Of a stretch of 64,000 bases of DNA, positions 1 to 64,000 are shown in pieces (position 1 is the stretch's first letter; every line of letters begins with the position of its first letter). The notes under the pieces are model-generated. The model was not told the origin of the DNA. It ran no database searches and saw nothing but the letters and a program-made list of their open reading frames with translations. The DNA comes from Hyphomicrobiaceae bacterium. Lineage in GTDB: Bacteria > Pseudomonadota > Alphaproteobacteria > Rhizobiales > Hyphomicrobiaceae. The DNA lies in the NCBI GenBank assembly GCA_016793635.1, contig JAEUMD010000025.1, forward strand, positions 1-64,000, given 5' to 3'. The position numbers were made by a program, and so were the translations under genes.

Positions 1-690
1 GTTCGACGGGGGCGTGGTCGGAAAGATCGCACCGATGTCGAACGGCAGGAGGCCGAGGCGGCTTCCGAGGTCGAGCGCCTCGACGAAGGTCCGTGGCGTG
101 AACACCCAGCAATGGCTGTCGATGTAGGTGCCCTCGGCGAGCACGCGCCGGCAATCCTCCATGAGGGCGCGCGGGTCGTGCTGGGAGGGCGTGCCGTCCG
201 GGTTCGTGAAGCCGGTGAAATGGTCGAAGATCTGCCTGGGGTCGGGCCGGCGAAGTTTGCGCACATAGGCATCGACGAGCTCGCTCCCCGAACTCGTGCG
301 TCGGCGGACGTCGTAGGTGAAGCGCTTGTCGGGAACGGCGAAGGAGGCGATGCCGCCGTCGGACAGGACCGAGGCGATCTCTCCGAGCCATCCGAAAAGG
401 TCCGGAACGTGCTCGATAACGTGGCTGGCGACGAGATAGTTGAAGACGCGTTGGCCGCCGACGCAGTCGAGCAGCGTCTGGGTACCCCAGACATGGTCGA
501 CCTCGACCAGTTCGGCCGGGTCGACATGCCCCTGATTGGCGTACCAGCGCCGCAGGTCCTCGGTCGAGGCCCGATCGATGTACTCGATGCGTCCCATAGA
601 TCGGGTCACGATCGGCTTCGTCAGCGCCCCGATCTCGAGACCGCGGCCTTCGGCGAGGTCGATCAGCGCTAGCAGCTGGTCGCGAGCCAA
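1..690 (-). CDS. SAM-dependent methyltransferase, C-terminus cut by window edge
   Basis: The frame is open for 230 residues from a TTG start and runs off the left edge without a stop. A GGAGGA motif lies just before the TTG. The next in-frame ATG, about residue 32, would remove the glycine-rich motif, so I prefer the TTG. EIGA at residues 19-22 is a class I SAM-binding loop, and ASHVIEHVPD at 88-97 is the post-motif seen in sugar- and glycan-linked methyltransferases. The substrate cannot be told. It starts 28 nt after the stop of the kinase gene and may share its transcript. Family assignment is from motifs only. Confidence 0.72.
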   Translation of the reverse strand, partial: MARDQLLALIDLAEGRGLEIGALTKPIVTRSMGRIEYIDRASTEDLRRWYANQGHVDPAELVEVDHVWGTQTLLDCVGGQRVFNYLVASHVIEHVPDLFGWLGEIASVLSDGGIASFAVPDKRFTYDVRRRTSSGSELVDAYVRKLRRPDPRQIFDHFTGFTNPDGTPSQHDPRALMEDCRRVLAEGTYIDSHCWVFTPRTFVEALDLGSRLGLLPFDIGAIFPTTPPSN

Positions 691-718
691 GATTCCTCCG
701 ATGAGATCGGCCGGGGAT

Positions 719-1588
719 CTATCGTTTAGTCGGCGGCGCGCCGACGGCCCCTTCGTAGCCGAGCGTCAATGTCGCCGCAACGACTCCGAGACGAGTCGCA
801 TCCAGAAGCGGCCGGCCGCGCGCGAGGCCGTCAAGGGTGGCACCAATCAGCGCATCGCCGGCGCCGGTGACGTCGCGGACCGTCGCCGCCTCGGGCGGAA
901 GTCGGGTGCACCCCGACGCATCGGCGACCAGTGCCCCGTCGGCGCCGAGCGTGATGATCACGGCGCCGGTGCCGGCCGAGCGAAGTCGGCCTGCAGCCTC
1001 GGTCAGGTCGCCGGTCGCTGCCAATGCGCGCGCCTCGTCGCGGTTGGCGAAGATCAGGTCGAGCGCCGGAAAGACCGCTCGAAGTCGCTCGGACTTCGCG
1101 ACTGACACGGCATCGGCAGCGAGGAAAGTGCCGGGAGGCTTCCCGGCCGCCAGATCGACAAGGGCCCGGGCCGGCAGGTTGGCGTCGACGAACCAGTGCG
1201 GCACGCCGTCCGCTGCCTCGGCCGCCCATGCGCCGTCGAATCCGTCGTAGATGGCCATGTCGGCGAAGGCGACGACCAAGCCGCCGGCCGGATCGAGAAG
1301 CGCCGTGTAGCCGGCGGTTGAGGCGCCGGCGACGATCTCGATTTCCGACACGTCGACCCCGGCTGCTCGGGTCGCGGCCAGCACCGATCGACCGGCTTCG
1401 TCCGCGCCGACGCGCGAGATCAGGCGGACCTGGTTCCCAAGACGGACAAGATTCTCGGCGACGTTGCGGGCGACGCCTCCGGGCGACGTGGCGACCTCCG
1501 CCGGATTGGAGCTTCCGAGCGCGACCGGGCCTTCCGACCGGGCGATCCGGTCGAGATGGGCGGCGCCGATCGCGGCCCAGGCGGTCAC
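719..1588 (-). CDS. psuK: PfkB-family carbohydrate kinase, probable pseudouridine kinase
   Basis: This 289-residue PfkB/ribokinase fold protein would phosphorylate a sugar or nucleoside 5'-OH with ATP in the cytoplasm. The glycine-rich GGVARNVAEN segment at 37-46, the FADMAIYD segment at about 108-115 and the DVTGAGDA signature at 239-246 (catalytic Asp about 245) are all present. The first two resemble PsuK, which makes pseudouridine 5'-phosphate. The start is a GTG preceded by GGAGGGA; a longer reading frame upstream overlaps the serine hydrolase gene and is a shadow. The usual partner, PsuG glycosidase, is not in view, so ribokinase-like or adenosine-kinase-like activity remains possible. 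Confidence 0.75.
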   Translation of the reverse strand: MTAWAAIGAAHLDRIARSEGPVALGSSNPAEVATSPGGVARNVAENLVRLGNQVRLISRVGADEAGRSVLAATRAAGVDVSEIEIVAGASTAGYTALLDPAGGLVVAFADMAIYDGFDGAWAAEAADGVPHWFVDANLPARALVDLAAGKPPGTFLAADAVSVAKSERLRAVFPALDLIFANRDEARALAATGDLTEAAGRLRSAGTGAVIITLGADGALVADASGCTRLPPEAATVRDVTGAGDALIGATLDGLARGRPLLDATRLGVVAATLTLGYEGAVGAPPTKR

Positions 1589-1598
1589 GGTCCCTCCC

Positions 1599-2699
1599 TC
1601 AGCGGAGCGCCGCCAGCACGCGCTTGGCGAAGCCGCCGAAGGCGTCCTTGCCGATCCAGCGGACCACCGCGACGAGGTCGTGATCGCGGTCGATCCAGAC
1701 GATGTTCGATCCGGCGCCGAGCATGAAGACGTTGGACCTGGGCGCGCTCGGCGCCTGGGACCCGTCGGCGTTGAGCCAGAACAGCAGGCCGTAGCCCTTG
1801 TGCTGCTTCGACGGCGTCTCGCAGCGCTTGATCCAATCCTCCGACAGGATGCGCTTGTCGCCCCAGGCGCCGTTGCGGGCGCAGAGCAGGCCCACGCGCG
1901 CATGGTCGCGGGTCGAGATGAACAATCCGCCGCCCCAGTGTCCGCCGCCGGAGACCGAGGTGACCTTCTTGCCCGACTCCTCGACGACCGAGGTGCGGTA
2001 GCCGTGCCACTCCCAGGTGTCGCTGGCGCCGATAGGATCCATGATCCGCTGCTTCGCGACTTCCGGCACCGCGCGCTTCAGCACCCGCAGCAGCGACAGC
2101 GACAGCCGGTTCACGCGGACGTCGTTGTATTCCCAGTAGGTGCCTGGCGGCTGCAACTGGCGGAAAGTGCCCTTGGCCTTGCCCGCTCCCTCGGTCGCGA
2201 GGTTGCGGTTGCGGTCGACCATGTCCGGCTTGCCGAACAGCTCGCCCTCCCACTCGCTGGTCTGCTCCAGCAGGTGTCGCCAGGTAATCGACTTGTTCTG
2301 GTCGGTCTCGAAGCCGCCATCCTTCACCAGGTCTCGCACGGGCCGGTCGATGTCGGGGATCACGCCGTCGTCGACGGCGAGCCCGCAGACCAGAGCCAGA
2401 TAGCTCTTGGTCACGCTGAAGGTCATGTCGGCGCGCGCGGTGTCGCCCCATTCGGCGACGATCCTGCCGCCGCGCAGCACGACGCCGTTGGGGCCGGTGC
2501 GCTCGCGGGTCGGGCCGATGATCTCGTTCCAGGGCGGCGGCTCGAAATGGCCGATCTCAAGATGCTTCAGGACGTCTCGCGGCCAGGCGGTCTCGTTCGC
2601 CTTGTGGAAGGCGATGGCTTCGTCGAGCTTGGCGGGATCGATGCCGGCATCTGCAGGCGTGACGGCGGCCCAGTCGGAACGGGAGGGGACGTATTTCAT
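1599..2699 (-). CDS. Serine hydrolase, class C beta-lactamase family
   Basis: A 366-residue member of the beta-lactamase/penicillin-binding-protein-like hydrolase family (PF00144). The nucleophile motif SVTK is at residues 95-98 and a WEYNDVRVN segment near 189-197 occupies the place of the YxN motif. No signal peptide is visible, so it is probably a cytoplasmic esterase or amidase rather than a resistance enzyme. The ATG at 2699 is 70 nt from the divergent enolase-superfamily gene. Its stop is 10 nt before the kinase GTG, so the two are likely co-transcribed. Substrate unknown. Confidence 0.8.
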   Translation of the reverse strand: MKYVPSRSDWAAVTPADAGIDPAKLDEAIAFHKANETAWPRDVLKHLEIGHFEPPPWNEIIGPTRERTGPNGVVLRGGRIVAEWGDTARADMTFSVTKSYLALVCGLAVDDGVIPDIDRPVRDLVKDGGFETDQNKSITWRHLLEQTSEWEGELFGKPDMVDRNRNLATEGAGKAKGTFRQLQPPGTYWEYNDVRVNRLSLSLLRVLKRAVPEVAKQRIMDPIGASDTWEWHGYRTSVVEESGKKVTSVSGGGHWGGGLFISTRDHARVGLLCARNGAWGDKRILSEDWIKRCETPSKQHKGYGLLFWLNADGSQAPSAPRSNVFMLGAGSNIVWIDRDHDLVAVVRWIGKDAFGGFAKRVLAALR

Positions 2700-2769
2700 G
2701 GCGGCAGAGTTTAGCTGTCGTCACCGCCCTCCGCTCGTCTTTCCTGACGCCATTCCCGGAGGAAGCCTA

Positions 2770-3978
2770 ATGAAGATCACCGGCCTCGAATCCGTCCAGC
2801 TCGGCGAGTTTCCGAACCTGCTCTGGCTGCGCATCCACACCGACCAGGGCCTGGTAGGCCTGGGCGAGACCTTCTATGCGGCCAGCACGGTCGCCTCCTA
2901 CGTCCACGAGGTCTTGGCGGACAAGCTGCTCGGCGCCGACGCGCTCCGCATCGACAAGATCTCGAAGCAGATCGGTCACGACTACCTGATCGGGACCGGT
3001 TCGACCGGCGTCGAGATCCGCGCCGCCTCCGCCGTCGACATCGCGCTCTGGGACATCCTCGGCAAGCTCAGCGGGCAGCCGATCCACCAGATTCTCGGCG
3101 GCCTCTCGCGCGACCGTATCCGCATCTACAACACCTGCGGCGGCTATCACTACGGGCGGAAGTTCTCGAGCAAGATCGAGGACCGCTTCGGCATGACGAA
3201 GGAGCCGCCCGGCCCCTACGACGACCTCAACGCCTTCATGAACCGCGCCGACGAGCTTGCCGAGAGCCTGCTCTCAGAGGGCATCACGGCGATGAAGATC
3301 TGGCCTTTCGACTGGGCGGCGGAGGCGAGCGGCGGCAACAACATCTCGCCCGCCGAGATGGACAAGGCGATCGAGCCCTTCCGCAAGATCAGGAAGCAGG
3401 TCGGCCGGAAGATGGACATCATGGTCGAGCTGCACTCGCTCTGGAACCTTCCGACCGCGAAGAAGATCTTCGCCGCGCTCGAGGAGTTCGAACCGTTCTG
3501 GTTCGAGGATCCGATCAAGATGACCAACCTGGACGGGATCGAGCAGCTCGCGCGCTTCACCCGCGTGCCGATCTGCGCGTCGGAGACGCTCGCCGGCCGC
3601 ATCGTCTTCAAGGATCTGATGGCCCGGAACGCCGCGGGCGTCATCATGCCGGACCTCGGCTGGGTCGGCGGCATCGGCGAGGCGAAGAAGATCGCGACGA
3701 TGGCGGAGGCGCATCACCTGCCGGTGGCGCCGCACGACTGCGTCGGCCCGATCGTCCTGACATCGTCGATCCATCTGGCGCTGAACGCACCGAACGCGCT
3801 GATCCAGGAGACGGTCCGGGCCTATACCTCGACCTGGTACAAGGACATCGTCACCGTGATGCCGACCATCAAGGACGGCTTCGCCTACCCGATGACGGGT
3901 CCCGGCCTCGGCACCGAGCTGCTGCCCGACCTGCACAAGCGGAAGGACGCGACCGTCCGCTGGTCGAAGGCGTCCTAG
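2770..3978 (+). CDS. Mandelate racemase/muconate lactonizing enzyme family protein
   Basis: This 402-residue enolase-superfamily enzyme would abstract a proton alpha to a carboxylate with Mg2+. It has the N-terminal capping domain, then a barrel with KIW (around 177) where the KxK base is expected. Metal-ligand strands follow at DIMVELHS (about 218), FWFEDPI (about 246) and CASETLAG (about 270), with a C-terminal VAPHD histidine (about 325). These patterns fit acid-sugar dehydratases and related MR-subgroup enzymes, but specificity cannot be read. ATG at 2770 with GGAGGAA upstream; a longer open frame overlaps the divergent gene and is rejected. Confidence 0.85.
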   Translation: MKITGLESVQLGEFPNLLWLRIHTDQGLVGLGETFYAASTVASYVHEVLADKLLGADALRIDKISKQIGHDYLIGTGSTGVEIRAASAVDIALWDILGKLSGQPIHQILGGLSRDRIRIYNTCGGYHYGRKFSSKIEDRFGMTKEPPGPYDDLNAFMNRADELAESLLSEGITAMKIWPFDWAAEASGGNNISPAEMDKAIEPFRKIRKQVGRKMDIMVELHSLWNLPTAKKIFAALEEFEPFWFEDPIKMTNLDGIEQLARFTRVPICASETLAGRIVFKDLMARNAAGVIMPDLGWVGGIGEAKKIATMAEAHHLPVAPHDCVGPIVLTSSIHLALNAPNALIQETVRAYTSTWYKDIVTVMPTIKDGFAYPMTGPGLGTELLPDLHKRKDATVRWSKAS

Positions 3979-4475
3979 AGCTTCAGCCGGTAGAAGTTCC
4001 GGTCCATGTCGGCGAGGTAGCGCTCGAAGACGAAGCCGGCGCGCTCCAGCACGCGGCGTGAGCCGGCGTTTTCTTCATGCGAGAAAGCGACGATCTCGGA
4101 AAGCCCGAGCTCGTCGCGCGCGACGGCGAGCGAGTGCGCGACCAGCTCGCTGGCGTAGCCCCGGCCCCAGGCGGATCGCGCGAAGCTGTACGCGACCTCG
4201 ATTCCCCATCGGCGGTCGAACGGATCCTCGTAGAGGCCGCCCCAGCCGATGATCCGGCCGCCCTCCTTCTCCTCGACCGTCCAGGGCCCGCAGCCGACGC
4301 GGCGCCGATGACGCTCGTGCGCGGCGATATGGCGGCGGCAGGCGCGCTCGTCGGCGAAGTGGAGGGTGTAGCGCTGGGCGTCCCGGTCGCCGAAGAAGCC
4401 CATCAGCGCCGGCGCATCGGCGAGGCTCGAATGCCTCAGCCGAAGTCGCGCCGTCTCAGTCGTCCCCGCGCTCAT
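3975..4475 (-). CDS. GNAT family N-acetyltransferase, RimJ/RimL type
   Basis: A 166-residue protein with the RimJ-like layout: ETARLRLRH at the start, [10 protein letters not shown] in mid-domain, then the acetyl-CoA loop [12 protein letters not shown] and the [14 protein letters not shown] ending. It would acetylate a protein N-terminus or a small amine. The ATG lies 20 nt inside the end of rppH, so it is the last gene of the gpmI-envC-ctpA-DPD-rppH operon. It ends convergently with the enolase-superfamily gene, overlapping by 4 nt. Substrate unknown. Confidence 0.82.
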
Positions 4476-4959
4476 CGGTTTTGTCGAGGTGACCGAACTC
4501 GGCGACCACCTGCACATAGACATCCCGCTTGAACGGGACGATGTGCTCCGGAAGGTCCTTCATCGGCATCCATTGCCAGCGGGCGAATTCGGGATGATGG
4601 GTCTCGAGGTCGATGTCGTCGTCCGAACCTAAGAACCGGAAGGCAAACCACTTCTGCGTCTGGCCGCGAAAGCGGCCGCGCCAGAGCTTGTCGCGGAGGT
4701 CCTGCGGCAGGTCGTAGGTGAACCATCCGGCGCTCTCGGCCAGGAGCTCGGCCTTGTCGGTCCCGACCTCCTCCATCAGCTCGCGCCTTGCCGCCTGAAG
4801 CGAGGTCTCGCCCTTGTCGATCCCGCCTTGCGGCATCTGCCAGGCGCCGGGCGTGCCGATGCGCTCCCCGACGAAGACGCGGCCTTGTCTGTCGAGCAGC
4901 ATCACGCCGACGCAGGGACGATAGCCCGGTCTGGGTCTGGACGAAGGACGGCCGGTCAT
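4456..4959 (-). CDS. rppH: RNA pyrophosphohydrolase, Nudix (copy 1)
   Basis: A 167-residue Nudix hydrolase that converts 5'-triphosphate RNA to monophosphate and so starts mRNA decay. YRPCVGVML at the start, the Nudix box [22 protein letters not shown] near 51-72, and [13 protein letters not shown] are RppH hallmarks. Its ATG overlaps the stop of the divergent polysaccharide deacetylase by 4 nt, which fixes the start and rules out an upstream extension. A second, clearly diverged RppH lies at 53651-54163. Confidence 0.92.
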
Positions 4960-6266
4960 TGCGGCTGGCGGTCGACCACGGCGGTGATCGGTGCGAGCGC
5001 GAGGCCCTTTCCGTCGAGAGTCTCGACCCACTGGGCGATGCGTTCGATGGTGACCGGATAGGGCTGGCCGATGCCGATCGCGGAACCGCTTTCGCGCGCG
5101 ATCCGCTCGAGCTCGGCAAGGCGGTTGTCGATCGCGCCGCGCGAGGCCTCGGCATCGAGGAAGCGGTTGCCGTAGGCGCGCGGAAGGCCGACCGCGGCTG
5201 CCATCTGCTGCGCGACGGACTTGGGCGTGCCGCGTCCGTCGACATAGAGGAGCCCGCGGCGACGGAGCAGGGTCAGCACCGGCTGCAGTGCCTCCTCGTT
5301 GGCGAAAAAACGTCCGGAGGTCGTCGTGACCACGCCGACATAACCCGGAACCCGGCTGAGCACGTATTCGAGACGGTCGAGGTTCTCCGCCGGGCTCAGC
5401 GCCGCGAGCAGCGTGTAGGGGCCGGGATCGTTCCGCGGGAACTCCGGCGGCTCGCTCGGCGCGGCCATCAGCGTCTCGTGGCCGGCGGCACGCGCCTCTT
5501 CGACCAGTTCCGACACGCGCGAGCCGTAGGGCGTGAAAGCCAGCGTCACCGCGCCCGGAAGATTCTGGATCGCGGCCGTGGTGGCGGCCGCCGAAGGTCC
5601 GAGATCGGTGATGATGATCGCGATCCGGGGCCGCTTGTCGCTGTCGTCGAAGGGGCGGGCATAGACCCGCCAGGCCTGGCGGCCGTCCTCGGCGATGATC
5701 GGCAGCGGACCTTTCGGCCCCTGCTCGATCATGCCCGGCTCCGGCGCCTTCTTGAGCTGGAGCGGCGGGCCGAAGCGTCCGGACGGGCGTGCCGGAGCGG
5801 CTGCCGTGGCCTGCTGGGCTGGCGGCGCCGCCGCCGGGGGAACTGCGGCCATCGAGGGCAGGCTCACCTGCGGACCCGGGCCTGGGGTGGCGGCCTCTTT
5901 CGGCGGCTCCTTGGGAGCCTCGGCCATCGCCGGAGCCTTCGCCGGTTCCTTGGTCTCGGCGGCAGGTTCTTCGTTCGCCGCACGGCCGTCGAGAGGGACC
6001 AGCACGCGCGGCACCTGGACGACGCGCTTGCTGACGGTCTCGTCGCCATGGAGCGCCAGCCAGGCGCCGAGCCCGGTCAGCGCCGCGACGACCACCAGCG
6101 TGCCGGCGACCGGTCCGCTCGGGCGCGGGATCGCGGGCAGCGGCAAACGGAAACGCCGGCGCTTCGACTCGGAAGCGTCCGGCGCATCCGCGACTTCTTC
6201 CTCCTCCGCCGGTTCCGGCGGAGGAGCCTTCTTGCGGCTGAAGAGCTTGGAGAAGGGGTTCTTCAA
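4956..6266 (-). CDS. Divergent polysaccharide deacetylase family protein
   Basis: A 436-residue membrane-anchored protein: a charged N-terminus, one transmembrane helix at about 54-70, an Ala/Pro-rich linker to about 190, then a YibQ-like divergent polysaccharide deacetylase domain (PF04748). Seen in the domain are [37 protein letters not shown] and [12 protein letters not shown]. The usual metal triad of NodB deacetylases is not obvious, as in this family. It sits between ctpA and rppH with 4-nt overlaps on both sides, the common alphaproteobacterial arrangement. The role is probably in the cell envelope and is not established. Confidence 0.85.
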
Positions 6267-7618
6267 TTCACCACGCGCTGCTGATAGAGGGCGATGCCGC
6301 GCAGCAGGTCGAGGGCGCGGGCGAGCTGGTAATCCTCGCTCGAGATCTGCGGCTGCACCTCGGCGCCGGTGGCCCCCGGCGTCGTCGCCGGAGCGGCGGG
6401 CGTGGCGGGAGGCGTCGTGCTCTGCGGTGCCGTCTCGACGCGGCCCTGCCCGGAATTGGCGAAGGCGCCGCGCAGGTCGCCTTCGCGGCGCTTCTTGGCT
6501 TCCTCGACCGTCTCGAAGCGCTGGGCCGGCACCTCGATGTCGGGCTCGATGCCCTTGGCCTGGATCGAGCGGCCCGACGGCGTGTAGTAGCGGGCCGTGG
6601 TCAGCCGGATCGCGCCGTTGCCGGGGAGCGGGATGATCGTCTGCACCGAGCCCTTGCCGAAGGACTTGGTGCCGAGCACGACCGCGCGGCGATGGTCCTG
6701 CAGCGCGCCGGCGACGATCTCGGAAGCCGAGGCCGAACCGGCGTTGATCAGGACGACCAGCGGCAGGCCGTCGGTCAGGTCGCCTGCCTTGGCGTTGTAG
6801 CGGGTCGCGTCGTCGGTGCGCCGGCCGCGGGTCGAGACGATCTCGCCCTTCTCGAGGAAGGCGTCGGAGACCGCGACCGCCTGGTCGAGCAGGCCGCCCG
6901 GGTTGTTGCGGAGATCGATGATGTAGCCCTTGAGGTTCGCGCCGACGTCCTTCTTGATCGTCTCGATCGCGCGCTTCAGGCCCGCGTCGGTCTGCTCGTT
7001 GAAGGTGGTGATGCGGATGTAGCCGAAATTGCTGGCTTCGACCCGCGAGCGCACCGACTGGATGCGGACGACGTCGCGCTTGATCGAGACGTCGAAGGCC
7101 TCTCGGCCCTCGCGGCGGATCGTCAGCTTGATCGCCGAGCCGACCGGGCCGCGCATCTTCTCGACCGCCTCGTTGAGGGTGAGGCCCTGGATCTGCTCGT
7201 CGTTGAGGTGGGTGATGAAGTCACCGGGCTTGAGGCCGGCGCGGGCTGCCGGGGTGTCGTCGATCGGCGACACCACCTTGACGAAGCCCTGCTCCATCGT
7301 GACCTCGATGCCGAGGCCGCCGAACTCGCCGCGGGTCTGCACCTGCATGTCGCGGAAGGTCTTGGAGTTCATGTAGCCCGAATGCGGATCGAGCGAGGTC
7401 AGCATGCCGTTGATCGCCGCCTCGATCAGCTCCTCGTCGGTCTGCTTCTCGACGAAGTCGGCGCGCACGCGCTCGAAGATCTCGCCGAAGAGGTTGAGCT
7501 GACGGTAGGTCTCGCTCGTGTTGGCGCCGCCCGTCTGCTGGGCGACGATCGGGGACGACATGAATGCAAACGCGGTCGCGCCGAAGGCGATCGCCGCGAC
7601 GCCGAGATAACGCTTCAT
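6263..7618 (-). CDS. ctpA: Carboxy-terminal processing peptidase S41, CtpA type (copy 1)
   Basis: A 451-residue periplasmic protease that trims protein C-termini. A signal peptide covers about 1-27 (ending PIVAQQ). A PDZ domain spans about 95-175 ([20 protein letters not shown]), then the catalytic domain with GSASASE at 294-300 and the general-base lysine in KSFGKGS (K322). The ATG overlaps the envC stop as ATGA, so the longer reading frame is not used. In this operon it sits beside the amidase activator EnvC, which suggests a role in peptidoglycan hydrolase processing. A paralogue lies at 54466-55818. Confidence 0.93.
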
Positions 7619-8889
7619 CCGTTCACCTTGCCAGTGCCGGCAGCCAACCAGGGTTGAGGGTTGATCGGGTGACCCTGTCGGCGCAGTTCCAGGTACAGCC
7701 GGGGATTGCCCTCCGTCGCCTGGACCATGGCGCCGACCGGTTCCCCAGCCAGCACCCATTGCCCGACGCCGCCGTCAATTCGCCCCAGACCGGACAAGAG
7801 GGAATGATATCCCTCGCCGTGTTCGATGATCAATATGAGCCCATAGCCGCGGAAGGGCCCGGCGAAGAGGATTCGCCCGTCATAGGGCGCCACCACCGCG
7901 GCTCCGGTACGCGATTCGTAGATCATGCCCTTGGCCGGCTGCGCCTGGTCGTCCGGCTCGCCGAAACGCTGGACCAGACGGCCGGCGACCGGCAAGGCCA
8001 TCAGCCCGCGCGCCTCGGCGAAAGGCCGTGCAAGCTCGGCCGGCGGCGGCAGCGTCATGGCGAAGGGAGGCGTCGCCACCGACGGGGCCGGCTGCGCCAG
8101 CTCCATCGCAGGCGCCGTCGGCTTCGGCAACGGCCGGAGCGCCGAGAGGACACGCACCTGCTCTTCTTCGCGGGCGCGCCGTTCGGCCTCCAGGCGGTCG
8201 ATCAAATCCTTGAGATCACGGGCCGAGGCGGTGAGTTCCTGCATCCGGCGCGCGACTCGCTCGGCCTCGCCCTCGGCCCTCTGCTGGAGGGCTGCCTTTC
8301 TTTTGAGCAGACGATCGAGCCGATTCTCCTCGACAGCGAGCGCCGCCACCGCCGATTCGCGATGCTTGCGCTCGTCGTGGATGCGCGCGCGCGTGTCGGC
8401 GAGACGCGCGAGGTCTCCGGCGAGGGATTCGGTCTGGCGCTCGATCTCGGGCCTGGCCGCGTTCAGCAGGATCGCGCCCTGGACGGTCTCGCGCGGGCTT
8501 AAGGGAAGAGCCAGCAGCGCCTCGGGGGGCACCCGCGCCCGGCGCAGCAGCGCCGCGGCGACGTCGGCGAGCTCCTGGCGGCGACGATCGAGCGCCGAAG
8601 ACATCGTCTTTTCTTCCTCGGCCAGCTCGACCAGCCGGTCGTCGAGCCGTTGCACCTCGATACCGTGTGCCTGTGCTGCGCGGGCAGCCTGGATCTGCTC
8701 GGCCCGGACTTCGGTCACCTCGCGGGCGAGACCGTCGGCACGGCGCGTCGCCTCGACCAGCCGCTCGCGCTCGGCGGCGATGGCGCGTTCGACCTCATCG
8801 AGCTTCCGGGGCGTCGTGTCCTCGGCGCGCAGATCGACGGCGGGCGTCGCCGCCAGAAGAAGAAGGAGCGGGAGGTCAGTCCGCCGCAC
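7615..8889 (-). CDS. envC: Murein hydrolase activator EnvC, degenerate M23 domain (copy 1)
   Basis: A 424-residue periplasmic protein: signal peptide about 1-22, a long coiled coil about 25-250, and a C-terminal LytM/M23 domain from about 300. The M23 domain lacks the full zinc set: the HxH region reads LYLELRRQG. This is typical of EnvC, which activates amidases instead of cutting murein itself. The start is GTG, 14 nt inside the end of gpmI. The neighbours gpmI and ctpA are in the order usual for this class. A second EnvC lies at 55815-57335. Confidence 0.9.
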   Translation of the reverse strand: MRRTDLPLLLLLAATPAVDLRAEDTTPRKLDEVERAIAAERERLVEATRRADGLAREVTEVRAEQIQAARAAQAHGIEVQRLDDRLVELAEEEKTMSSALDRRRQELADVAAALLRRARVPPEALLALPLSPRETVQGAILLNAARPEIERQTESLAGDLARLADTRARIHDERKHRESAVAALAVEENRLDRLLKRKAALQQRAEGEAERVARRMQELTASARDLKDLIDRLEAERRAREEEQVRVLSALRPLPKPTAPAMELAQPAPSVATPPFAMTLPPPAELARPFAEARGLMALPVAGRLVQRFGEPDDQAQPAKGMIYESRTGAAVVAPYDGRILFAGPFRGYGLILIIEHGEGYHSLLSGLGRIDGGVGQWVLAGEPVGAMVQATEGNPRLYLELRRQGHPINPQPWLAAGTGKVNG

Positions 8890-10435
8890 GGTGCTCGGCC
8901 GGGCGGCGCAGCAGCGAGCGTCCGGTCATCTCCGCCGGCTTGGGCAGGCCCATCACGTCCAGCAGCGTCGGCGCCACGTCGGCGAGCTTGCCGTCGGCGA
9001 GCGTGATGCCGCCGCCGGCGCCGACCAGCATCGCCGGCACCAGGTTCAGCGTGTGCGCGGTGTGTGCCTGGCCGGTCTCGTGGTCGAGCATCTGCTCGGC
9101 GTTGCCGTGATCGGCGGTCACGAACATCACGCCGCCGGCCTTCGCCACCGCAGCCGCGACGCGGCCGACGCAGGCATCCACCGCCTCCACCGCCTTTACC
9201 GCGGCCTCGACGATGCCGGTGTGGCCGACCATGTCGGTGTTGGCGTAGTTGACGACGATCAGGTCGAAGCTGCCGGCGTCGATCGCCTCGACCAGCCTGT
9301 CGGTCACTTCGGGCGCGGACATCTCCGGCTTGAGATCGTATGTCGCGACTTTCGGCGACGGCACCAGGATGCGGCTCTCGCCCTTGAACTCGCGTTCCTC
9401 GCCGCCGTTGAAGAAGAAGGTGACGTGCGCGTACTTCTCCGTCTCGGCGATACGGAGCTGCTTCAGGCCCGCATCGGCGACGATCTCGCCCAGCGTGTGC
9501 GCGAGCGAGGCCGGCGGGAACAGCGTGTCGAGGAAGCGGTTGAGGTCGGTCGAATACTCGGCGACGCCGAGGGATGCCGCGATCTTCGGCTGCCGCGGCC
9601 GCTCGAAGCCCTTGAACGCCGGATCGAGAAGCGACGACAGGATCTCGCGCGCCCGGTCGGCGCGGAAGTTCGCCATCAGGATACCGTCGCCGTCGGCCAT
9701 GCCCTTGTAGCCGGCGATGACGGTCGCCGGCACGAACTCGTCGCTCTTGCCGGCGGCATAGGCGGCATCGACGGCGGCCTTGGCGTCGGAGGCGTGCTCG
9801 CCGTCGCCGAGAACCATCGCCTTCCACGCCGTCTCGACCCGCTCCCAGCGCTTGTCGCGGTCCATCGCGAAGTAGCGGCCGATGACGGTGGCGATGCGGG
9901 CCTGCGAGTCGGCGAGGAATTTGGCGAGAAAGCCCTGCGCGCTTTTCGGCGGCGTGTCGCGGCCGTCGAGGAAGGCATGCACCGCGACCGGCACGCCGGC
10001 TGCCGCGACCGCCTTCGCCAGCGCGGCCATGTGGTCCTGGTGCGAGTGCACGCCGCCCGGGGAGAGCAGGCCCATCAGGTGGCAGGTGCCGCCCGAGGCC
10101 CTGAGCTTGGCGATGAAGGCGGTCAATGGCGCCATGTGCGCGAGGCTGCCGTCCTCGACCGCCTGGTCGATACGCGGCAGGTCCTGCATGACGACGCGGC
10201 CGGCGCCGAGATTCATGTGGCCGACCTCGGAATTGCCCATCTGCCCCTTGGGCAGGCCGACATGGAGCTCGGAGGCGTCGAGGAAGGAGATCGGCGCCTG
10301 CTTCGACAGCCGGTCGAGGTTCGGGGTCCGGGCCTTCAGGATCGCGTTGTCGTCGGCCGGTTCGGCGCGATGGCCCCAGCCGTCGAGGATGCAGAGCACG
10401 ACCGGCTTCGGCCGTCGGGAGGAGGGCGTCGGCAT
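8876..10435 (-). CDS. gpmI: 2,3-bisphosphoglycerate-independent phosphoglycerate mutase
   Basis: This 519-residue Mn-dependent enzyme interconverts 3- and 2-phosphoglycerate in glycolysis. ILDGWG near 16-21 and GNSEVGHMNLGAGR at 68-80 carry metal ligands and the phosphoserine (S69). VTADHGNAEQM with a following HT-HT segment gives the C-terminal metal site. Length matches the family (about 510). It is the first gene of the minus-strand operon, 47 nt from the divergent hydrolase gene, so the promoter must lie in that short gap. Confidence 0.96.
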   Translation of the reverse strand: MPTPSSRRPKPVVLCILDGWGHRAEPADDNAILKARTPNLDRLSKQAPISFLDASELHVGLPKGQMGNSEVGHMNLGAGRVVMQDLPRIDQAVEDGSLAHMAPLTAFIAKLRASGGTCHLMGLLSPGGVHSHQDHMAALAKAVAAAGVPVAVHAFLDGRDTPPKSAQGFLAKFLADSQARIATVIGRYFAMDRDKRWERVETAWKAMVLGDGEHASDAKAAVDAAYAAGKSDEFVPATVIAGYKGMADGDGILMANFRADRAREILSSLLDPAFKGFERPRQPKIAASLGVAEYSTDLNRFLDTLFPPASLAHTLGEIVADAGLKQLRIAETEKYAHVTFFFNGGEEREFKGESRILVPSPKVATYDLKPEMSAPEVTDRLVEAIDAGSFDLIVVNYANTDMVGHTGIVEAAVKAVEAVDACVGRVAAAVAKAGGVMFVTADHGNAEQMLDHETGQAHTAHTLNLVPAMLVGAGGGITLADGKLADVAPTLLDVMGLPKPAEMTGRSLLRRPAEHRAAD

Positions 10436-10482
10436 GGGGCTTATATAGGCGAATCCGGCGGCGGCCGGTAGGCTCGCTTGAG

Positions 10483-11286
10483 ATGACTTTCCTCACCCTT
10501 CTCGGCTGGATCGTCGCGGGCTGGGTCCTGCTCGTGGGCCTGATGTTCGTCGGCCAGCGATCATTGCTCTACCACCCCGACCGGTCGCTTCCGGATGCAG
10601 CGGAGCTGGGAGCGGCGGGCTTCCGGCCGCTGCCGGTGCGGACCGGCGACGGCCATGACCTCGTCGCCTGGCATCGACCCGCCGCGGAAGGTCGGCCGAC
10701 CCTCGTGCTGTTCCATGGCAATGCCGGGCACCACGGCCATCGGCTGTTTCTGGTCGCACCGATGGCCGCACGCGGCTACGGCGTCGTCCTGGCGCCCTAT
10801 CGCGGCTATGGCGGCGCTTCCGGCAAGCCGACCGAGGATGGGCTGGTCGCCGACGGCAAGGCGACACTTGCGGCGTTGGGGCTGCGGGAGCGGCTCGTGC
10901 TGTGGGGCGAAAGCCTGGGTGGTGGGATTGCGACCCGGCTCGCGGCCGATGCCGCGGCCGAGGGGCGACCGGTGCGGGCGCTGGTGCTGCAGGCGCCGTT
11001 CACGTCGGTGCATGAGCGGGCGGCGGAGCTCTATCCGTTCGTCCCGGCGCGCTGGCTGGTGCTCGATCGTTTCGACAACCACAGCCGGATCGCTGCGATC
11101 GGCACGCCGCTGCTGGTCGTTCATGGCGAGGAGGACACGGTCGTTCCGGCGGCGCATGGGAAGCGGCTGCTGGCGGCGGCGAAGGATCCGAAGCAAGGCG
11201 TCTTCATCCGCGGCGCCGACCACAACGACCTGCACGCCTTCGCGCTGACCGAGCACATCGCCGCGTTCCTGTCGCGGCTGGACTAG
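10483..11286 (+). CDS. Membrane-anchored alpha/beta hydrolase, BEM46/ABHD13-like
   Basis: A 267-residue protein with one N-terminal transmembrane helix (about 4-24) followed by an alpha/beta hydrolase domain. The oxyanion segment LFHGNAGHHGHR is at 77-87, nucleophile S144 in GESLGG, acid D218 in HGEEDTVVP and base H247 in GADHND. This arrangement is found in the FrsA/BEM46-like family of esterases, whose substrates are poorly known. It stands alone on the plus strand and meets the M20 amidohydrolase gene with a 4-nt convergent overlap. Confidence 0.85.
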   Translation: MTFLTLLGWIVAGWVLLVGLMFVGQRSLLYHPDRSLPDAAELGAAGFRPLPVRTGDGHDLVAWHRPAAEGRPTLVLFHGNAGHHGHRLFLVAPMAARGYGVVLAPYRGYGGASGKPTEDGLVADGKATLAALGLRERLVLWGESLGGGIATRLAADAAAEGRPVRALVLQAPFTSVHERAAELYPFVPARWLVLDRFDNHSRIAAIGTPLLVVHGEEDTVVPAAHGKRLLAAAKDPKQGVFIRGADHNDLHAFALTEHIAAFLSRLD

Positions 11287-12515
11287 CCGGCGAGATCCAG
11301 CATCACCTGCAGTAGCACGTTGGCGCCGGCTTCGAGGTCCTTAGGGCTCGTGAATTCGCGGACGTTGTGGCTGATGCCGTCGACCGAGGGCACGAAGATC
11401 ATTGCGGTGGGCGCCACCCGTTGCATCATCTGCGCATCGTGGCCGGCGCCCGAGGTCATGCGCCTGACCGAGAACCCCAGCCCCTTGGCGGTGCGCTCGA
11501 TCAGGTCGGCCATGCGGGCATCGAAGATCACCGGCTCGAAGCGCGCGAGCCGCTTCGCCTCGACGGTGCATCCCTCGGCCTTCGCGGTCTCCTCGGCGAA
11601 GGTGGCGACGCGGCGCTCCGCCTCCTTGAGCCTGGCCTCGTCGGTGTTGCGGACGTCGACGGTGACGACCGCCTTGTTCGGGATCACGTTGATCAGGTCG
11701 GGGAACAGCTTGACCGATCCGACCGTGCCGACCTGGTCGCCGCCGATCTCGTTGGCGAGCCTGCGCACGAAGGTCGTGAGTTCTGCGGCGACGTAGCCGG
11801 CATCGTGCCTGAGTCGCATCGGCGTCGTGCCGGCGTGGTTGGACGTACCTTTGATCGTGAACTCGGTCCAGGAGATGCCCTGTAGCGTGTCGACCGCGCC
11901 GATGGTGACGCCCTCGCGGTCGAGCACCGGGCCCTGCTCGATATGCAGCTCGACGAAGCGATGCAGGCTCGGCTTCGCCACGGGCTCAGGCCCGGCATAG
12001 CCGATGCGGTGCAGCTCCTCGCCGACCGACTTGCCGTCGCGGTCGGTCGCGGCGAGCGCTTCCTCCAAAGGCATGCCGCCGACATAGGCGAGGCTTCCCA
12101 TCATGTCCGGGTGGAAGCGGGCCCCTTCCTCGTTGGTGAAGAAGGCGACCGTGATCGGCCGCTCGGTCTCGATGCCGGCTTGGTTCAGCACCTCGACCAC
12201 CTCGAGCCCGGCGAGCACGCCGTAGTTGCCGTCGTAACGCCCGCCGGTTCGGACCGTGTCGATATGCGAGCCGGTCATCAGCGGCGGCAGATCCTTCCGC
12301 CCCTTGCGGCGGGCAAAGACGTTGCCGATCGCATCCACGGTGACGGTCAGGCCGAGCGCCTTCATCCAGCCGATCACCAGGTCGCGGCCGTCCTTGTCCT
12401 GGTCGGTCAGCGCGAGGCGCGCATTGCCGCCGCCCTCGATCGCGCCGACCTGGGCCAGTCGGTCGAGCCGGTTCATCAGGCGGCCGATATCGATACGGAG
12501 ATTGGCGCGGTTCAT
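11283..12515 (-). CDS. M20 family hydantoinase/carbamoylase-type amidohydrolase
   Basis: A 410-residue zinc-dependent amidase. Metal-site motifs are GSHIDTV at 82-88 (H84, D86), YDGNYG at 94-99, NEEGARF at 128-134 (E129/E130) and HIEQGP at 191-196. This is the N-carbamoyl-L-amino acid hydrolase/allantoate amidohydrolase/beta-ureidopropionase branch (about 410 aa). Likely roles are purine or pyrimidine nitrogen salvage or hydantoin use; which one cannot be told. The ATG is 5 nt after the YqaA stop, so these two are probably one transcript. A longer open frame into YqaA is rejected. Confidence 0.88.
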   Translation of the reverse strand: MNRANLRIDIGRLMNRLDRLAQVGAIEGGGNARLALTDQDKDGRDLVIGWMKALGLTVTVDAIGNVFARRKGRKDLPPLMTGSHIDTVRTGGRYDGNYGVLAGLEVVEVLNQAGIETERPITVAFFTNEEGARFHPDMMGSLAYVGGMPLEEALAATDRDGKSVGEELHRIGYAGPEPVAKPSLHRFVELHIEQGPVLDREGVTIGAVDTLQGISWTEFTIKGTSNHAGTTPMRLRHDAGYVAAELTTFVRRLANEIGGDQVGTVGSVKLFPDLINVIPNKAVVTVDVRNTDEARLKEAERRVATFAEETAKAEGCTVEAKRLARFEPVIFDARMADLIERTAKGLGFSVRRMTSGAGHDAQMMQRVAPTAMIFVPSVDGISHNVREFTSPKDLEAGANVLLQVMLDLAG

Positions 12516-12519
12516 GTCG

Positions 12520-12945
12520 TCACTGGAAGAGGGCGAGCACCACGGCGTAGCGCGCGGCCTTGCCGATGGCAACCAGCGCGACGAAGGGCAGGAAGCGCAC
12601 GCCGGCGGCGCCGGCGATCAGCGTCAGCGGGTCGCCGACGATCGGGACCCACGACAGCAGCAGCGACCAGGTGCCCCAGCGCCGGAAACGGTCGGCGGCC
12701 TTCTCGTAGGTCGGAGGCTTGACCGGGAACCAGAGACGATCGTGGAAACGCGCGCCCCAGCGCCCGATGGTCCAGTTGAGGACCGAGCCAAGCGTATTGG
12801 CGAATGTGGCGACCGTCAGCAGCAGCAGCTTGTCCGTCGTCGTCGAAAGGGCGACGCCGGCCAGCACCGCCTCCGACGACATCGGCAGCACGGTCGCCGC
12901 CAGGAACGAGGTGACGAAGAGCCCGCTTAAGGTCCAGAGATCCAT
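12520..12945 (-). CDS. yqaA: YqaA family inner-membrane protein (SNARE-associated/DedA-like)
   Basis: A 141-residue protein with hydrophobic stretches at about 5-30, 40-60, 90-115 and 120-140. It shows the DedA-like signature residues in ATVLPMSSEAVLAGV and WVPIVGDPLTLIAGAAGV. It belongs to the short YqaA branch of the SNARE-associated superfamily, thought to be lipid- or ion-related transporters. It lies between a GNAT gene and the amidohydrolase on the same strand, 5 nt from each. Function unknown. Confidence 0.88.
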   Translation of the reverse strand: MDLWTLSGLFVTSFLAATVLPMSSEAVLAGVALSTTTDKLLLLTVATFANTLGSVLNWTIGRWGARFHDRLWFPVKPPTYEKAADRFRRWGTWSLLLSWVPIVGDPLTLIAGAAGVRFLPFVALVAIGKAARYAVVLALFQ

Positions 12946-12950
12946 CGGCG

Positions 12951-13568
12951 CTAGAGCCGCTTGAGCCAGAACGCCATCGGCTTCTCGGTCTCTTCCGTTT
13001 CGCCGATGTCGCGCCAGGGGAAGTGCGTGACGAAGGTCGGGTCCTTCGCATAGCCGCGCTTCTTCCAGAAATCGTCGAGCGGCTCGTAGCCGGCCGGCTT
13101 CATCGGATGATCGTCGGTGCGCTGCACCGCGCAGAAGCAGGCGGTCTCGTAGGCGCCGAACGAGCGCGCATGCGCCTCGCGCTCTTCGAAGAAGCGCACG
13201 CCGACGCCCTGGCCACGATAGCGGCGGTCGAGCACGCTTTCGCCAAAATAGAAGAAACGGCCGAGATCGAGGCCGCGCCCGGTGAATGGCCCGGTCACGT
13301 ACTCGGCCTCGTCGGCGAGCGGCAGTGCGGTCGAGGCGCCGACCGCACGGTCGCCGTCGAGCGCCAGGATCACCGTCGCGCGCTCGGAGCGGATGTAGGT
13401 CTCGAGATACCTGCGCTCGTAGGCCTCGTCGCCCTCGTAGAGAGAGGGCCAGTCGCGGAACACCTGGATGCGCAGCCGCGCGAGATCGGGGATGTAGCGG
13501 CGCAGCGCTTCGCCGGTGACCGGCCGGATCGCGACCGTGCCTACTTGGCGCCGATCAGCCGGAGCCAT
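12951..13568 (-). CDS. GNAT family N-acetyltransferase
   Basis: A 205-residue protein with IRPVTGEALRRYIPDLARLRI at the start and the acetyl-CoA loop DRRYRGQGVGVRFFEERE near 114-131. The C-terminal segment (DDHPMKPAGYEPLDDFWKKRGY) is typical of a group of alphaproteobacterial GNATs close to YqaA-type neighbours. The ATG lies 28 nt inside the end of the NTF2-like gene; no good later start is visible. Substrate unknown. Confidence 0.8.
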   Translation of the reverse strand: MAPADRRQVGTVAIRPVTGEALRRYIPDLARLRIQVFRDWPSLYEGDEAYERRYLETYIRSERATVILALDGDRAVGASTALPLADEAEYVTGPFTGRGLDLGRFFYFGESVLDRRYRGQGVGVRFFEEREAHARSFGAYETACFCAVQRTDDHPMKPAGYEPLDDFWKKRGYAKDPTFVTHFPWRDIGETEETEKPMAFWLKRL

Positions 13569-13945
13569 AGCGGCAGATTGTAGTAGTTGGTGACCCGCGT
13601 GATGCGACCGTCGGCGAGCTCGAAGAAGGCGCCGCCGGGAAGCCGATAGGTCTGTCCGGTTGCCGGCGGCAGGCCCTCGTCGGTCTTGAGGTAGGTGCCG
13701 ACCACCAGGTACTCGGCGGCGATGCGGCTGCCGTAGCCGAGGATCACGATATCCTCGAGCTTCTCCTTGTAGGAGCGCTCCATGCGCTTCATGAAGGCGA
13801 GGAAGGCCTTCCGGCCGATCTCTCGGCCGCCCTGGTTCAGGTCGTGGGCCACGTCCTCGGAGAGAAGCGAGACCATGCCCTCCCAGTCGCCGGCGTTGAA
13901 GCGGTCGTAGTAGAGGCGGACGGTTTCCGCCGTCATCGACTGCAT
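13541..13945 (-). CDS. SnoaL-like/NTF2-fold protein
   Basis: A 134-residue cone-shaped alpha+beta-barrel protein of the ketosteroid-isomerase/SnoaL type. Visible features are TVRLYYDRFNAGDWEGMVSLLSEDV at the N-terminus and a C-terminal GGAFFELADGRITRVTNYYNL. The start ATG has AAGGAG at a 9-nt distance; the next ATG, three codons on, is also possible. It overlaps the following GNAT gene by 28 nt, which implies translational coupling. No catalytic dyad can be assigned with confidence. Confidence 0.78.
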   Translation of the reverse strand: MQSMTAETVRLYYDRFNAGDWEGMVSLLSEDVAHDLNQGGREIGRKAFLAFMKRMERSYKEKLEDIVILGYGSRIAAEYLVVGTYLKTDEGLPPATGQTYRLPGGAFFELADGRITRVTNYYNLPLWLRLIGAK

Positions 13946-13964
13946 GGCGAATGGCTCCTTGAGT

Positions 13965-14918
13965 CTAGTGCTGACGGGCGTAGCCGAGGACCGCGAGAGC
14001 CGCCTTGATATCGGGCATCGAGCGTTCGACCGCGGCCTCGCCCTCATCGATCACCTCGGCCGCCCGGTGGAATTCGAGCAGGCCGATATGACCCACGCGC
14101 GGGTTGATCGCGACATCCGGCGGCTCGCCGGCGAGCCTGGAGCGCGACAGGCGATCCTGGACGATGTTGAGCGCCGAGACCATGACGCCGAACATGGACG
14201 GCGCGTCGGGCTGGCGGCCGAACATCTTGTTGAGGAAGGAATCGAGGCGCCAGCTCTTGTCATCGGACTCGGACGACTCGAGTTCCGCCAGCAGATCGAA
14301 GCCGGCGACGGCCTGGTAGTTCTTGCCCGGAACCCGCGCCTTGCCGATGATGTCGGCGTGCAGGTTGACCGCGATGATGATCTCCGCCCCCATCGCGCGG
14401 CAGACAGAGACCGGAACCGGGTTCACCAGCGCGCCGTCGACCAGCCAGCGGTCGTCGATCCTCACCGGCGGGAACACGCCCGGAAGCGAAAAGGATGCGC
14501 GGAGCGCGTCGATCATCTTGCCTGAGTTGAGCCAGACCTCGTGGCCGGTCGCGAGGTCGGCGGCGACCGCGGTGAACGGCGCCGAGAGGTGCTCGATCGA
14601 GAGGTCGCCGAAGTTGCGCTCCATCTCCTGGACCAGCCGGTTGCCGCCGAACATGCCGCCGCCGCCGAGCTTGACGTCGAGGAAGGAGATCACCTTGAGC
14701 TTGGTGAGCGCGCGCGCCCAGGCTTCGAGCGTCGGCGCGCGGTTGCAGAGATGCGCGCCGCCGACCAGGGCGCCGATCGAGGTGCCGGCGATCAGGTCTG
14801 GCTGGATGCCGTGGCGGGCGAGAGCGCGCAGGACGCCGAGATGGGCCCAGCCGCGGGCGACGCCGGATCCAAGAGCCAGTCCGATCTTCGGCCGCCGATG
14901 TGTCGTCTGGGTCGCCAT
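13965..14918 (-). CDS. rssA: Patatin-like phospholipase, RssA family
   Basis: A 317-residue serine lipase-like protein. The oxyanion loop GSGVARGWAHLG is at 18-29, the nucleophile elbow GTSIGA at 45-50 (S47), and the DGA triad of the Ser-Asp dyad at 161-163 (D161). The SFSLPGVFPPV and AMGAEIIIAVNL segments are typical of the bacterial RssA/YlbK branch. It likely hydrolyses acyl esters at the inner membrane. It is alone on its transcript, with about 20 nt before the NTF2-like gene. Confidence 0.88.
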   Translation of the reverse strand: MATQTTHRRPKIGLALGSGVARGWAHLGVLRALARHGIQPDLIAGTSIGALVGGAHLCNRAPTLEAWARALTKLKVISFLDVKLGGGGMFGGNRLVQEMERNFGDLSIEHLSAPFTAVAADLATGHEVWLNSGKMIDALRASFSLPGVFPPVRIDDRWLVDGALVNPVPVSVCRAMGAEIIIAVNLHADIIGKARVPGKNYQAVAGFDLLAELESSESDDKSWRLDSFLNKMFGRQPDAPSMFGVMVSALNIVQDRLSRSRLAGEPPDVAINPRVGHIGLLEFHRAAEVIDEGEAAVERSMPDIKAALAVLGYARQH

Positions 14919-14931
14919 CGCCGCGTAATCT

Positions 14932-16137
14932 CTATCGGTCGGCCGGCCCTTGCAAGCCTCGCGGACGGGTCGTCCCGAGCACGAAGAACGAGGCCGACGC
15001 GACAGAGAAGCCGGTAATGATCAGCGCCATCGGCAAGAGCGCGGTGCCCAGCGTGTGACCGACGGCCACGGTGCCGAGGGCGCCCAGCGCCATCTGCAGG
15101 AATCCGACCACGCCCGAGGCGGCACCGGCGCGCGTCGGGTCGATGCTGATGGCGCCGGCGATGCCGTTCGGCTGGCCGACGCCGTTGCCCATCGCCACGA
15201 ACATCGCGGGCGCGAAGATGCCGACGGGCGCCAGCGGCTGGGTCAGCGCGTGCGTCAGCATGGCAAGGGCGCCGAACAGCACCATTGCCGTGCCGACCGC
15301 CACCATCCGCTCGACGCCGAAGCGGCGGGAGAGCTTGCCCGAGAGGAAGTTGCCGATGAAGTAGCCGAAGGAGACGATCACGAACCAGATGCCGTAGTCG
15401 CTGGGCGGCCGATCCAGCACCTCGATCATCAGGTAGGGCGCGCCGGCGAGGAAGGAAAAGAAGCACGAGGTCGAGAAGCCGGTGCCGACGGCGTAGCCCA
15501 CGAAGGCGGACCGTTTCAGCAGCACGCGGTAGCTGCGAAGCACGGCGCCGAATCCGATCGTCGGCTGCGGTTCCTTCAGCGTCTCGGGCAGGTAGAAGAT
15601 GCAGCCGACGAACAGCAGGGCGCCATAGGCGGTCAGCACCCAGAGGCCCGCCCGCCAGCCGACCCAGTGGTCGAGGTATCCGCCGATCACCGGCGCCATC
15701 GCCGGCGCGATCGTCATCGCCATCGTGACGTAGCCCAGGACCGAGGCACCCCGGTCGCGGTCGTAGACGTCGCGGATGATCGCCCGCGTGATCACGATGC
15801 CGGCGCAGCCGCCGAGAGCCTGGGCGATGCGGCCGAGGATCAGGATGTCGATCGACTGCGCCAGGCTCGCGACCAGCGCCGAGGCGGCATAGAGGCCGAG
15901 CCCGGCCAGCATCAGCCGCCGGCGGCCATAGTGGTCCGAAAGCGGCCCGTAGACGAGCTGCCCGGCGGCGATCCCGGCGAGATAGAGCGTCAGCGTCAGC
16001 TGCACGGTGGCGATATCGGTCGCGAAGTACCGAACCAGGCCCGGCATCGACGGAATGAAGATGTTCATGGAGATGCCGCCGATGGCGGTCGCCAGAACCA
16101 GGATGAGGAGAGGCGGCCGCCCGCCGGAGGCAATCAT
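14932..16137 (-). CDS. MFS drug:H+ antiporter, Bcr/CflA subfamily
   Basis: A 401-residue transporter with 12 predicted hydrophobic segments. YGPLSDHYGRRRLMLAG after helix 2 is the MFS motif A. FIPSMPGLVRYFAT in helix 1 and IITRAIIRDVYDR in helix 4 are typical of the Bcr/CflA group (bicyclomycin/chloramphenicol resistance proteins). It probably exports small toxic compounds; the substrate is unknown. It stops 14 nt before the patatin ATG and is divergent from the cytochrome gene across 115 nt. Confidence 0.9.
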   Translation of the reverse strand: MIASGGRPPLLILVLATAIGGISMNIFIPSMPGLVRYFATDIATVQLTLTLYLAGIAAGQLVYGPLSDHYGRRRLMLAGLGLYAASALVASLAQSIDILILGRIAQALGGCAGIVITRAIIRDVYDRDRGASVLGYVTMAMTIAPAMAPVIGGYLDHWVGWRAGLWVLTAYGALLFVGCIFYLPETLKEPQPTIGFGAVLRSYRVLLKRSAFVGYAVGTGFSTSCFFSFLAGAPYLMIEVLDRPPSDYGIWFVIVSFGYFIGNFLSGKLSRRFGVERMVAVGTAMVLFGALAMLTHALTQPLAPVGIFAPAMFVAMGNGVGQPNGIAGAISIDPTRAGAASGVVGFLQMALGALGTVAVGHTLGTALLPMALIITGFSVASASFFVLGTTRPRGLQGPADR

Positions 16138-16252
16138 GAAGGAAATGCGGAGAGGAGGTTTCGGTTCAGGCTACCATGGGCCGGCGCTTGACGGGGATCG
16201 TCATGATCGGTGATACCCCACGCCGACCGATGAGCGCGATGTCGAGGAGCGG

Positions 16253-16636
16253 ATGATGGCGGGCACGGGCACCAGGATCGTCGTCGGAGCCTTCGTCGCG
16301 GCGCTGGCGTCGTCCTCGGCATGGGCGCAGAACGCCGCCGAGGGCGAGAAGCGTTTCGTCGTGTGCAAAGCCTGCCATACGGTCGAATCCGGCGGCCGCC
16401 ACGGCGTCGGCCCGAACCTCCACGGCGTCTTCGGGGCGAAGGCCGGCACCAAGGGAGGCTTCGCCTTCTCGCCGCCGCTCAAGGACTCGAACATCGTCTG
16501 GGACGACGCCAACATGGCGAAGTACATCGAGAACCCGCGCACCTTCATCCCCGGCAACAAGATGGCCTTCCCCGGCGTCAAGCAGGAAGCGCAGATCAGG
16601 GACATCATCGCCTACCTCAGGCAGGCGACGAAGTAG
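16253..16636 (+). CDS. Class I c-type cytochrome, cytochrome c2-like
   Basis: A 127-residue periplasmic monoheme cytochrome. A signal peptide ends at AWAQ (about 26). The heme motif CKACH is at 38-42 and the axial methionine is probably M104 in NKMAFPG. Length and motif spacing fit small cytochrome c2/c552 types. It is 2 nt upstream of soxY, so it is likely the electron acceptor for the SoxYZ-linked reaction. Two ATGs three bases apart are both usable starts. SoxX was considered, but no SoxA partner follows. Confidence 0.92.
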
Positions 16637-16638
16637 GC

Positions 16639-17082
16639 ATGGACCGACGCAGCATCATCCTCGGCGCGGGCGTTGCGGCATCGCTGCTGGCGTTGCTGCC
16701 GAAGGCGGCCCGGGCGACGCCGCAGGCTGCGGCCGATCTCCTGGGAAAGCTGGTGAAGGGCACGCCGCAACCGGGCCGCATCCGCCTGCTGGCGCCCGAC
16801 ATCGCCGACAACGGCGCCGCGGTGCCGCTGACGGTCGCGGTCGAAAGCCCGATGACCGATGCCGATCACGTGACCGCTATCCACGTCGTCGCCGACGGCA
16901 ACCCCAGCCCGGGCGTCATCAGCGTCAGGCTCGGCCCGCACAACGGCAAGGCCGAGGTCTCGCTTCGAATCCGGCTTGCGGCAAGCGAGAAGGTGATCGC
17001 GGTCGCCGAGATGAAGGACGGGAGCTTGTGGATCGCGAGCCGCGATGTCGCAGTGACCGTCGGCGGCTGCGGAGCGAACTGA
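16639..17082 (+). CDS. soxY: Thiosulfate oxidation carrier protein SoxY
   Basis: A 147-residue periplasmic protein with a twin-arginine-like start (MDRRSIILGAG) and a C-terminal VGGCGAN. The cysteine of the C-terminal GGCG(G/A) tail is the one that carries sulfur intermediates covalently in the Sox system. The stop overlaps the soxZ ATG as TGATG, so the two are translationally coupled. No soxAX, soxB or soxCD lies in the window. The pair may therefore act in a partial pathway, for example polysulfide or sulfite handling, rather than full thiosulfate oxidation. Confidence 0.92.
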   Translation: MDRRSIILGAGVAASLLALLPKAARATPQAAADLLGKLVKGTPQPGRIRLLAPDIADNGAAVPLTVAVESPMTDADHVTAIHVVADGNPSPGVISVRLGPHNGKAEVSLRIRLAASEKVIAVAEMKDGSLWIASRDVAVTVGGCGAN

Positions 17083-17411
17083 TGGCCCAGGACATCCAGC
17101 CCCGCATCCGCATCCCCTCGCAGATCAGGATGGGCGAGGTGATCGAGGTGAAGACCCTGGTCACCCACGAGATGGAGTCGGGCCAGCGTCGCGACTCGAA
17201 CGGCGCGCTGGTGCCGCGCCGGATCATCAACAGGCTGACCTGCTCCTACAACGGACGGCCGGTGTTCGAGGCGGCGCTCGAGCCGGCGGTTTCGGCCAAT
17301 CCCTACATCGCCTTCTTCCTGAGGGCGACCGAGAGCGGCACGCTCGACTTCGCCTGGACCGACGACGACGGCACCGTTTATCGCGCCAAACAGTCGATAA
17401 AGGTCGGCTGA
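17082..17411 (+). CDS. soxZ: Thiosulfate oxidation carrier complex protein SoxZ
   Basis: A 109-residue immunoglobulin-like protein, partner of SoxY. PRIRIPSQIRMGEVIEVKTLVTHEMESGQRRDS at the N-terminus and INRLTCSYNGRPVFEAAL in the middle are close to canonical SoxZ. It has no signal peptide, as expected: SoxZ is carried out by SoxY through the Tat route. Coupled to soxY by a 1-nt overlap. It forms the SoxYZ heterodimer on which sulfur is processed. Confidence 0.93.
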   Translation: MAQDIQPRIRIPSQIRMGEVIEVKTLVTHEMESGQRRDSNGALVPRRIINRLTCSYNGRPVFEAALEPAVSANPYIAFFLRATESGTLDFAWTDDDGTVYRAKQSIKVG

Positions 17412-17467
17412 GACGCTTTCGCGCGGTCGCGCGCGGCGTTACCTTCGGAGCAGCGAAGGACGAGGTC

Positions 17468-18088
17468 ATGGCGCGTCCGGGCGACCCGAAAGGACACTAT
17501 TCGAGGCTGGGCATCGCCGTCTGGGCGACCCAGCAGGCGATCGATATCGCCTTCCAGGCGCGCATGCGCGAGCTCGAGCCCGATCGCAATCCGCCATCCG
17601 ATGCGGCCGGGCGACGCGAGGCGATCCTCGAGGCGCATCGGACGCTCTCGGACCCGGTGCTTCGCCGCGCCTATGACGCCGAAAGCGCCGTCCCCGACGA
17701 CGACGAGGCCGATGCCGATCCGGCGACCGCGGCGCCGGCATCGCCGTGGTATCGCCAGCGGCCGCTGCTGTTCGGCGTCGTCGCCTCGGCGACGATGGCG
17801 CTGATCGCAGCGGCGATCGTCCGCACGCCGGGACCCATGGTGCCGGCGCCGGCCCGGGCGCTGACGCCGCCGCCGATGGCCGTCGTGCCGCGCTACGAGC
17901 GCCGCGTCGTCACCGGCTCCGGCGTCAACTTGCGGCTGGGCCCCGGCACCGAGCACGCGCTTGCCGGCCGCGTCGCCCGTGGCGAGACGGTCGACCTGCT
18001 GCAGGCGGAGACGGACGGCTGGGCCCATGTCCGCCTCGGCGACGGTCGCCGCGGCTATATCGCGGCCCGGTTCCTGACGGCGCCCTGA
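17468..18088 (+). CDS. Membrane protein with degenerate J-like domain and SH3b domain
   Basis: A 206-residue protein with an unusual build. Residues 8-71 read like a DnaJ domain (GHYSRLGIAVWATQQAIDIAFQARM ... HRTLSDPVLRRAYD), but HPD is replaced by EPD at 37-39. A transmembrane helix follows at about 100-118, then a Pro-rich linker, then a bacterial SH3 domain at about 146-206 (VNLRLGPGTEHALAGRVARGE ... RGYIAARFL). The SH3 part should be periplasmic and may bind peptidoglycan. With the histidine of HPD lost, DnaK stimulation is doubtful. It follows soxZ by 56 nt on the same strand; a link to Sox is unproven. Confidence 0.75.
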   Translation: MARPGDPKGHYSRLGIAVWATQQAIDIAFQARMRELEPDRNPPSDAAGRREAILEAHRTLSDPVLRRAYDAESAVPDDDEADADPATAAPASPWYRQRPLLFGVVASATMALIAAAIVRTPGPMVPAPARALTPPPMAVVPRYERRVVTGSGVNLRLGPGTEHALAGRVARGETVDLLQAETDGWAHVRLGDGRRGYIAARFLTAP

Positions 18089-18101
18089 CAAAAGCTCGAT
18101 C

Positions 18102-18830
18102 TTGCTTGCAGGCGGGTTGAGCTATCGCATACTGTATACAAAACTGCTGGAGAGCCTTCTGCAGCCGCTCGCTACCGCCTCGCCGCTGGCCGATCGCGTG
18201 TACCAGTCGATCGTCGATGCGATCTGCGAGGGGCGCTTTGCCCCTGGCGAGCGGCTGACCCAGGAGGATCTGGCGGAGCGGCTCCAGGTCTCGCGCCAGC
18301 CGGTGCTGCAGGCGATGGCGCTGCTCAAGGCCCAGGGCTTCGTCGAGGAAGCCGGCCGGCGCGGAGTCCGGGTGGCGCCGGTCGAGGCGCCGCAGATCGT
18401 CCGGCTCTACGAGGTACGCGGCGCGCTGGATGCGCTTGCCGCCCGTCTTGCCGCCCGCGACGGCGCTGCCGAGGCGAAAGCGCGCGGACCCGCTCTGATC
18501 GAGGCCGGACGCAAGGCGATCGCCGGGGGCGACCGCGGCCGGCTGATCGCCGCCGACCAGGACTTCCACCAGCTTCTCTACGGCCTCTCGCGCAATCCGC
18601 TCATCGGCGAGAGCGCCGGCATGCATTGGCGCCACATCCGCCGCGCGATGGGTGCCGTGCTCGACGATCCGGACGAGCACCGCCCCGTGTGGGACGAGCA
18701 CGCCGCGATCCTCGCCGCGATCGCCGAGGGCGACGAGGTGCAAGCCGAAGTCCGGGCGCGCGCCCATGCCGAGGCCGCCGCCCAACGTCTTTCCCGCCGC
18801 ATCCAAGCCGCCGCCCTCGTGGCTGCCTAA
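18102..18830 (+). CDS. GntR family transcriptional regulator, FCD type (start uncertain)
   Basis: The protein has an N-terminal winged helix (LADRVYQSIVDAICEGRFAPGERL, then LTQEDLAERLQVSRQPVLQAM) and an FCD effector domain with likely metal-binding residues in ADQDFHQLLY, MHWRHIRR and WDEHAAIL. It should repress or activate the downstream dioxygenase/oxidoreductase genes in response to a small acid. The start is unclear: the earliest in-frame codon is the TTG at 18102, but a TGTATACA palindrome lies inside that stretch, which looks like upstream regulatory DNA. A CTG at 18159 with GGAGAG before it is an alternative. The DNA-binding domain begins at about 18186. Confidence 0.82.
   Translation: MLAGGLSYRILYTKLLESLLQPLATASPLADRVYQSIVDAICEGRFAPGERLTQEDLAERLQVSRQPVLQAMALLKAQGFVEEAGRRGVRVAPVEAPQIVRLYEVRGALDALAARLAARDGAAEAKARGPALIEAGRKAIAGGDRGRLIAADQDFHQLLYGLSRNPLIGESAGMHWRHIRRAMGAVLDDPDEHRPVWDEHAAILAAIAEGDEVQAEVRARAHAEAAAQRLSRRIQAAALVAA
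18133..18140. promoter_or_regulatory. Possible operator of the GntR regulator
   Basis: TGTATACA is a perfect 8-bp palindrome in a short AT-rich patch of otherwise very GC-rich DNA, about 45 nt before the first codons of the winged-helix domain. FCD-type GntR regulators often bind cores of this form. It may be the autoregulatory site. Confidence 0.4.
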
Positions 18831-18865
18831 GGGGGCGGCCGCGTGACGTCAGAAAAGGAAACGCC

Positions 18866-19660
18866 ATGAAGCTCTCCGACGCCCAGGTCGCCCAGTTCCA
18901 GAAGGACGGCTTCCTCGCGATCCCGGACCTGTTCTCGAAGGAAGAGGTCGCGATCCTGAAGGGCGAGGTGCCCGCTCTCTACGCCGAGCGGCGGCCGGAG
19001 AACGTGCGCGAGAAGACCGGCGACGTGGTCCGCACCAACTTCGCCGCGCACACATACAACCCGGTCTACAAGGCGCTGTCGCGCCATCCGCGCATGATCG
19101 GGCCGGCGATGCAGCTCCTGGGCGGGCCGATCTACATCCATCAGCACAAGATCAACGGCAAGGCCGCCTTCGACGGCGACGTCTGGCAGTGGCACCAGGA
19201 CTACGGCACCTGGAAGAACGACGACGACATGCCGAACTGCCACGCGATGAACCTCGCGATCTTCCTCGACGAGGTGAACGAGTTCAACGGACCCCTGATG
19301 TTCATCCCGGGCAGCCATCGCGAGGGCGTGCTCAAGGCCGGCCACGATCTCACCACCACGAGCTATCCGCTCTGGACCATCGACCACGCGACGATCCGGA
19401 AGCTGGTCGAGCGCGGCGGCATCGTGGCGCCGAAGGGCGGGCCGGGCACGGCTCTGTTCTTCCACGGCAACCTGGTCCACGGCTCGACCTCGAACATGTC
19501 GCCATGGGACCGCCTGATCGCCTATGTCAGCGCCAACCGCGTAGACAACGCGATCCGCCGCTTCAAGCGCCCGGAATACATCGCGCATCGCGACTTCACG
19601 CCGATCGAGATGGGGTCCGACGACAGCCTTCTGCAGTTCCGGAAGAAGGCCGCGGAGTAA
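18866..19660 (+). CDS. Phytanoyl-CoA dioxygenase family protein
   Basis: A 264-residue Fe(II)/2-oxoglutarate oxygenase. The iron ligands are H110 and D112 in WQWHQDYGTW and H205 in NLVHGS; R216 in SPWDRLIAY probably binds 2-oxoglutarate. The WHQDYGTWKNDDDMP segment resembles the ectoine hydroxylase branch, but no ectoine genes are near. The ATG is preceded by AAAAGGAA. It follows the GntR gene by 35 nt and precedes the SAF oxidoreductase by 4 nt, so it is probably part of a catabolic operon. The hydroxylated substrate is unknown. Confidence 0.87.
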   Translation: MKLSDAQVAQFQKDGFLAIPDLFSKEEVAILKGEVPALYAERRPENVREKTGDVVRTNFAAHTYNPVYKALSRHPRMIGPAMQLLGGPIYIHQHKINGKAAFDGDVWQWHQDYGTWKNDDDMPNCHAMNLAIFLDEVNEFNGPLMFIPGSHREGVLKAGHDLTTTSYPLWTIDHATIRKLVERGGIVAPKGGPGTALFFHGNLVHGSTSNMSPWDRLIAYVSANRVDNAIRRFKRPEYIAHRDFTPIEMGSDDSLLQFRKKAAE

Positions 19661-19664
19661 TCGG

Positions 19665-21035
19665 ATGAACCTCCACGCCCTCCTCGCCAAGCGCGCGGCC
19701 GCCGGCAAGCCGGTGCGCGTCGGGCTGATCGGCGCCGGCAAGTTCGGCTCGATGTTCCTGGCGCAGGCGCTGACCACGCCGGGCATGCATGTCGCCGCCG
19801 TCGCCGATCTCAAGCGCGACCGTGCCGCCGCCTCGCTCGCGCGCGTCGGCTGGAAGCCCGAGCAATTCGCCGCGTCGTCGTTGACGGACGCCCTCGCCAG
19901 GGGCACGACCTGGCTCACCGAAGACTCGATGGCGATGATCGCGGGCGACGGCATCGAGGTGATCATCGACGCGACCGGCTCGCCGCCGGCCGGCATCGCG
20001 CATGCACGCGCCGCGTTCCGCGCGGCCAAGCACGTGGTCATGGTGAACGTCGAGGCAGATGCGCTCGTCGGCCCGATGCTGGCGCGCGAGGCGGAGAAGG
20101 CCGGCGTCGTCTATTCGCTCGCCTACGGCGACCAGCCGGCGCTGATCGCCGAGATGGTCGATTGGGCGCGCGCCGCGGGATTCGAGGTGACCGCCGCCGG
20201 CAAGGGGACCAAGTACCTGCCCGTCTACCACGCCTCGACGCCGGAGACGGTGTGGGGCCATTACGGCTTCTCGGCTAGCCAAGTCGCCTCGGGCGACTTC
20301 AACGCGCAGATGTTCAATTCCTTCCTCGACGGCACCAAGTCGGCGATCGAAATGACCGCGGTCGCCAACGCCACCGGACTTTCGGCGCCGTCGGACGGAC
20401 TGCTGTTCCCGCCCTGCGGCGTCGACGATCTGGCGCATGCGCTCAGGCCGAAATCGGAAGGCGGCGTGCTCGACGGCAACGGCAAGGTCGAAGTGATCTC
20501 CTCGCTCGAGCGCGACGGGAGGCCGGTGTTCCGCGACCTCCGCTGGGGCGTCTACGTCGTGTTCGAGGGCGCGACCCAGTACGTGCGCGACTGCTTCAAG
20601 CAGTACGGGCTGGTGACCGACTCCAGCGGCCGTTACACCGCGATGTACAAGCCCTATCACCTGATCGGGCTCGAGCTCGGCATCTCGGTCCTGTCGGCGG
20701 CGCTGCGCCGCGAGGCGACCGGCGTCGCTACCGGCTTCCGTGCCGATGCGGTCGCGACCGCCAAGCGCGACCTGGCGCCTGGCGAGCTGTTGGACGGCGA
20801 GGGCGGCTACACCGTCTGGGGCAAATGCCTGCCGGCCGAACGTTCGCTTTCGCTCGGTGCGCTGCCGATCGGGCTCGCGCATGGGCTCAAGCTCAAGCGC
20901 GCGGTGAAGGCCGGAACGGTCGTCGGCTGGGCCGATGTCGCGACCGACGGCGTCTCGTCCTTGATGGATCAGGCGATCCGCGCCCGCCGCGAGATGGAAG
21001 AGACGGCGCGCGGCGTGGCCCGCGCGGCGCAGTAG
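19665..21035 (+). CDS. NAD(P)-binding oxidoreductase with C-terminal SAF domain
   Basis: A 456-residue protein with a Rossmann motif at about 17-30 (VRVGLIGAGKFGSM) and a homoserine-dehydrogenase-like fold (DATGSP near 104-109, HVVMVNVEADALVG). A C-terminal SAF domain follows from about 365 (RDLAPGELLDGEGGYTVWGK ... LPIGLAHGLKLKRAVKAGTVVGWADV). Proteins of this build occur in sugar-acid catabolic clusters. Together with the GntR regulator and the PhyH dioxygenase it suggests an uptake-independent degradation step, but the substrate cannot be named. Confidence 0.83.
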   Translation: MNLHALLAKRAAAGKPVRVGLIGAGKFGSMFLAQALTTPGMHVAAVADLKRDRAAASLARVGWKPEQFAASSLTDALARGTTWLTEDSMAMIAGDGIEVIIDATGSPPAGIAHARAAFRAAKHVVMVNVEADALVGPMLAREAEKAGVVYSLAYGDQPALIAEMVDWARAAGFEVTAAGKGTKYLPVYHASTPETVWGHYGFSASQVASGDFNAQMFNSFLDGTKSAIEMTAVANATGLSAPSDGLLFPPCGVDDLAHALRPKSEGGVLDGNGKVEVISSLERDGRPVFRDLRWGVYVVFEGATQYVRDCFKQYGLVTDSSGRYTAMYKPYHLIGLELGISVLSAALRREATGVATGFRADAVATAKRDLAPGELLDGEGGYTVWGKCLPAERSLSLGALPIGLAHGLKLKRAVKAGTVVGWADVATDGVSSLMDQAIRARREMEETARGVARAAQ

Positions 21036-21041
21036 CGCCGC

Positions 21042-22346
21042 TCAGGCGCGAGGCTTCGCCTCCGGACGCAGCTTCTCGATCCCCATCAGCTTCATGACAA
21101 GGTGCTCGTAGCCGGGCTCGCTGGTCCCCTTGCGCACCTTGCGGAGGAAGTACTTCTCGAAGGCGACCTTGGCCGCGTGGACCCAGTAGCCCTGGCTCGA
21201 CCAGTTGACGTTGCGCGGCGGGATCTGCGGCTGGGCGACGAAAGCGATGCCGTCATTGCCGAAGTCGGCCAAGCACACGGCATTCCAGGTTGGCTCGCGC
21301 GTCGGCTCCCTGCCCGCGAGGAGGTCGCGGATGTTGTGGGCGACGGCCGTCACCATCGACTCGATCATGTAGCCCGTCTTGGGCACACCGACCGGTACCG
21401 GCGTCGCCTCGACCGGCGGGATCGCGACGCAGACGCCGACCGCGAAGACGTTCGGGAAGGTAGGATTGCGCTGGAACCTGTCGACCAGCACGAAGCCGCG
21501 CGGATTGGTGAGGCTCGCGATCCACGTGCCGTCATCCTGCTTGAGGCAAGGGCTTCCGCGGAAGGCTGGGATGAACATGGAGAGCTTGGCGGGCAGGGTC
21601 TGCGAGCGCTTGGCGCCGCCGTCCTCGCCGACTTCCGTCACCGTGACGCTGTCGGGAGCGACCCGGTCGACCTTTGCGCTGGTGATCCATTTGACGTCGC
21701 GGTCGCGGAAGGCGGACTCGAGCATGCCTTTCGTGTCCCCGACTCCGCCCAGGCCGAGATGGCCGACATAGGGTTCGGAAGTGACGAAGGTGATCGGCAC
21801 GCGGTCGCGGATCTTCCGCTTGCGGAGGTCGGTGACCACCATCATCGCGAACTCGTAGGCCGGTCCGAAGCACGACGCACCCTGCACCGCGCCAATCACC
21901 ATGGGGCCGGGATCCGCGCAGAAGCGCTCCCAGCGCTCGGCGGCGGCGGCCGCGTGGTCGACGTGGCAGACGGAGATCGAGTTGTGCTCGGGGCCAAGCC
22001 CCTCGATCTCGTCGAAGGCGAGCGCGGGGCCTGTCGCGATGACGAGGTAGTCGTACGAAAGGCGGCTGCCGTCGCGGAGCTCGACGGCATTCTCCTTCGC
22101 ATGGACGAGCCGGACGCCGGCTGCCGAGAAGCCGATGCCTTTGCGGGCGAACACTTCGGGGAGGTGGACCTTGACCTGCTCGGGCTTTCGCCATCCGAGC
22201 GTCACCCACGGATTCGATGGGACGAACTGGAACCACTCCGAATCGGAGACCGCCATGATCTCCGCGTCGCCGCCGAGGAGGTCCCGAAGCTCGAAAGCCA
22301 TCGGCACGCCGCCGATGCCCGCACCCACCACGATGATCTTCGTCAT
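21042..22346 (-). CDS. sqr: Sulfide:quinone oxidoreductase
   Basis: A 434-residue flavoprotein that oxidises sulfide to polysulfide or persulfide and reduces quinone at the inner membrane. The FAD motif VVGAGIGGVPMAFEL is at 6-20. Three cysteines stand where SQR needs them: C127, C159 (GASCFGPAYEF) and C358 (AVCLADFG). The 32-residue gap between the first two equals that of the Aquifex enzyme. PVPVGVPKTGYMIESM contacts FAD. It is the last gene of an ArsR-DUF2892-SQR operon and ends convergently with the SAF oxidoreductase. A flavocytochrome c sulfide dehydrogenase subunit is less likely, as there is no Tat signal or cytochrome partner. Confidence 0.9.
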   Translation of the reverse strand: MTKIIVVGAGIGGVPMAFELRDLLGGDAEIMAVSDSEWFQFVPSNPWVTLGWRKPEQVKVHLPEVFARKGIGFSAAGVRLVHAKENAVELRDGSRLSYDYLVIATGPALAFDEIEGLGPEHNSISVCHVDHAAAAAERWERFCADPGPMVIGAVQGASCFGPAYEFAMMVVTDLRKRKIRDRVPITFVTSEPYVGHLGLGGVGDTKGMLESAFRDRDVKWITSAKVDRVAPDSVTVTEVGEDGGAKRSQTLPAKLSMFIPAFRGSPCLKQDDGTWIASLTNPRGFVLVDRFQRNPTFPNVFAVGVCVAIPPVEATPVPVGVPKTGYMIESMVTAVAHNIRDLLAGREPTREPTWNAVCLADFGNDGIAFVAQPQIPPRNVNWSSQGYWVHAAKVAFEKYFLRKVRKGTSEPGYEHLVMKLMGIEKLRPEAKPRA

Positions 22347-22471
22347 GGCGCTCTCCTTCTGCGCGCGCTGCCACCGAGGCCGCGGTCCGGCGAGCGGGCC
22401 TTGATCTCGATCAAGGAGCGCGCGCCGGCTTCCGTCACCATGGCCTCATGGGAGCGAGGCGGGTTCCGAAC

Positions 22472-22675
22472 TCAGTTGAACGCGCAGCCCGGTCGCGCGC
22501 CGAGGCGCTTGAAGACGATCGCCGCCGGGCAGAAGCCGGTGAGCGACGCCTGGATCAGGTTGATCCCGACGAAGGCGTTGAGCAGGAACCAGTAGGGGCT
22601 GTGGAAATAGCCGAGCGCGAGGCTGGCCAGGACCATGAAGCCTGCGAAGGCCATGACGGCTTTGTCGATCGACAT
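22472..22675 (-). CDS. DUF2892 (YgaP-like) membrane protein
   Basis: A 67-residue protein with two hydrophobic segments (about 7-25 and 28-52) and the conserved FVGINLIQASLTGFCPAAIVFKRLG of the DUF2892 family. This domain is the membrane anchor of rhodanese YgaP in E. coli, and here it stands alone. It lies between the ArsR repressor and SQR with a GGAG-type ribosome site, as in other sulfide-response operons. Its biochemical role is unknown; two cysteines (one in the FCPA motif) could carry sulfane sulfur. Confidence 0.88.
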   Translation of the reverse strand: MSIDKAVMAFAGFMVLASLALGYFHSPYWFLLNAFVGINLIQASLTGFCPAAIVFKRLGARPGCAFN

Positions 22676-22696
22676 CGGAGTCTCCTTTCGAGAGCG

Positions 22697-22990
22697 CTAG
22701 TTGCAGTAGAGGCGGTAGAGGAGGCCGATCACCTTCCGGGCCTCCGGACTGGCGAGCGAGTAGTAGATCGTCTGGGCTTCGCGGCGGGTCGCGACCAGGC
22801 CGTCGCGCCGCAGCTTCGCCAGGTGCTGGGACAGCGGCGACTGCTTCAGCCCGACGAGCTTCTCCAGCTCGCCGACCGAACGCTCCCCGTCGTGCAGTTC
22901 GCACAGGATCATCAGGCGGTAGGGGTTCGACAGGGCGCGCATCAGGCCCGTCGCCTCGTCCGCCCGCTTCTTCATCGCCCGTATATTCAT
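22697..22990 (-). CDS. ArsR family repressor, SqrR/BigR-like persulfide sensor
   Basis: A 97-residue winged-helix protein (ALSNPYRLMILCELHDGERSVGELEKLVGL ... LSQHLAKLRRDGLVATRREAQTIYYSLA). It has just two cysteines, C30 and C96. Their 66-residue spacing equals that of C41 and C107 in SqrR, which form an intramolecular polysulfide bridge on exposure to persulfide. The metal-site cysteines of ArsR/SmtB (CxC) are missing. The ATG at 22990 lies 7 nt after a -10 element, so the mRNA may be leaderless; ATG at 22975 is the alternative. It heads the DUF2892-SQR operon and faces an RND operon. Confidence 0.88.
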   Translation of the reverse strand: MNIRAMKKRADEATGLMRALSNPYRLMILCELHDGERSVGELEKLVGLKQSPLSQHLAKLRRDGLVATRREAQTIYYSLASPEARKVIGLLYRLYCN

Positions 22991-22992
22991 AT

Positions 22993-23020
22993 TTGCTAAA
23001 TTAGATATAGCTAATATATA
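22993..23020 (+). promoter_or_regulatory. Possible promoter of the RND operon
   Basis: On the plus strand TTGCTA (22993-22998) and TATATA (23015-23020) are 16 bp apart and overlap the same palindrome. If used, the RND operon and the arsR operon would share one operator. The adaptor gene ATG follows 29 nt later with GGAG at a 7-nt distance. Confidence 0.4.
22997..23018. promoter_or_regulatory. Palindromic operator between divergent sulfide-repressor and RND operons
   Basis: A 22-bp imperfect palindrome whose core is ATTAG-N6-CTAAT, with one mismatched pair further out. It covers the spacer and -10 of the arsR promoter and is the most AT-rich stretch in the region. This is where an ArsR-type repressor would bind. 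Because it lies between two divergent operons it could control both. Confidence 0.65.
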
Positions 23021-23026
23021 TGTCAA
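22998..23026 (-). promoter_or_regulatory. Sigma70-type promoter of the arsR-DUF2892-sqr operon
   Basis: Read on the minus strand: a perfect -35 TTGACA (23026-23021), a 17-bp spacer and -10 TAATTT (23003-22998). Transcription would begin at about 22991-22990, at the first ATG of the repressor. Confidence 0.75.
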
Positions 23027-23049
23027 GTGTCCTTCGACGGAGTGACGTG

Positions 23050-24030
23050 ATGATCTTCAGGCTTCCAAGCTTCGCGGCGGCGTTGATCGCCCTGTTGCCG
23101 GCGGCGTTCGCCGCCGAGCCGGGCCACCCGGTGGCCCGCGTCGACGTCGACGACCGCAAGGCGGTGATCGCGACCGTGGAGACCTTGCGCGAAGTCCAGG
23201 CCCGGGCCCGGATCGGCGGCACGGTCGGACAGCTTCTCGTGCGCGAAGGCGATCGGATCGCGGCGGGCGGCCGCATCGCGCTGGTCGTCGACGAGAAGCT
23301 CGCGCTACAGGTCCAGGCCGTCGACGCCCGGATCCAGGCGCAGCAGGCGCAACGCGACCAGGCGCGCATCGACTTCGACCGGGCCGAGGACCTGCGCCGG
23401 TCCGGCACGGTTGCCCAGGCCCGCGTCGACGAGGCCAGGACCCGTCTCGACGTGGCGGAGAGGACCCTCCGCGCCGTCCGCGCCGAACGCGACGTGCTTC
23501 TCCAGCAGTCGGCCGAAGGCGCGGTTCTCTCGCCGGGGCCCGGCCGCGTCCTCCGCGTTCCGGTGAACGAGCGCAGCGTCGTGCTCGCCGGCGACGCCAT
23601 CGCAATGATCGCGACCGACGCCTATGTGCTTCGGCTCCGGCTGCCCGAGCGGCACGCCCTCAGCCTCAAGGCCGGAGACACGATCCTGGTCGGCGCGCGC
23701 GGCCTGCAGGCGTCCGGAGCGCCGGAGATCCTGCGCCCCGGGCGGGTCGTCCTGGTCTATCCGCAGATCGACCAGGGGCGCGTCGTCGCCGATGTCGAGG
23801 TCGACGGGCTCGGCGACTACTTCGTCGGGGAGAGGACGCGCGTCTATGTCTCCACCGGAACACGAAGCGCCTTCGTCGTCCCGCCGGACCTCGTGGCCAG
23901 GCGTCATGGCGTCGACTACGTGCGGCTCGCCAACGGCACCGACGTCGTGGTTCAGGTCGGCGCCGCCACCGACAAGGGCATCGAGATCCTTGCCGGGCTT
24001 CGCGACGGCGACCGGGTGATCAAGCCATGA
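23050..24030 (+). CDS. RND efflux periplasmic adaptor subunit
   Basis: A 326-residue membrane-fusion protein: signal peptide ending at about AFAAE (22), a split biotinyl/lipoyl hairpin domain (QARARIGGTVGQLLVREGDRI and GAVLSPGPGRVLRVPVNERSVV) around a short coiled coil (about 85-150), then beta-barrel and membrane-proximal domains. It links the inner-membrane pump to an outer-membrane channel; no channel gene is adjacent. The ATG has GGAG 7 nt upstream. Stop and start overlap the pump gene by 4 nt. Confidence 0.9.
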   Translation: MIFRLPSFAAALIALLPAAFAAEPGHPVARVDVDDRKAVIATVETLREVQARARIGGTVGQLLVREGDRIAAGGRIALVVDEKLALQVQAVDARIQAQQAQRDQARIDFDRAEDLRRSGTVAQARVDEARTRLDVAERTLRAVRAERDVLLQQSAEGAVLSPGPGRVLRVPVNERSVVLAGDAIAMIATDAYVLRLRLPERHALSLKAGDTILVGARGLQASGAPEILRPGRVVLVYPQIDQGRVVADVEVDGLGDYFVGERTRVYVSTGTRSAFVVPPDLVARRHGVDYVRLANGTDVVVQVGAATDKGIEILAGLRDGDRVIKP

Positions 24031-27000
24031 AGCTCGGACTTTCGGGCGTCCTCACCCGGGCGTTCATCGTCTCGCCACTTACGCCGCTGCTGCTGCTGGC
24101 GGCGCTGGCGATGGGCATGCTGGCGCTGATGGCCCTCCCGCGCGAGGAGGAGCCCCAGATCAGCGTGCCGATGGTCGACATCCTGGTCGCCGCCAACGGC
24201 TATCGTGCCGGCGACGCGATCGAGCTGATCACGCGGCCGCTCGAAGACATCGTCAAGGGCATCGACGGCGTCGAGCACGTCTATTCGAGCACCCAGGACG
24301 ACTCCGTCGTCACCACGGCCCGGTTCCTCGTCGGCACCGACCAGGACGCGGCGATGCTCCGCGTGCATGAGAAGATCCGCGCGAACATCCGCGACCTGCC
24401 CAAGGGCATCCCCGAGCCGGCGATCGTCGGTCGTGGCATCAACGACGTCGCGATCGTCGTGCTCACACTCGAGCCGAAGGCCGAGCAGGCGGGCCGATGG
24501 GACCCGAACGGCCTGTTCCAGGTGGCCCAGGAGCTTCAGCACGAGCTGGTCAAGGTCGACGACGTGGGATTGAGCTACATCGTCGGCGGCAGCCCCAGCC
24601 AGATCCGGATCGAGCCTGACCCGGAGCGCCTGTCGCTCTACGGCATCACGCTCAACCAGCTCGTCGACAAGCTGACCAATGCGAACCGCTCGTTCCTGGT
24701 CGGCGCCTACCGCGACCAGGGGCGCAATGTGCCGGTGCTGGCCGGCCAGACGCTCCAGGGCGTCCCCGATATCGGGCTCCTCCTGCTCACGTCGCGTGAC
24801 GGCCGGCCGGTCTACGTCAAGGACGTGGCGGACGTCGTCGTCGGCGGCTCCGAGCCGGACTTCCGCGCCTGGCGCTTCACGCCCGACGCCTCGGGCGCGC
24901 TCGACCGCAGGCCGGCCGTCAGCATCGCCTTCGCCAAGCGCAAAGGCGCCAACGCCGTCACCGTCGCCGGCGATCTGATCGACCGCCTCGAAAGCGTGAA
25001 GGGCCGCGTGGTTCCCGAAGGCCTCGCCGTCAGCGTCAGCCGCAACTACGGCGAGACCGCCAGCGACAAGGCGGACGAGCTGCTGTTCCACCTCGCGCTG
25101 GCGACGGTCTCGATCGTCATCCTGATCACGCTGGCGATCGGCTGGCGCGAAGGCGTGGTCGTCATGGTGGTGATCCCGACGACGATCCTGCTGACCCTCT
25201 TCGCCGCCTGGCTGATGGGCTACACGATCAACCGGGTCAGTCTCTTCGCGCTGATCTTCTCGATCGGCATCCTGGTCGACGACGCCATCGTCGTGGTCGA
25301 GAACATCGTCCGTCACTGGCATCGGCGGGGCGAGGGGGATCTCGTCGCGAAGGCGGTGGACGCGGTCGCCGAGGTCGGCAACCCCACCATCGTCGCGACG
25401 CTGACGATCGTCGTGGCGCTGCTGCCGATGATGTTCGTCAGCGGGCTGATGGGCCCCTATATGAGCCCGATCCCCGCGAACGCTTCGATGGCGATGCTGT
25501 TCTCGTTCTTCGTCGCGGTCACGGTCACGCCCTGGCTTCTCTATCGCATCGCCGCGCGCCGCTTCGCCGGCCCGCACGGCGGCGGACACGGGGCGCATGA
25601 GGAGCAGGGCGGCGCGCTCGGGCGCCTCTACCTGGCGATCGCAAGGCCCCTGCTTGCCGGCCGGGTTCGCTCCAAGCTCTTCCTGCTGACGGTCGGCGCC
25701 GCGACGGTCGCGGTCTGCGTCCTGTTCGCGACCCGCGACGTGACCGTCAAACTGCTGCCATTTGACGACAAGTCGGAGTTTCAGGTGGTGGTCGACCTGC
25801 CGGCCGGCTCGACCCTCGAGGACACCGAGCGCGTGCTCGCTGCGGCGGCCGAACGCCTGCGCGCCCTGCCCGAGCTCGCCTCGGTCGAGGCCTATGCCGG
25901 TACCGCGGCGCCGTTCAACTTCAACGGCCTCGTCCGGCATTCCTATCTCCGCCGCAGCCCGGAGCTTGGCGACCTGCAGGTCAACCTGCGGCCGAAGTCC
26001 GAGCGCGACCGCGGCAGCCATGCGATCGCGCTGGAAGGACGCCGCCTCCTCGCCGACCTGCCACGTCCCGAGGGCACGGTGATCAAGGTGGTCGAGGTTC
26101 CGCCCGGCCCGCCGGTGCTGGCGACCCTGCTGATCGAGGTCTACGGGCCGGACCAGGAGACCCGGGCCACGACGGCGCTGAAAATCCGCGAGGCCTTCGC
26201 CGGCGTCGACTTCATCGTCGACATCGACGATACGCTGCGCAAGCCGGGGGAGCGGCTTCGCTTCGCCATCGATCAGGAGAGCCTCGAGTTCCACGGCGTC
26301 GAGGAGCAGGCCGTCTACGACACGATCGCCGCCATCGTCGGCGGCGTGAAGATCGGCTACTCGCAACGCGGCGCCGGATCCAAGCCCGTCGACATCTCGA
26401 TCGCCCTGCCGAAGTCGGCGCTGTCGCCGGGCGAGCGCATCCTCTCGACCCCGGTCCCGGCCGGCGGCACGAGGCGGGAGGGCGCCAATGTCGAGCTCGG
26501 CGACGTCGTGACGCTGGTGCGCGAGCCGGCCTCGCACACGATCTTCCGGCGCAACGGGCGGTTCGCCGAGATGGTGACCGCCGAACTTGCCGGGGCCTTC
26601 GAGGCGCCGATCTACGGGATGCTCGCGGTCGAGGACCGTCTCGCCGCGATGGACTGGGGTCCGGGCGGGCCTCCTGTGGTCGGCTATCACGGACAGCCGA
26701 AGGACGAGTCGAAGGCCTCGCTTCTGTGGGACGGCGAGTGGGAAGTCACCTACGTCACCTTCCGCGACATGGGTGCGGCCTTCGGTGTGGCCATCCTCGG
26801 CATCTACCTGCTGGTGGTGGCGCAGTTCGGATCGTTCCGGCTGCCGCTGGTCATCCTGGTACCGGTACCGCTGACCCTGATCGGCATCGTTCTCGGCCAC
26901 TGGGCCTTCTCCGCGCCGTTCACCGCGACCTCGATGATCGGCTTCATCGCTCTGGCCGGGATCATCGTCCGCAACTCGATCCTGCTGGTCGACTTCATCC

Positions 27001-27263
27001 GGCACCGGCGCGAGGCGGGCGAGCGCCTCAGGCCGGCGCTGCTCGAAGCCGGCGCCATCCGGATCAAGCCGATCGTCCTGACCGCCGCGGCGGCCATGAT
27101 CGGGGCGGCCTTCATCATCGGCGACCCGATCTTCCAGGGCCTGGCGCTGTCGCTCGTCTTCGGGCTGGCGTCTTCGACGGTCCTGACCCTGCTGGTGATC
27201 CCGGCGATCTACGTTTGGCTGCGGGACGACGAGCCGAAGGTCAGGCCTCTATCTGCTGGCTGA
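24027..27263 (+). CDS. RND efflux permease, AcrB/HAE1 family
   Basis: A 1078-residue proton-driven pump with two repeats of one plus five membrane helices and large periplasmic loops. The paired aspartates of the proton relay are D418-D419 in GILVDDAIVVVENI. A histidine-rich cytoplasmic stretch at about residues 515-527 (GPHGGGHGAHEEQ) follows helix 6. CusA-type metal pumps have a conserved methionine set that I cannot confirm here. The position across the palindrome from the sulfide repressor suggests it exports something made under sulfide stress. It overlaps trxC tail-to-tail by 23 nt. Confidence 0.92.
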   Translation: MKLGLSGVLTRAFIVSPLTPLLLLAALAMGMLALMALPREEEPQISVPMVDILVAANGYRAGDAIELITRPLEDIVKGIDGVEHVYSSTQDDSVVTTARFLVGTDQDAAMLRVHEKIRANIRDLPKGIPEPAIVGRGINDVAIVVLTLEPKAEQAGRWDPNGLFQVAQELQHELVKVDDVGLSYIVGGSPSQIRIEPDPERLSLYGITLNQLVDKLTNANRSFLVGAYRDQGRNVPVLAGQTLQGVPDIGLLLLTSRDGRPVYVKDVADVVVGGSEPDFRAWRFTPDASGALDRRPAVSIAFAKRKGANAVTVAGDLIDRLESVKGRVVPEGLAVSVSRNYGETASDKADELLFHLALATVSIVILITLAIGWREGVVVMVVIPTTILLTLFAAWLMGYTINRVSLFALIFSIGILVDDAIVVVENIVRHWHRRGEGDLVAKAVDAVAEVGNPTIVATLTIVVALLPMMFVSGLMGPYMSPIPANASMAMLFSFFVAVTVTPWLLYRIAARRFAGPHGGGHGAHEEQGGALGRLYLAIARPLLAGRVRSKLFLLTVGAATVAVCVLFATRDVTVKLLPFDDKSEFQVVVDLPAGSTLEDTERVLAAAAERLRALPELASVEAYAGTAAPFNFNGLVRHSYLRRSPELGDLQVNLRPKSERDRGSHAIALEGRRLLADLPRPEGTVIKVVEVPPGPPVLATLLIEVYGPDQETRATTALKIREAFAGVDFIVDIDDTLRKPGERLRFAIDQESLEFHGVEEQAVYDTIAAIVGGVKIGYSQRGAGSKPVDISIALPKSALSPGERILSTPVPAGGTRREGANVELGDVVTLVREPASHTIFRRNGRFAEMVTAELAGAFEAPIYGMLAVEDRLAAMDWGPGGPPVVGYHGQPKDESKASLLWDGEWEVTYVTFRDMGAAFGVAILGIYLLVVAQFGSFRLPLVILVPVPLTLIGIVLGHWAFSAPFTATSMIGFIALAGIIVRNSILLVDFIRHRREAGERLRPALLEAGAIRIKPIVLTAAAAMIGAAFIIGDPIFQGLALSLVFGLASSTVLTLLVIPAIYVWLRDDEPKVRPLSAG

Positions 27264-27678
27264 CCCAGCGGCGAAGCTCGCCGGGAGGAAGCGCGCCCGA
27301 GCGGCGGGCGATTTCCTTGCCGCCCTTGAAGATCACGAGCGTCGGGATCGCCTGGATGCGATAGCGGGCGGCCAGCCCTTGCTCCGCATCCGTGTCGACC
27401 TTGGCGAGCCGCGCCTTCGGCTCGATCTCGGCGGCCGCCGCCTCGAACACCGGCGCCATGGTCCGGCACGGGCCGCACCATGGCGCCCAGAAATCGACCA
27501 CCAGCGGCAGCTCGGAGCCGGCGTGCTTGTCGAAGCGCGCGGTATCCAGTGCCACGGGCTTTGCCTGGAATAGCGGTTGGCCGCACTGGCCGCATTTGCC
27601 GCCCTGCCCGAGCCGCTCCACCGGCACACGGTTCAAGGTATCGCAGCTCGGGCAGGGAATGATCTTCGACTCGGCCAT
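27241..27678 (-). CDS. trxC: Thioredoxin TrxC (thioredoxin 2)
   Basis: A 145-residue thioredoxin with an N-terminal zinc ribbon (C9, C12, C29, C32: PCPSC and CGQCG) and the active site WCGPC at 67-71. This is the oxidative-stress thioredoxin of proteobacteria, a cytoplasmic disulfide reductase. The cis-proline segment [11 protein letters not shown] is present. It is monocistronic and converges with the RND gene. Being next to a sulfide-stress locus may or may not be meaningful. Confidence 0.94.
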
Positions 27679-27784
27679 ATGTCTTTTGTCTCCGACTTCG
27701 AGATGGGTTGCGCGCGCAGCGATTCCAGCCCCCTTTCCGAGTGGATGGGTTGAGCCTGGGAGCGAGGCGCGCTATCAGGCGCAT

Positions 27785-28909
27785 ATGACAGCGGCCTCCT
27801 ATGCCGAAGTATCGGCCGGGCTAGATGCCCAGGTCGCCTCCGGCAAGCTCAAGCCAGACCCCGATCAGATCGAGATCGCCCGCCGCCTCGACCGGCTGGC
27901 GGAGGAACTCGTGCGCCAGGAGAGCTCGGGATCGGGCTGGGGCGCGCGCCTCTTCGGCAAGAAGCCGGCCGAGCCGCCGCGCGGCGTCTATCTCTGGGGC
28001 GGGGTCGGCCGCGGCAAGTCGATGCTGATGGACCTGTTCTTCGCCCATGCGAAGATCGAGAGGAAGCGCCGGGTCCACTTCCACGAGTTCATGCAGGAAT
28101 GCCACGAGCGGATCCACCGCTGGCGGCAGGCCAACCAGGTTTCCAAGACCTCGGAGCCGATCCGCCCGCTCGCGCGCCAGATCGCCGACGAGGCGCGGCT
28201 TCTCTGCTTCGACGAGTTCCAGGTCCACGACATCGCCGATGCGATGATCCTGGGCCGGCTCTTCTACGCGCTGTTCGAGCTCGACGTCGTCGTCGTCGCC
28301 ACCTCGAACCGTCCGCCCGACGACCTCTACAAGGGCGGGCTGCAGCGCGAGCTGTTCGTGCCGTTCATTGGCCTCATCAAGCAGAAGCTCGACGTGATGC
28401 CCTTAGACGGCGCCACCGACTACCGGCTGGCGAGGCTCGGGCGGATGGCGGTCTATCACACGCCGCTCGGGTCGGCCTCGCGTCAGGCGCTGGCCGAGGC
28501 CTTCCATGCGCTGACCCTGGGCGCCCCGGGGCAGACCGAGCAGATCACGGTGAAGGGGCGCGTCGTCCAGGTCCCCCGCGCCGCGGAGGGCGTCGCCTGG
28601 TTCACCTTTGCCGATCTCTGCGACCAACCGCTCGGCGCCGGCGACTATTTGGCCATCGCGCGCCGCTATCACACGGTCATCCTGGAAGGCATTCCGGAGA
28701 TGGGGCCCGAAAGCCGCGACAAGGCGAAGCGCTTCGTCACCCTGATCGATGCGCTCTACGAGCGGAAGGTGAATCTGATCTGTTCCGCCGTGAACCCTCC
28801 CGAGCTGCTCTACCCGAAGGGCGACGGCGCCTTCGAGTTCCAGCGGACGGTGTCCCGGCTGGAAGAGATGCAGTCGGCCGAGTACCAGACCCAGCCGCAT
28901 CTGAAATAG
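27785..28909 (+). CDS. zapE: Cell division protein ZapE (AFG1-like ATPase)
   Basis: A 374-residue P-loop ATPase. Walker A GGVGRGKS is at 72-79, followed by [13 protein letters not shown], and Walker [19 protein letters not shown] is near 138-155. ZapE binds FtsZ late in division; the mitochondrial homologue AFG1 acts on oxidative phosphorylation proteins. Genes just upstream of mdh-sucCD in alphaproteobacteria are often zapE. ATG at 27785; a longer frame reaching back into trxC is antisense noise. Confidence 0.93.
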
Positions 28910-30085
<1,176 letters not shown>

Positions 30086-30136
30086 CATCGACGCCGTGAT
30101 ACAGTCGCCGACCCTCACTCAGGTGGACGCTCGCGC

Positions 30137-32184
<2,048 letters not shown>

Positions 32185-32241
32185 CGACCGCCCCACTTTA
32201 GGGAGCGCGAGGGTCGGGTGGCCGCTCGCGTCGAGGACGAA

Positions 32242-35097
32242 ATGGCACGCGCATCCGAAGCAACCTTCCTTAGCGGCGCCAACGCGCCGTTCATCGCCGA
32301 GATGTATGAGCGCTATGTCGTCGACCCGAAGTCGGTCGACGCGAGCTGGCAGAGCTTTTTCGGCGAGCTGACCGACGAGCCGGCGGCCGTCGCCTCCGAG
32401 GTCAAGGGTGCGTCCTGGAAGCCCAGGTCGAACCGCATCATCGGCAACGGCCACGACATGGCCGCCGCCGGCGTCGTCGCCAAGGGCGCCAGCGAGTCCG
32501 AGGTCCGCGCCGCCGCGGTCGACTCATTCCGTGCGCTGATGCTGATCCGCGCCTATCGCGAGCGCGGCCACCTCAATGCCAACCTCGACCCGCTCGGCCT
32601 CGAGAAGCCGAAGTACCATCCCGAGCTCGACCCCGCGACCTACGGCTTCGGCGACAGCGACCTCGATCGGTCGATCTTCGTCGCCGGCCAGCTCGGCTTC
32701 GAGGCGGCACCGCTCCGCCAGATCCTCGCCGCCGCTCAGGCGACCTACTGCGGCAATGTCGGCGTCGAGTACATGCACATCACCGACCCCGACCGCCGCG
32801 CCTGGATCCAGGAGCGCATCGAGGGCGAGCGCAACCACACCGACTTCACGCCCCGCGGCAAGAAGGCGATCCTCGGCCGCCTGATCGCATCCGAAACCTT
32901 CGAGCGCTTCTGCGGCGTGAAGTGGGTCGGCACCAAGCGTTTCGGTCTCGACGGCGGCGAGGCGCTGATCCCCGGCCTCGAGCAGATCCTCAAGCGCGGC
33001 GGCCAGCTGGGCCTGAAGGAAGTCGTGATCGGCATGCCGCATCGCGGCCGCCTCAACGTGCTCACCAACTTCATGAGCAAGCCGTTCAAGGCGCTGTTCT
33101 CGGAGTTCCAGGGTAATCCGGCGAACCCGGAAGAGGTCCAGGGCTCGGGCGACGTGAAGTACCACATGGGTACCTCGTCGGACCGCGAATTCGACGGCAA
33201 CGTCGTCCATCTGTCGCTCACGGCCAATCCCTCGCACCTCGAAGCCGTCAACCCGGTGGTCGAGGGCAAGGCGCGCGCCAAGCAGCAGCAGCTCGGCGAC
33301 AAGGACCGCAAGCTGGTGCTGCCGCTGCTGCTGCACGGCGACGCGGCTTTCGCCGGCCAGGGCCTGGTGCCGGAGACGCTGATGCTCTCCGAGCTCAAGG
33401 GCTACAAGACCGGCGGCACGCTCCATTTCATCGTTAACAACCAGATCGGCTTCACCACGGCGCCGTCCTACTCGCGCTCGTCCCCGTATCCGTCGGACGT
33501 GGCCAAGATGGTCGACGCGCCGATCTTCCATGTGAACGGCGACGATCCGGAGGCGGTGGTGCACGTCTCGCGCATCGCGATCGAGTACCGCCAGCAGTTC
33601 GGCTCCGACGTCGTCATCGACATGTTCTGCTATCGGCGCTTCGGCCATAACGAGTCCGACGAGCCGATGTTCACCCAGCCGCTGATGTACAAGAAGATCG
33701 CGACGCAGCCGACGACGCGCGAGATCTACGCCGGCCGCCTGGTCGAGGAAGGCGTCGTCACCAAGGACGAAGCCGAGGCGATGGTGGCCGAGTTCAAGGA
33801 CATGCTGGAGGTCGAATTCCAGGCCGCCACCTCCTACAAGCCGAACAAGGCCGACTGGCTCGAAGGCAAGTGGATCGGCCTCGGCCTTGCTGCCGACGAC
33901 GATCGCCGCGGCGACACCGCCGTCGAGATGAAGACGCTGAAAGAGGTCGGCGCCGCGCTCTCGCGCTTCCCTGAAGGCTTCACCGTCAACTCGAAGCTGG
34001 TCCGCCAGCTCGAGGCCAAGAAGAAGATGATCGAGAGCGGCGAGGGCATCGACTGGGCGCTCGGCGAGGCGCTCGCCTTCGGCACGCTCGCGGTCGAGGG
34101 CGTCCCGGTCCGGCTCTCCGGCCAGGACTCCGGGCGCGGCACCTTCAGCCACCGCCATGCGGTGCTGGTCGACCAGAAGACCGAGCAGCGCTTCGTGCCC
34201 CTCAACAACATCCGCGACGGCCAGGCGACCTTCGAGGTCCATGACAGCCCGCTCTCCGAGCAGGCGGTGCTGGGCTTCGAGTACGGCTACTCGCTCGCCG
34301 ATCCCAACTCGCTGGTGCTGTGGGAAGCGCAGTTCGGCGACTTCGTCAACGGCGCCCAGATCATCATCGACCAGTTCATCGCCGCCGGCGAGATCAAGTG
34401 GCTGCGCATGTCTGGCCTCGTGATGCTGCTGCCGCACGGCTACGAGGGCGCGGGGCCGGAGCACTCCTCGGCGCGCCTGGAGCGTTTCCTCCAGCTCTGC
34501 GGCGAGGACAACCTCCAGGTCGTCAACTGCACGACGCCCGCCAACTACTTCCACGCGCTCCGGCGCCAGCTGCGCCGGCCCTATCGCAAGCCGCTGATCG
34601 TCATGTCGCCGAAGTCGCTGCTCCGGCACAAGATGGTGATCTCGAAGCTGTCCGAGATGGGCCCGGGATCGACCTTCCATCGCCTGCTCTGGGACGACGG
34701 CGAGGTGGTCGCCGACGAGAAGATCAAGCGGGTCGTGCTGTGCTCGGGCAAGATCTACTACGACCTCTACGAGGAGCGGCAGAAGCGCGGCATCAAGGAC
34801 GTCTACCTGATGCGGCTGGAGCAGCTCTATCCGTTCCCGAAGAACGCGCTGACCAAGGAACTGAAGCGCTTCCCGAAGGCCGAAGTGGTCTGGTGCCAGG
34901 AAGAGCCGGAGAATGCCGGCGCCTGGACCTTCGTCGACCGTCGGATCGAGCAGTGCATGGTCGATGCCGGCATGAAGGCGACGCGTCCGGCCTATGCCGG
35001 GCGGCCCGGTGCGGCGGCGACGGCCACCGGCCTGCTCCGCCGGCACAACCGCGAGGAAGCCGAGCTCCTGAACCAGGCGCTGACTCTCAAGGCCTAA
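32242..35097 (+). CDS. sucA: 2-oxoglutarate dehydrogenase E1 component
   Basis: A 951-residue thiamine-diphosphate enzyme that decarboxylates 2-oxoglutarate. The N-terminal [32 protein letters not shown] is the typical E1o leader, and [10 protein letters not shown] and the GDAAFAGQG ThDP motif are present. I chose the ATG at 32242 because GAGGA precedes it at the right distance and the homologous leader starts there. A GTG at 32218 would add eight unconserved residues. It works with odhB and lpd encoded next. Confidence 0.96.
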
Positions 35098-35119
35098 GAC
35101 GAAGAACAACGAGGCGATC

Positions 35120-36319
35120 ATGGCGACCGAGATCAAGGTACCCACGCTGGGCGAGTCCGTCACCGAGGCGACCGTCGCCAAGTGGCTGAAGAACGTCGGC
35201 GACGCGGTCGCACGCGACGAGCCGCTGGTCGAGCTCGAGACCGATAAGGTCACGCTCGAGGTCAATGCGACTGCTTCCGGCACGCTGGGCTCGATCGCGG
35301 CCGAGGCCGGCGCCACGGTCGAGGTCGGTGGCCTGCTCGGCACGATCAGCGAAGGTGCGGGCGGCGCCGCCGCTCCGGCGAAGCCGGCAGCCAAGCCGGC
35401 CGGAGCATCGCCCGCTACGGCGGCAAAGCCTGCGGCGCCTGCAGCCGCGGCGGCGCCCCTGTCGCCGGCGGTTCGCAAGATGGTCGAGGAGACCAAGGTC
35501 GACCCGTCCAAGATCGCCGGGACCGGCAAGGACGGCCGCCTCACCAAGGGCGACGTGATCCAGGCGGCCGAGGCCAAGCCGGCAGCTCCGGCCGCGCCGA
35601 ACAAGCCGCGCGACCTGGGACCGCGCGAGGAGCGGGTCAGGATGACCCGCTTGCGCAAGCGCATCGCCGAGCGTCTCAAGCAGGCGCAGAACACCGCGGC
35701 CATGCTGACCACCTTCAACGAGGTGGACATGACCCACGTGATGGCGCTCCGGGAGTCCTACAAGGAGCAGTTCGAGAAGCGCCATGGCGTGAAGCTGGGC
35801 TTCATGAGCTTCTTCGTGAAGGCGAGCCTCGCGGCCTTGAAGGAGCTTCCGGCGGTCAACGCCGAGATCGACGGCGACGACCTCATCTACAAGAACCACT
35901 ACGACATCGGCGTCGCCGTCGGCACCGAGCAGGGCCTGGTCGTGCCGGTGGTCCGCGATGCCGACCACATGGGCTTCGCCGAGATCGAGAAGACCATCAA
36001 CGGCCTCGGCAAGAAGGCCCGCGACGGCAAGCTCACGATCGAGGACCTGACCGGCGGCACCTTCACCATCTCGAACGGCGGCGTCTACGGCTCGCTGCTG
36101 TCGACGCCGATCCTGAACACGCCACAGTCCGGCATCCTCGGCATGCACAAGATCCAGCAGCGGCCGATGGCGATCGGCGGCAAGGTCGAGATACGGCCGA
36201 TGATGTACCTGGCGCTCTCCTACGATCACCGGATCATCGACGGCCGCGAGGCGGTGACCTTCCTGGTCCGCGTCAAGGAGGCCATCGAGGACCCGCAGCG
36301 TCTCCTCCTCGAGGTCTGA
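35120..36319 (+). CDS. odhB: Dihydrolipoyllysine succinyltransferase, E2 of oxoglutarate dehydrogenase
   Basis: A 399-residue protein. The single lipoyl domain is at 1-77 with lipoylated K43 in [11 protein letters not shown]. An Ala/Pro linker follows, then the peripheral subunit-binding domain ([18 protein letters not shown], about 114-131) and the catalytic domain ending in [14 protein letters not shown] with the active-site histidine. One lipoyl domain and the LETDK motif mark the succinyl type rather than the acetyl type. AACAACGAGGCG precedes the ATG. Confidence 0.97.
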
Positions 36320-36322
36320 TCC

Positions 36323-37729
36323 ATGGCCCAGTCATTCGACGTCGTCGTCATCGGCTCGGGCCCGGGCGGCTACGTCTGCGCGATCCGCGCAGCCCAGCTC
36401 GGCATGAAGGTCGCCTGCGTCGAGAAGCGCGCGACCCTGGGCGGAACCTGCCTCAATGTCGGCTGCATCCCGTCCAAAGCGCTGCTGGTCGCTTCCGAGA
36501 AGTTCCATGAAGCCCAGCATGGTCTCGGCGACTTCGGCGTCGACGTTAAGGGCGTCTCGCTCGACCTGGCGAAGATGCTCGGCCACAAGGACAAGGTGGT
36601 CGACGCAACGGTCAAGGGCGTCGCCTTCCTGTTCAAGAAGAACAAGATCACGCATGTCGCCGGTACCGGGAAGATCACGGCGCCCGGCAAGGTCGAGGTC
36701 GCGCTGAACGCCGGCGGCACCGACACGCTGGAAGCCAAGCACATCATCATCGCCACCGGATCCGAGGTGATGCCGCTCAAGGGCATCGAGATCGACGAGA
36801 AGCAGATCATCTCGTCCACCGGCGGCCTGGTGCTGAACAAGGTGCCGAAGACCATGGTGGTCATCGGCGGCGGCTATATCGGGCTCGAGCTCGGCTCGGT
36901 CTGGCAGCGTCTCGGCGCCCAGGTGACGGTGGTCGAGTTCCTCGACCGCATCACCCCCGGCATGGACGGCGAGGTCTCCAAGCAGTTCCAGCGGATCCTC
37001 GGCAAGCAGGGGATCACCTTCAAGCTCTCGACCAAGGTGACCTCGGCGAAGGCCGGGAGGAACGGCGTCAGCCTGACGCTGGAGCCGGCCGCCGGCGGTA
37101 CGCCCGAGCAGATGGATGCCGAGGTCGTGCTTGTCTCGGTCGGCCGGCGTCCCTACACGCAGGGCCTCGGCCTCGAGACGGTCGGCGTGGCACTCGACGA
37201 GCGCGGCCGGGTCAAGACCGACAAGCACTTCGCCACGAACGTGAAGGGCATTTACGCGATCGGCGACGTGATCGCCGGCCCGATGCTCGCGCACAAGGCG
37301 GAGGACGAGGGGATTGCGCTCGCCGAGATTCTTGCCGGCCAGGCCGGCCACGTGAACTACGACGTGATTCCCGGCATCGTCTACACGTGGCCGGAAGTGG
37401 CCTCGGTGGGCAAGACCGAGGAGGAGCTGAAGGCCGCCGGCGTCGACTACAAGGCCGGCAAGTTCCCGTTCTCCGCCAATGCGCGCGCGCGCGCCAACGG
37501 CATGACCGACGGCTTCGTGAAGATCCTGGCCGATGCCAAGACCGACCGCGTGCTGGGCGTGCACATCATCGGCGGCGAGGCTGGCGGCATGATCCACGAA
37601 TGCGCGGTAGCGATGGAGTTCGGCGGCTCGGCCGAGGACATCGCGCGCACCTGCCATGGCCATCCGACGGTCAACGAGACGGTCAAGGAAGCGGCGCTGG
37701 GCGTCGCCGGTCGCGCAATCCACATCTAG
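36323..37729 (+). CDS. lpd: Dihydrolipoyl dehydrogenase
   Basis: A 468-residue flavoprotein. The FAD motif [19 protein letters not shown] is at 9-27 and the redox-active disulfide C43/C48 in [13 protein letters not shown]. The NAD-binding [16 protein letters not shown] is at about 174-189, and the C-terminal base histidine lies in [14 protein letters not shown]. It is 3 nt after odhB and serves the oxoglutarate dehydrogenase complex. Confidence 0.97.
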
Positions 37730-37733
37730 TCCG

Positions 37734-38957
37734 GTGCCGGCGCAGCTTCGCCTCACCGCCCTTCTCGTCCTTTCCTGCGTCGTCGGGCTCGGCGGCTTCG
37801 GCGCCTTCGCGACCGCGCTGCCGACGCTGATGGCCGAGTGGCGCCTCGCCAATGCCGAGGCGGGCTGGATCTCCGGCGCCTATTTCATCGGCTATGTCGC
37901 CGCCGTGCCGGTACTGGTGGGCCTCACCGACCATGTCGACAGCCGAAAGATCTACCTCGTCGGCTGCGCCGCCGGGACGGTCGGCGGTCTCGGCTTCGCT
38001 CTGTGGGCGGACGGTTTCTGGTCTGCCGTCTTCTTCCAGGTCTTCGCCGGCGCCGGCCTTGCCGGCATCTACATGCCGGGCCTTCGCGTCCTCGGCGAGC
38101 GGCTGCCGGAAGACAAGCGTCTCCGTTCGGTCGCCTACTACACCTCGATGTTCGGCGTCGGCACGAGCCTCTCGTTCCTGACCGCGGGCCTGCTCGACGC
38201 CGCCTTCGGCTGGCGCTCGATGTTCCTCTGGGGCGGCATGGGATCCGCTCTCGCCGGCGTGCTGATGATCGCCGCGGTCGCAGGCCTGCCCCTCGTCATG
38301 TCGCGGACGCCGCCGACCGGCCGCCATCCGCTCGACTTCCGCCCCGTATTCACCAACCGGCCCGCGCTTGGCTACATCCTCGCCTACGGCGGACACTCGT
38401 TCGAGCTATTCGCGCTCCGGGCATGGATGGTGGCGTTCCTGCTCTATGCGTGGAGCCGGAGCTCGACGGAGGATGCGGGCCTCGTTGTCTCGCAATGGGT
38501 GACGGTCTGCATGCTCTCCGGCGTCGCGACCAGCATTCTCGGGGCCGAGCTTGCCCGCCGGGTCGGGCGCACCGCTCTCGTCCGCTGGATCGCAGGCGCG
38601 TCGGCCGCGGTCGGCGTCGTTTCCGGCCTGTCGACTTCGTTTCCCTTTTGGGTCGTCGCCGCTCTGATCTTCCTCTATTCCGCGCTGATCGCCGCCGACT
38701 CCGGCACGATCACCACCGGTACCGTCGCCGAGGCACGGCCGGACGAGCAGGGCGCGACACTGGCGGTCCATTCGATGGTGGGCTTTGCCGGCGGCATCGT
38801 CGGGCCGCCGCTGGCGGGCTTCGCGCTCGATCTCGGCGGCAACGCGACGCCCGTTGGCTGGGCCATGGCGCTGGCGGTGTGCGCCGCAGGCTCGGCGGTC
38901 GCAGCGCTCGCGGTCGGGTTTGCGTCCCGCGTCAGCCGAACAGCGAGTGGATCGTGA
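37734..38957 (+). CDS. MFS transporter
   Basis: A 407-residue protein with about 12 hydrophobic segments. The GTG at 37734 lies 4 nt after the lpd stop; an upstream extension would lie within lpd. WISGAYFIGYVAAVPVLVGLTDHVDSRKIYLVG contains a motif A variant. It resembles the cyanate/nitrate-nitrite-like MFS branch, but the substrate is not readable. It ends 26 nt inside exoD, tail-to-tail. Confidence 0.85.
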   Translation: MPAQLRLTALLVLSCVVGLGGFGAFATALPTLMAEWRLANAEAGWISGAYFIGYVAAVPVLVGLTDHVDSRKIYLVGCAAGTVGGLGFALWADGFWSAVFFQVFAGAGLAGIYMPGLRVLGERLPEDKRLRSVAYYTSMFGVGTSLSFLTAGLLDAAFGWRSMFLWGGMGSALAGVLMIAAVAGLPLVMSRTPPTGRHPLDFRPVFTNRPALGYILAYGGHSFELFALRAWMVAFLLYAWSRSSTEDAGLVVSQWVTVCMLSGVATSILGAELARRVGRTALVRWIAGASAAVGVVSGLSTSFPFWVVAALIFLYSALIAADSGTITTGTVAEARPDEQGATLAVHSMVGFAGGIVGPPLAGFALDLGGNATPVGWAMALAVCAAGSAVAALAVGFASRVSRTASGS

Positions 38958-39558
38958 GCCAGGCGCCCGCGACGAAGGCGCCGAGCACGGCCGTGACCAG
39001 CGCGACCGACAAGACCGCAGTGATGAACCCGAGGATCACGAAGAGCCCGTCGCCGCCGATCAGGGCGAGGGAGAACAGCGAGATCGCGACCGCCGGCGGC
39101 TGATTGCCCAGCACGATCGGCAGCGCCATCAGGAACGCCATGAAAGCGCAGACGGCCCCGATGCAGCGCTCGGCCGCGGCGCTCACCAGGAGCGTCAGGC
39201 GCGGGTGGATCAGGCGTTCGCCGCGTTCGAGCCAGGGGAGCGCCTTCTCGAGGATGCGTGCGAGATCGGCGCGGGCGAAGGACTTGGATCCGAGCCAGCG
39301 CGGCAGCCATGGCGTCGGCGAACCCATCATCAGTTGGACGGCGATCAGGATCAGGGGGATGCCGAACACGGTCGAGATGCCGGGGATCGCCGAGATCGGC
39401 ACCGCCATCGGCAGCGCCAGCAGCAGCATCGCGAGCCCGTAGGCGCGGTCGCCCAGCGTCTCGATCGCCTCGTCGAGCGTGATCCGCTCCCCGTTGGCGG
39501 GATCGGTCAGCCGCCTCAGGACCGCGGCGATGGTCTCGCCACGCACAGGCTCGGTCAC
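38932..39558 (-). CDS. ExoD family exopolysaccharide synthesis protein
   Basis: A 208-residue membrane protein of the ExoD family (PF06055): ERITLDEAIETLGDRAYGLAMLLLALPMAVPISAIPGISTVFGIPLILIAVQLM and C-terminal hydrophobic segments at about 130-205. In rhizobia ExoD is linked to exopolysaccharide and alkaline tolerance, though its reaction is unknown. It is the last gene of fsa-DUF484-xerC-exoD; its ATG overlaps the xerC stop by 4 nt. Confidence 0.9.
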   Translation of the reverse strand: MTEPVRGETIAAVLRRLTDPANGERITLDEAIETLGDRAYGLAMLLLALPMAVPISAIPGISTVFGIPLILIAVQLMMGSPTPWLPRWLGSKSFARADLARILEKALPWLERGERLIHPRLTLLVSAAAERCIGAVCAFMAFLMALPIVLGNQPPAVAISLFSLALIGGDGLFVILGFITAVLSVALVTAVLGAFVAGAWLTIHSLFG

Positions 39559-40481
39559 GACCGGGGATGGGCGGCGCGGTGGACCTCGAGCAGCTTGGTG
39601 AGGTCGACCTTGGTGTAGCGCTGGGTCGTCGCCAGCGAGGCGTGGCCCAGCAGCTCCTGGATCGCGCGGAGGTCAGCGCCTTCGGCGAGCAGATGCGTCG
39701 CGAAGCTGTGGCGGAGGGCGTGCGGCGTCGTCGTGTCGCCGAGGCCGAGCGCGCGCCGGAGCCTGGCGACGGCGCCCTGCACCAGCCGCGGATGCAGCGG
39801 CCCGCCGCGAGCGCCGAGGAACAGCGCGCCGTCGGGGCCCGGGTCGTAGGGGCACATCGCGACGTAGGCCGCGACCGCCTCGGCGACGATCGGCAGGATC
39901 GGCACGGCGCGCGTCTTCTTTCCCTTGCCGACGACGGTGAGCGTGCCCTCCTTGACCGGTGCCTCGCGGCGCGTGACCGCCAGCGCTTCGCCGAGACGAA
40001 GCCCCGCGCCGTAGAGCAAGGCCATGACGGCGGCGTCGCGCGCGCCGTGCCAGGGCTCGGTCCCCTCGGTCTCGGCGGCGTCCAGCAGGTCGGAGGCTTC
40101 GGGGATCGACAGCGCCTTCGGCACCGGCTTCGGCAGCTTCGGCGTCCGGACCGAGCCGATCGCCGCGTTCTCGGCGAGACCGCGGCGGGCGAGGAAGCGG
40201 AGGAAGTTGCGGACGACCGAGAGCGAGCGCGCGACCGAGGTCTTGGCCCGTCCGCGGGCCTGCTCGGCCGCGAGGAAGGCACGGAAGTCGGCGGGCCTCA
40301 GGGCCGCGAGATCGTCGAGGCTCGCCTCTTGGCCGAGATGCCCGGTGAGGAATCCGAGGAAGAGCGCGAGGTCGCGGTTGTAGGCGTCGAGAGTGTGCTT
40401 CGAAGCCCGTCGTTCGTGCGCGAGCCAGGCGCGCCAGTCGTCGACGGCGCGGGCGACGCTCAGTTCGCCGGCTCCAGCCAT
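39555..40481 (-). CDS. xerC: Tyrosine recombinase XerC
   Basis: A 308-residue site-specific recombinase that resolves chromosome dimers at dif. The N-terminal SAM-like core-binding domain is at about 10-100. Catalytic residues are R162 (GAGLRLGEAL), a lysine near 187, H254/R257 (HALRHSFATHLL), H280 (LGHASLATTQ) and nucleophile Y289. The length, motif spacing and operon with DUF484 show housekeeping XerC rather than a phage integrase. Overlaps DUF484 by 22 nt. Confidence 0.93.
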   Translation of the reverse strand: MAGAGELSVARAVDDWRAWLAHERRASKHTLDAYNRDLALFLGFLTGHLGQEASLDDLAALRPADFRAFLAAEQARGRAKTSVARSLSVVRNFLRFLARRGLAENAAIGSVRTPKLPKPVPKALSIPEASDLLDAAETEGTEPWHGARDAAVMALLYGAGLRLGEALAVTRREAPVKEGTLTVVGKGKKTRAVPILPIVAEAVAAYVAMCPYDPGPDGALFLGARGGPLHPRLVQGAVARLRRALGLGDTTTPHALRHSFATHLLAEGADLRAIQELLGHASLATTQRYTKVDLTKLLEVHRAAHPRS

Positions 40482-41161
40482 GCCCGGACCGAGATCTCGA
40501 AGGCGCGGGCGAGGAAGGCGAGCAGGTCGGTGCCCTGGCTCGGATGGAATGTGCTCTCCCGCCTGGAGCCGAAGGCGATCACGCCGACCGGCGCCTCGCC
40601 GTTGACCTTGAGACGGACCAGCGCGTCCGAGCGGACGAGGCCGGCTCCGGCGCCGAAGATTTCGATCTCGCCCTGCGCCTCGGGGCGCAGCCGCGTATCT
40701 CGGCCCTCGCCGAGCAGCCGGTCGATCGAGCCGGCCGGGAGGCGCTGGATGCCGGCGACATGGCCGGCCGTGACCTTGGCGTCGCCGGCCTCGACCGCGA
40801 CCGCGACGACGTCGAGATCGAGGATCATCGCCAGGTCGTGGGTCACGGTGTGGATCAGGTGCTCGAGGCTGGGCGCCTCGATCATCGCCAGCACCGCCGA
40901 GTGCACGCGGCCCTGGGTCTGCAGGTTGACGCGATTGGTCGCGATCAGCTTCCGCTGGGTGGTCTTGAGCCGTGCGAGCTCGCCCCGCATCCGCTCGAGC
41001 ATCACCTTCTGGAGGTCGACGACGCTTTCGCCGACCTCGCGGCCGGGCGCTGCCAGCAACAGGATCGCGTCCGGATTGTTGGTGAGGAAATCCGGGTGCC
41101 GACGCAGGTATTCCATCACCTGGACGGCATCGAGCGCTTCGCTGGGGCGTGCAGTGGACAT
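40460..41161 (-). CDS. DUF484 (GAF-like) family protein
   Basis: A 233-residue protein with the DUF484 opening ([22 protein letters not shown] ... [24 protein letters not shown]) and a GAF-like C-terminal part ([33 protein letters not shown]). The family is usually encoded beside xerC; its role is not known. Its start overlaps the fsa stop by 1 nt. Confidence 0.92.
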
Positions 41162-41817
41162 CAGAGGATCGACTGCCCGGTCTTCTTCCAGTCGGCCAGG
41201 AAGGACGCCAGACCCTTGTCGGTCAGCGGATGGTTGTAGAGCGAGCGGATCACCGCCGGCGGGATCGTCGCGACGTCGGCACCGAGCTTGGCCGATTCGA
41301 TCAGGTGGATCGGATGGCGGATCGAGGCGACCAGCACCTCGGTCTTGAAGGCCGGGTACTGGCGATAGATCTGGACGATGTCGGCGATCAGCTGCATGCC
41401 GTCCTGGCCGATATCGTCGAGGCGGCCGACGAAGGGCGAGATGAAGGCGGCGCGCGCCTTCGCGGCAAGCAACGCCTGGGCAGGGGAGAAGCAGAGCGTG
41501 ACGTTGACCTGGGTGCCCTCGTCGGCGAGAACGCGGCAGGTCTTGAGCCCGTCCGGCGTCAGCGGCACCTTGACCGCGACGTTCTTGGCGATCTTGGCGA
41601 GCTTGCGTCCCTCGGCCAGCATCGTCGCGTGGTCGGTCGCGGTCACCTCGGCCGAAACCGGGCCGTCGACGGCGGCGCAGATCTCGGCGATGACGTCGAG
41701 CATCTTGCGGCCGCTCTTCTGGATGAGCGATGGATTGGTGGTGACGCCGTCGAGGAGGCCGGTCGCGGCCAGCTCCCGGATCTCGGCGACATCGGCAGTA
41801 TCGACGAAGAACTTCAT
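41161..41817 (-). CDS. fsa: Transaldolase/fructose-6-phosphate aldolase family protein
   Basis: A 218-residue short transaldolase. [32 protein letters not shown] opens the barrel and the Schiff-base lysine is K83 in NVAVKVPLT. The size fits the FSA/TalB-like small subgroup that acts as transaldolase in the pentose phosphate pathway in many alphaproteobacteria. It is the first gene of the operon with DUF484, xerC and exoD, divergent from priA across 36 nt. Confidence 0.92.
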
Positions 41818-41853
41818 CAGGCGGCCTCGGAAAACCCGTTAGAAATCTACCTC

Positions 41854-44061
41854 ATGATGGCAGAGGACGCCAGCACACAAGCTATTGGGGGTGGAGAGCG
41901 GGTATCCGTGCTCCTGCCCCTGCCTCTCGCGGGCGCCTACGATTATGTGGTGCCGGAGGGGCTGACCCTCCACCCCGGCGAGTTCGTGGTCGTGCCCCTG
42001 GGCCCGCGCGAGATCCTGGGCGTGGTTTGGGGCAAGGGCACGGACGAGCTCGATTCAGCCAAGCTCAAGGAAGTGGTCGAGCGCCTGGAGGAGGCTCCGA
42101 GGCTTCCGGAAACCGTCTTGAGATTCGTCGACTGGGTCGCCGCCTATACGCTGTCGCCGCCGGGCGCGGTCTTGAGGATGGCGATGAGCGTGCCCTCGGC
42201 CCTCGAGCCGCCGAGGCTCGCCAGCGGCTATCGCTTCTCGCGCATGCCGGAGCCCGGCGAGCGGACGACGGCGCAGCGAAAGCGCGTGATCGAGCTCCTG
42301 GCCGAAGGCATGGCCTGGCTTCCGGGCGATCTCGCCCGCGAGGCCGGCGTCGGCACCGGCGTGCTGAAGGCGATGGAGAAGGACGGTCTCCTCGATCGGG
42401 TCGAGATGCCGGCGCCGGCACCCTTCGCCATGCCTGATCTCGACCGGCCGGGCCGCGTGCTCAACGAGGATCAGGCGGCATCCGCCGTCGAGATGAGAAA
42501 GCGCGTCGTCGAGGATGTCTTCTCCGTGACGCTTCTCGACGGCGTCACCGGCAGCGGCAAGACCGAGGTCTATTTCGAGGCGGTCGCCGAATGCCTTCGC
42601 CGCGGCCGGCAGGCGCTGGTGCTCCTGCCCGAGATCGCGCTGTCGGCGGAATGGCTCGGCCGGTTCGAATCGCGGTTCGGCACGAGGCCGGCGGTCTGGC
42701 ATTCGGACCTGACTCAGCTCGAGCGCCGCACCACCTGGCGCGCGGTCGCCGAGGGCAAGGCGCCGGTGCTGGTCGGGGCACGCTCGGCGCTGTTCCTGCC
42801 ATACCCCGATCTCGGCCTGATCGTGGTCGACGAAGAGCACGATCCGGCCTTCAAGCAAGAGGACGGCGTTCACTACCACGCGCGCGACATGGCGGTGGTG
42901 CGCGCCCAGCTCGGCCGCATCCCGATCGTGCTCTCCTCGGCGACGCCGTCGCTCGAGAGCCATGTGAACGTGACGACCGAGCGCTATCGCCGCCTGCATC
43001 TGCCGGACCGCCACGCCGGCGCGCAGCTCCCCGACATCCGCACGATCGACCTCCGCCGCGACAAGCCCGCCCCACAGCGCTTCCTGAGCCCGCCGCTGGT
43101 CCAGGCGCTGACCGAGACGCTCGCGGCCGGCGAGCAGTCGCTGCTGTTCCTCAATCGTCGGGGCTACGCACCGCTTACGCTTTGCCGCGCGTGCGGCCAT
43201 CGCCTCAACTGCCCCAACTGCTCGACCTGGCTGGTCGAGCATCGGCTTGCCGGACGGCTGCAGTGCCATCACTGCGGCTACTCGGCGCGCCGGCCGAACG
43301 CGTGCCCTTCCTGCCAGGCGGACAACGCCTTCGCCGCCTGCGGTCCGGGTGTCGAGCGCCTGGCCGAGGAGCTGATGGCGGTGCTTCCCAATGCGCGCTT
43401 CACCGTGATGGCGAGCGACACGATCGGCGGCCCGGCCCAGGCCGCGGAGCTGATCCGCTCGATCCGCGACGGCGAGGTCGACGTCGTGATCGGCACGCAG
43501 ATGGTGGCGAAGGGTCACAACTTTCCAAACCTGACGCTGGTCGGTGTGGTCGATGCCGATCTCGGCCTCGAAGGCGGCGACCTTCGCGCCGCCGAACGGA
43601 CCTACCAGCTCCTCCATCAGGTCGCCGGCCGTGCCGGTCGCCATGAACGTCCGGGCCGCGTGCTGCTGCAGACCTGGCAGCCGGACAACCGCGTGATGCA
43701 GGCGCTCGCCTCGGGCGACCGCGACACCTTCCTTGCCGTCGAGGCCTCCGAGCGCGAGGCGGCATCGATGCCGCCCTATGGCCGCCTGGTCGGTCTGATC
43801 GTCTCCAGCCACGATCCGCAGGCGGCCGACGCCGTGGCGCGCGCCCTGGCGAAGTCGGCACCGCGGGGAGACGGGATCCAGGTGCTCGGCCCGGCGCCGG
43901 CGCCGCTGGCGCTGCTGCGCGGCAGGCATCGCCGGCGATTGCTGTTCAAGGCGGATCGTTCGATCCGCGTGCAGCCGGTCGTCGCCGACTGGCTTGCGAA
44001 GGTGAAGGTGCCGGGAACCGTCCGCGTCCAGGTCGACGTCGACCCTTACAGCTTCCTCTAG
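41854..44061 (+). CDS. priA: Primosomal protein N' (PriA helicase)
   Basis: A 735-residue replication-restart helicase: N-terminal 3'BD ([20 protein letters not shown]), a winged helix, then helicase domain with Walker [15 protein letters not shown] (K236), [12 protein letters not shown] and ATPSLES. Zinc cysteines follow in [20 protein letters not shown] ... [18 protein letters not shown], and [21 protein letters not shown]. The start is one of two adjacent ATGs at 41854. In this class priA commonly lies just before the atp operon, here separated by six genes. Confidence 0.95.
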
Positions 44062-44537
44062 GCGTCCTGCTTCACGTCCGCGACGGTGCCGCCGGAAAGG
44101 CGCACCAGCTCGTCGGGGCTCAAGCGGAAGACGGCATTCGGCGTGCCGGCGGCCGCCCAGATCGGGTCGAGCACCAGGAGATCGCGGTCGATCAGCACGA
44201 TCGGCATTTCGGAATGGCCGAAGGGGGCGACGCCGCCGATCGCATAGCCGGTGCGTTCGCGCACGTAGTCGGCATCGGCACGGCCGATCTTCTGGCCGAT
44301 CTCGGCCTTCACCTTCTTCTCGTCGACCCGGTTGATGCCGGACGCCACGACCAGCACCGGCCGGCCGCTCGCCGACTTGAACACCAGCGACTTGGCGATC
44401 TGCGCCAGCGTGCAGCCGATCGCCGCCGCGGCCTCGGCCGAGCTTCGAGTCGAGTCGGGGAACTCGACGACCCGTCCGCCCATGCCCTGGGCAGCCAGCA
44501 GGTCCTCGACGCGTTGGGCGGCGGGTTTCAGCGGCAT
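44058..44537 (-). CDS. YbaK/EbsC-type aminoacyl-tRNA deacylase
   Basis: A 159-residue protein of the YbaK/ProX editing fold. Conserved segments are [46 protein letters not shown] and [15 protein letters not shown]. It would hydrolyse mischarged tRNA (Cys- or Ala-tRNAPro type). The start is the ATG at 44537; 44549 is also possible. It ends with a 4-nt convergent overlap with priA and is divergent from meaB across 55 nt. Confidence 0.85.
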
Positions 44538-44592
44538 GGCCGGCATCATTATCCGACATCCGCAATCTTGCGAAGCTGCGTATGATCCGGCG

Positions 44593-45579
44593 GTGACTTC
44601 CGTCTCGCAGGACACCCGTGCTCTCGCCGATGCCGTTCGAACCGGCGACCGCCGCGCGCTGGCCCGCGCGCTGACGCTGGTCGAGTCGACGCGCCCCGAT
44701 CATCGCACCCAGGCTGACGCGCTGCTGCACCTGCTGCTGCCGGCGACGGGCAAGGCGGCGCGCGTCGGCATCTCGGGTGCGCCCGGCGTCGGCAAGTCGA
44801 GCTTCATCGAGGCGCTTGGGCTCATGCTCGCCGATGCCGGCACGAAGGTCGCGGTGCTCGCCGTCGATCCCTCGTCGGAAGTCTCCGGCGGCTCGATCCT
44901 CGGCGACAAGACGCGGATGGAGAAGCTGTCGCGCCATCCGAACGCGTTCATCCGCCCGACGCCGTCCGGCGGCGCGCTCGGCGGCGTCGCCAGGCGAAGC
45001 CGCGAGACGCTGCTGGTGATGGAAGCGGCGGGCTACGCGGTGGCGCTGGTCGAGACGGTCGGCGTCGGCCAGTCGGAAACCGCGGTCGCCGAGATGACCG
45101 ACAGCTTCCTATTGCTGCTGGCGCCGGCCGGCGGCGATGAACTGCAGGGGATCAAGAAGGGCATCGTCGAGCTCGCCGACCTGCTGGCCGTGACCAAGGC
45201 CGACGGCGACCTGATCGCGGTCGCCGAGCGGGCCCGGGCGGACTACACCGCGGCACTGGCGATCCTGGCGACCAGATCGGGCTGGCAGCCGCCGGTCCTG
45301 TCGTGCTCCTCGGCGACCGGTCAGGGCATCCCCGAGGTCTGGCAGGCCGTCCTTCGCCACCGGGAGGCGCTGGGAGCGGAGGGCCTGGCCGCCAAGCGTT
45401 CGGCCCAGGCCCGGCGCTGGATGTGGCGCGAGGTCGAGGAAGGGCTGGTGGCCTCCCTGAAGGCGGATCCGGAGGTCGCCGCTCGCCTGGGCTCCCTGGA
45501 ACGAGCGGTCGGGGCCGGGCGCTCGACCCCGGCGGAGGCGGCGCAGGAGCTGCTGAAGGCCTTTCGGCCCGGAACTTGA
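44593..45579 (+). CDS. meaB: Methylmalonyl-CoA mutase-associated GTPase MeaB
   Basis: A 328-residue G3E-type P-loop GTPase that guards and reloads the B12 mutase. Walker [10 protein letters not shown] is at 62-70, with [35 protein letters not shown] and LAVTKADGD as further G motifs. GTG start at 44593. The mutase itself is not in the window. The C-terminus is a helical dimerisation arm. Confidence 0.93.
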
Positions 45580-45664
45580 CGGCCCCAAGAGGGACGGGTA
45601 CAACCCGCGCCTCGACGCCGGGCATGTCCCGGCGTTTCACCTTTATTTGCTTCGGATCCGTGCC

Positions 45665-45958
45665 ATGTCGAGACGCTGCGATGTCACCGGTAAGGGCGTT
45701 CTGGTTGGCAACAATGTCAGCCACGCCAACAACAAGACCAAGCGCCGCTACCTGCCGAACCTGCAGGAAGTGACCCTCCTGTCCGACATCCTGGGACAGC
45801 CGGTGCGCCTCACGGTCAGCGCGGCCGGCCTTCGCACGATCGAGCACAATGGCGGTCTCGACGCCTATCTGCTGACGACCCGGACGGCCAAGCTGCCCGA
45901 GGACGCGCAGAAGCTGAAGCGCCGGATCAAGAAGGCCCAGGCCGCCAAGGCCGCCTGA
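45665..45958 (+). CDS. rpmB: 50S ribosomal protein L28
   Basis: A 97-residue ribosomal protein. [34 protein letters not shown] is the canonical L28 start, and the C-terminal lysine-rich [13 protein letters not shown] tail is typical of alphaproteobacteria. No second zinc pair is present (only C5). A strong UUCG hairpin follows the stop. It is flanked by meaB upstream and a convergent signalling pair. Confidence 0.97.
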
Positions 45959-45982
45959 AGATCCAGGCCGACGTGTCGTTCG

Positions 45983-46002
45983 CGGGCGCCTTCGGGCGCC
46001 CG
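45983..46002. terminator. UUCG hairpin terminator after rpmB
   Basis: Perfect 8-bp GC stem CGGGCGCC/GGCGCCCG with a TTCG tetraloop, starting 25 nt after the rpmB stop, followed by a modest T-rich tail. It lies between convergent genes and could stop transcription from both sides. The same 20-nt hairpin occurs at 62706-62725. Confidence 0.75.
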
Positions 46003-46010
46003 TTCCGTTT

Positions 46011-46508
46011 CTACGGCTTGTGAGTCGAGTATTTCTCGATCGCCATCGCGAGGCTCTGGTCGATCTGGGCGCCGAGCGGCCCGCCATCGCCCTTGATGCC
46101 GTTCTTGACCACCACGGTCATCACGTCGACATGCGCCTTGATCAGCGCCAGCTGGCGTTCGTTCGGGCTGGTGAGCCCGTCGGTGAACTTGAACAGCGAG
46201 CCTGCGAACTTGGTCAGAAGCGGGTAGCCGAAGGTGGCGCCCTCGCCGCGGATCTCGTGCACGATCAGGTTGATGTCGGTGATCGCCTTGGCCTGATGCC
46301 CGGGATCGCTCACCGCCTGGTTCGCCAGTGTCACCAGCTTCTCGAGATCCGCCTTCACCCGTTCCGGATATGACGCGCCGACCTCGGCGATCCGGTCCTC
46401 AGCCTTCTTCAGCAGCGACTCGTCGATCTTGCCGGGAACGCCCGGCCGACCGCCCAGGCGCTCCAGCATGGTGTTGCGCGGCCGGATCATCACTGGCTTG
46501 TCGGACAT
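46011..46508 (-). CDS. Probable HPt-like phosphotransfer protein
   Basis: A 165-residue, mostly helical protein. In DINLIVHEIRGEGATFGYPLLTKFAGSL the segment VHEIRGEGATFG resembles the histidine-phosphotransfer motif, with the His at about residue 84. It lies 16 nt after a response-regulator gene on the same strand, which supports a phosphotransfer partner role. Start taken as the ATG at 46508; a GTG three codons upstream is possible. The assignment rests on one motif and the context. Confidence 0.6.
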   Translation of the reverse strand: MSDKPVMIRPRNTMLERLGGRPGVPGKIDESLLKKAEDRIAEVGASYPERVKADLEKLVTLANQAVSDPGHQAKAITDINLIVHEIRGEGATFGYPLLTKFAGSLFKFTDGLTSPNERQLALIKAHVDVMTVVVKNGIKGDGGPLGAQIDQSLAMAIEKYSTHKP

Positions 46509-46524
46509 AACCCCCACACCCCCC

Positions 46525-47049
46525 TCAGGTCGGCGACTGCTTGCGCCGATCGGGGAAGTTTATAGGAATGCTCTTCCGCCGTCTGTCGGGTCCGAAGTAG
46601 GTCGGACAGGAGACGAACGGCCGGGGGTTTTCAATCACGGAGAGCAGCCGGCGCACCAGGTTGTGCACCGAGACCGGCTTCGCCAGCACCTCGTTGGCGC
46701 CCCCATCGCGGGCGGCCATCACGCGCGCATGGTCGGAATAGGCCGTCAGCATGATGAACGGCATGAAGCGGATGCCGTCGGACTGGTGGTTGCGGATCCA
46801 CTTCAGGAAATCGATTCCCGAAATCGGCTCCATCCGCCAGTCGGAGATCACGATGTCGACCGCGGGCACGCCAGAAGTCTGCGTCGGTGCCACCGAATCC
46901 AGCAGGTCCATCGACTTCTTGGCATCGGTGTGGATCGTGATCTTGCCGACGCCGAGCTCCTTCAGGATCGATCCCAGGAGGTCGGCCATCGGCTTCGCGT
47001 CATCGACCAGCAGGATCGAGAGAGCCTTGAAGTTGTAGGTGTTCGCCAT
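46525..47049 (-). CDS. CheY-like response regulator with basic C-terminal tail
   Basis: A 174-residue receiver-domain protein. Acidic pocket D16/D17 (ILLVDDAKPM), phospho-acceptor D70 (VDIVISDWRM), T102 (MLTAYS) and K124 (VLAKPVSV) are all present. After the receiver there is no output domain, only a tail with two FGPDRRRK/FPDRRKQ-type repeats (about 152-171). Such tails are seen on stand-alone regulators in Rhodospirillales-like genomes. It is the first gene of a pair with the HPt-like protein. Confidence 0.9.
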   Translation of the reverse strand: MANTYNFKALSILLVDDAKPMADLLGSILKELGVGKITIHTDAKKSMDLLDSVAPTQTSGVPAVDIVISDWRMEPISGIDFLKWIRNHQSDGIRFMPFIMLTAYSDHARVMAARDGGANEVLAKPVSVHNLVRRLLSVIENPRPFVSCPTYFGPDRRRKSIPINFPDRRKQSPT

Positions 47050-47076
47050 CGCGCTCGTCAGTCCCGATCCGCCGCG

Positions 47077-47700
47077 TCAGGCCTGGAGGATCTGGGCGGC
47101 GCGAAGAAGGGCCCAGCCGCCGAAGGAGAGGATCGCGATCGCCGCGATGCGATTGATCCAGACGAGCGTCCGGTCGGAGAGCGCATGACGGATCGCGCTG
47201 ACCGTGCCCGAGAGCCCCAGCCACCAGGCGGCGGAACCCAGGAACACGCCGGCCACCAGCACGGCCGCCGCCTCGAGCCCGGTCACGCCGGCGCCGAGCG
47301 CGGCGAAGACCGCGATGAAGGACAGCACAGTCATCGGATTGGCAATGGTCATGCCGAAGGTCGAGATGAAGGCTCCGAGGAGTCCGACGCCGCTGCCGCG
47401 GTCTTCATCGGCAGGGGGTGGCGAGAAAAGCGCGCGCCATCCTAGCAGCAGAAGAATGACACCGCCGACAAGACTAAGCACACCTTCCCAACGGTGGAGG
47501 AAGCTCATGACCGAGGCGACGCCGAAGGCCGCGATCGCGCCGAAGACGGTGTCCGCCGCTGCCGCCCCGAGACCGGAGGCGAGGCCGGAACCGAAGCCGT
47601 CGAAGAGGGTCCGGCGGATGCAAAGTACGTTGATCGGACCCACCGGGGCCGCGATCGCAAAGCCGCTCAAAGCACCTTGGATGAGAAGCTCGACCGGCAA
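47077..47700 (-). CDS. LysE family amino-acid exporter
   Basis: A 207-residue membrane protein of the LysE/RhtB family: FAIAAPVGPINVLCIRRTLFDGFGSGLASGLGAAAADTVFGAIAAFGV at the N-terminus and about six helices. It would export amino acids or similar. It is divergent from the atp operon across 263 nt and is followed by the response regulator gene in the same direction after 27 nt. Confidence 0.9.
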   Translation of the reverse strand: MPVELLIQGALSGFAIAAPVGPINVLCIRRTLFDGFGSGLASGLGAAAADTVFGAIAAFGVASVMSFLHRWEGVLSLVGGVILLLLGWRALFSPPPADEDRGSGVGLLGAFISTFGMTIANPMTVLSFIAVFAALGAGVTGLEAAAVLVAGVFLGSAAWWLGLSGTVSAIRHALSDRTLVWINRIAAIAILSFGGWALLRAAQILQA

Positions 47701-47825
47701 CCAAAAGCCTCCGGTTCGTCCGGGCCGAGCAATATCAGATGGTTCGTGCGGACGCCAGGATTACCAATCTGTTAGCTCGGTCTTTGGGCAGGTGGGGCGT
47801 GCGATTTTGGCGCGGCCGCGTTCTG

Positions 47826-47854
47826 TTGCGCACCCCCTGACCATATGCTAGACA
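47826..47854 (+). promoter_or_regulatory. Probable promoter of the atp operon
   Basis: TTGCGC (47826-47831), a 17-bp spacer and TAGACA (47849-47854) lie 110 nt before the atpH GTG. The long leader that results is common for atp operons. The match to -10 is moderate. Confidence 0.5.
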
Positions 47855-47963
47855 CCGGCCGCCGCGACGCCCTTGAGGCAGCGCGGCGGCGCGGGGGTTT
47901 TCTCGGATTTTCTCGGGCCCCTCTGGGCCTCGTTCCACGAAGCGGAAGCGGAGACGCAAACCG

Positions 47964-48517
47964 GTGGCCACGCAGACCACGGGCTTGATCGCTGAGCGTT
48001 ATGCGTCGGCCCTTTATGAGTTGGCCGACGAGTTGAAGGCGCTCGATCAGGTCGCGGCCGACTTGAAGGCGATCCGGGCCATGATGGCCTCGTCCGCCGA
48101 TCTCATGCGCCTGATCCGGAGCCCGGTCCTCGGCCGCTCCGAGCAGGCGAAGGCGGTCAGCGCCCTCGCCGAGAAGGCGGGCTTCAGCGCTCTGACCGGT
48201 CGTTTCCTAGGTACCCTGGCGAGCAATCGCCGGCTCTTCGCTCTCGCGTCGGTGATCGATGCGTTCCTGGCCGAGCTCGCGCGCCGTCGCGGCGAGGCCA
48301 CCGCGGACGTCACCTCCGCCGTCGCTCTCACTCCCGCCCAGACGCAAGCGCTCGAAGAGGCGCTCAAGTCGGTGGTCGGCTCGAAGGTGTCTGTCGACCT
48401 CAAGGTCGATCAGTCGCTGATCGGCGGCATCGTCGTCCGGGTGGGTTCTCGCATGATCGATACTTCGCTCGCGACCAAGCTCCGTCGCCTGCGTCTTGCC
48501 ATGAAAGGGGTTGGCTG

Positions 48518-48518
<1 letters not shown>
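47964..48518 (+). CDS. atpH: ATP synthase F1 delta subunit
   Basis: A 184-residue stalk subunit joining F1 to b subunits. The opening [17 protein letters not shown] and the C-terminal [29 protein letters not shown] are typical. GTG start with no long-range alternative. The stop overlaps the atpA ATG (TGATG). As in other alphaproteobacteria, the F0 genes are encoded elsewhere. Confidence 0.95.
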
Positions 48519-50050
<1,532 letters not shown>

Positions 50051-50056
50051 ACCATT

Positions 50057-50143
50057 CCCTCTCCCCGCTCGCGGGAGAGGGTCAGGGTGAGGGGCGGTCC
50101 ACCTTTCCAGGTTGCCGCTGTTCCCCCTGGCCCTCTCTGCCGG
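50057..50143. repeat. REP-like palindromic element between atpA and atpG
   Basis: CCCTCTCCC (50057-50065) and GGGAGAGGG (50073-50081) form a 9-bp stem with a short loop. The following TCAGGGTGAGGGG can pair with a downstream CCCCCTGGCCCTCTC copy. This sequence type (pyrimidine-rich arm, then GGGTCAGGGTGAGGGG) is a familiar intergenic repeat in Rhizobiales. It is odd to find it inside the atp operon. Confidence 0.7.
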
Positions 50144-50179
50144 TGACGGGCGCAAAAGAACAACGACAGGGATGCTCGA

Positions 50180-52538
<2,359 letters not shown>

Positions 52539-52592
52539 TAAATCGGCTGGCGCGAGTTCGCGTCGGCGGCATCAAGCAGAGGGAGATGCGGC

Positions 52593-52865
52593 ATGGCGGA
52601 TGAACCGGTCGGTGGGGCCGAAGGCACTGAGGACGAAGAGTTCGGTAGCTGCTGCGCCGAGCTGAAAGAGGCGATGAGCGGTAAGGAATTCGACCCGCTC
52701 ATCGCGGTCGGTGAGGATGGCATCCTCTACATGTCGGTCGGCTTGATCGACATCGAGGGGGAAGAGCCGGGCATGGTCGACCATCCGGTGTTCTTCTGCC
52801 CGTTCTGCGGCACCGAGCTGCAGGCGCGCGACGAGCTCCGCCAGGACGGCGACGTTAATACCTGA
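52593..52865 (+). CDS. Small CxxC protein between atpD and atpC
   Basis: A 90-residue acidic protein with paired cysteines C20-C21 and a CPFCGTEL zinc-knuckle-like motif (C69, C72). The N-terminal half (FGSCCAELKEAMSGKEFDPLIAVGEDGILYMSVG) and the VDHPVFFCPFCG end suggest a zinc-binding protein. The ATG has GAGGGAGA upstream. Its coding status is supported by position, ribosome site and codon use. It has no known part in ATP synthase; a role in assembly or regulation would be speculation. Confidence 0.72.
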   Translation: MADEPVGGAEGTEDEEFGSCCAELKEAMSGKEFDPLIAVGEDGILYMSVGLIDIEGEEPGMVDHPVFFCPFCGTELQARDELRQDGDVNT

Positions 52866-52982
52866 GACTTGCCCCTGGACCCGATCGCGTGAACGCGACG
52901 CGGGTCCGGGCGCACACCCGGACGGCACGCGGCAGCGCCCGCTGCATCGGGCCGGGATCACGAGACGAGGACGGCGGACATC

Positions 52983-53378
52983 ATGGCAAGTACCTTCAAG
53001 TTCGATCTGGTCAGCCCCGAGCGCGTTCTGCTCTCGGCCGCTGCCGAGCAGGCTGTCCTCCCCGGAGTCGACGGCCAGTTCACGGTTCTCCCGGGCCATG
53101 CTCCCGTCGTCTCCGCGCTGATGCCCGGCGTCATCCACGTGACGCTCACGAATGCCAAGAAGGCAGTGTTCGTGAAGGGCGGCTTCGTCGAGATCAATCC
53201 GGAGAGCGTCACGGTTCTTGCCGCGCATGCTTTCGTGCTGGACGAGGTCGATCCGCGCCAGCTCGACGCGGAGCTGTCCGCCGCCGAAACCGCGCTGGCG
53301 GCTGAGAAGGACGACGAGGCGCTTCGTCATGTCTCGCGCGCCATCGAAGAGCTTAAGGCGCTGCGTAAGACCGGCTGA
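52983..53378 (+). CDS. atpC: ATP synthase F1 epsilon subunit
   Basis: A 131-residue subunit: FKFDLVSPERVLLSAAAEQAVLPGVDGQFTVLPGHAPVVSALMPGVIHV is the N-terminal beta sandwich, and EVDPRQLDAELSAAETALAA ... SRAIEELKALRK is the helical C-terminus that inhibits ATP hydrolysis. It is preceded by GAGACGAGGACGG-type purine-rich DNA. A strong hairpin terminator follows. Confidence 0.95.
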   Translation: MASTFKFDLVSPERVLLSAAAEQAVLPGVDGQFTVLPGHAPVVSALMPGVIHVTLTNAKKAVFVKGGFVEINPESVTVLAAHAFVLDEVDPRQLDAELSAAETALAAEKDDEALRHVSRAIEELKALRKTG

Positions 53379-53411
53379 CGCGACGCGGACATCGTCAAAC
53401 AAGTTCCAAAG

Positions 53412-53437
53412 CAGCCGGCCGCGTGCCGGCTGTTTGC
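53412..53437 (+). terminator. Rho-independent terminator of the atp operon
   Basis: CAGCCGGC (53412-53419), loop CGCGT, GCCGGCTG (53425-53432), then TTTGC. A-rich bases before the stem and T-rich bases after it extend the fold. It lies 34 nt after the atpC stop and fits a terminator. Confidence 0.8.
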
Positions 53438-53650
53438 GTTTCGGCGTTCGCGCGTTGGCCGCGTGCCGGAGGGAATTCGTCTCTTCGATTCCGGGTTGAC
53501 CGTACTCGTCAACCCCACTCCCTACCCGCCGCTTGGTTCCGGCGCCCGATGCCCCGCTGCGATGGCTGACTGAGCCACGGGAACAGGGCACATTCACGCG
53601 CTTTCACTTGGCCCACTGAGCGCTGCCGTCTCGGCCGACCGCCATGGTGA

Positions 53651-54163
53651 TCAAACGTCGGCGGCGAGCGGGCCGAGGCCGGCGAGAACCTTGCGGTAGA
53701 CCTCGGCCTTGAATGGCACGACGAGATCCATCAATTCCGAACGTTTGGCCCACCTCCACTCGTCGAACTCGATTTCGTGGTCGGGCGGCGCGATGTTGAT
53801 TTCAGAGTCGTCGCCGAGAAAGCGCATGGCGAACCACTTCTGGGTCTGGCCGCGGTAGCGCCCGCCCCACTTCTTGCCCATCAGCTCCATGGGGAGATCG
53901 TAATTCAGCCATTCGGGATGCTCGCCGATGATCGCGGCCGAGCGGATACCCGTCTCCTCTAAGAGCTCGCGGTGCGCCGCCGCCGCCGGGTCCTCGCCCT
54001 TGTCGATTCCGCCTTGTGGCATCTGCCACCACGTACCGGGGCCCTCGGGCTTGTTGCGCTTGTTGTCCGAGCGCCGGCCGAGCCAGATCAGCCCGTCGCG
54101 ATTGAGGACCATGATACCGACGCACGGACGATACTTGAGCTTGCTGACGTCGACCGTGGCCAC
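53651..54163 (-). CDS. rppH: RNA pyrophosphohydrolase, Nudix (copy 2)
   Basis: A 170-residue Nudix hydrolase: YRPCVGIMVLNRDG, then a small insertion (GRRSDNKRNKPEGPGTWWQMPQGG), Nudix box GGIDKGEDPAAAAHRELLEETG, then [13 protein letters not shown]. It is clearly an orthologue-type sequence to the copy at 4456-4959 but strongly diverged, and the insertion is of the Rhizobiales type. It converges with the atp operon and stands apart from the downstream ctpA/envC pair by 302 nt. Confidence 0.92.
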   Translation of the reverse strand: MATVDVSKLKYRPCVGIMVLNRDGLIWLGRRSDNKRNKPEGPGTWWQMPQGGIDKGEDPAAAAHRELLEETGIRSAAIIGEHPEWLNYDLPMELMGKKWGGRYRGQTQKWFAMRFLGDDSEINIAPPDHEIEFDEWRWAKRSELMDLVVPFKAEVYRKVLAGLGPLAADV

Positions 54164-54465
54164 GCTGTCCTCCCTCGAGATCTTGGGGTGCGATCGGTTG
54201 AATCGGAAGCGCTCGGCGCTGCCATCGAAAGCGTGAATAGCACTCTAAACCATCTGCATCGAGTGCGATGGCACGTGCCTTTTAGCGCAAGCACGGCGCG
54301 CTTTCTCATCCGCGAGCCTCCGGGCTCGGGCACGCACGATCCAACGGCGCTCAGCGAAACAGGAGAGTTCGTTTGCGACAGGAGTGGACTTGCGCAAACG
54401 AGAAGGGCGCCCTCGCGGACGCCCTTCGTGTTTCTGGTCGAGCCTCGCGTTGGAAACGCGCCGGG
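54164..54465. other. 302-nt gap between ctpA2 and rppH2
   Basis: The stretch holds a terminator for the envC2-ctpA2 operon (54402-54427). It should also hold the promoter of rppH2 (minus strand, just above 54163), but I could not pick out a good -35/-10 pair. No small gene is supported. In the other copy of this cluster the place is taken by the polysaccharide deacetylase gene. Confidence 0.5.
54402..54427 (-). terminator. Terminator of the envC2-ctpA2 operon
   Basis: Stem GAAGGGCG/CGCCCTTC (54402-54409 with 54420-54427), loop of ten bases that can pair partly. On the minus strand it lies about 40 nt after the ctpA2 stop and is followed by TCGTTT. Confidence 0.65.
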
Positions 54466-55818
54466 TCAGTTCGCCTTCTTCTCCGGCTCGCTCGTCTCGG
54501 GCGCGGTGGTTGCAGCCGGTGCGGCCGCGATCTTGCCGCGCAGCAAGTTCAGCGCGTATTGGAGCTGCGTATCCTTTTCGGGCTCCTTCGGCACGTAAGC
54601 CGACGAGCCGGACTTGTCCTCCTGCTCCTTGTCGTTCTTGAGGTGGCCCCTGAGGCTCGACTCGCCGCGAACCTTGGTCTGCGCGGCCTTGGCCTTCATT
54701 TCCTCTGGGAGCTCCTGTTCGACGACGACGTCGGGATCGATACCCTTGGCCTGGATCGAGCGGTTTGACGGCGTGTAGTAACGCGCCGTCGTCAAGCGGA
54801 TGGCGCCGTTGGCGTTGAGCGGAATGATGGTCTGCACCGAGCCCTTGCCGAACGAGCGCGTGCCGATGATGGTGGCGCGCTTGTGGTCCTGCAGGGCGCC
54901 TGCGACGATCTCAGACGCGGAAGCCGAGCCGCCGTTGATGAGCACGACGATCTTCTTGCCGTCCGTGACGTCGCCGGCGCGGGCCTGGCTGCGCTGCGTT
55001 TCCTCGTTGTTGCGGCCCTTCGTTAGCACGATCGCGCCACGCTCGAGGAAGTCGTCGGAGACGGCGATGGCCTGGTCGAGCAAGCCACCCGGGTTGTTGC
55101 GCAGATCAATGATATAACCCTTGAGATCCGCGCCGATCTCCTTCGACAGGCTGGCGATCGCCTTGACGGTGTTCTCGTGGGTCTTTTCGTTGAAGGTCGA
55201 GACCTTGACGTAAGCGACGTCGCCCTCGCGCCGCGCCTTCACCGCGTTGATGCGGATGTTGTCGCGGACGAGCTTCACCTCGAACGGCTCCTCGACACCC
55301 TTGCGGACGATGGTGAGGATGATCGGCGTGTTGATCGGGCCGCGCATCTTCTCCACGGCCTGCTCGAGCGTGAGGCCGACGATCTGTTCGTTGTCGAGAT
55401 GTGTGATGAGGTCGTTGGCGAGCAGGCCCGCCTTGGAGGCTGGCGTGTCGTCGATCGGTGACACGACTTTGACGACCCCGTTCTCCATCGTCACCTCGAT
55501 ACCGAGGCCGCCGAACTCACCGCGCGTCTGCACCTGCATGTCACGGAAATGCTTCGGGCTCAGGTAGGCCGAGTGCGGGTCGAGCGCCGTCAGCATGCCG
55601 TTGATGGCATTCTCGATGAGCTGGGTGTCGTCCGGCTTCTCGACATAGTCCGAGCGGACGCGCTCGAGGACGTCGCCGAACAGGTCGAGCTGCCGGTAGA
55701 GGTCCGAGTTGGGCGACGCCGAGGAGTGCGTCTGGGTGACGCTGACCAGCGTGGTGACGCCAGCCAGTCCGGTCATCATCAGGAAAGTCCAGAACGCGAA
55801 GTCGGTCTTGCGCATCAT
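54466..55818 (-). CDS. ctpA: Carboxy-terminal processing peptidase S41 (copy 2)
   Basis: A 450-residue periplasmic protease: N-terminal hydrophobic signal or anchor (about 7-25), a PDZ domain ([33 protein letters not shown]), catalytic GGSASASE at 296-303 and K325 in RSFGKGS. The overall plan equals that of the copy at 6263-7618, but the N-terminus and the tail after residue 365 differ. It overlaps envC2 by 4 nt. No deacetylase gene follows, unlike copy 1. Confidence 0.93.
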   Translation of the reverse strand: MMRKTDFAFWTFLMMTGLAGVTTLVSVTQTHSSASPNSDLYRQLDLFGDVLERVRSDYVEKPDDTQLIENAINGMLTALDPHSAYLSPKHFRDMQVQTRGEFGGLGIEVTMENGVVKVVSPIDDTPASKAGLLANDLITHLDNEQIVGLTLEQAVEKMRGPINTPIILTIVRKGVEEPFEVKLVRDNIRINAVKARREGDVAYVKVSTFNEKTHENTVKAIASLSKEIGADLKGYIIDLRNNPGGLLDQAIAVSDDFLERGAIVLTKGRNNEETQRSQARAGDVTDGKKIVVLINGGSASASEIVAGALQDHKRATIIGTRSFGKGSVQTIIPLNANGAIRLTTARYYTPSNRSIQAKGIDPDVVVEQELPEEMKAKAAQTKVRGESSLRGHLKNDKEQEDKSGSSAYVPKEPEKDTQLQYALNLLRGKIAAAPAATTAPETSEPEKKAN

Positions 55819-57335
55819 CCTTGCACCTTGTCAGGACCGTTCGCCCACCAAGGGCTCGGGTCGATGGGCCGTCCATCTTTGCGAAATTCTACGTACAGAA
55901 CAGGAGAGCTGGATTCGGTCTTCCCGTCACGGGCGGCGCCGCCACCCATCGTGCCGACCGGCTCGGCCGCGAGCACGAACTGGCCGGGCTCGACATCGAT
56001 CCGCGACAGGCCGGCCAGTAGGATATGATAGCCACCGCCAGCATTGATGATCAAGAGTTGGCCATAGCTGCGGAACTCGCCGGCGAACAAGACCCAGCCG
56101 TCGCACGGCGACGTGATCTGAGCATTGCCGCGGGTCTGCAGCACGATCCCTTTCGACTGGCTACCGTACTGGGTCTTGTCGCCGTAGTTCAGGACCCGCT
56201 CACCGTGGCCGGGCAGCGGCAGCCGGCCGCGCGCTTGATGGAACGGCAGTGCCGGCTTGATCCGTCCGGGGTCCGCGCGCACGCCCGCCCCGCCGCCGGG
56301 CCGCAGCTCGATGAAGTCCCCCTGCTTGGGCAGCGGGCCGAGAGCGACACGAGTTTCCGCGGGAGGTGTGCTGGCGGGGGCCGTTGCGACCGGCGGGGCG
56401 GGCGAGCGCTCGGGCGCGGCGACGATCGGGCCTGGTGCCGCGCCAGCCGCGTCCGCCGCCTCGGCGGCCTTCGCTTCCTTGTCATAGGCACCGAGCGCCG
56501 TCTTCTCGGTGATGGTCTTGTCGAGCTTGGCAATAAGCTCGTTGAGGTCGCCGACGCTGCGGGTGATCTCGGCGGCGGCACGGCGCACGTCGGCGAGTTC
56601 GGTTTTGCGCTGGGCGAGCGACTGCTTGCGCTCCTCCATCAGCCCCGCGAGCTTGGTGCGAGCGTCGCTGAGGCGCTCCGTCTCGGTCTTGAGCCGCGTG
56701 CTCTCGCCGCGGATTTCGTCCATGACGCGGACCAGCTCGTTGAGACGCCCGGCGAGCTGCAATGCCTGCCCGCGCAGCTCCGGGAAAGCCGCGGAGAGCA
56801 CCATGGCGCTGCGAACCATCCGCAGCGCGTCGGATCGCTGCGTGATCATCACCGGCGGCGGGTTGCGCCCCATGCGTTGGAGCGCGCCCAGCAGTTTGCC
56901 GATCTGCCCGTGACGCTGTTCCAGCGAGCCTCGGACGATGCGCTCCTGTGCTTCGAGCTCGCCGAGGCGGGCTTCGATCGCCGTCATCTTGGCTTCGCTC
57001 TTCTGGATCAGCGCGGCGGTTTCGAGCAGGCGGGCGTTTATGCGCTCGCGCTCCGCATCGATCTCATTGACGTCGCGCGCGAGCGCGGATTCCCGATCGA
57101 GCTGCGTCTTCAGTTCGCCCTGGCGCGCCTCGAGCTGTCGGCGAATGGCATCCGGGTCCATCTTCTGGGCGATTGCCGATGGGGTGCCGGCGAGAGCTGC
57201 CGCAAGCAGCGCGGCGGCGGACGAGCACACGATTCCGGCCTGCGCCAAAGCCTTCCCGGCCCGCGGCGGGCGGCATGCGGCCGGCAGCGGCAGATTGGGG
57301 CGGGGCGGCGAGAAACGTGCCGGTCTGCGGCTCAA
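55815..57335 (-). CDS. envC: Murein hydrolase activator EnvC (copy 2)
   Basis: A 506-residue protein with an N-terminal signal or anchor after a basic stretch (hydrophobic at about 32-55), coiled coil at about 58-285, a Pro/Ala linker and a degenerate M23 domain (SKGIVLQTRGNAQITSPCDGWVLFAGEFRSYGQLLIINAGGGYHILLAGL). The metal-site histidines are replaced (VLYVEFRKDG), as in activators. It is about 80 residues longer than copy 1, mostly in the N-terminus and linker. Confidence 0.9.
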   Translation of the reverse strand: MSRRPARFSPPRPNLPLPAACRPPRAGKALAQAGIVCSSAAALLAAALAGTPSAIAQKMDPDAIRRQLEARQGELKTQLDRESALARDVNEIDAERERINARLLETAALIQKSEAKMTAIEARLGELEAQERIVRGSLEQRHGQIGKLLGALQRMGRNPPPVMITQRSDALRMVRSAMVLSAAFPELRGQALQLAGRLNELVRVMDEIRGESTRLKTETERLSDARTKLAGLMEERKQSLAQRKTELADVRRAAAEITRSVGDLNELIAKLDKTITEKTALGAYDKEAKAAEAADAAGAAPGPIVAAPERSPAPPVATAPASTPPAETRVALGPLPKQGDFIELRPGGGAGVRADPGRIKPALPFHQARGRLPLPGHGERVLNYGDKTQYGSQSKGIVLQTRGNAQITSPCDGWVLFAGEFRSYGQLLIINAGGGYHILLAGLSRIDVEPGQFVLAAEPVGTMGGGAARDGKTESSSPVLYVEFRKDGRPIDPSPWWANGPDKVQG

Positions 57336-57672
57336 TTGGGAGTCCTCTGGATCGCGGAAAGCGGTGACGCTCGAAATCTGGGGTACCTGCCGGGCCGCAC
57401 ACGCGAATCCACATTAGGCGCGAACGCGGCGGCCGTCGCCATAACGATTCGTAACAATTAAGGCAATTGTAGCCCGAGGCGATTGCTTGGCACGACCGGT
57501 CCCTCCTGGCGCCCTCGCCTTGGCGCGGCCGATGGCGGCGTGCGCCGAACCGACGCAAGGGGCATGGAGCGGGCCGGAACCGGCGTATAGCAAGCATGGG
57601 CTGGCTTGACGGGCGCGGGCGGCTCTCTCAAATCAATCGTATCGCGCTCGGGCGACGAGGACACCACGGCTC
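57336..57672. other. 337-nt divergent intergenic region
   Basis: It separates envC2 (minus) from the twin-TM gene (plus). AT-rich DNA at about 57440-57475 may hold the envC2 promoter: on the minus strand TTGCCT, 16 bp, then TTATGG. TTGACG at 57606-57611 may be a -35 for the plus-strand operon, but its -10 is poor. No gene or stable RNA fold is supported. Confidence 0.4.
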
Positions 57673-57864
57673 ATGCAGACCGCTCTCTATCACGTGACGA
57701 CCATTGCCGTGCTCGCGGTTCTCGCTGTGCTGGTGATGGGTCTCTGGAACCTCATGCGCAACCAGAGTTCCAACCTCAGTCAGCGGTTGATGCGCTGGCG
57801 CGTCGGGCTGCAGTTCCTGGCGATCCTGGTGATCATCGGCTATCTGCTCGTGCAGAAGGTCTGA
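57673..57864 (+). CDS. Twin transmembrane helix small protein (HIG1-like)
   Basis: A 63-residue protein with two helices (about 7-26 and 44-61) joined by a polar loop, NLMRNQSSNLSQRLMRWRVGLQF, which fits the HIG1/twin-TM small protein family. In Rhizobiales it regularly precedes the cob(I)alamin adenosyltransferase gene, as here. The eukaryotic HIG1 proteins attach to respiratory supercomplexes; the bacterial role is unproven. Confidence 0.87.
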   Translation: MQTALYHVTTIAVLAVLAVLVMGLWNLMRNQSSNLSQRLMRWRVGLQFLAILVIIGYLLVQKV

Positions 57865-57950
57865 GCGGGCGGAATGGGGACCGGTCGGCATCGCGCTGGC
57901 CCATGGCGTGGCCGCAGCGATCTCCTTGCGGCATTCGGAGAGCAGGCGCG

Positions 57951-58532
57951 ATGGTCAAGCTGAACAAGATTTACACTCGCACGGGTGACAAGGGTACGAC
58001 GGGGCTGGGCACGGGAGAGCGTGTCTCGAAATACGCGCTCCGCATCGAGGCTTACGGCACCGTCGACGAGGCCAACGCCGCCGTGGGCGTTGCCCGGCTG
58101 CACCTCGGAGAAGAGGTGGCCAATGTCGACCGCATGCTGCTGCGCGTGCAGAACGACATGTTCGATCTCGGCGCCGATTTGTGCGTGCCGGACCGTGGCG
58201 AGAAGCTCGAATATGAGCCGCTGCGCATCGTCGCGTCGCAGGTGCAGCGGCTCGAAGCGGAGATCGATGAGCTGAACGCCGAGCTTGAGCCGTTGCGATC
58301 ATTCGTCCTGCCAGGCGGCAGCGCGGCTTCCGCGCACCTGCACGTCGCACGGACTGTTTCGCGCCGCGCCGAGCGCATCATGGTGGCGCTGGCCGCCGAA
58401 CCGGGAGAGCCGGTCAGCGAAGCGGCGCTCCAGTATATCAACCGCCTGTCGGACTTTCTTTTCGTCGCAGGCCGCTACGTGAACGACAAGGGCGCGCGCG
58501 ACGTGTTGTGGGTTCCTGGCAAGAACCGTTGA
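57951..58532 (+). CDS. Cob(I)alamin adenosyltransferase, PduO type
   Basis: A 193-residue enzyme that makes adenosylcobalamin from cob(I)alamin and ATP. KLNKIYTRTGDKGTTGLGTGERVSK at the N-terminus is the ATP-binding motif, and PGGSAASAHLHVARTVSRRAER and INRLSDFLFVAGRYVN complete the family pattern. GGAGAGCAGG precedes the ATG. It supplies cofactor for methylmalonyl-CoA mutase and similar enzymes. It is one of a Rhizobiales-type run with etfBA and the hydroxyacyl-CoA dehydrogenase. Confidence 0.95.
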   Translation: MVKLNKIYTRTGDKGTTGLGTGERVSKYALRIEAYGTVDEANAAVGVARLHLGEEVANVDRMLLRVQNDMFDLGADLCVPDRGEKLEYEPLRIVASQVQRLEAEIDELNAELEPLRSFVLPGGSAASAHLHVARTVSRRAERIMVALAAEPGEPVSEAALQYINRLSDFLFVAGRYVNDKGARDVLWVPGKNR

Positions 58533-58602
58533 ATCCGCAGCCCCTCTGATGGCGTGGCGCGTCGGGCACCTGGGCCTGACGCCGGACACACGCGGGCCAC
58601 CC

Positions 58603-58620
58603 AAGGAAAGCGATTTCCTT
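58603..58620. other. GNRA-capped hairpin in the adenosyltransferase-rhomboid gap
   Basis: AAGGAAA, loop GCGA, TTTCCTT: a perfect 7-bp stem with a GNRA tetraloop, 71 nt after the adenosyltransferase stop. No T-run follows, so it may be an RNA-stability or processing element rather than a terminator. Confidence 0.4.
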
Positions 58621-58741
58621 CGCCACGATCAGGCTTTAGTCTTTGGATCGCACTGGCGCAGGGCGCGACCTGCACATCGGAACAGTCTCTGACGGTCGAT
58701 GGCCCGTGGCAGGATGCCCCGAGAACGAGGGAAGCGACGCC

Positions 58742-59434
58742 GTGTTCGTGCCTCTGAAAGACGACAACCCGCTCCGCAGCATTTCTTTTCAGTTCGTCAC
58801 GATCGGCCTCATCGTCGTCAACGTGATCGTCTTCGCGCTCACGGCGGCCGGCATCACCCAGTCGACGATCGCGAGCTTCGCGGTGATCCCCGGAGAGCTG
58901 TTCGGCCCTGGACCGTTGCTCCCCCAGACCATCGCCGTGCCCGAGAGGTTTACATTGCTCACCTACATGTTCTTCCACGGCGATCTGCTGCACCTGGGTG
59001 GCAACATGCTGTTCCTCTGGGTGTTCGGCGACAACGTCGAGGACGCGATGGGGCACGCCCGTTTCCTGGTCTTCTATCTCCTGTGCGGTGTGCTGGCCGG
59101 CCTTACGCACGCACTCATCATGCCGGACTCGGAGCTGCCGCTGATCGGCGCAAGCGGCGCGGTGGCGGGCGTCATCGCCGCGTATTTGATGCTGCATCCG
59201 AACGTTCGCGTCTGGGTCCTGGTATTCAAGGTCATCCCGATGCAGATCAGCGCCGCGATCGTGCTCGGGCTGTGGATCGTGACGCAGATTGTCATGGTTA
59301 TGCTGCCGCAGACGGATCAGGTTGCCTGGTGGGCGCACATCGGCGGTCTCGTCGCAGGCGCGGTGCTGGTAATCTTCATGCGCCGGCCTGGGGTCAGGCT
59401 GTTCAACCGCGGTTTCCCCGTACCACAGCGATAG
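58742..59434 (+). CDS. Rhomboid family intramembrane serine protease
   Basis: A 230-residue membrane protease of about six helices. FFHGDLLHLGGNMLFLWVFGDNVED is the HxxxN region after loop 1, nucleophile S138 is in GASGAVAG and the base is H199 in WWAHIGGLVAGAVL. GTG start with GAGGGAAG upstream. It cuts membrane proteins within the bilayer; the substrate is unknown. Its place before etfBA is usual in Rhizobiales. Confidence 0.93.
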   Translation: MFVPLKDDNPLRSISFQFVTIGLIVVNVIVFALTAAGITQSTIASFAVIPGELFGPGPLLPQTIAVPERFTLLTYMFFHGDLLHLGGNMLFLWVFGDNVEDAMGHARFLVFYLLCGVLAGLTHALIMPDSELPLIGASGAVAGVIAAYLMLHPNVRVWVLVFKVIPMQISAAIVLGLWIVTQIVMVMLPQTDQVAWWAHIGGLVAGAVLVIFMRRPGVRLFNRGFPVPQR

Positions 59435-59631
59435 TCCAGTGCCGAAAAAGATAGGCGCACGGGGCATCTGCGCGAACCCCTCCGCTACCTGAACGCCGCG
59501 TCGCCTCGACTTGGCTCCGGGCACAAGCGTAAGGGGGCGCCTTAATGGGCGGTCCCATGGTGCGCAAATTATTGCCATAGCCACGAAACAATTGCTCTGA
59601 AACGAAGCAGAGTCTTTGTCTTGTCGTTGCA

Positions 59632-59660
59632 TTGACTTCGCGGCGGCACGCTCCTAGGCT
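59632..59660 (+). promoter_or_regulatory. Sigma70-type promoter in the gene-free region
   Basis: TTGACT (59632-59637), exactly 17 bp, TAGGCT (59655-59660). The -35 is one base from consensus. No gene starts within 300 nt downstream, which points to a non-coding transcript or a long leader. Confidence 0.6.
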
Positions 59661-59880
59661 GCCGTTTCGCAAGTGCGAAGAGCTGTGCGCGCTGTAGCGG
59701 TGCCGCTGAATCGAGCGGCCCGAAGGGGGGCGAGCGGCACTGCACAAGCAATTGTCTGGGGGTAGGTGCAGGCATCGCGTAGCCGCAGGGCGGATCCGCG
59801 CTGTAAGGAGTTGCGTGCAACGCATCCCCTGCGGCGGAAGCCGAGCTGGACGGCGGTGGCTGACAACGGAGGTGCAACAA
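59661..59880 (+). ncRNA. Candidate structured RNA, unknown family
   Basis: Successive strong stems follow the promoter. TTCGC-AAGT-GCGAA lies near 59667. A 10-bp stem CGGTGCCGCT/AGCGGCACTG (one G-U) lies near 59698-59740. A closing stem CCGCAGGG/CCCTGCGG (about 59781-59834) encloses the palindrome GCGGATCCGC and the hairpin TGCGT-GCA-ACGCA. I could not match it to 6S, SRP, tmRNA or RNase P RNA. It could instead be the etfB leader. Boundaries are approximate. Confidence 0.4.
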
Positions 59881-59925
59881 TCACCGACGTTGCGCAAAGC
59901 GGGCCAATTCCGCTTCCTACTAACG

Positions 59926-59931
59926 TATAAT
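59926..59931 (+). promoter_or_regulatory. -10 element of a likely etfBA promoter
   Basis: A perfect TATAAT lies 47 nt before the etfB ATG. The -35 region at the right distance (around 59903-59909) is poor, so an activator or an extended element may be needed. Confidence 0.5.
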
Positions 59932-59978
59932 GAACGGGATGTGACGCAGCAGCAAGGACTTTGGGGAACGGTTTGCAG

Positions 59979-60734
59979 ATGAAGATCGTGGTGCCGGTTA
60001 AGCGGGTCGTCGACTACAACGTCAAGATTCGAGTCAAGTCGGATGGCTCGGGCATCGAGCTCGCTAACGTCAAGATGTCGATGAATCCCTTCGACGAGAT
60101 CGCCGTCGAGGAAGCCGTTCGCATCAAGGAGAAGGGTGGCGCCACCGAAGTCGTCGTCGTTTCAATCGGCCCGGCCAAGGCGCAGGACACCATCCGGACC
60201 GCTCAGGCCATTGGCGCCGACCGCGGCATCCTCGTCGAGACCGCCGAAGGCGCCATCGTCGAGCCGCTTGCCGTCGCGAAGATCCTCAAGGCCATCGTCG
60301 ACGAGGAGAAGCCGGGCCTCGTCATTCTCGGCAAGCAGGCAATCGACGACGACAGCAATCAGGTGGGGCAGATGCTCGCGGCGCTGCTCGGCTGGGGTCA
60401 GGGCACGTTCGCGTCGAAGGTTGTGCTCGGCGACGGCTCTGTCGCGGTGACGCGTGAGGTCGATGGCGGCCTCGAGACCCTGTCGCTGAAGCTGCCGGCC
60501 ATCGTCACCACGGATCTACGTCTCAACGAGCCGCGCTATCCGTCGCTGCCGAATATCATGAAGGCCAAGAAGAAGCCTCTCGACGTCAAGAAGCCCGATG
60601 CCTACGGCGTCGACATCACGCCCCGCCTCGAAGTGCTGACCACCACCGAGCCCGGCAAACGGCAGGCCGGCGTGAAGGTCGGCTCCGTCGCCGAGCTGGT
60701 CGCCAAGCTCAAGACCGAAGCGGGGGTACTCTGA
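59979..60734 (+). CDS. etfB: Electron transfer flavoprotein beta subunit
   Basis: A 251-residue AMP-binding subunit that, with EtfA, passes electrons from acyl-CoA dehydrogenases to ETF:quinone oxidoreductase. [38 protein letters not shown] and [30 protein letters not shown] are canonical. The stop overlaps the etfA ATG (TGATG). I use the ATG at 59979; six upstream codons in frame are not conserved. Confidence 0.96.
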
Positions 60735-61666
60735 TGACGGTTCTCATTCTCGCCGAGCACGACAATGCCAAGCTGAACGCCGCGACGGCTAAGGCGCTCA
60801 CGGCGGCGACCGCCGTCGGCGGCGATGTCCATGTCCTGGTGGCGGGTAGCGGTTGTGGCGCTGTCGGTGAAGCCGCCGCAAAGCTCGCGGGCGTCGCGAA
60901 GGTGCTCGTCGCCGATGCGCCACACCTGGCGAATGCTCTCGCTGAAGAAGTCTCCGAGCTGGTGCTCGCGCTGATGCCGTCCTACGACGTGCTGATGGCC
61001 CCGGCGACGGCGAGCGGCAAGAACATCCTGCCACGGGTCGCGGCGCGCCTCGACGTGATGCAGGTGTCCGACATCACCGCGGTGAAAAGCGCGGACACGT
61101 TCGAGCGGCCGATCTACGCCGGCAATGCCATCCAGACGGTGCGCTCTCGCGACGCCAAGAAGGTCATCACCGTGCGCACGGCGGCGTTTGCCGCGGCGGG
61201 CGAGGGTGGCAATGCTGCGGTTGAAGCGGTCGCGGCTCCGGCCCCTCTCGCGATTGCCTCATTCTCGGGTGCCGAGCTCACCAAGTCTGATCGGCCCGAA
61301 CTCGCTTCGGCCCGCATCATTATCTCCGGTGGCCGTGGTTTGCAGTCCGGCGATAACTTCAAGACATACATCGAGCCCGTCGCCGACAAGCTCGGCGCGG
61401 CCATCGGCGCGTCGCGCGCGGCTGTCGATGCCGGGTTCGTACCCAACGACATGCAGGTGGGCCAGACCGGCAAGGTTGTGGCTCCGGAGCTCTACATCGC
61501 CGTCGGTATTTCCGGCGCGATACAGCACCTGGCCGGCATGAAGGACTCCAAAGTCATCGTGGCAATCAACAAGGACGAGGAAGCGCCCATCTTCCAGGTG
61601 GCTGATTACGGCCTCGTGGCGGACCTGTTCCAGGCCCTGCCCGAGCTTGCGAAAGAGTTGGGATGA
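60734..61666 (+). CDS. etfA: Electron transfer flavoprotein alpha subunit
   Basis: A 310-residue FAD-binding subunit. The C-terminal FAD domain is clear: [54 protein letters not shown] and [24 protein letters not shown]. Coupled to etfB. The next gene encodes a hydroxyacyl-CoA dehydrogenase, in keeping with fatty-acid or butyrate oxidation. Confidence 0.97.
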
Positions 61667-61733
61667 GATGAGCCCTTAGCGCCGGAAAGAAGACGCTGGC
61701 AGGCTCTACGGTTGGGACAGAAGGACCAAGACC

Positions 61734-62675
61734 ATGGACGTTGCGGTAAAAGCTGCACGCAAACCGAATGCCGGTGTTTCGGCGAAGGACACCATCCACG
61801 CGCGCGTGAAAACGATCGGCATTATCGGCGCCGGCCAGATGGGCAACGGTATTGCCCATGTGATTGCGCTCAGTGGCTATGACGTCGCGCTCAACGATCT
61901 CAAGAAGGAGAACGTCGACCGGGCGCTCGAGGTCATGTCGAAGAACATGGGCCGTCAGATCTCCAAGGGCATGATCTCCGAGGAGGAGCGCACGGCGGCT
62001 CTCGGTCGCGTCAAGTACGCGCCTGACTTCAAGTCGATGGGCGACTGCGATCTCGTGATCGAAGCCGCAACCGAGGACGAGTCGCTGAAGCGACGCATCT
62101 TCGGCGAGCTCTGCCCGCACCTGAAGCCGACCGCGATGGTCGCTTCCAACACGTCCTCGATCTCGATCACGCGCCTCGCGGCGTCGACCGATCGCCCCGA
62201 GCACTTCATCGGCATGCACTTCATGAACCCGGTGCCGGTGATGGAGCTGGTGGAGCTGATCCGCGGCATCGCCACGGACGACGAGACGTTCGCCATCGCC
62301 AAGTCGTTCGTCGAGAGCCTCGACAAGAAAACCGCAGTCAGCGAGGACTTCCCGGCCTTCATCGTCAACCGAATCCTGCTGCCGATGATCAACGAGGCGG
62401 TCTACACGCTCTATGAGGGCGTCGGTACCGTCGAGTCGATCGACAAGGCCATGCGCCTCGGCGCTCACCATCCGATGGGACCGCTCGAGCTCGCCGACTT
62501 CATCGGCCTGGACACGTGTCTCTCGGTGATGCAGGTACTCTACGAGGGCTTGGCGGATTCCAAGTACCGTCCCTGCCCGCTGCTGGTGAAGTACGTCGAG
62601 GCCGGCTGGCTCGGTCGCAAGACCAAGCGCGGCTTCTACGACTATCGCGGAGAGAAGCCGGTTCCGACGCGCTGA
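61734..62675 (+). CDS. hbdA: 3-hydroxybutyryl-CoA dehydrogenase
   Basis: A 313-residue NAD-dependent enzyme for 3-hydroxyacyl-CoA. The Rossmann motif IGAGQMGNGIA is at 31-41, the catalytic dyad is in HFIGMHFMNPVPVMELVE (His at about 164, with a Glu), and the C-terminal dimer domain has GFYDYRGEKPVPTR. It has about 20 extra residues before the usual start (KTIGIIGAG at about 26), but MDVAVKA is the first ATG in the frame. It belongs to the etfBA transcript or follows it closely (67 nt). Confidence 0.94.
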   Translation: MDVAVKAARKPNAGVSAKDTIHARVKTIGIIGAGQMGNGIAHVIALSGYDVALNDLKKENVDRALEVMSKNMGRQISKGMISEEERTAALGRVKYAPDFKSMGDCDLVIEAATEDESLKRRIFGELCPHLKPTAMVASNTSSISITRLAASTDRPEHFIGMHFMNPVPVMELVELIRGIATDDETFAIAKSFVESLDKKTAVSEDFPAFIVNRILLPMINEAVYTLYEGVGTVESIDKAMRLGAHHPMGPLELADFIGLDTCLSVMQVLYEGLADSKYRPCPLLVKYVEAGWLGRKTKRGFYDYRGEKPVPTR

Positions 62676-62703
62676 AGCGGTCGGGCACAGCTCAGTTTTC
62701 AGC

Positions 62704-62727
62704 AACGGGCGCCTTCGGGCGCCCGTT
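62704..62727 (+). terminator. UUCG hairpin terminator after the hydroxyacyl-CoA dehydrogenase
   Basis: A perfect 10-bp stem AACGGGCGCC/GGCGCCCGTT with a TTCG loop, followed by CGCTTTT. A strong intrinsic terminator 28 nt after the stop. Its core is identical to the hairpin after rpmB. Confidence 0.88.
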
Positions 62728-62831
62728 CGCTTTTGGGTGCTCAAGGGTTGGGCAGCCGCCGAGCGCGTGATAGCGTTCGCTCCGCATCGTATGGCCGCAT
62801 TGGCTTGAGCCTGAAAAAGCGAGGGATCGAC

Positions 62832-63596
62832 GTGTCGAACAGGGGGAAGGTCGCGGTCGTGACCGGAGCGGGATCGGGCATCGGTCGCGCGGTCGCACTG
62901 GCACTCCAGGCGGACGGCTTCAACGTGGTGCTTGCGGGGCGCCGGGTCGCCGAATTGCAGCGGACGAGCTCGATGGCTTCGCAAAATGGTGGCGAGATGC
63001 TCGTGCGCCAGACGGACATCGCCGATCCACTCGCCATCAAGACGCTGTTCGTCGCCACCGGTCAGGCGTTCGGCCGGATCGATGTTCTATTCAACAATGC
63101 CGGCATCTTCGCGCCCGCGACGCCGGTCGAGGAGTTGCCGCTCGAGACGTGGCGGCAGGTCGTCGACATCAACCTGACCGGTGTGTTCTTGTGCTGCCAG
63201 GAAGCAATACGGATGATGAAGCGGCAAGAGCCCAAGGGTGGCCGCATCATCAACAACGGCTCCATTTCGGCATATGTACCGAGGCCGCTCTCCGCCGCTT
63301 ACACTGCGACGAAGCACGCGGTCACCGGCCTCACCAAGTCGATCGCACTCGAGGGTCGCGGGCATGGAATCGCGTGCGGGCAGATCGACATCGGCAATGC
63401 AGCGACGGACCTGACAGCGCCGATGGCGGCGGGTGCCGGTGCCCTGCAAGCCGATGGATCGCGGCTGGTCGAACCCCGCATGGATGTCGATCACGTGGCG
63501 AGCGCGGTGCTCTACATGGCAAGCCTGCCGCTCGAAGCCAACGTCCTGTTCATGACCGTCAAAGCGACCGAGATGCCTTACGAGGGCCGCGGCTGA
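62832..63596 (+). CDS. Short-chain dehydrogenase/reductase
   Basis: A 254-residue [11 protein letters not shown] is at 11-18, NNAG at 88-91, and the catalytic S144, Y157 and K161 are in [22 protein letters not shown]. It would oxidise or reduce an alcohol/ketone with NAD(P). GTG start with GAGGGA upstream; an in-frame extension back to 62733 crosses the terminator region and is rejected. The C-terminal [14 protein letters not shown] ending is shared by a common alphaproteobacterial SDR group. Substrate unknown. Confidence 0.9.
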
Positions 63597-63715
63597 GCAT
63601 AGTGGCGACGGCGATAAACAGCGAAACGCTGCGACCTGACGCGCCCCGTCCGAGGCATCGGGCGATCGGTTGAGATGGTAGCACCGGGTACTTCCATCGG
63701 AGCTTCGACCGCACC

Positions 63716-64000
63716 TCAGCGGTTGGCCGGAACCGGACAGGTCGCGGTGGTCTTGGCCTCGAGGTCGCGCGCCCGCGCTGGATTGAGCTGGCGAATGATC
63801 TCGACGAGGCAAGCGGCGCGCGGCTCTTGCTTGGCGCGGATTAGACGGAGCGCCGTCTCGTAGAACTGTTCACCGGCCTCCGTCAGCTTGCCCTGTTGAT
63901 AGAGGATGTTGCCGAGCTCTCCGGTGACGTCGGGGTTATCGGGGAAGCGCTGGGCGAGATCGGAATAGGTGGCGACCGCTTCGGGTTTACCCGCCGAATA
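63716..64000 (-). CDS. TPR-repeat protein, C-terminal part only
   Basis: The 94 C-terminal residues are in the window and the frame runs off the right edge. AVATYSDLAQRFPDNPDVTGELGNILYQQGKLTEAGEQFYETALRLI is one full tetratricopeptide repeat and part of another; a last helix and a CPVPAN tail follow. It is convergent with the SDR gene across 119 nt. Whether it carries another domain cannot be seen. Confidence 0.75.
   Translation of the reverse strand, partial: YSAGKPEAVATYSDLAQRFPDNPDVTGELGNILYQQGKLTEAGEQFYETALRLIRAKQEPRAACLVEIIRQLNPARARDLEAKTTATCPVPANR

Follow-up and report, generated by a model that had tools for sequence, protein, structure and literature searches.

Known exits for excess sulfane sulfur are oxidation by persulfide dioxygenase, export of sulfite and YeeE-type transport, and how cells dispose of this excess is an unsettled question. 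A described operon of similar content is found in Azospira suillum PS, which we take to be a betaproteobacterium. This operon, Dsui_3440-3443, comprises genes for an RND protein, a sulfide:quinone oxidoreductase (SQR), an adaptor and one protein without assigned function; according to the available portion of the paper, it was highly expressed under H2S-oxidising conditions and was also flagged by Bar-seq, and Dsui_0042, a DUF2892 gene outside the operon, was about 10-fold up (PMC5358917, 2017). In the same paper, deletion of the whole operon left the H2S oxidation rate unchanged, hence the pump is dispensable for oxidation itself.

The persulfide sensors SqrR, BigR, YgaV and HlyU are described, in the sections available, as proteins with an ArsR fold and two cysteines, and the ygaVP operon joins the sensor to YgaP, the namesake of the membrane domain PF11127 (PMC9774250, PMC10509353); the operator of RcSqrR/YgaV is given as ATTC-N8-GAAT (PMC9774250). 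A survey of sHdrR/SoxR, in its accessible part, counts RND efflux pumps among the apparent targets of sulfane-sulfur ArsR repressors, alongside sqr, sox, pdo, rhd, TauE, SoxT and PmpAB genes (PMC12423496, 2025). The idea of a pump as part of the sulfide response is thus already partly in print (PMC5358917, 2017; PMC12423496, 2025). Our literature search returned no paper joining an RND efflux pump with both polysulfide and persulfide, nor YgaP with RND efflux. The "sqrR" of PMC10128140, as presented in the available text, is a sigma-54 regulator, different from the ArsR type considered here, and it was set aside.

The locus singled out by the initial annotation lies in a 64-kb window (the whole stretch of DNA analysed) and was confirmed as real, with every part present. 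As had been claimed, the ArsR gene (22697-22990, minus strand, 97 aa) heads an operon with the gene of a YgaP-like/DUF2892 small membrane protein (22472-22675, minus strand, 67 aa) and that of SQR (21042-22346, minus strand, 434 aa), and an RND adaptor/permease pair stands in the opposite orientation (23050-27263, plus strand) across a palindrome at 23000-23015. We regard it as a new member of a sulfide-response module that is already known, though little described.

For ArsR we chose the ATG start at the 22990 end, which aligns with the start of HlyU and places the cysteines at C30 and C96; the numbering C42/C108 is obtained only if an upstream TTG is taken as the start. These are the only two cysteines, 66 residues apart, and the CxC motif is absent, as the initial annotation had stated. 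The protein scored 48.3 bits against PF01022 HTH_5 (cut-off 22), and it is accordingly predicted to have the ArsR winged-helix fold. Matches to the crystal sequences of HlyU, BigR and YgaV span almost its entire length, C30 and C96 align with both cysteines of HlyU, and one cysteine in the N-terminal half plus one near the C-terminus, with no CxC, is the arrangement of the SqrR/BigR/YgaV/HlyU group. The solved relatives were, in order of score, HlyU (100.8 bits), BigR (83.2 bits) and entries named "ArsR family" in the PDB (82.8 bits), which we presume to be SqrR. Because HlyU and BigR score best, ahead of these presumed SqrR entries, the label "SqrR-like" holds for the persulfide-sensor group and not for SqrR itself; as for BigR, the protein scored 95.5 bits against the equivalog NF040642, below its cut-off of 155, and is related to BigR without being filed as such. 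The ArsR can therefore be described as a putative repressor of the persulfide-sensor type. That it senses a metal instead is scarcely credible: with 88.8 bits it did clear the cut-off (55) of NCBIfam's general model for metalloregulators of the ArsR family, but it lacks CxC, its best relatives are of the HlyU, BigR and SqrR type, the neighbouring genes code for sulfur enzymes, and the first cysteine is kept in all the 84 ArsRs found in comparable neighbourhoods. The second cysteine occupies the same column in 70 of these 84; among the remaining 14, 12 have a cysteine four residues earlier and two have no second cysteine.

The SQR, which we take to be of type I, gave as its best PDB match by phmmer the sulfide-quinone reductase 3sz0 (472 bits, residues 3-430), presumably from Acidithiobacillus ferrooxidans. 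The trio C127, C159 and C358, presumably catalytic, was correctly named in the initial annotation and is conserved in neighbouring SQRs (55/55, 55/55 and 54/55, the last exception being a gap), but the protein has six cysteines in all (127, 143, 159, 267, 306 and 358) and not just the three expected. With its full-length likeness to a solved SQR and these three cysteines, it is predicted to oxidise sulfide with quinone. The DUF2892 protein matched Pfam PF11127, "YgaP-like_TM" (44.4 bits, cut-off 25.3), and its Cys49, within TGFCP, is present in 93/93 aligned neighbours. Other frames near 22472-22675 were considered as the DUF2892 gene and rejected, having no family match or coding for a different protein.

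The adaptor (MFP; 23050-24030, plus strand) probably starts at the ATG at 23050, since the ORF start at 23020 falls inside the promoter as read from the sequence; scanned from 23020, it scored 104.1 bits against TIGR01730 RND_mfp (cut-off 94.9). The permease (24027-27263, plus strand, 1078 aa) scored 468.4 bits against PF00873 (cut-off 28), which assigns it to the RND (AcrB/AcrD/AcrF) family, and its transmembrane Asp-Asp pair, D418 and D419, which we take to be the one typical of RND permeases, is invariant across 9 aligned sequences. Fifteen NCBIfam RND subfamily models matched, among them RND_permease_1 and _2, CusA/CzcA, AcrB, AcrD, MdtB, MdtC and OqxB, all with cut-offs far above the score of the permease. 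The six proteins scanned at 21042-27678 included no outer-membrane channel.

A rival reading makes the pump an exporter of metals, or of metal-sulfide species arising from sulfide chemistry, with sulfide sensing as a proxy for metal trouble; it is the one given by the Azospira authors in the part of their paper available (PMC5358917). The permease does match the CusA/CzcA model almost end to end (262.8 bits, residues 23-1068), but this is far below the cut-off of 701.45 and a multidrug model scores higher (397.2 bits, itself with a cut-off of 1250); besides, the adaptor has no cysteines and the permease one, and the top PDB matches are named multidrug or unspecified efflux pumps. We consider metal export quite improbable.

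The permease sequence gave no specific clue to the cargo. Precisely, the one channel-region motif examined for such clues, PFNFNGLVRHxxLR in the porter part, was considered as a cationic pocket for anionic cargo and dropped, because it is also present in 9/10 sister RND proteins, which have none of ArsR, DUF2892 or SQR nearby; it matches 0/19 more distant RNDs. The suggestion that organic persulfides or polysulfide-derived compounds are the cargo therefore found no support here; our best guess would be a small molecule carrying sulfane sulfur, or else some other product of sulfide toxicity. A second peptide of the permease, LWDGEWE, occurs in 30/33 loci of a phylum-wide draw and 19/19 near-relative loci, as against 0/10 sister and 0/19 more distant RNDs; all 80 named loci have it as well, a count that is in part circular, the peptide itself having been used as the search query.

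We considered as linked any permease locus with ArsR, DUF2892 or SQR within 6 kb. A search for a conserved neighbourhood had been set beforehand as a check, and it turned out in favour of the association: linked loci were 29 of the 33 in the phylum-wide draw (18 with all three genes) and 62 of the 80 top-ranking named loci (27 with all three), as against none of 18 controls, represented by 10 sister RND loci of the same genomes and a further 8 RND permeases encoded by the own genome. In the near-relative set, consisting of 18 genomes plus the own paralogue, 7/19 loci were linked, two of them with all three genes. Conversely, when 29 genomes of the same class that carry this SQR were taken, a hand count gave 23 in which the permease lies no more than 6 kb from it. 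Overall, 133 family loci were collected, including the best 80 named ones. Of the 133, 99 were linked, and in 34 the 6-kb range held neither ArsR nor DUF2892 nor SQR; for 8 of the 18 unlinked named loci, less than 3 kb of sequence was available upstream. Apart from the RND and adaptor genes, neighbour clusters are shared by 5 at most of these 34 loci. The one exception, a group of 13, was discarded, as it resembles an antisense frame lying within the permease gene.

The linked loci show 33 gene arrangements, some of which are artificial and stem from ORF overlap or from the end of a contig, and eight of which occur in at least 5 loci; that linkage is kept while gene order varies argues against passive hitch-hiking. 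Other genes were found within 8 kb of linked loci and of 0/34 unlinked and 0/10 control loci, namely those for rhodanese (30/99), a TolC-type channel (12/99) and CydA (5/99). In the permease tree, linked loci are both basal and spread throughout, although the basal place of one locus, L182, may be a long-branch artefact; the tree requires 18 or more switches between the linked and the unlinked state, and one group holds just 16 of the 34 unlinked loci. We also picked 20 lower-scoring loci by hand, 18 from outside the class; ArsR or DUF2892 lies beside the RND gene in 12 of the 20, and all 12 are outside the class. Linkage with sensor and sulfide genes looks ancestral to this RND subfamily.

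These counts also bear on the case of an envelope pump with a broad range, acting on small molecules that are hydrophobic or redox-active, and placed under a persulfide sensor as such molecules accompany sulfide stress. MexGHI-OpmD, a redox-controlled pump with the small membrane protein MexG, would offer a parallel, the permease is of HAE/multidrug type, and the sister RND family has the same channel-region motif without the three genes nearby; the association of the permease with SQR, rhodanese and further sulfur genes is, however, specific and looks ancestral, and we regard a broad-range pump as unlikely.

The palindrome ATTAGATATAGCTAAT at 23000-23015, ATTAG-N6-CTAAT (that is, ATTA-N8-TAAT), is the sole ATTM-N8-KAAT site of the window and lies between the start codons of the two divergent operons, which are 60 bp apart, hence it is a candidate operator for both. 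It has the 4-8-4 geometry of the SqrR/YgaV operator, with different arms (ATTA/TAAT instead of ATTC/GAAT), and in relatives a block of the form TTGCTAAWTTAG-N5/6-CTAATATAT..TGTCAA is seen. We counted the ATTM-N8-KAAT pattern, whose A/C arm had been picked after inspection of the same promoters, in sets of promoters from related species, which are not independent samples: it occurs in 19/99 linked adaptor promoters (shuffle mean 0.9; other spacers 0-4), the remaining 80 being without an exact site, and in 9/25 unlinked ones (shuffle mean 0.6; other spacers 0-1), the latter being pump promoters without ArsR, DUF2892 or SQR nearby. Enrichment was thus seen for spacer 8 only. The exact published site, ATTC-N8-GAAT, was found in 3/99 linked and 6/25 unlinked adaptor promoters. 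At the permease paralogue of the own genome the operator site is absent. The own genome as a whole has 33 ATTM-N8-KAAT sites versus 3 for the reversed pattern, many of which may be due to chance; one of the 33 is upstream of a second SQR gene.

Around the palindrome (22993-23026) we could read by eye two overlapping divergent promoters, with boxes TTGCTA (22993-22998) and TATATA (23015-23020) towards the pump and, facing ArsR-DUF2892-SQR, the minus-strand box TTGACA (23026-23021). Similar boxes are seen in relatives; since a sigma-70 consensus scan of 22900-23150 gave no promoter over threshold, the boxes, based on eye and conservation, are to be taken as tentative.

The two operons might simply adjoin, with the palindrome serving the ArsR operon alone; adjacency by itself proves nothing, and the module is absent at the own paralogue and at 12/19 near-relative loci. 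Nevertheless, a single site lies in the short interval between the start codons, its geometry is kept at 9/25 pump promoters of unlinked loci, and linkage is kept across different gene orders, so that we judge the absence of common control very improbable. The neighbourhood counts together with the promoter footprint indicate an association beyond chance, and co-regulation of the pump with sulfide oxidation is, as a prediction from sequence, well supported. The placing of the pump within the sulfide/persulfide response is therefore upheld by the conserved linkage, by the palindrome between the operons and by the same geometry at unlinked pump promoters; the idea itself is not new.

The reading that we prefer, to which we assign a probability of roughly 70%, is that a persulfide-sensing ArsR represses both operons and that sulfide derepresses SQR, the YgaP-like protein and the pump, which clears a toxic product; the analysis shows the gene content, the conserved cluster and the conserved palindrome with its geometry, and from these we infer the sensing chemistry, the repression and the induction by sulfide. 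Precisely, the two-cysteine ArsR, bound to one operator between divergent promoters, would hold both operons down. Upon entry of sulfide, sulfane sulfur would bridge C30 and C96, by analogy with SqrR, BigR, YgaV and HlyU, and the repressor would leave the DNA. SQR would then be made and oxidise sulfide to sulfane sulfur. Two further products would accompany it: the YgaP-like membrane protein, which may carry sulfur or act as a partner in the membrane, and the adaptor/RND pump, which, probably using a shared TolC-type channel, would clear a toxic product of sulfide stress. A stronger version, in which the pump is a dedicated ancestral exporter for sulfane sulfur or sulfide stress, co-evolved with the sensor, the YgaP-like protein and SQR throughout Alphaproteobacteria, with counterparts in other Pseudomonadota and with plasmids among its carriers, completing the detoxification of sulfide by exporting the persulfide or polysulfide species made by SQR and often keeping its persulfide-sensor operator outside the cluster, is one that we put forward tentatively and hold to be rather doubtful.

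Sulfide-exposed bacteria seem to induce an efflux pump and sulfide oxidation via one sulfur-sensing switch. A pump family tied to a persulfide sensor by position, ancestry and operator geometry represents a concrete efflux candidate in sulfane sulfur disposal, and the genes of this permease family annotated as "multidrug efflux" are probably sulfide-response genes.

Among the described systems, the Azospira suillum operon resembles the locus in gene content, both having SQR, RND permease and adaptor, and the word ArsR is absent from the text of that paper as far as available (PMC5358917). The sHdrR/SoxR survey, in its accessible part, has one sentence on RND; it names neither an RND family nor an operator, and gives neither counts nor controls (PMC12423496). 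In Paracoccus denitrificans PD1222, plasmid 1 (PDEN_RS23370-RS23430) carries DUF2892, adaptor, permease and two-cysteine ArsR genes within about 10 kb, and its permease is 60% identical to that of the window. There, ArsR is PDEN_RS23405, DUF2892 is RS23390 and the pump is RS23385/23380. The cluster has a flavoprotein, RS23370, and differs in carrying extra genes for an MBL-fold hydrolase, YeeE and DUF6691 transporter proteins, a TIGR01244 sulfur transferase and cytochromes, and this laboratory strain, with its segment PDEN_RS23380-RS23405, offers a tractable system for this pump family.

The locus is made up of two operons on opposite strands of the window (contig C25 of genome G000 in our numbering). 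The minus strand carries the genes for the ArsR repressor (22697-22990), for a YgaP-like/DUF2892 membrane protein of 67 aa (22472-22675) and for a sulfide:quinone oxidoreductase (SQR; 21042-22346; match to 3sz0 at 472 bits). The plus strand has those for an RND adaptor (23050-24030) and an AcrB-type RND permease (24027-27263), which matched 15 NCBIfam models, each time below the cut-off. Coordinates and profile matches bear out the opposite orientation of the pump pair described in the initial annotation, and the protein sequence of ArsR, as claimed there, lacks CxC and has two cysteines at a distance of 66 residues. The SQR does carry the cysteine trio 127/159/358, as part of a total of six cysteines and not as its only three. 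With these small corrections, the earlier observation on the locus is confirmed.

The window has further sulfur-oxidation genes at 16253-17411 on the plus strand, some 4 kb away from the SQR operon: a cytochrome c-like ORF (by eye), SoxZ (102.9, cut-off 76) and a SoxY-like protein, which scored 124.8 bits versus the SoxY cut-off of 125 and is fitted better by the SoxY-related 'AACIE arm' model. A TrxC-type thioredoxin gene (27241-27678, minus strand; 158.5 bits, cut-off 125) is convergent with the permease gene and overlaps its 3' end by 23 bases. Thioredoxin-like BLAST matches were present in 15 of 80 named loci (the best 80 of at least 572, with no control set), and the thioredoxin might be part of the persulfide response.

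We considered as linked any locus in which this permease had at least one of ArsR, DUF2892 and SQR, sought with profiles made from the loci themselves, within 6 kb, and as unlinked any locus with none. The conserved neighbourhood, proposed earlier as a check, was sought in this way in three sets. A permease search of 40 relatives, including the window's own genome, gave 19 matches at E 1e-120 (18 genomes plus the pump paralogue of the own genome), of which 7 were linked, 2 with all three genes. From 398 genomes drawn evenly across the phylum, the own one included, came 34 permease matches at E 1e-290; 29 of 33 loci were linked, 18 with all three genes. Among named genome contigs, 62 of 80 loci (the best 80 of at least 572 permease relatives) were linked, 27 with all three; 8 of the 18 unlinked ones had less than 3 kb of upstream DNA. 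Two loci of the first set, both unlinked, occur again in the third, as shown by their identical permeases. As controls, we took 10 loci of a sister RND family from the same genomes (about 46% identity) and 8 further RND permeases encoded by the own genome; none had ArsR, DUF2892 or SQR within 6 kb.

In the reverse search (cut-offs E 1e-90 for SQR and 1e-240 for the permease; counted by hand from positions), the permease lay within 6 kb in 23 of the 29 genomes of the same class, Alphaproteobacteria, that have this SQR (own genome excluded), and in 2 of 57 genomes outside the class. We also hand-picked 20 lower-scoring permease loci, 18 of them outside the class, preferring open frames near 1100 aa and taking one for most families. 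ArsR or DUF2892 adjoins the RND genes in 12 of these, all outside the class; 2 of the 12 also have SQR, and the ArsR of one (L215) is without the cysteine pair. Gene order varies: the linked loci showed 33 arrangements, some of them produced artificially by overlapping ORFs or by contig ends, and eight arrangements each occurred in at least five loci. Linked named loci include Hyphomicrobiales, Rhodospirillales, Acetobacterales, Maricaulales, Sneathiellales, Rhodobacterales and Caulobacterales.

In a FastTree permease tree of 143 sequences, rooted on the sister RND family, linked loci are basal and spread throughout, and the state (linked or unlinked) must have changed at least 18 times. One group of 19 contains 16 of the 34 unlinked loci, and 7 of the remaining 18 have less than 3 kb upstream. 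The position of locus L182 as the lowest branch is flagged as possibly due to long-branch joining. We read the linkage as old, repeatedly lost and maintained by selection.

Between both operons lies the palindrome ATTAGATATAGCTAAT (23000-23015), a candidate operator and the only occurrence of ATTM-N8-KAAT in the window. Its 16-bp geometry is the same as that of the SqrR site, ATTC-N8-GAAT, which is present also at ygaVP according to excerpts of PMC9774250. By eye, the palindrome stands between putative promoters, TTGCTA/TATATA towards the pump and TTGACA towards ArsR; a promoter scan of 22900-23150 did not call these boxes. In 21 of 25 chosen loci the block TTGCTAAWTTAG-N5/6-CTAATATAT fits one of two patterns and in 4 it does not; TGTCAA often lies 3' of the block, and the flanks vary among loci.

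For the site count, 260 bp at the start of each adaptor gene were scanned for ATTM-N8-KAAT. Among 133 loci, 4 had no adaptor in reach, which left 30 unlinked promoters; 5 of these were excluded (2 duplicates, 3 too short). The motif was present at 19 of the 99 linked promoters and at 9 of the 25 unlinked ones, those of related loci not being independent. Dinucleotide shuffles gave means of 0.9 linked and 0.6 unlinked (largest 4 and 3), and other spacers, from 4 to 13, gave 0-4 linked and 0-1 unlinked promoters; since these promoters had already been inspected once when the arms were picked, the spacer control is the more reliable of the two. The published arms alone (ATTC-N8-GAAT) were found at 3/99 linked and 6/25 unlinked promoters, with at most 1 at any other spacer. 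Pumps without adjoining sulfur genes often retain the site, and this is the weightiest operator result.

The own-genome pump paralogue (L023, C12:155310-158549), 67% identical and with no ArsR, DUF2892 or SQR nearby, has no ATTM-N8-KAAT site in its promoter, which carries TTTCGCAGTTGCGAAA; a similar site is found in L022, a locus of the same genus. Also in the own genome, ATTCGCTTCGTCGAAT (L244:7925-7940, contig C11) is found upstream of another SQR, which shares 63% identity with that of the window and has no ArsR, DUF2892 or RND gene in the stretch examined.

The best solved relatives of the window ArsR are, by score, HlyU (100.8 bits) and then BigR (83.2 bits); the structure entries matching at 82.8 bits we take to be SqrR. 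The second cysteine is off the aligned place in 14 of 84 ArsR neighbours of permease loci, 12 having a cysteine four residues earlier and 2 none. The shifted cysteine (for example TLCDIYR, not LYRLYC) is seen in distant lineages (loci L118, L159, L164, L166, L172-L175 and L177-L179), and the ArsRs of L170 and L181 have no second cysteine. Another ArsR of the same type in the own genome (L211:4930-9440, contig C11) adjoins SoxZ, SoxY, an SQR/FCSD-like flavoprotein and a small cytochrome-like protein, and because of these neighbours it is probably a SoxR counterpart.

Four kinds of gene were present within 8 kb at linked loci (rhodanese at 30 of 99, TolC-type channel at 12, MBL-fold gene of persulfide-dioxygenase-like type at 6, CydA at 5) and at none of the 34 unlinked or the 10 control loci. 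The permease was also found in 40 plasmid records, among sulfur genes on plasmid 1 of Paracoccus denitrificans PD1222 (L234) and on the conjugative plasmid pISP1 of Sphingomonas sp. MM-1 (L235); on a Vibrio plasmid it is accompanied by DUF2892 and the adaptor. The L234 pump has as neighbours an MBL-fold hydrolase, a TIGR01244 sulfur transferase, cytochromes and the transporter genes YeeE and DUF6691. On pISP1, an FAD/NAD(P)-binding oxidoreductase, DUF2892, a TolC-type channel, a rhodanese, the RND pump, ArsR and cytochrome bd stand together, in what looks like a transferable sulfide-tolerance island.

The sequence argues for a single site, two operons and a repressor of sulfur-sensor type. By analogy with the tested sensors of this ArsR group, as presented in extracts of PMC10509353, PMC9774250 and PMC12423496, sulfane sulfur would link both ArsR cysteines and the operator would be released, so that SQR, the YgaP-like protein and the pump would increase jointly; SQR would produce the sulfane sulfur, and the pump would clear something generated by sulfide stress. 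We infer the induction of both operons and the pump cargo. The earlier proposal that pump and sulfide oxidation are co-regulated is supported, at the level of sequence, by the conserved neighbourhood and the shared palindrome.

No description of the RND subfamily, of its operator or of its distribution was found in the literature, covered mostly by title and with few subscription journals. According to the portions of PMC5358917 consulted, Azospira suillum has an operon for an RND permease, an SQR and an adaptor whose expression is high when H2S is being oxidised and which is also indicated by Bar-seq; its deletion leaves the H2S oxidation rate unaltered, and the authors suggest export of metal-sulfide. 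A 2025 survey of two-cysteine ArsR repressors places, in the sections consulted, RND pumps among their likely targets (PMC12423496). Because the Azospira operon and this survey precede it, the window locus joins an already known kind of system.
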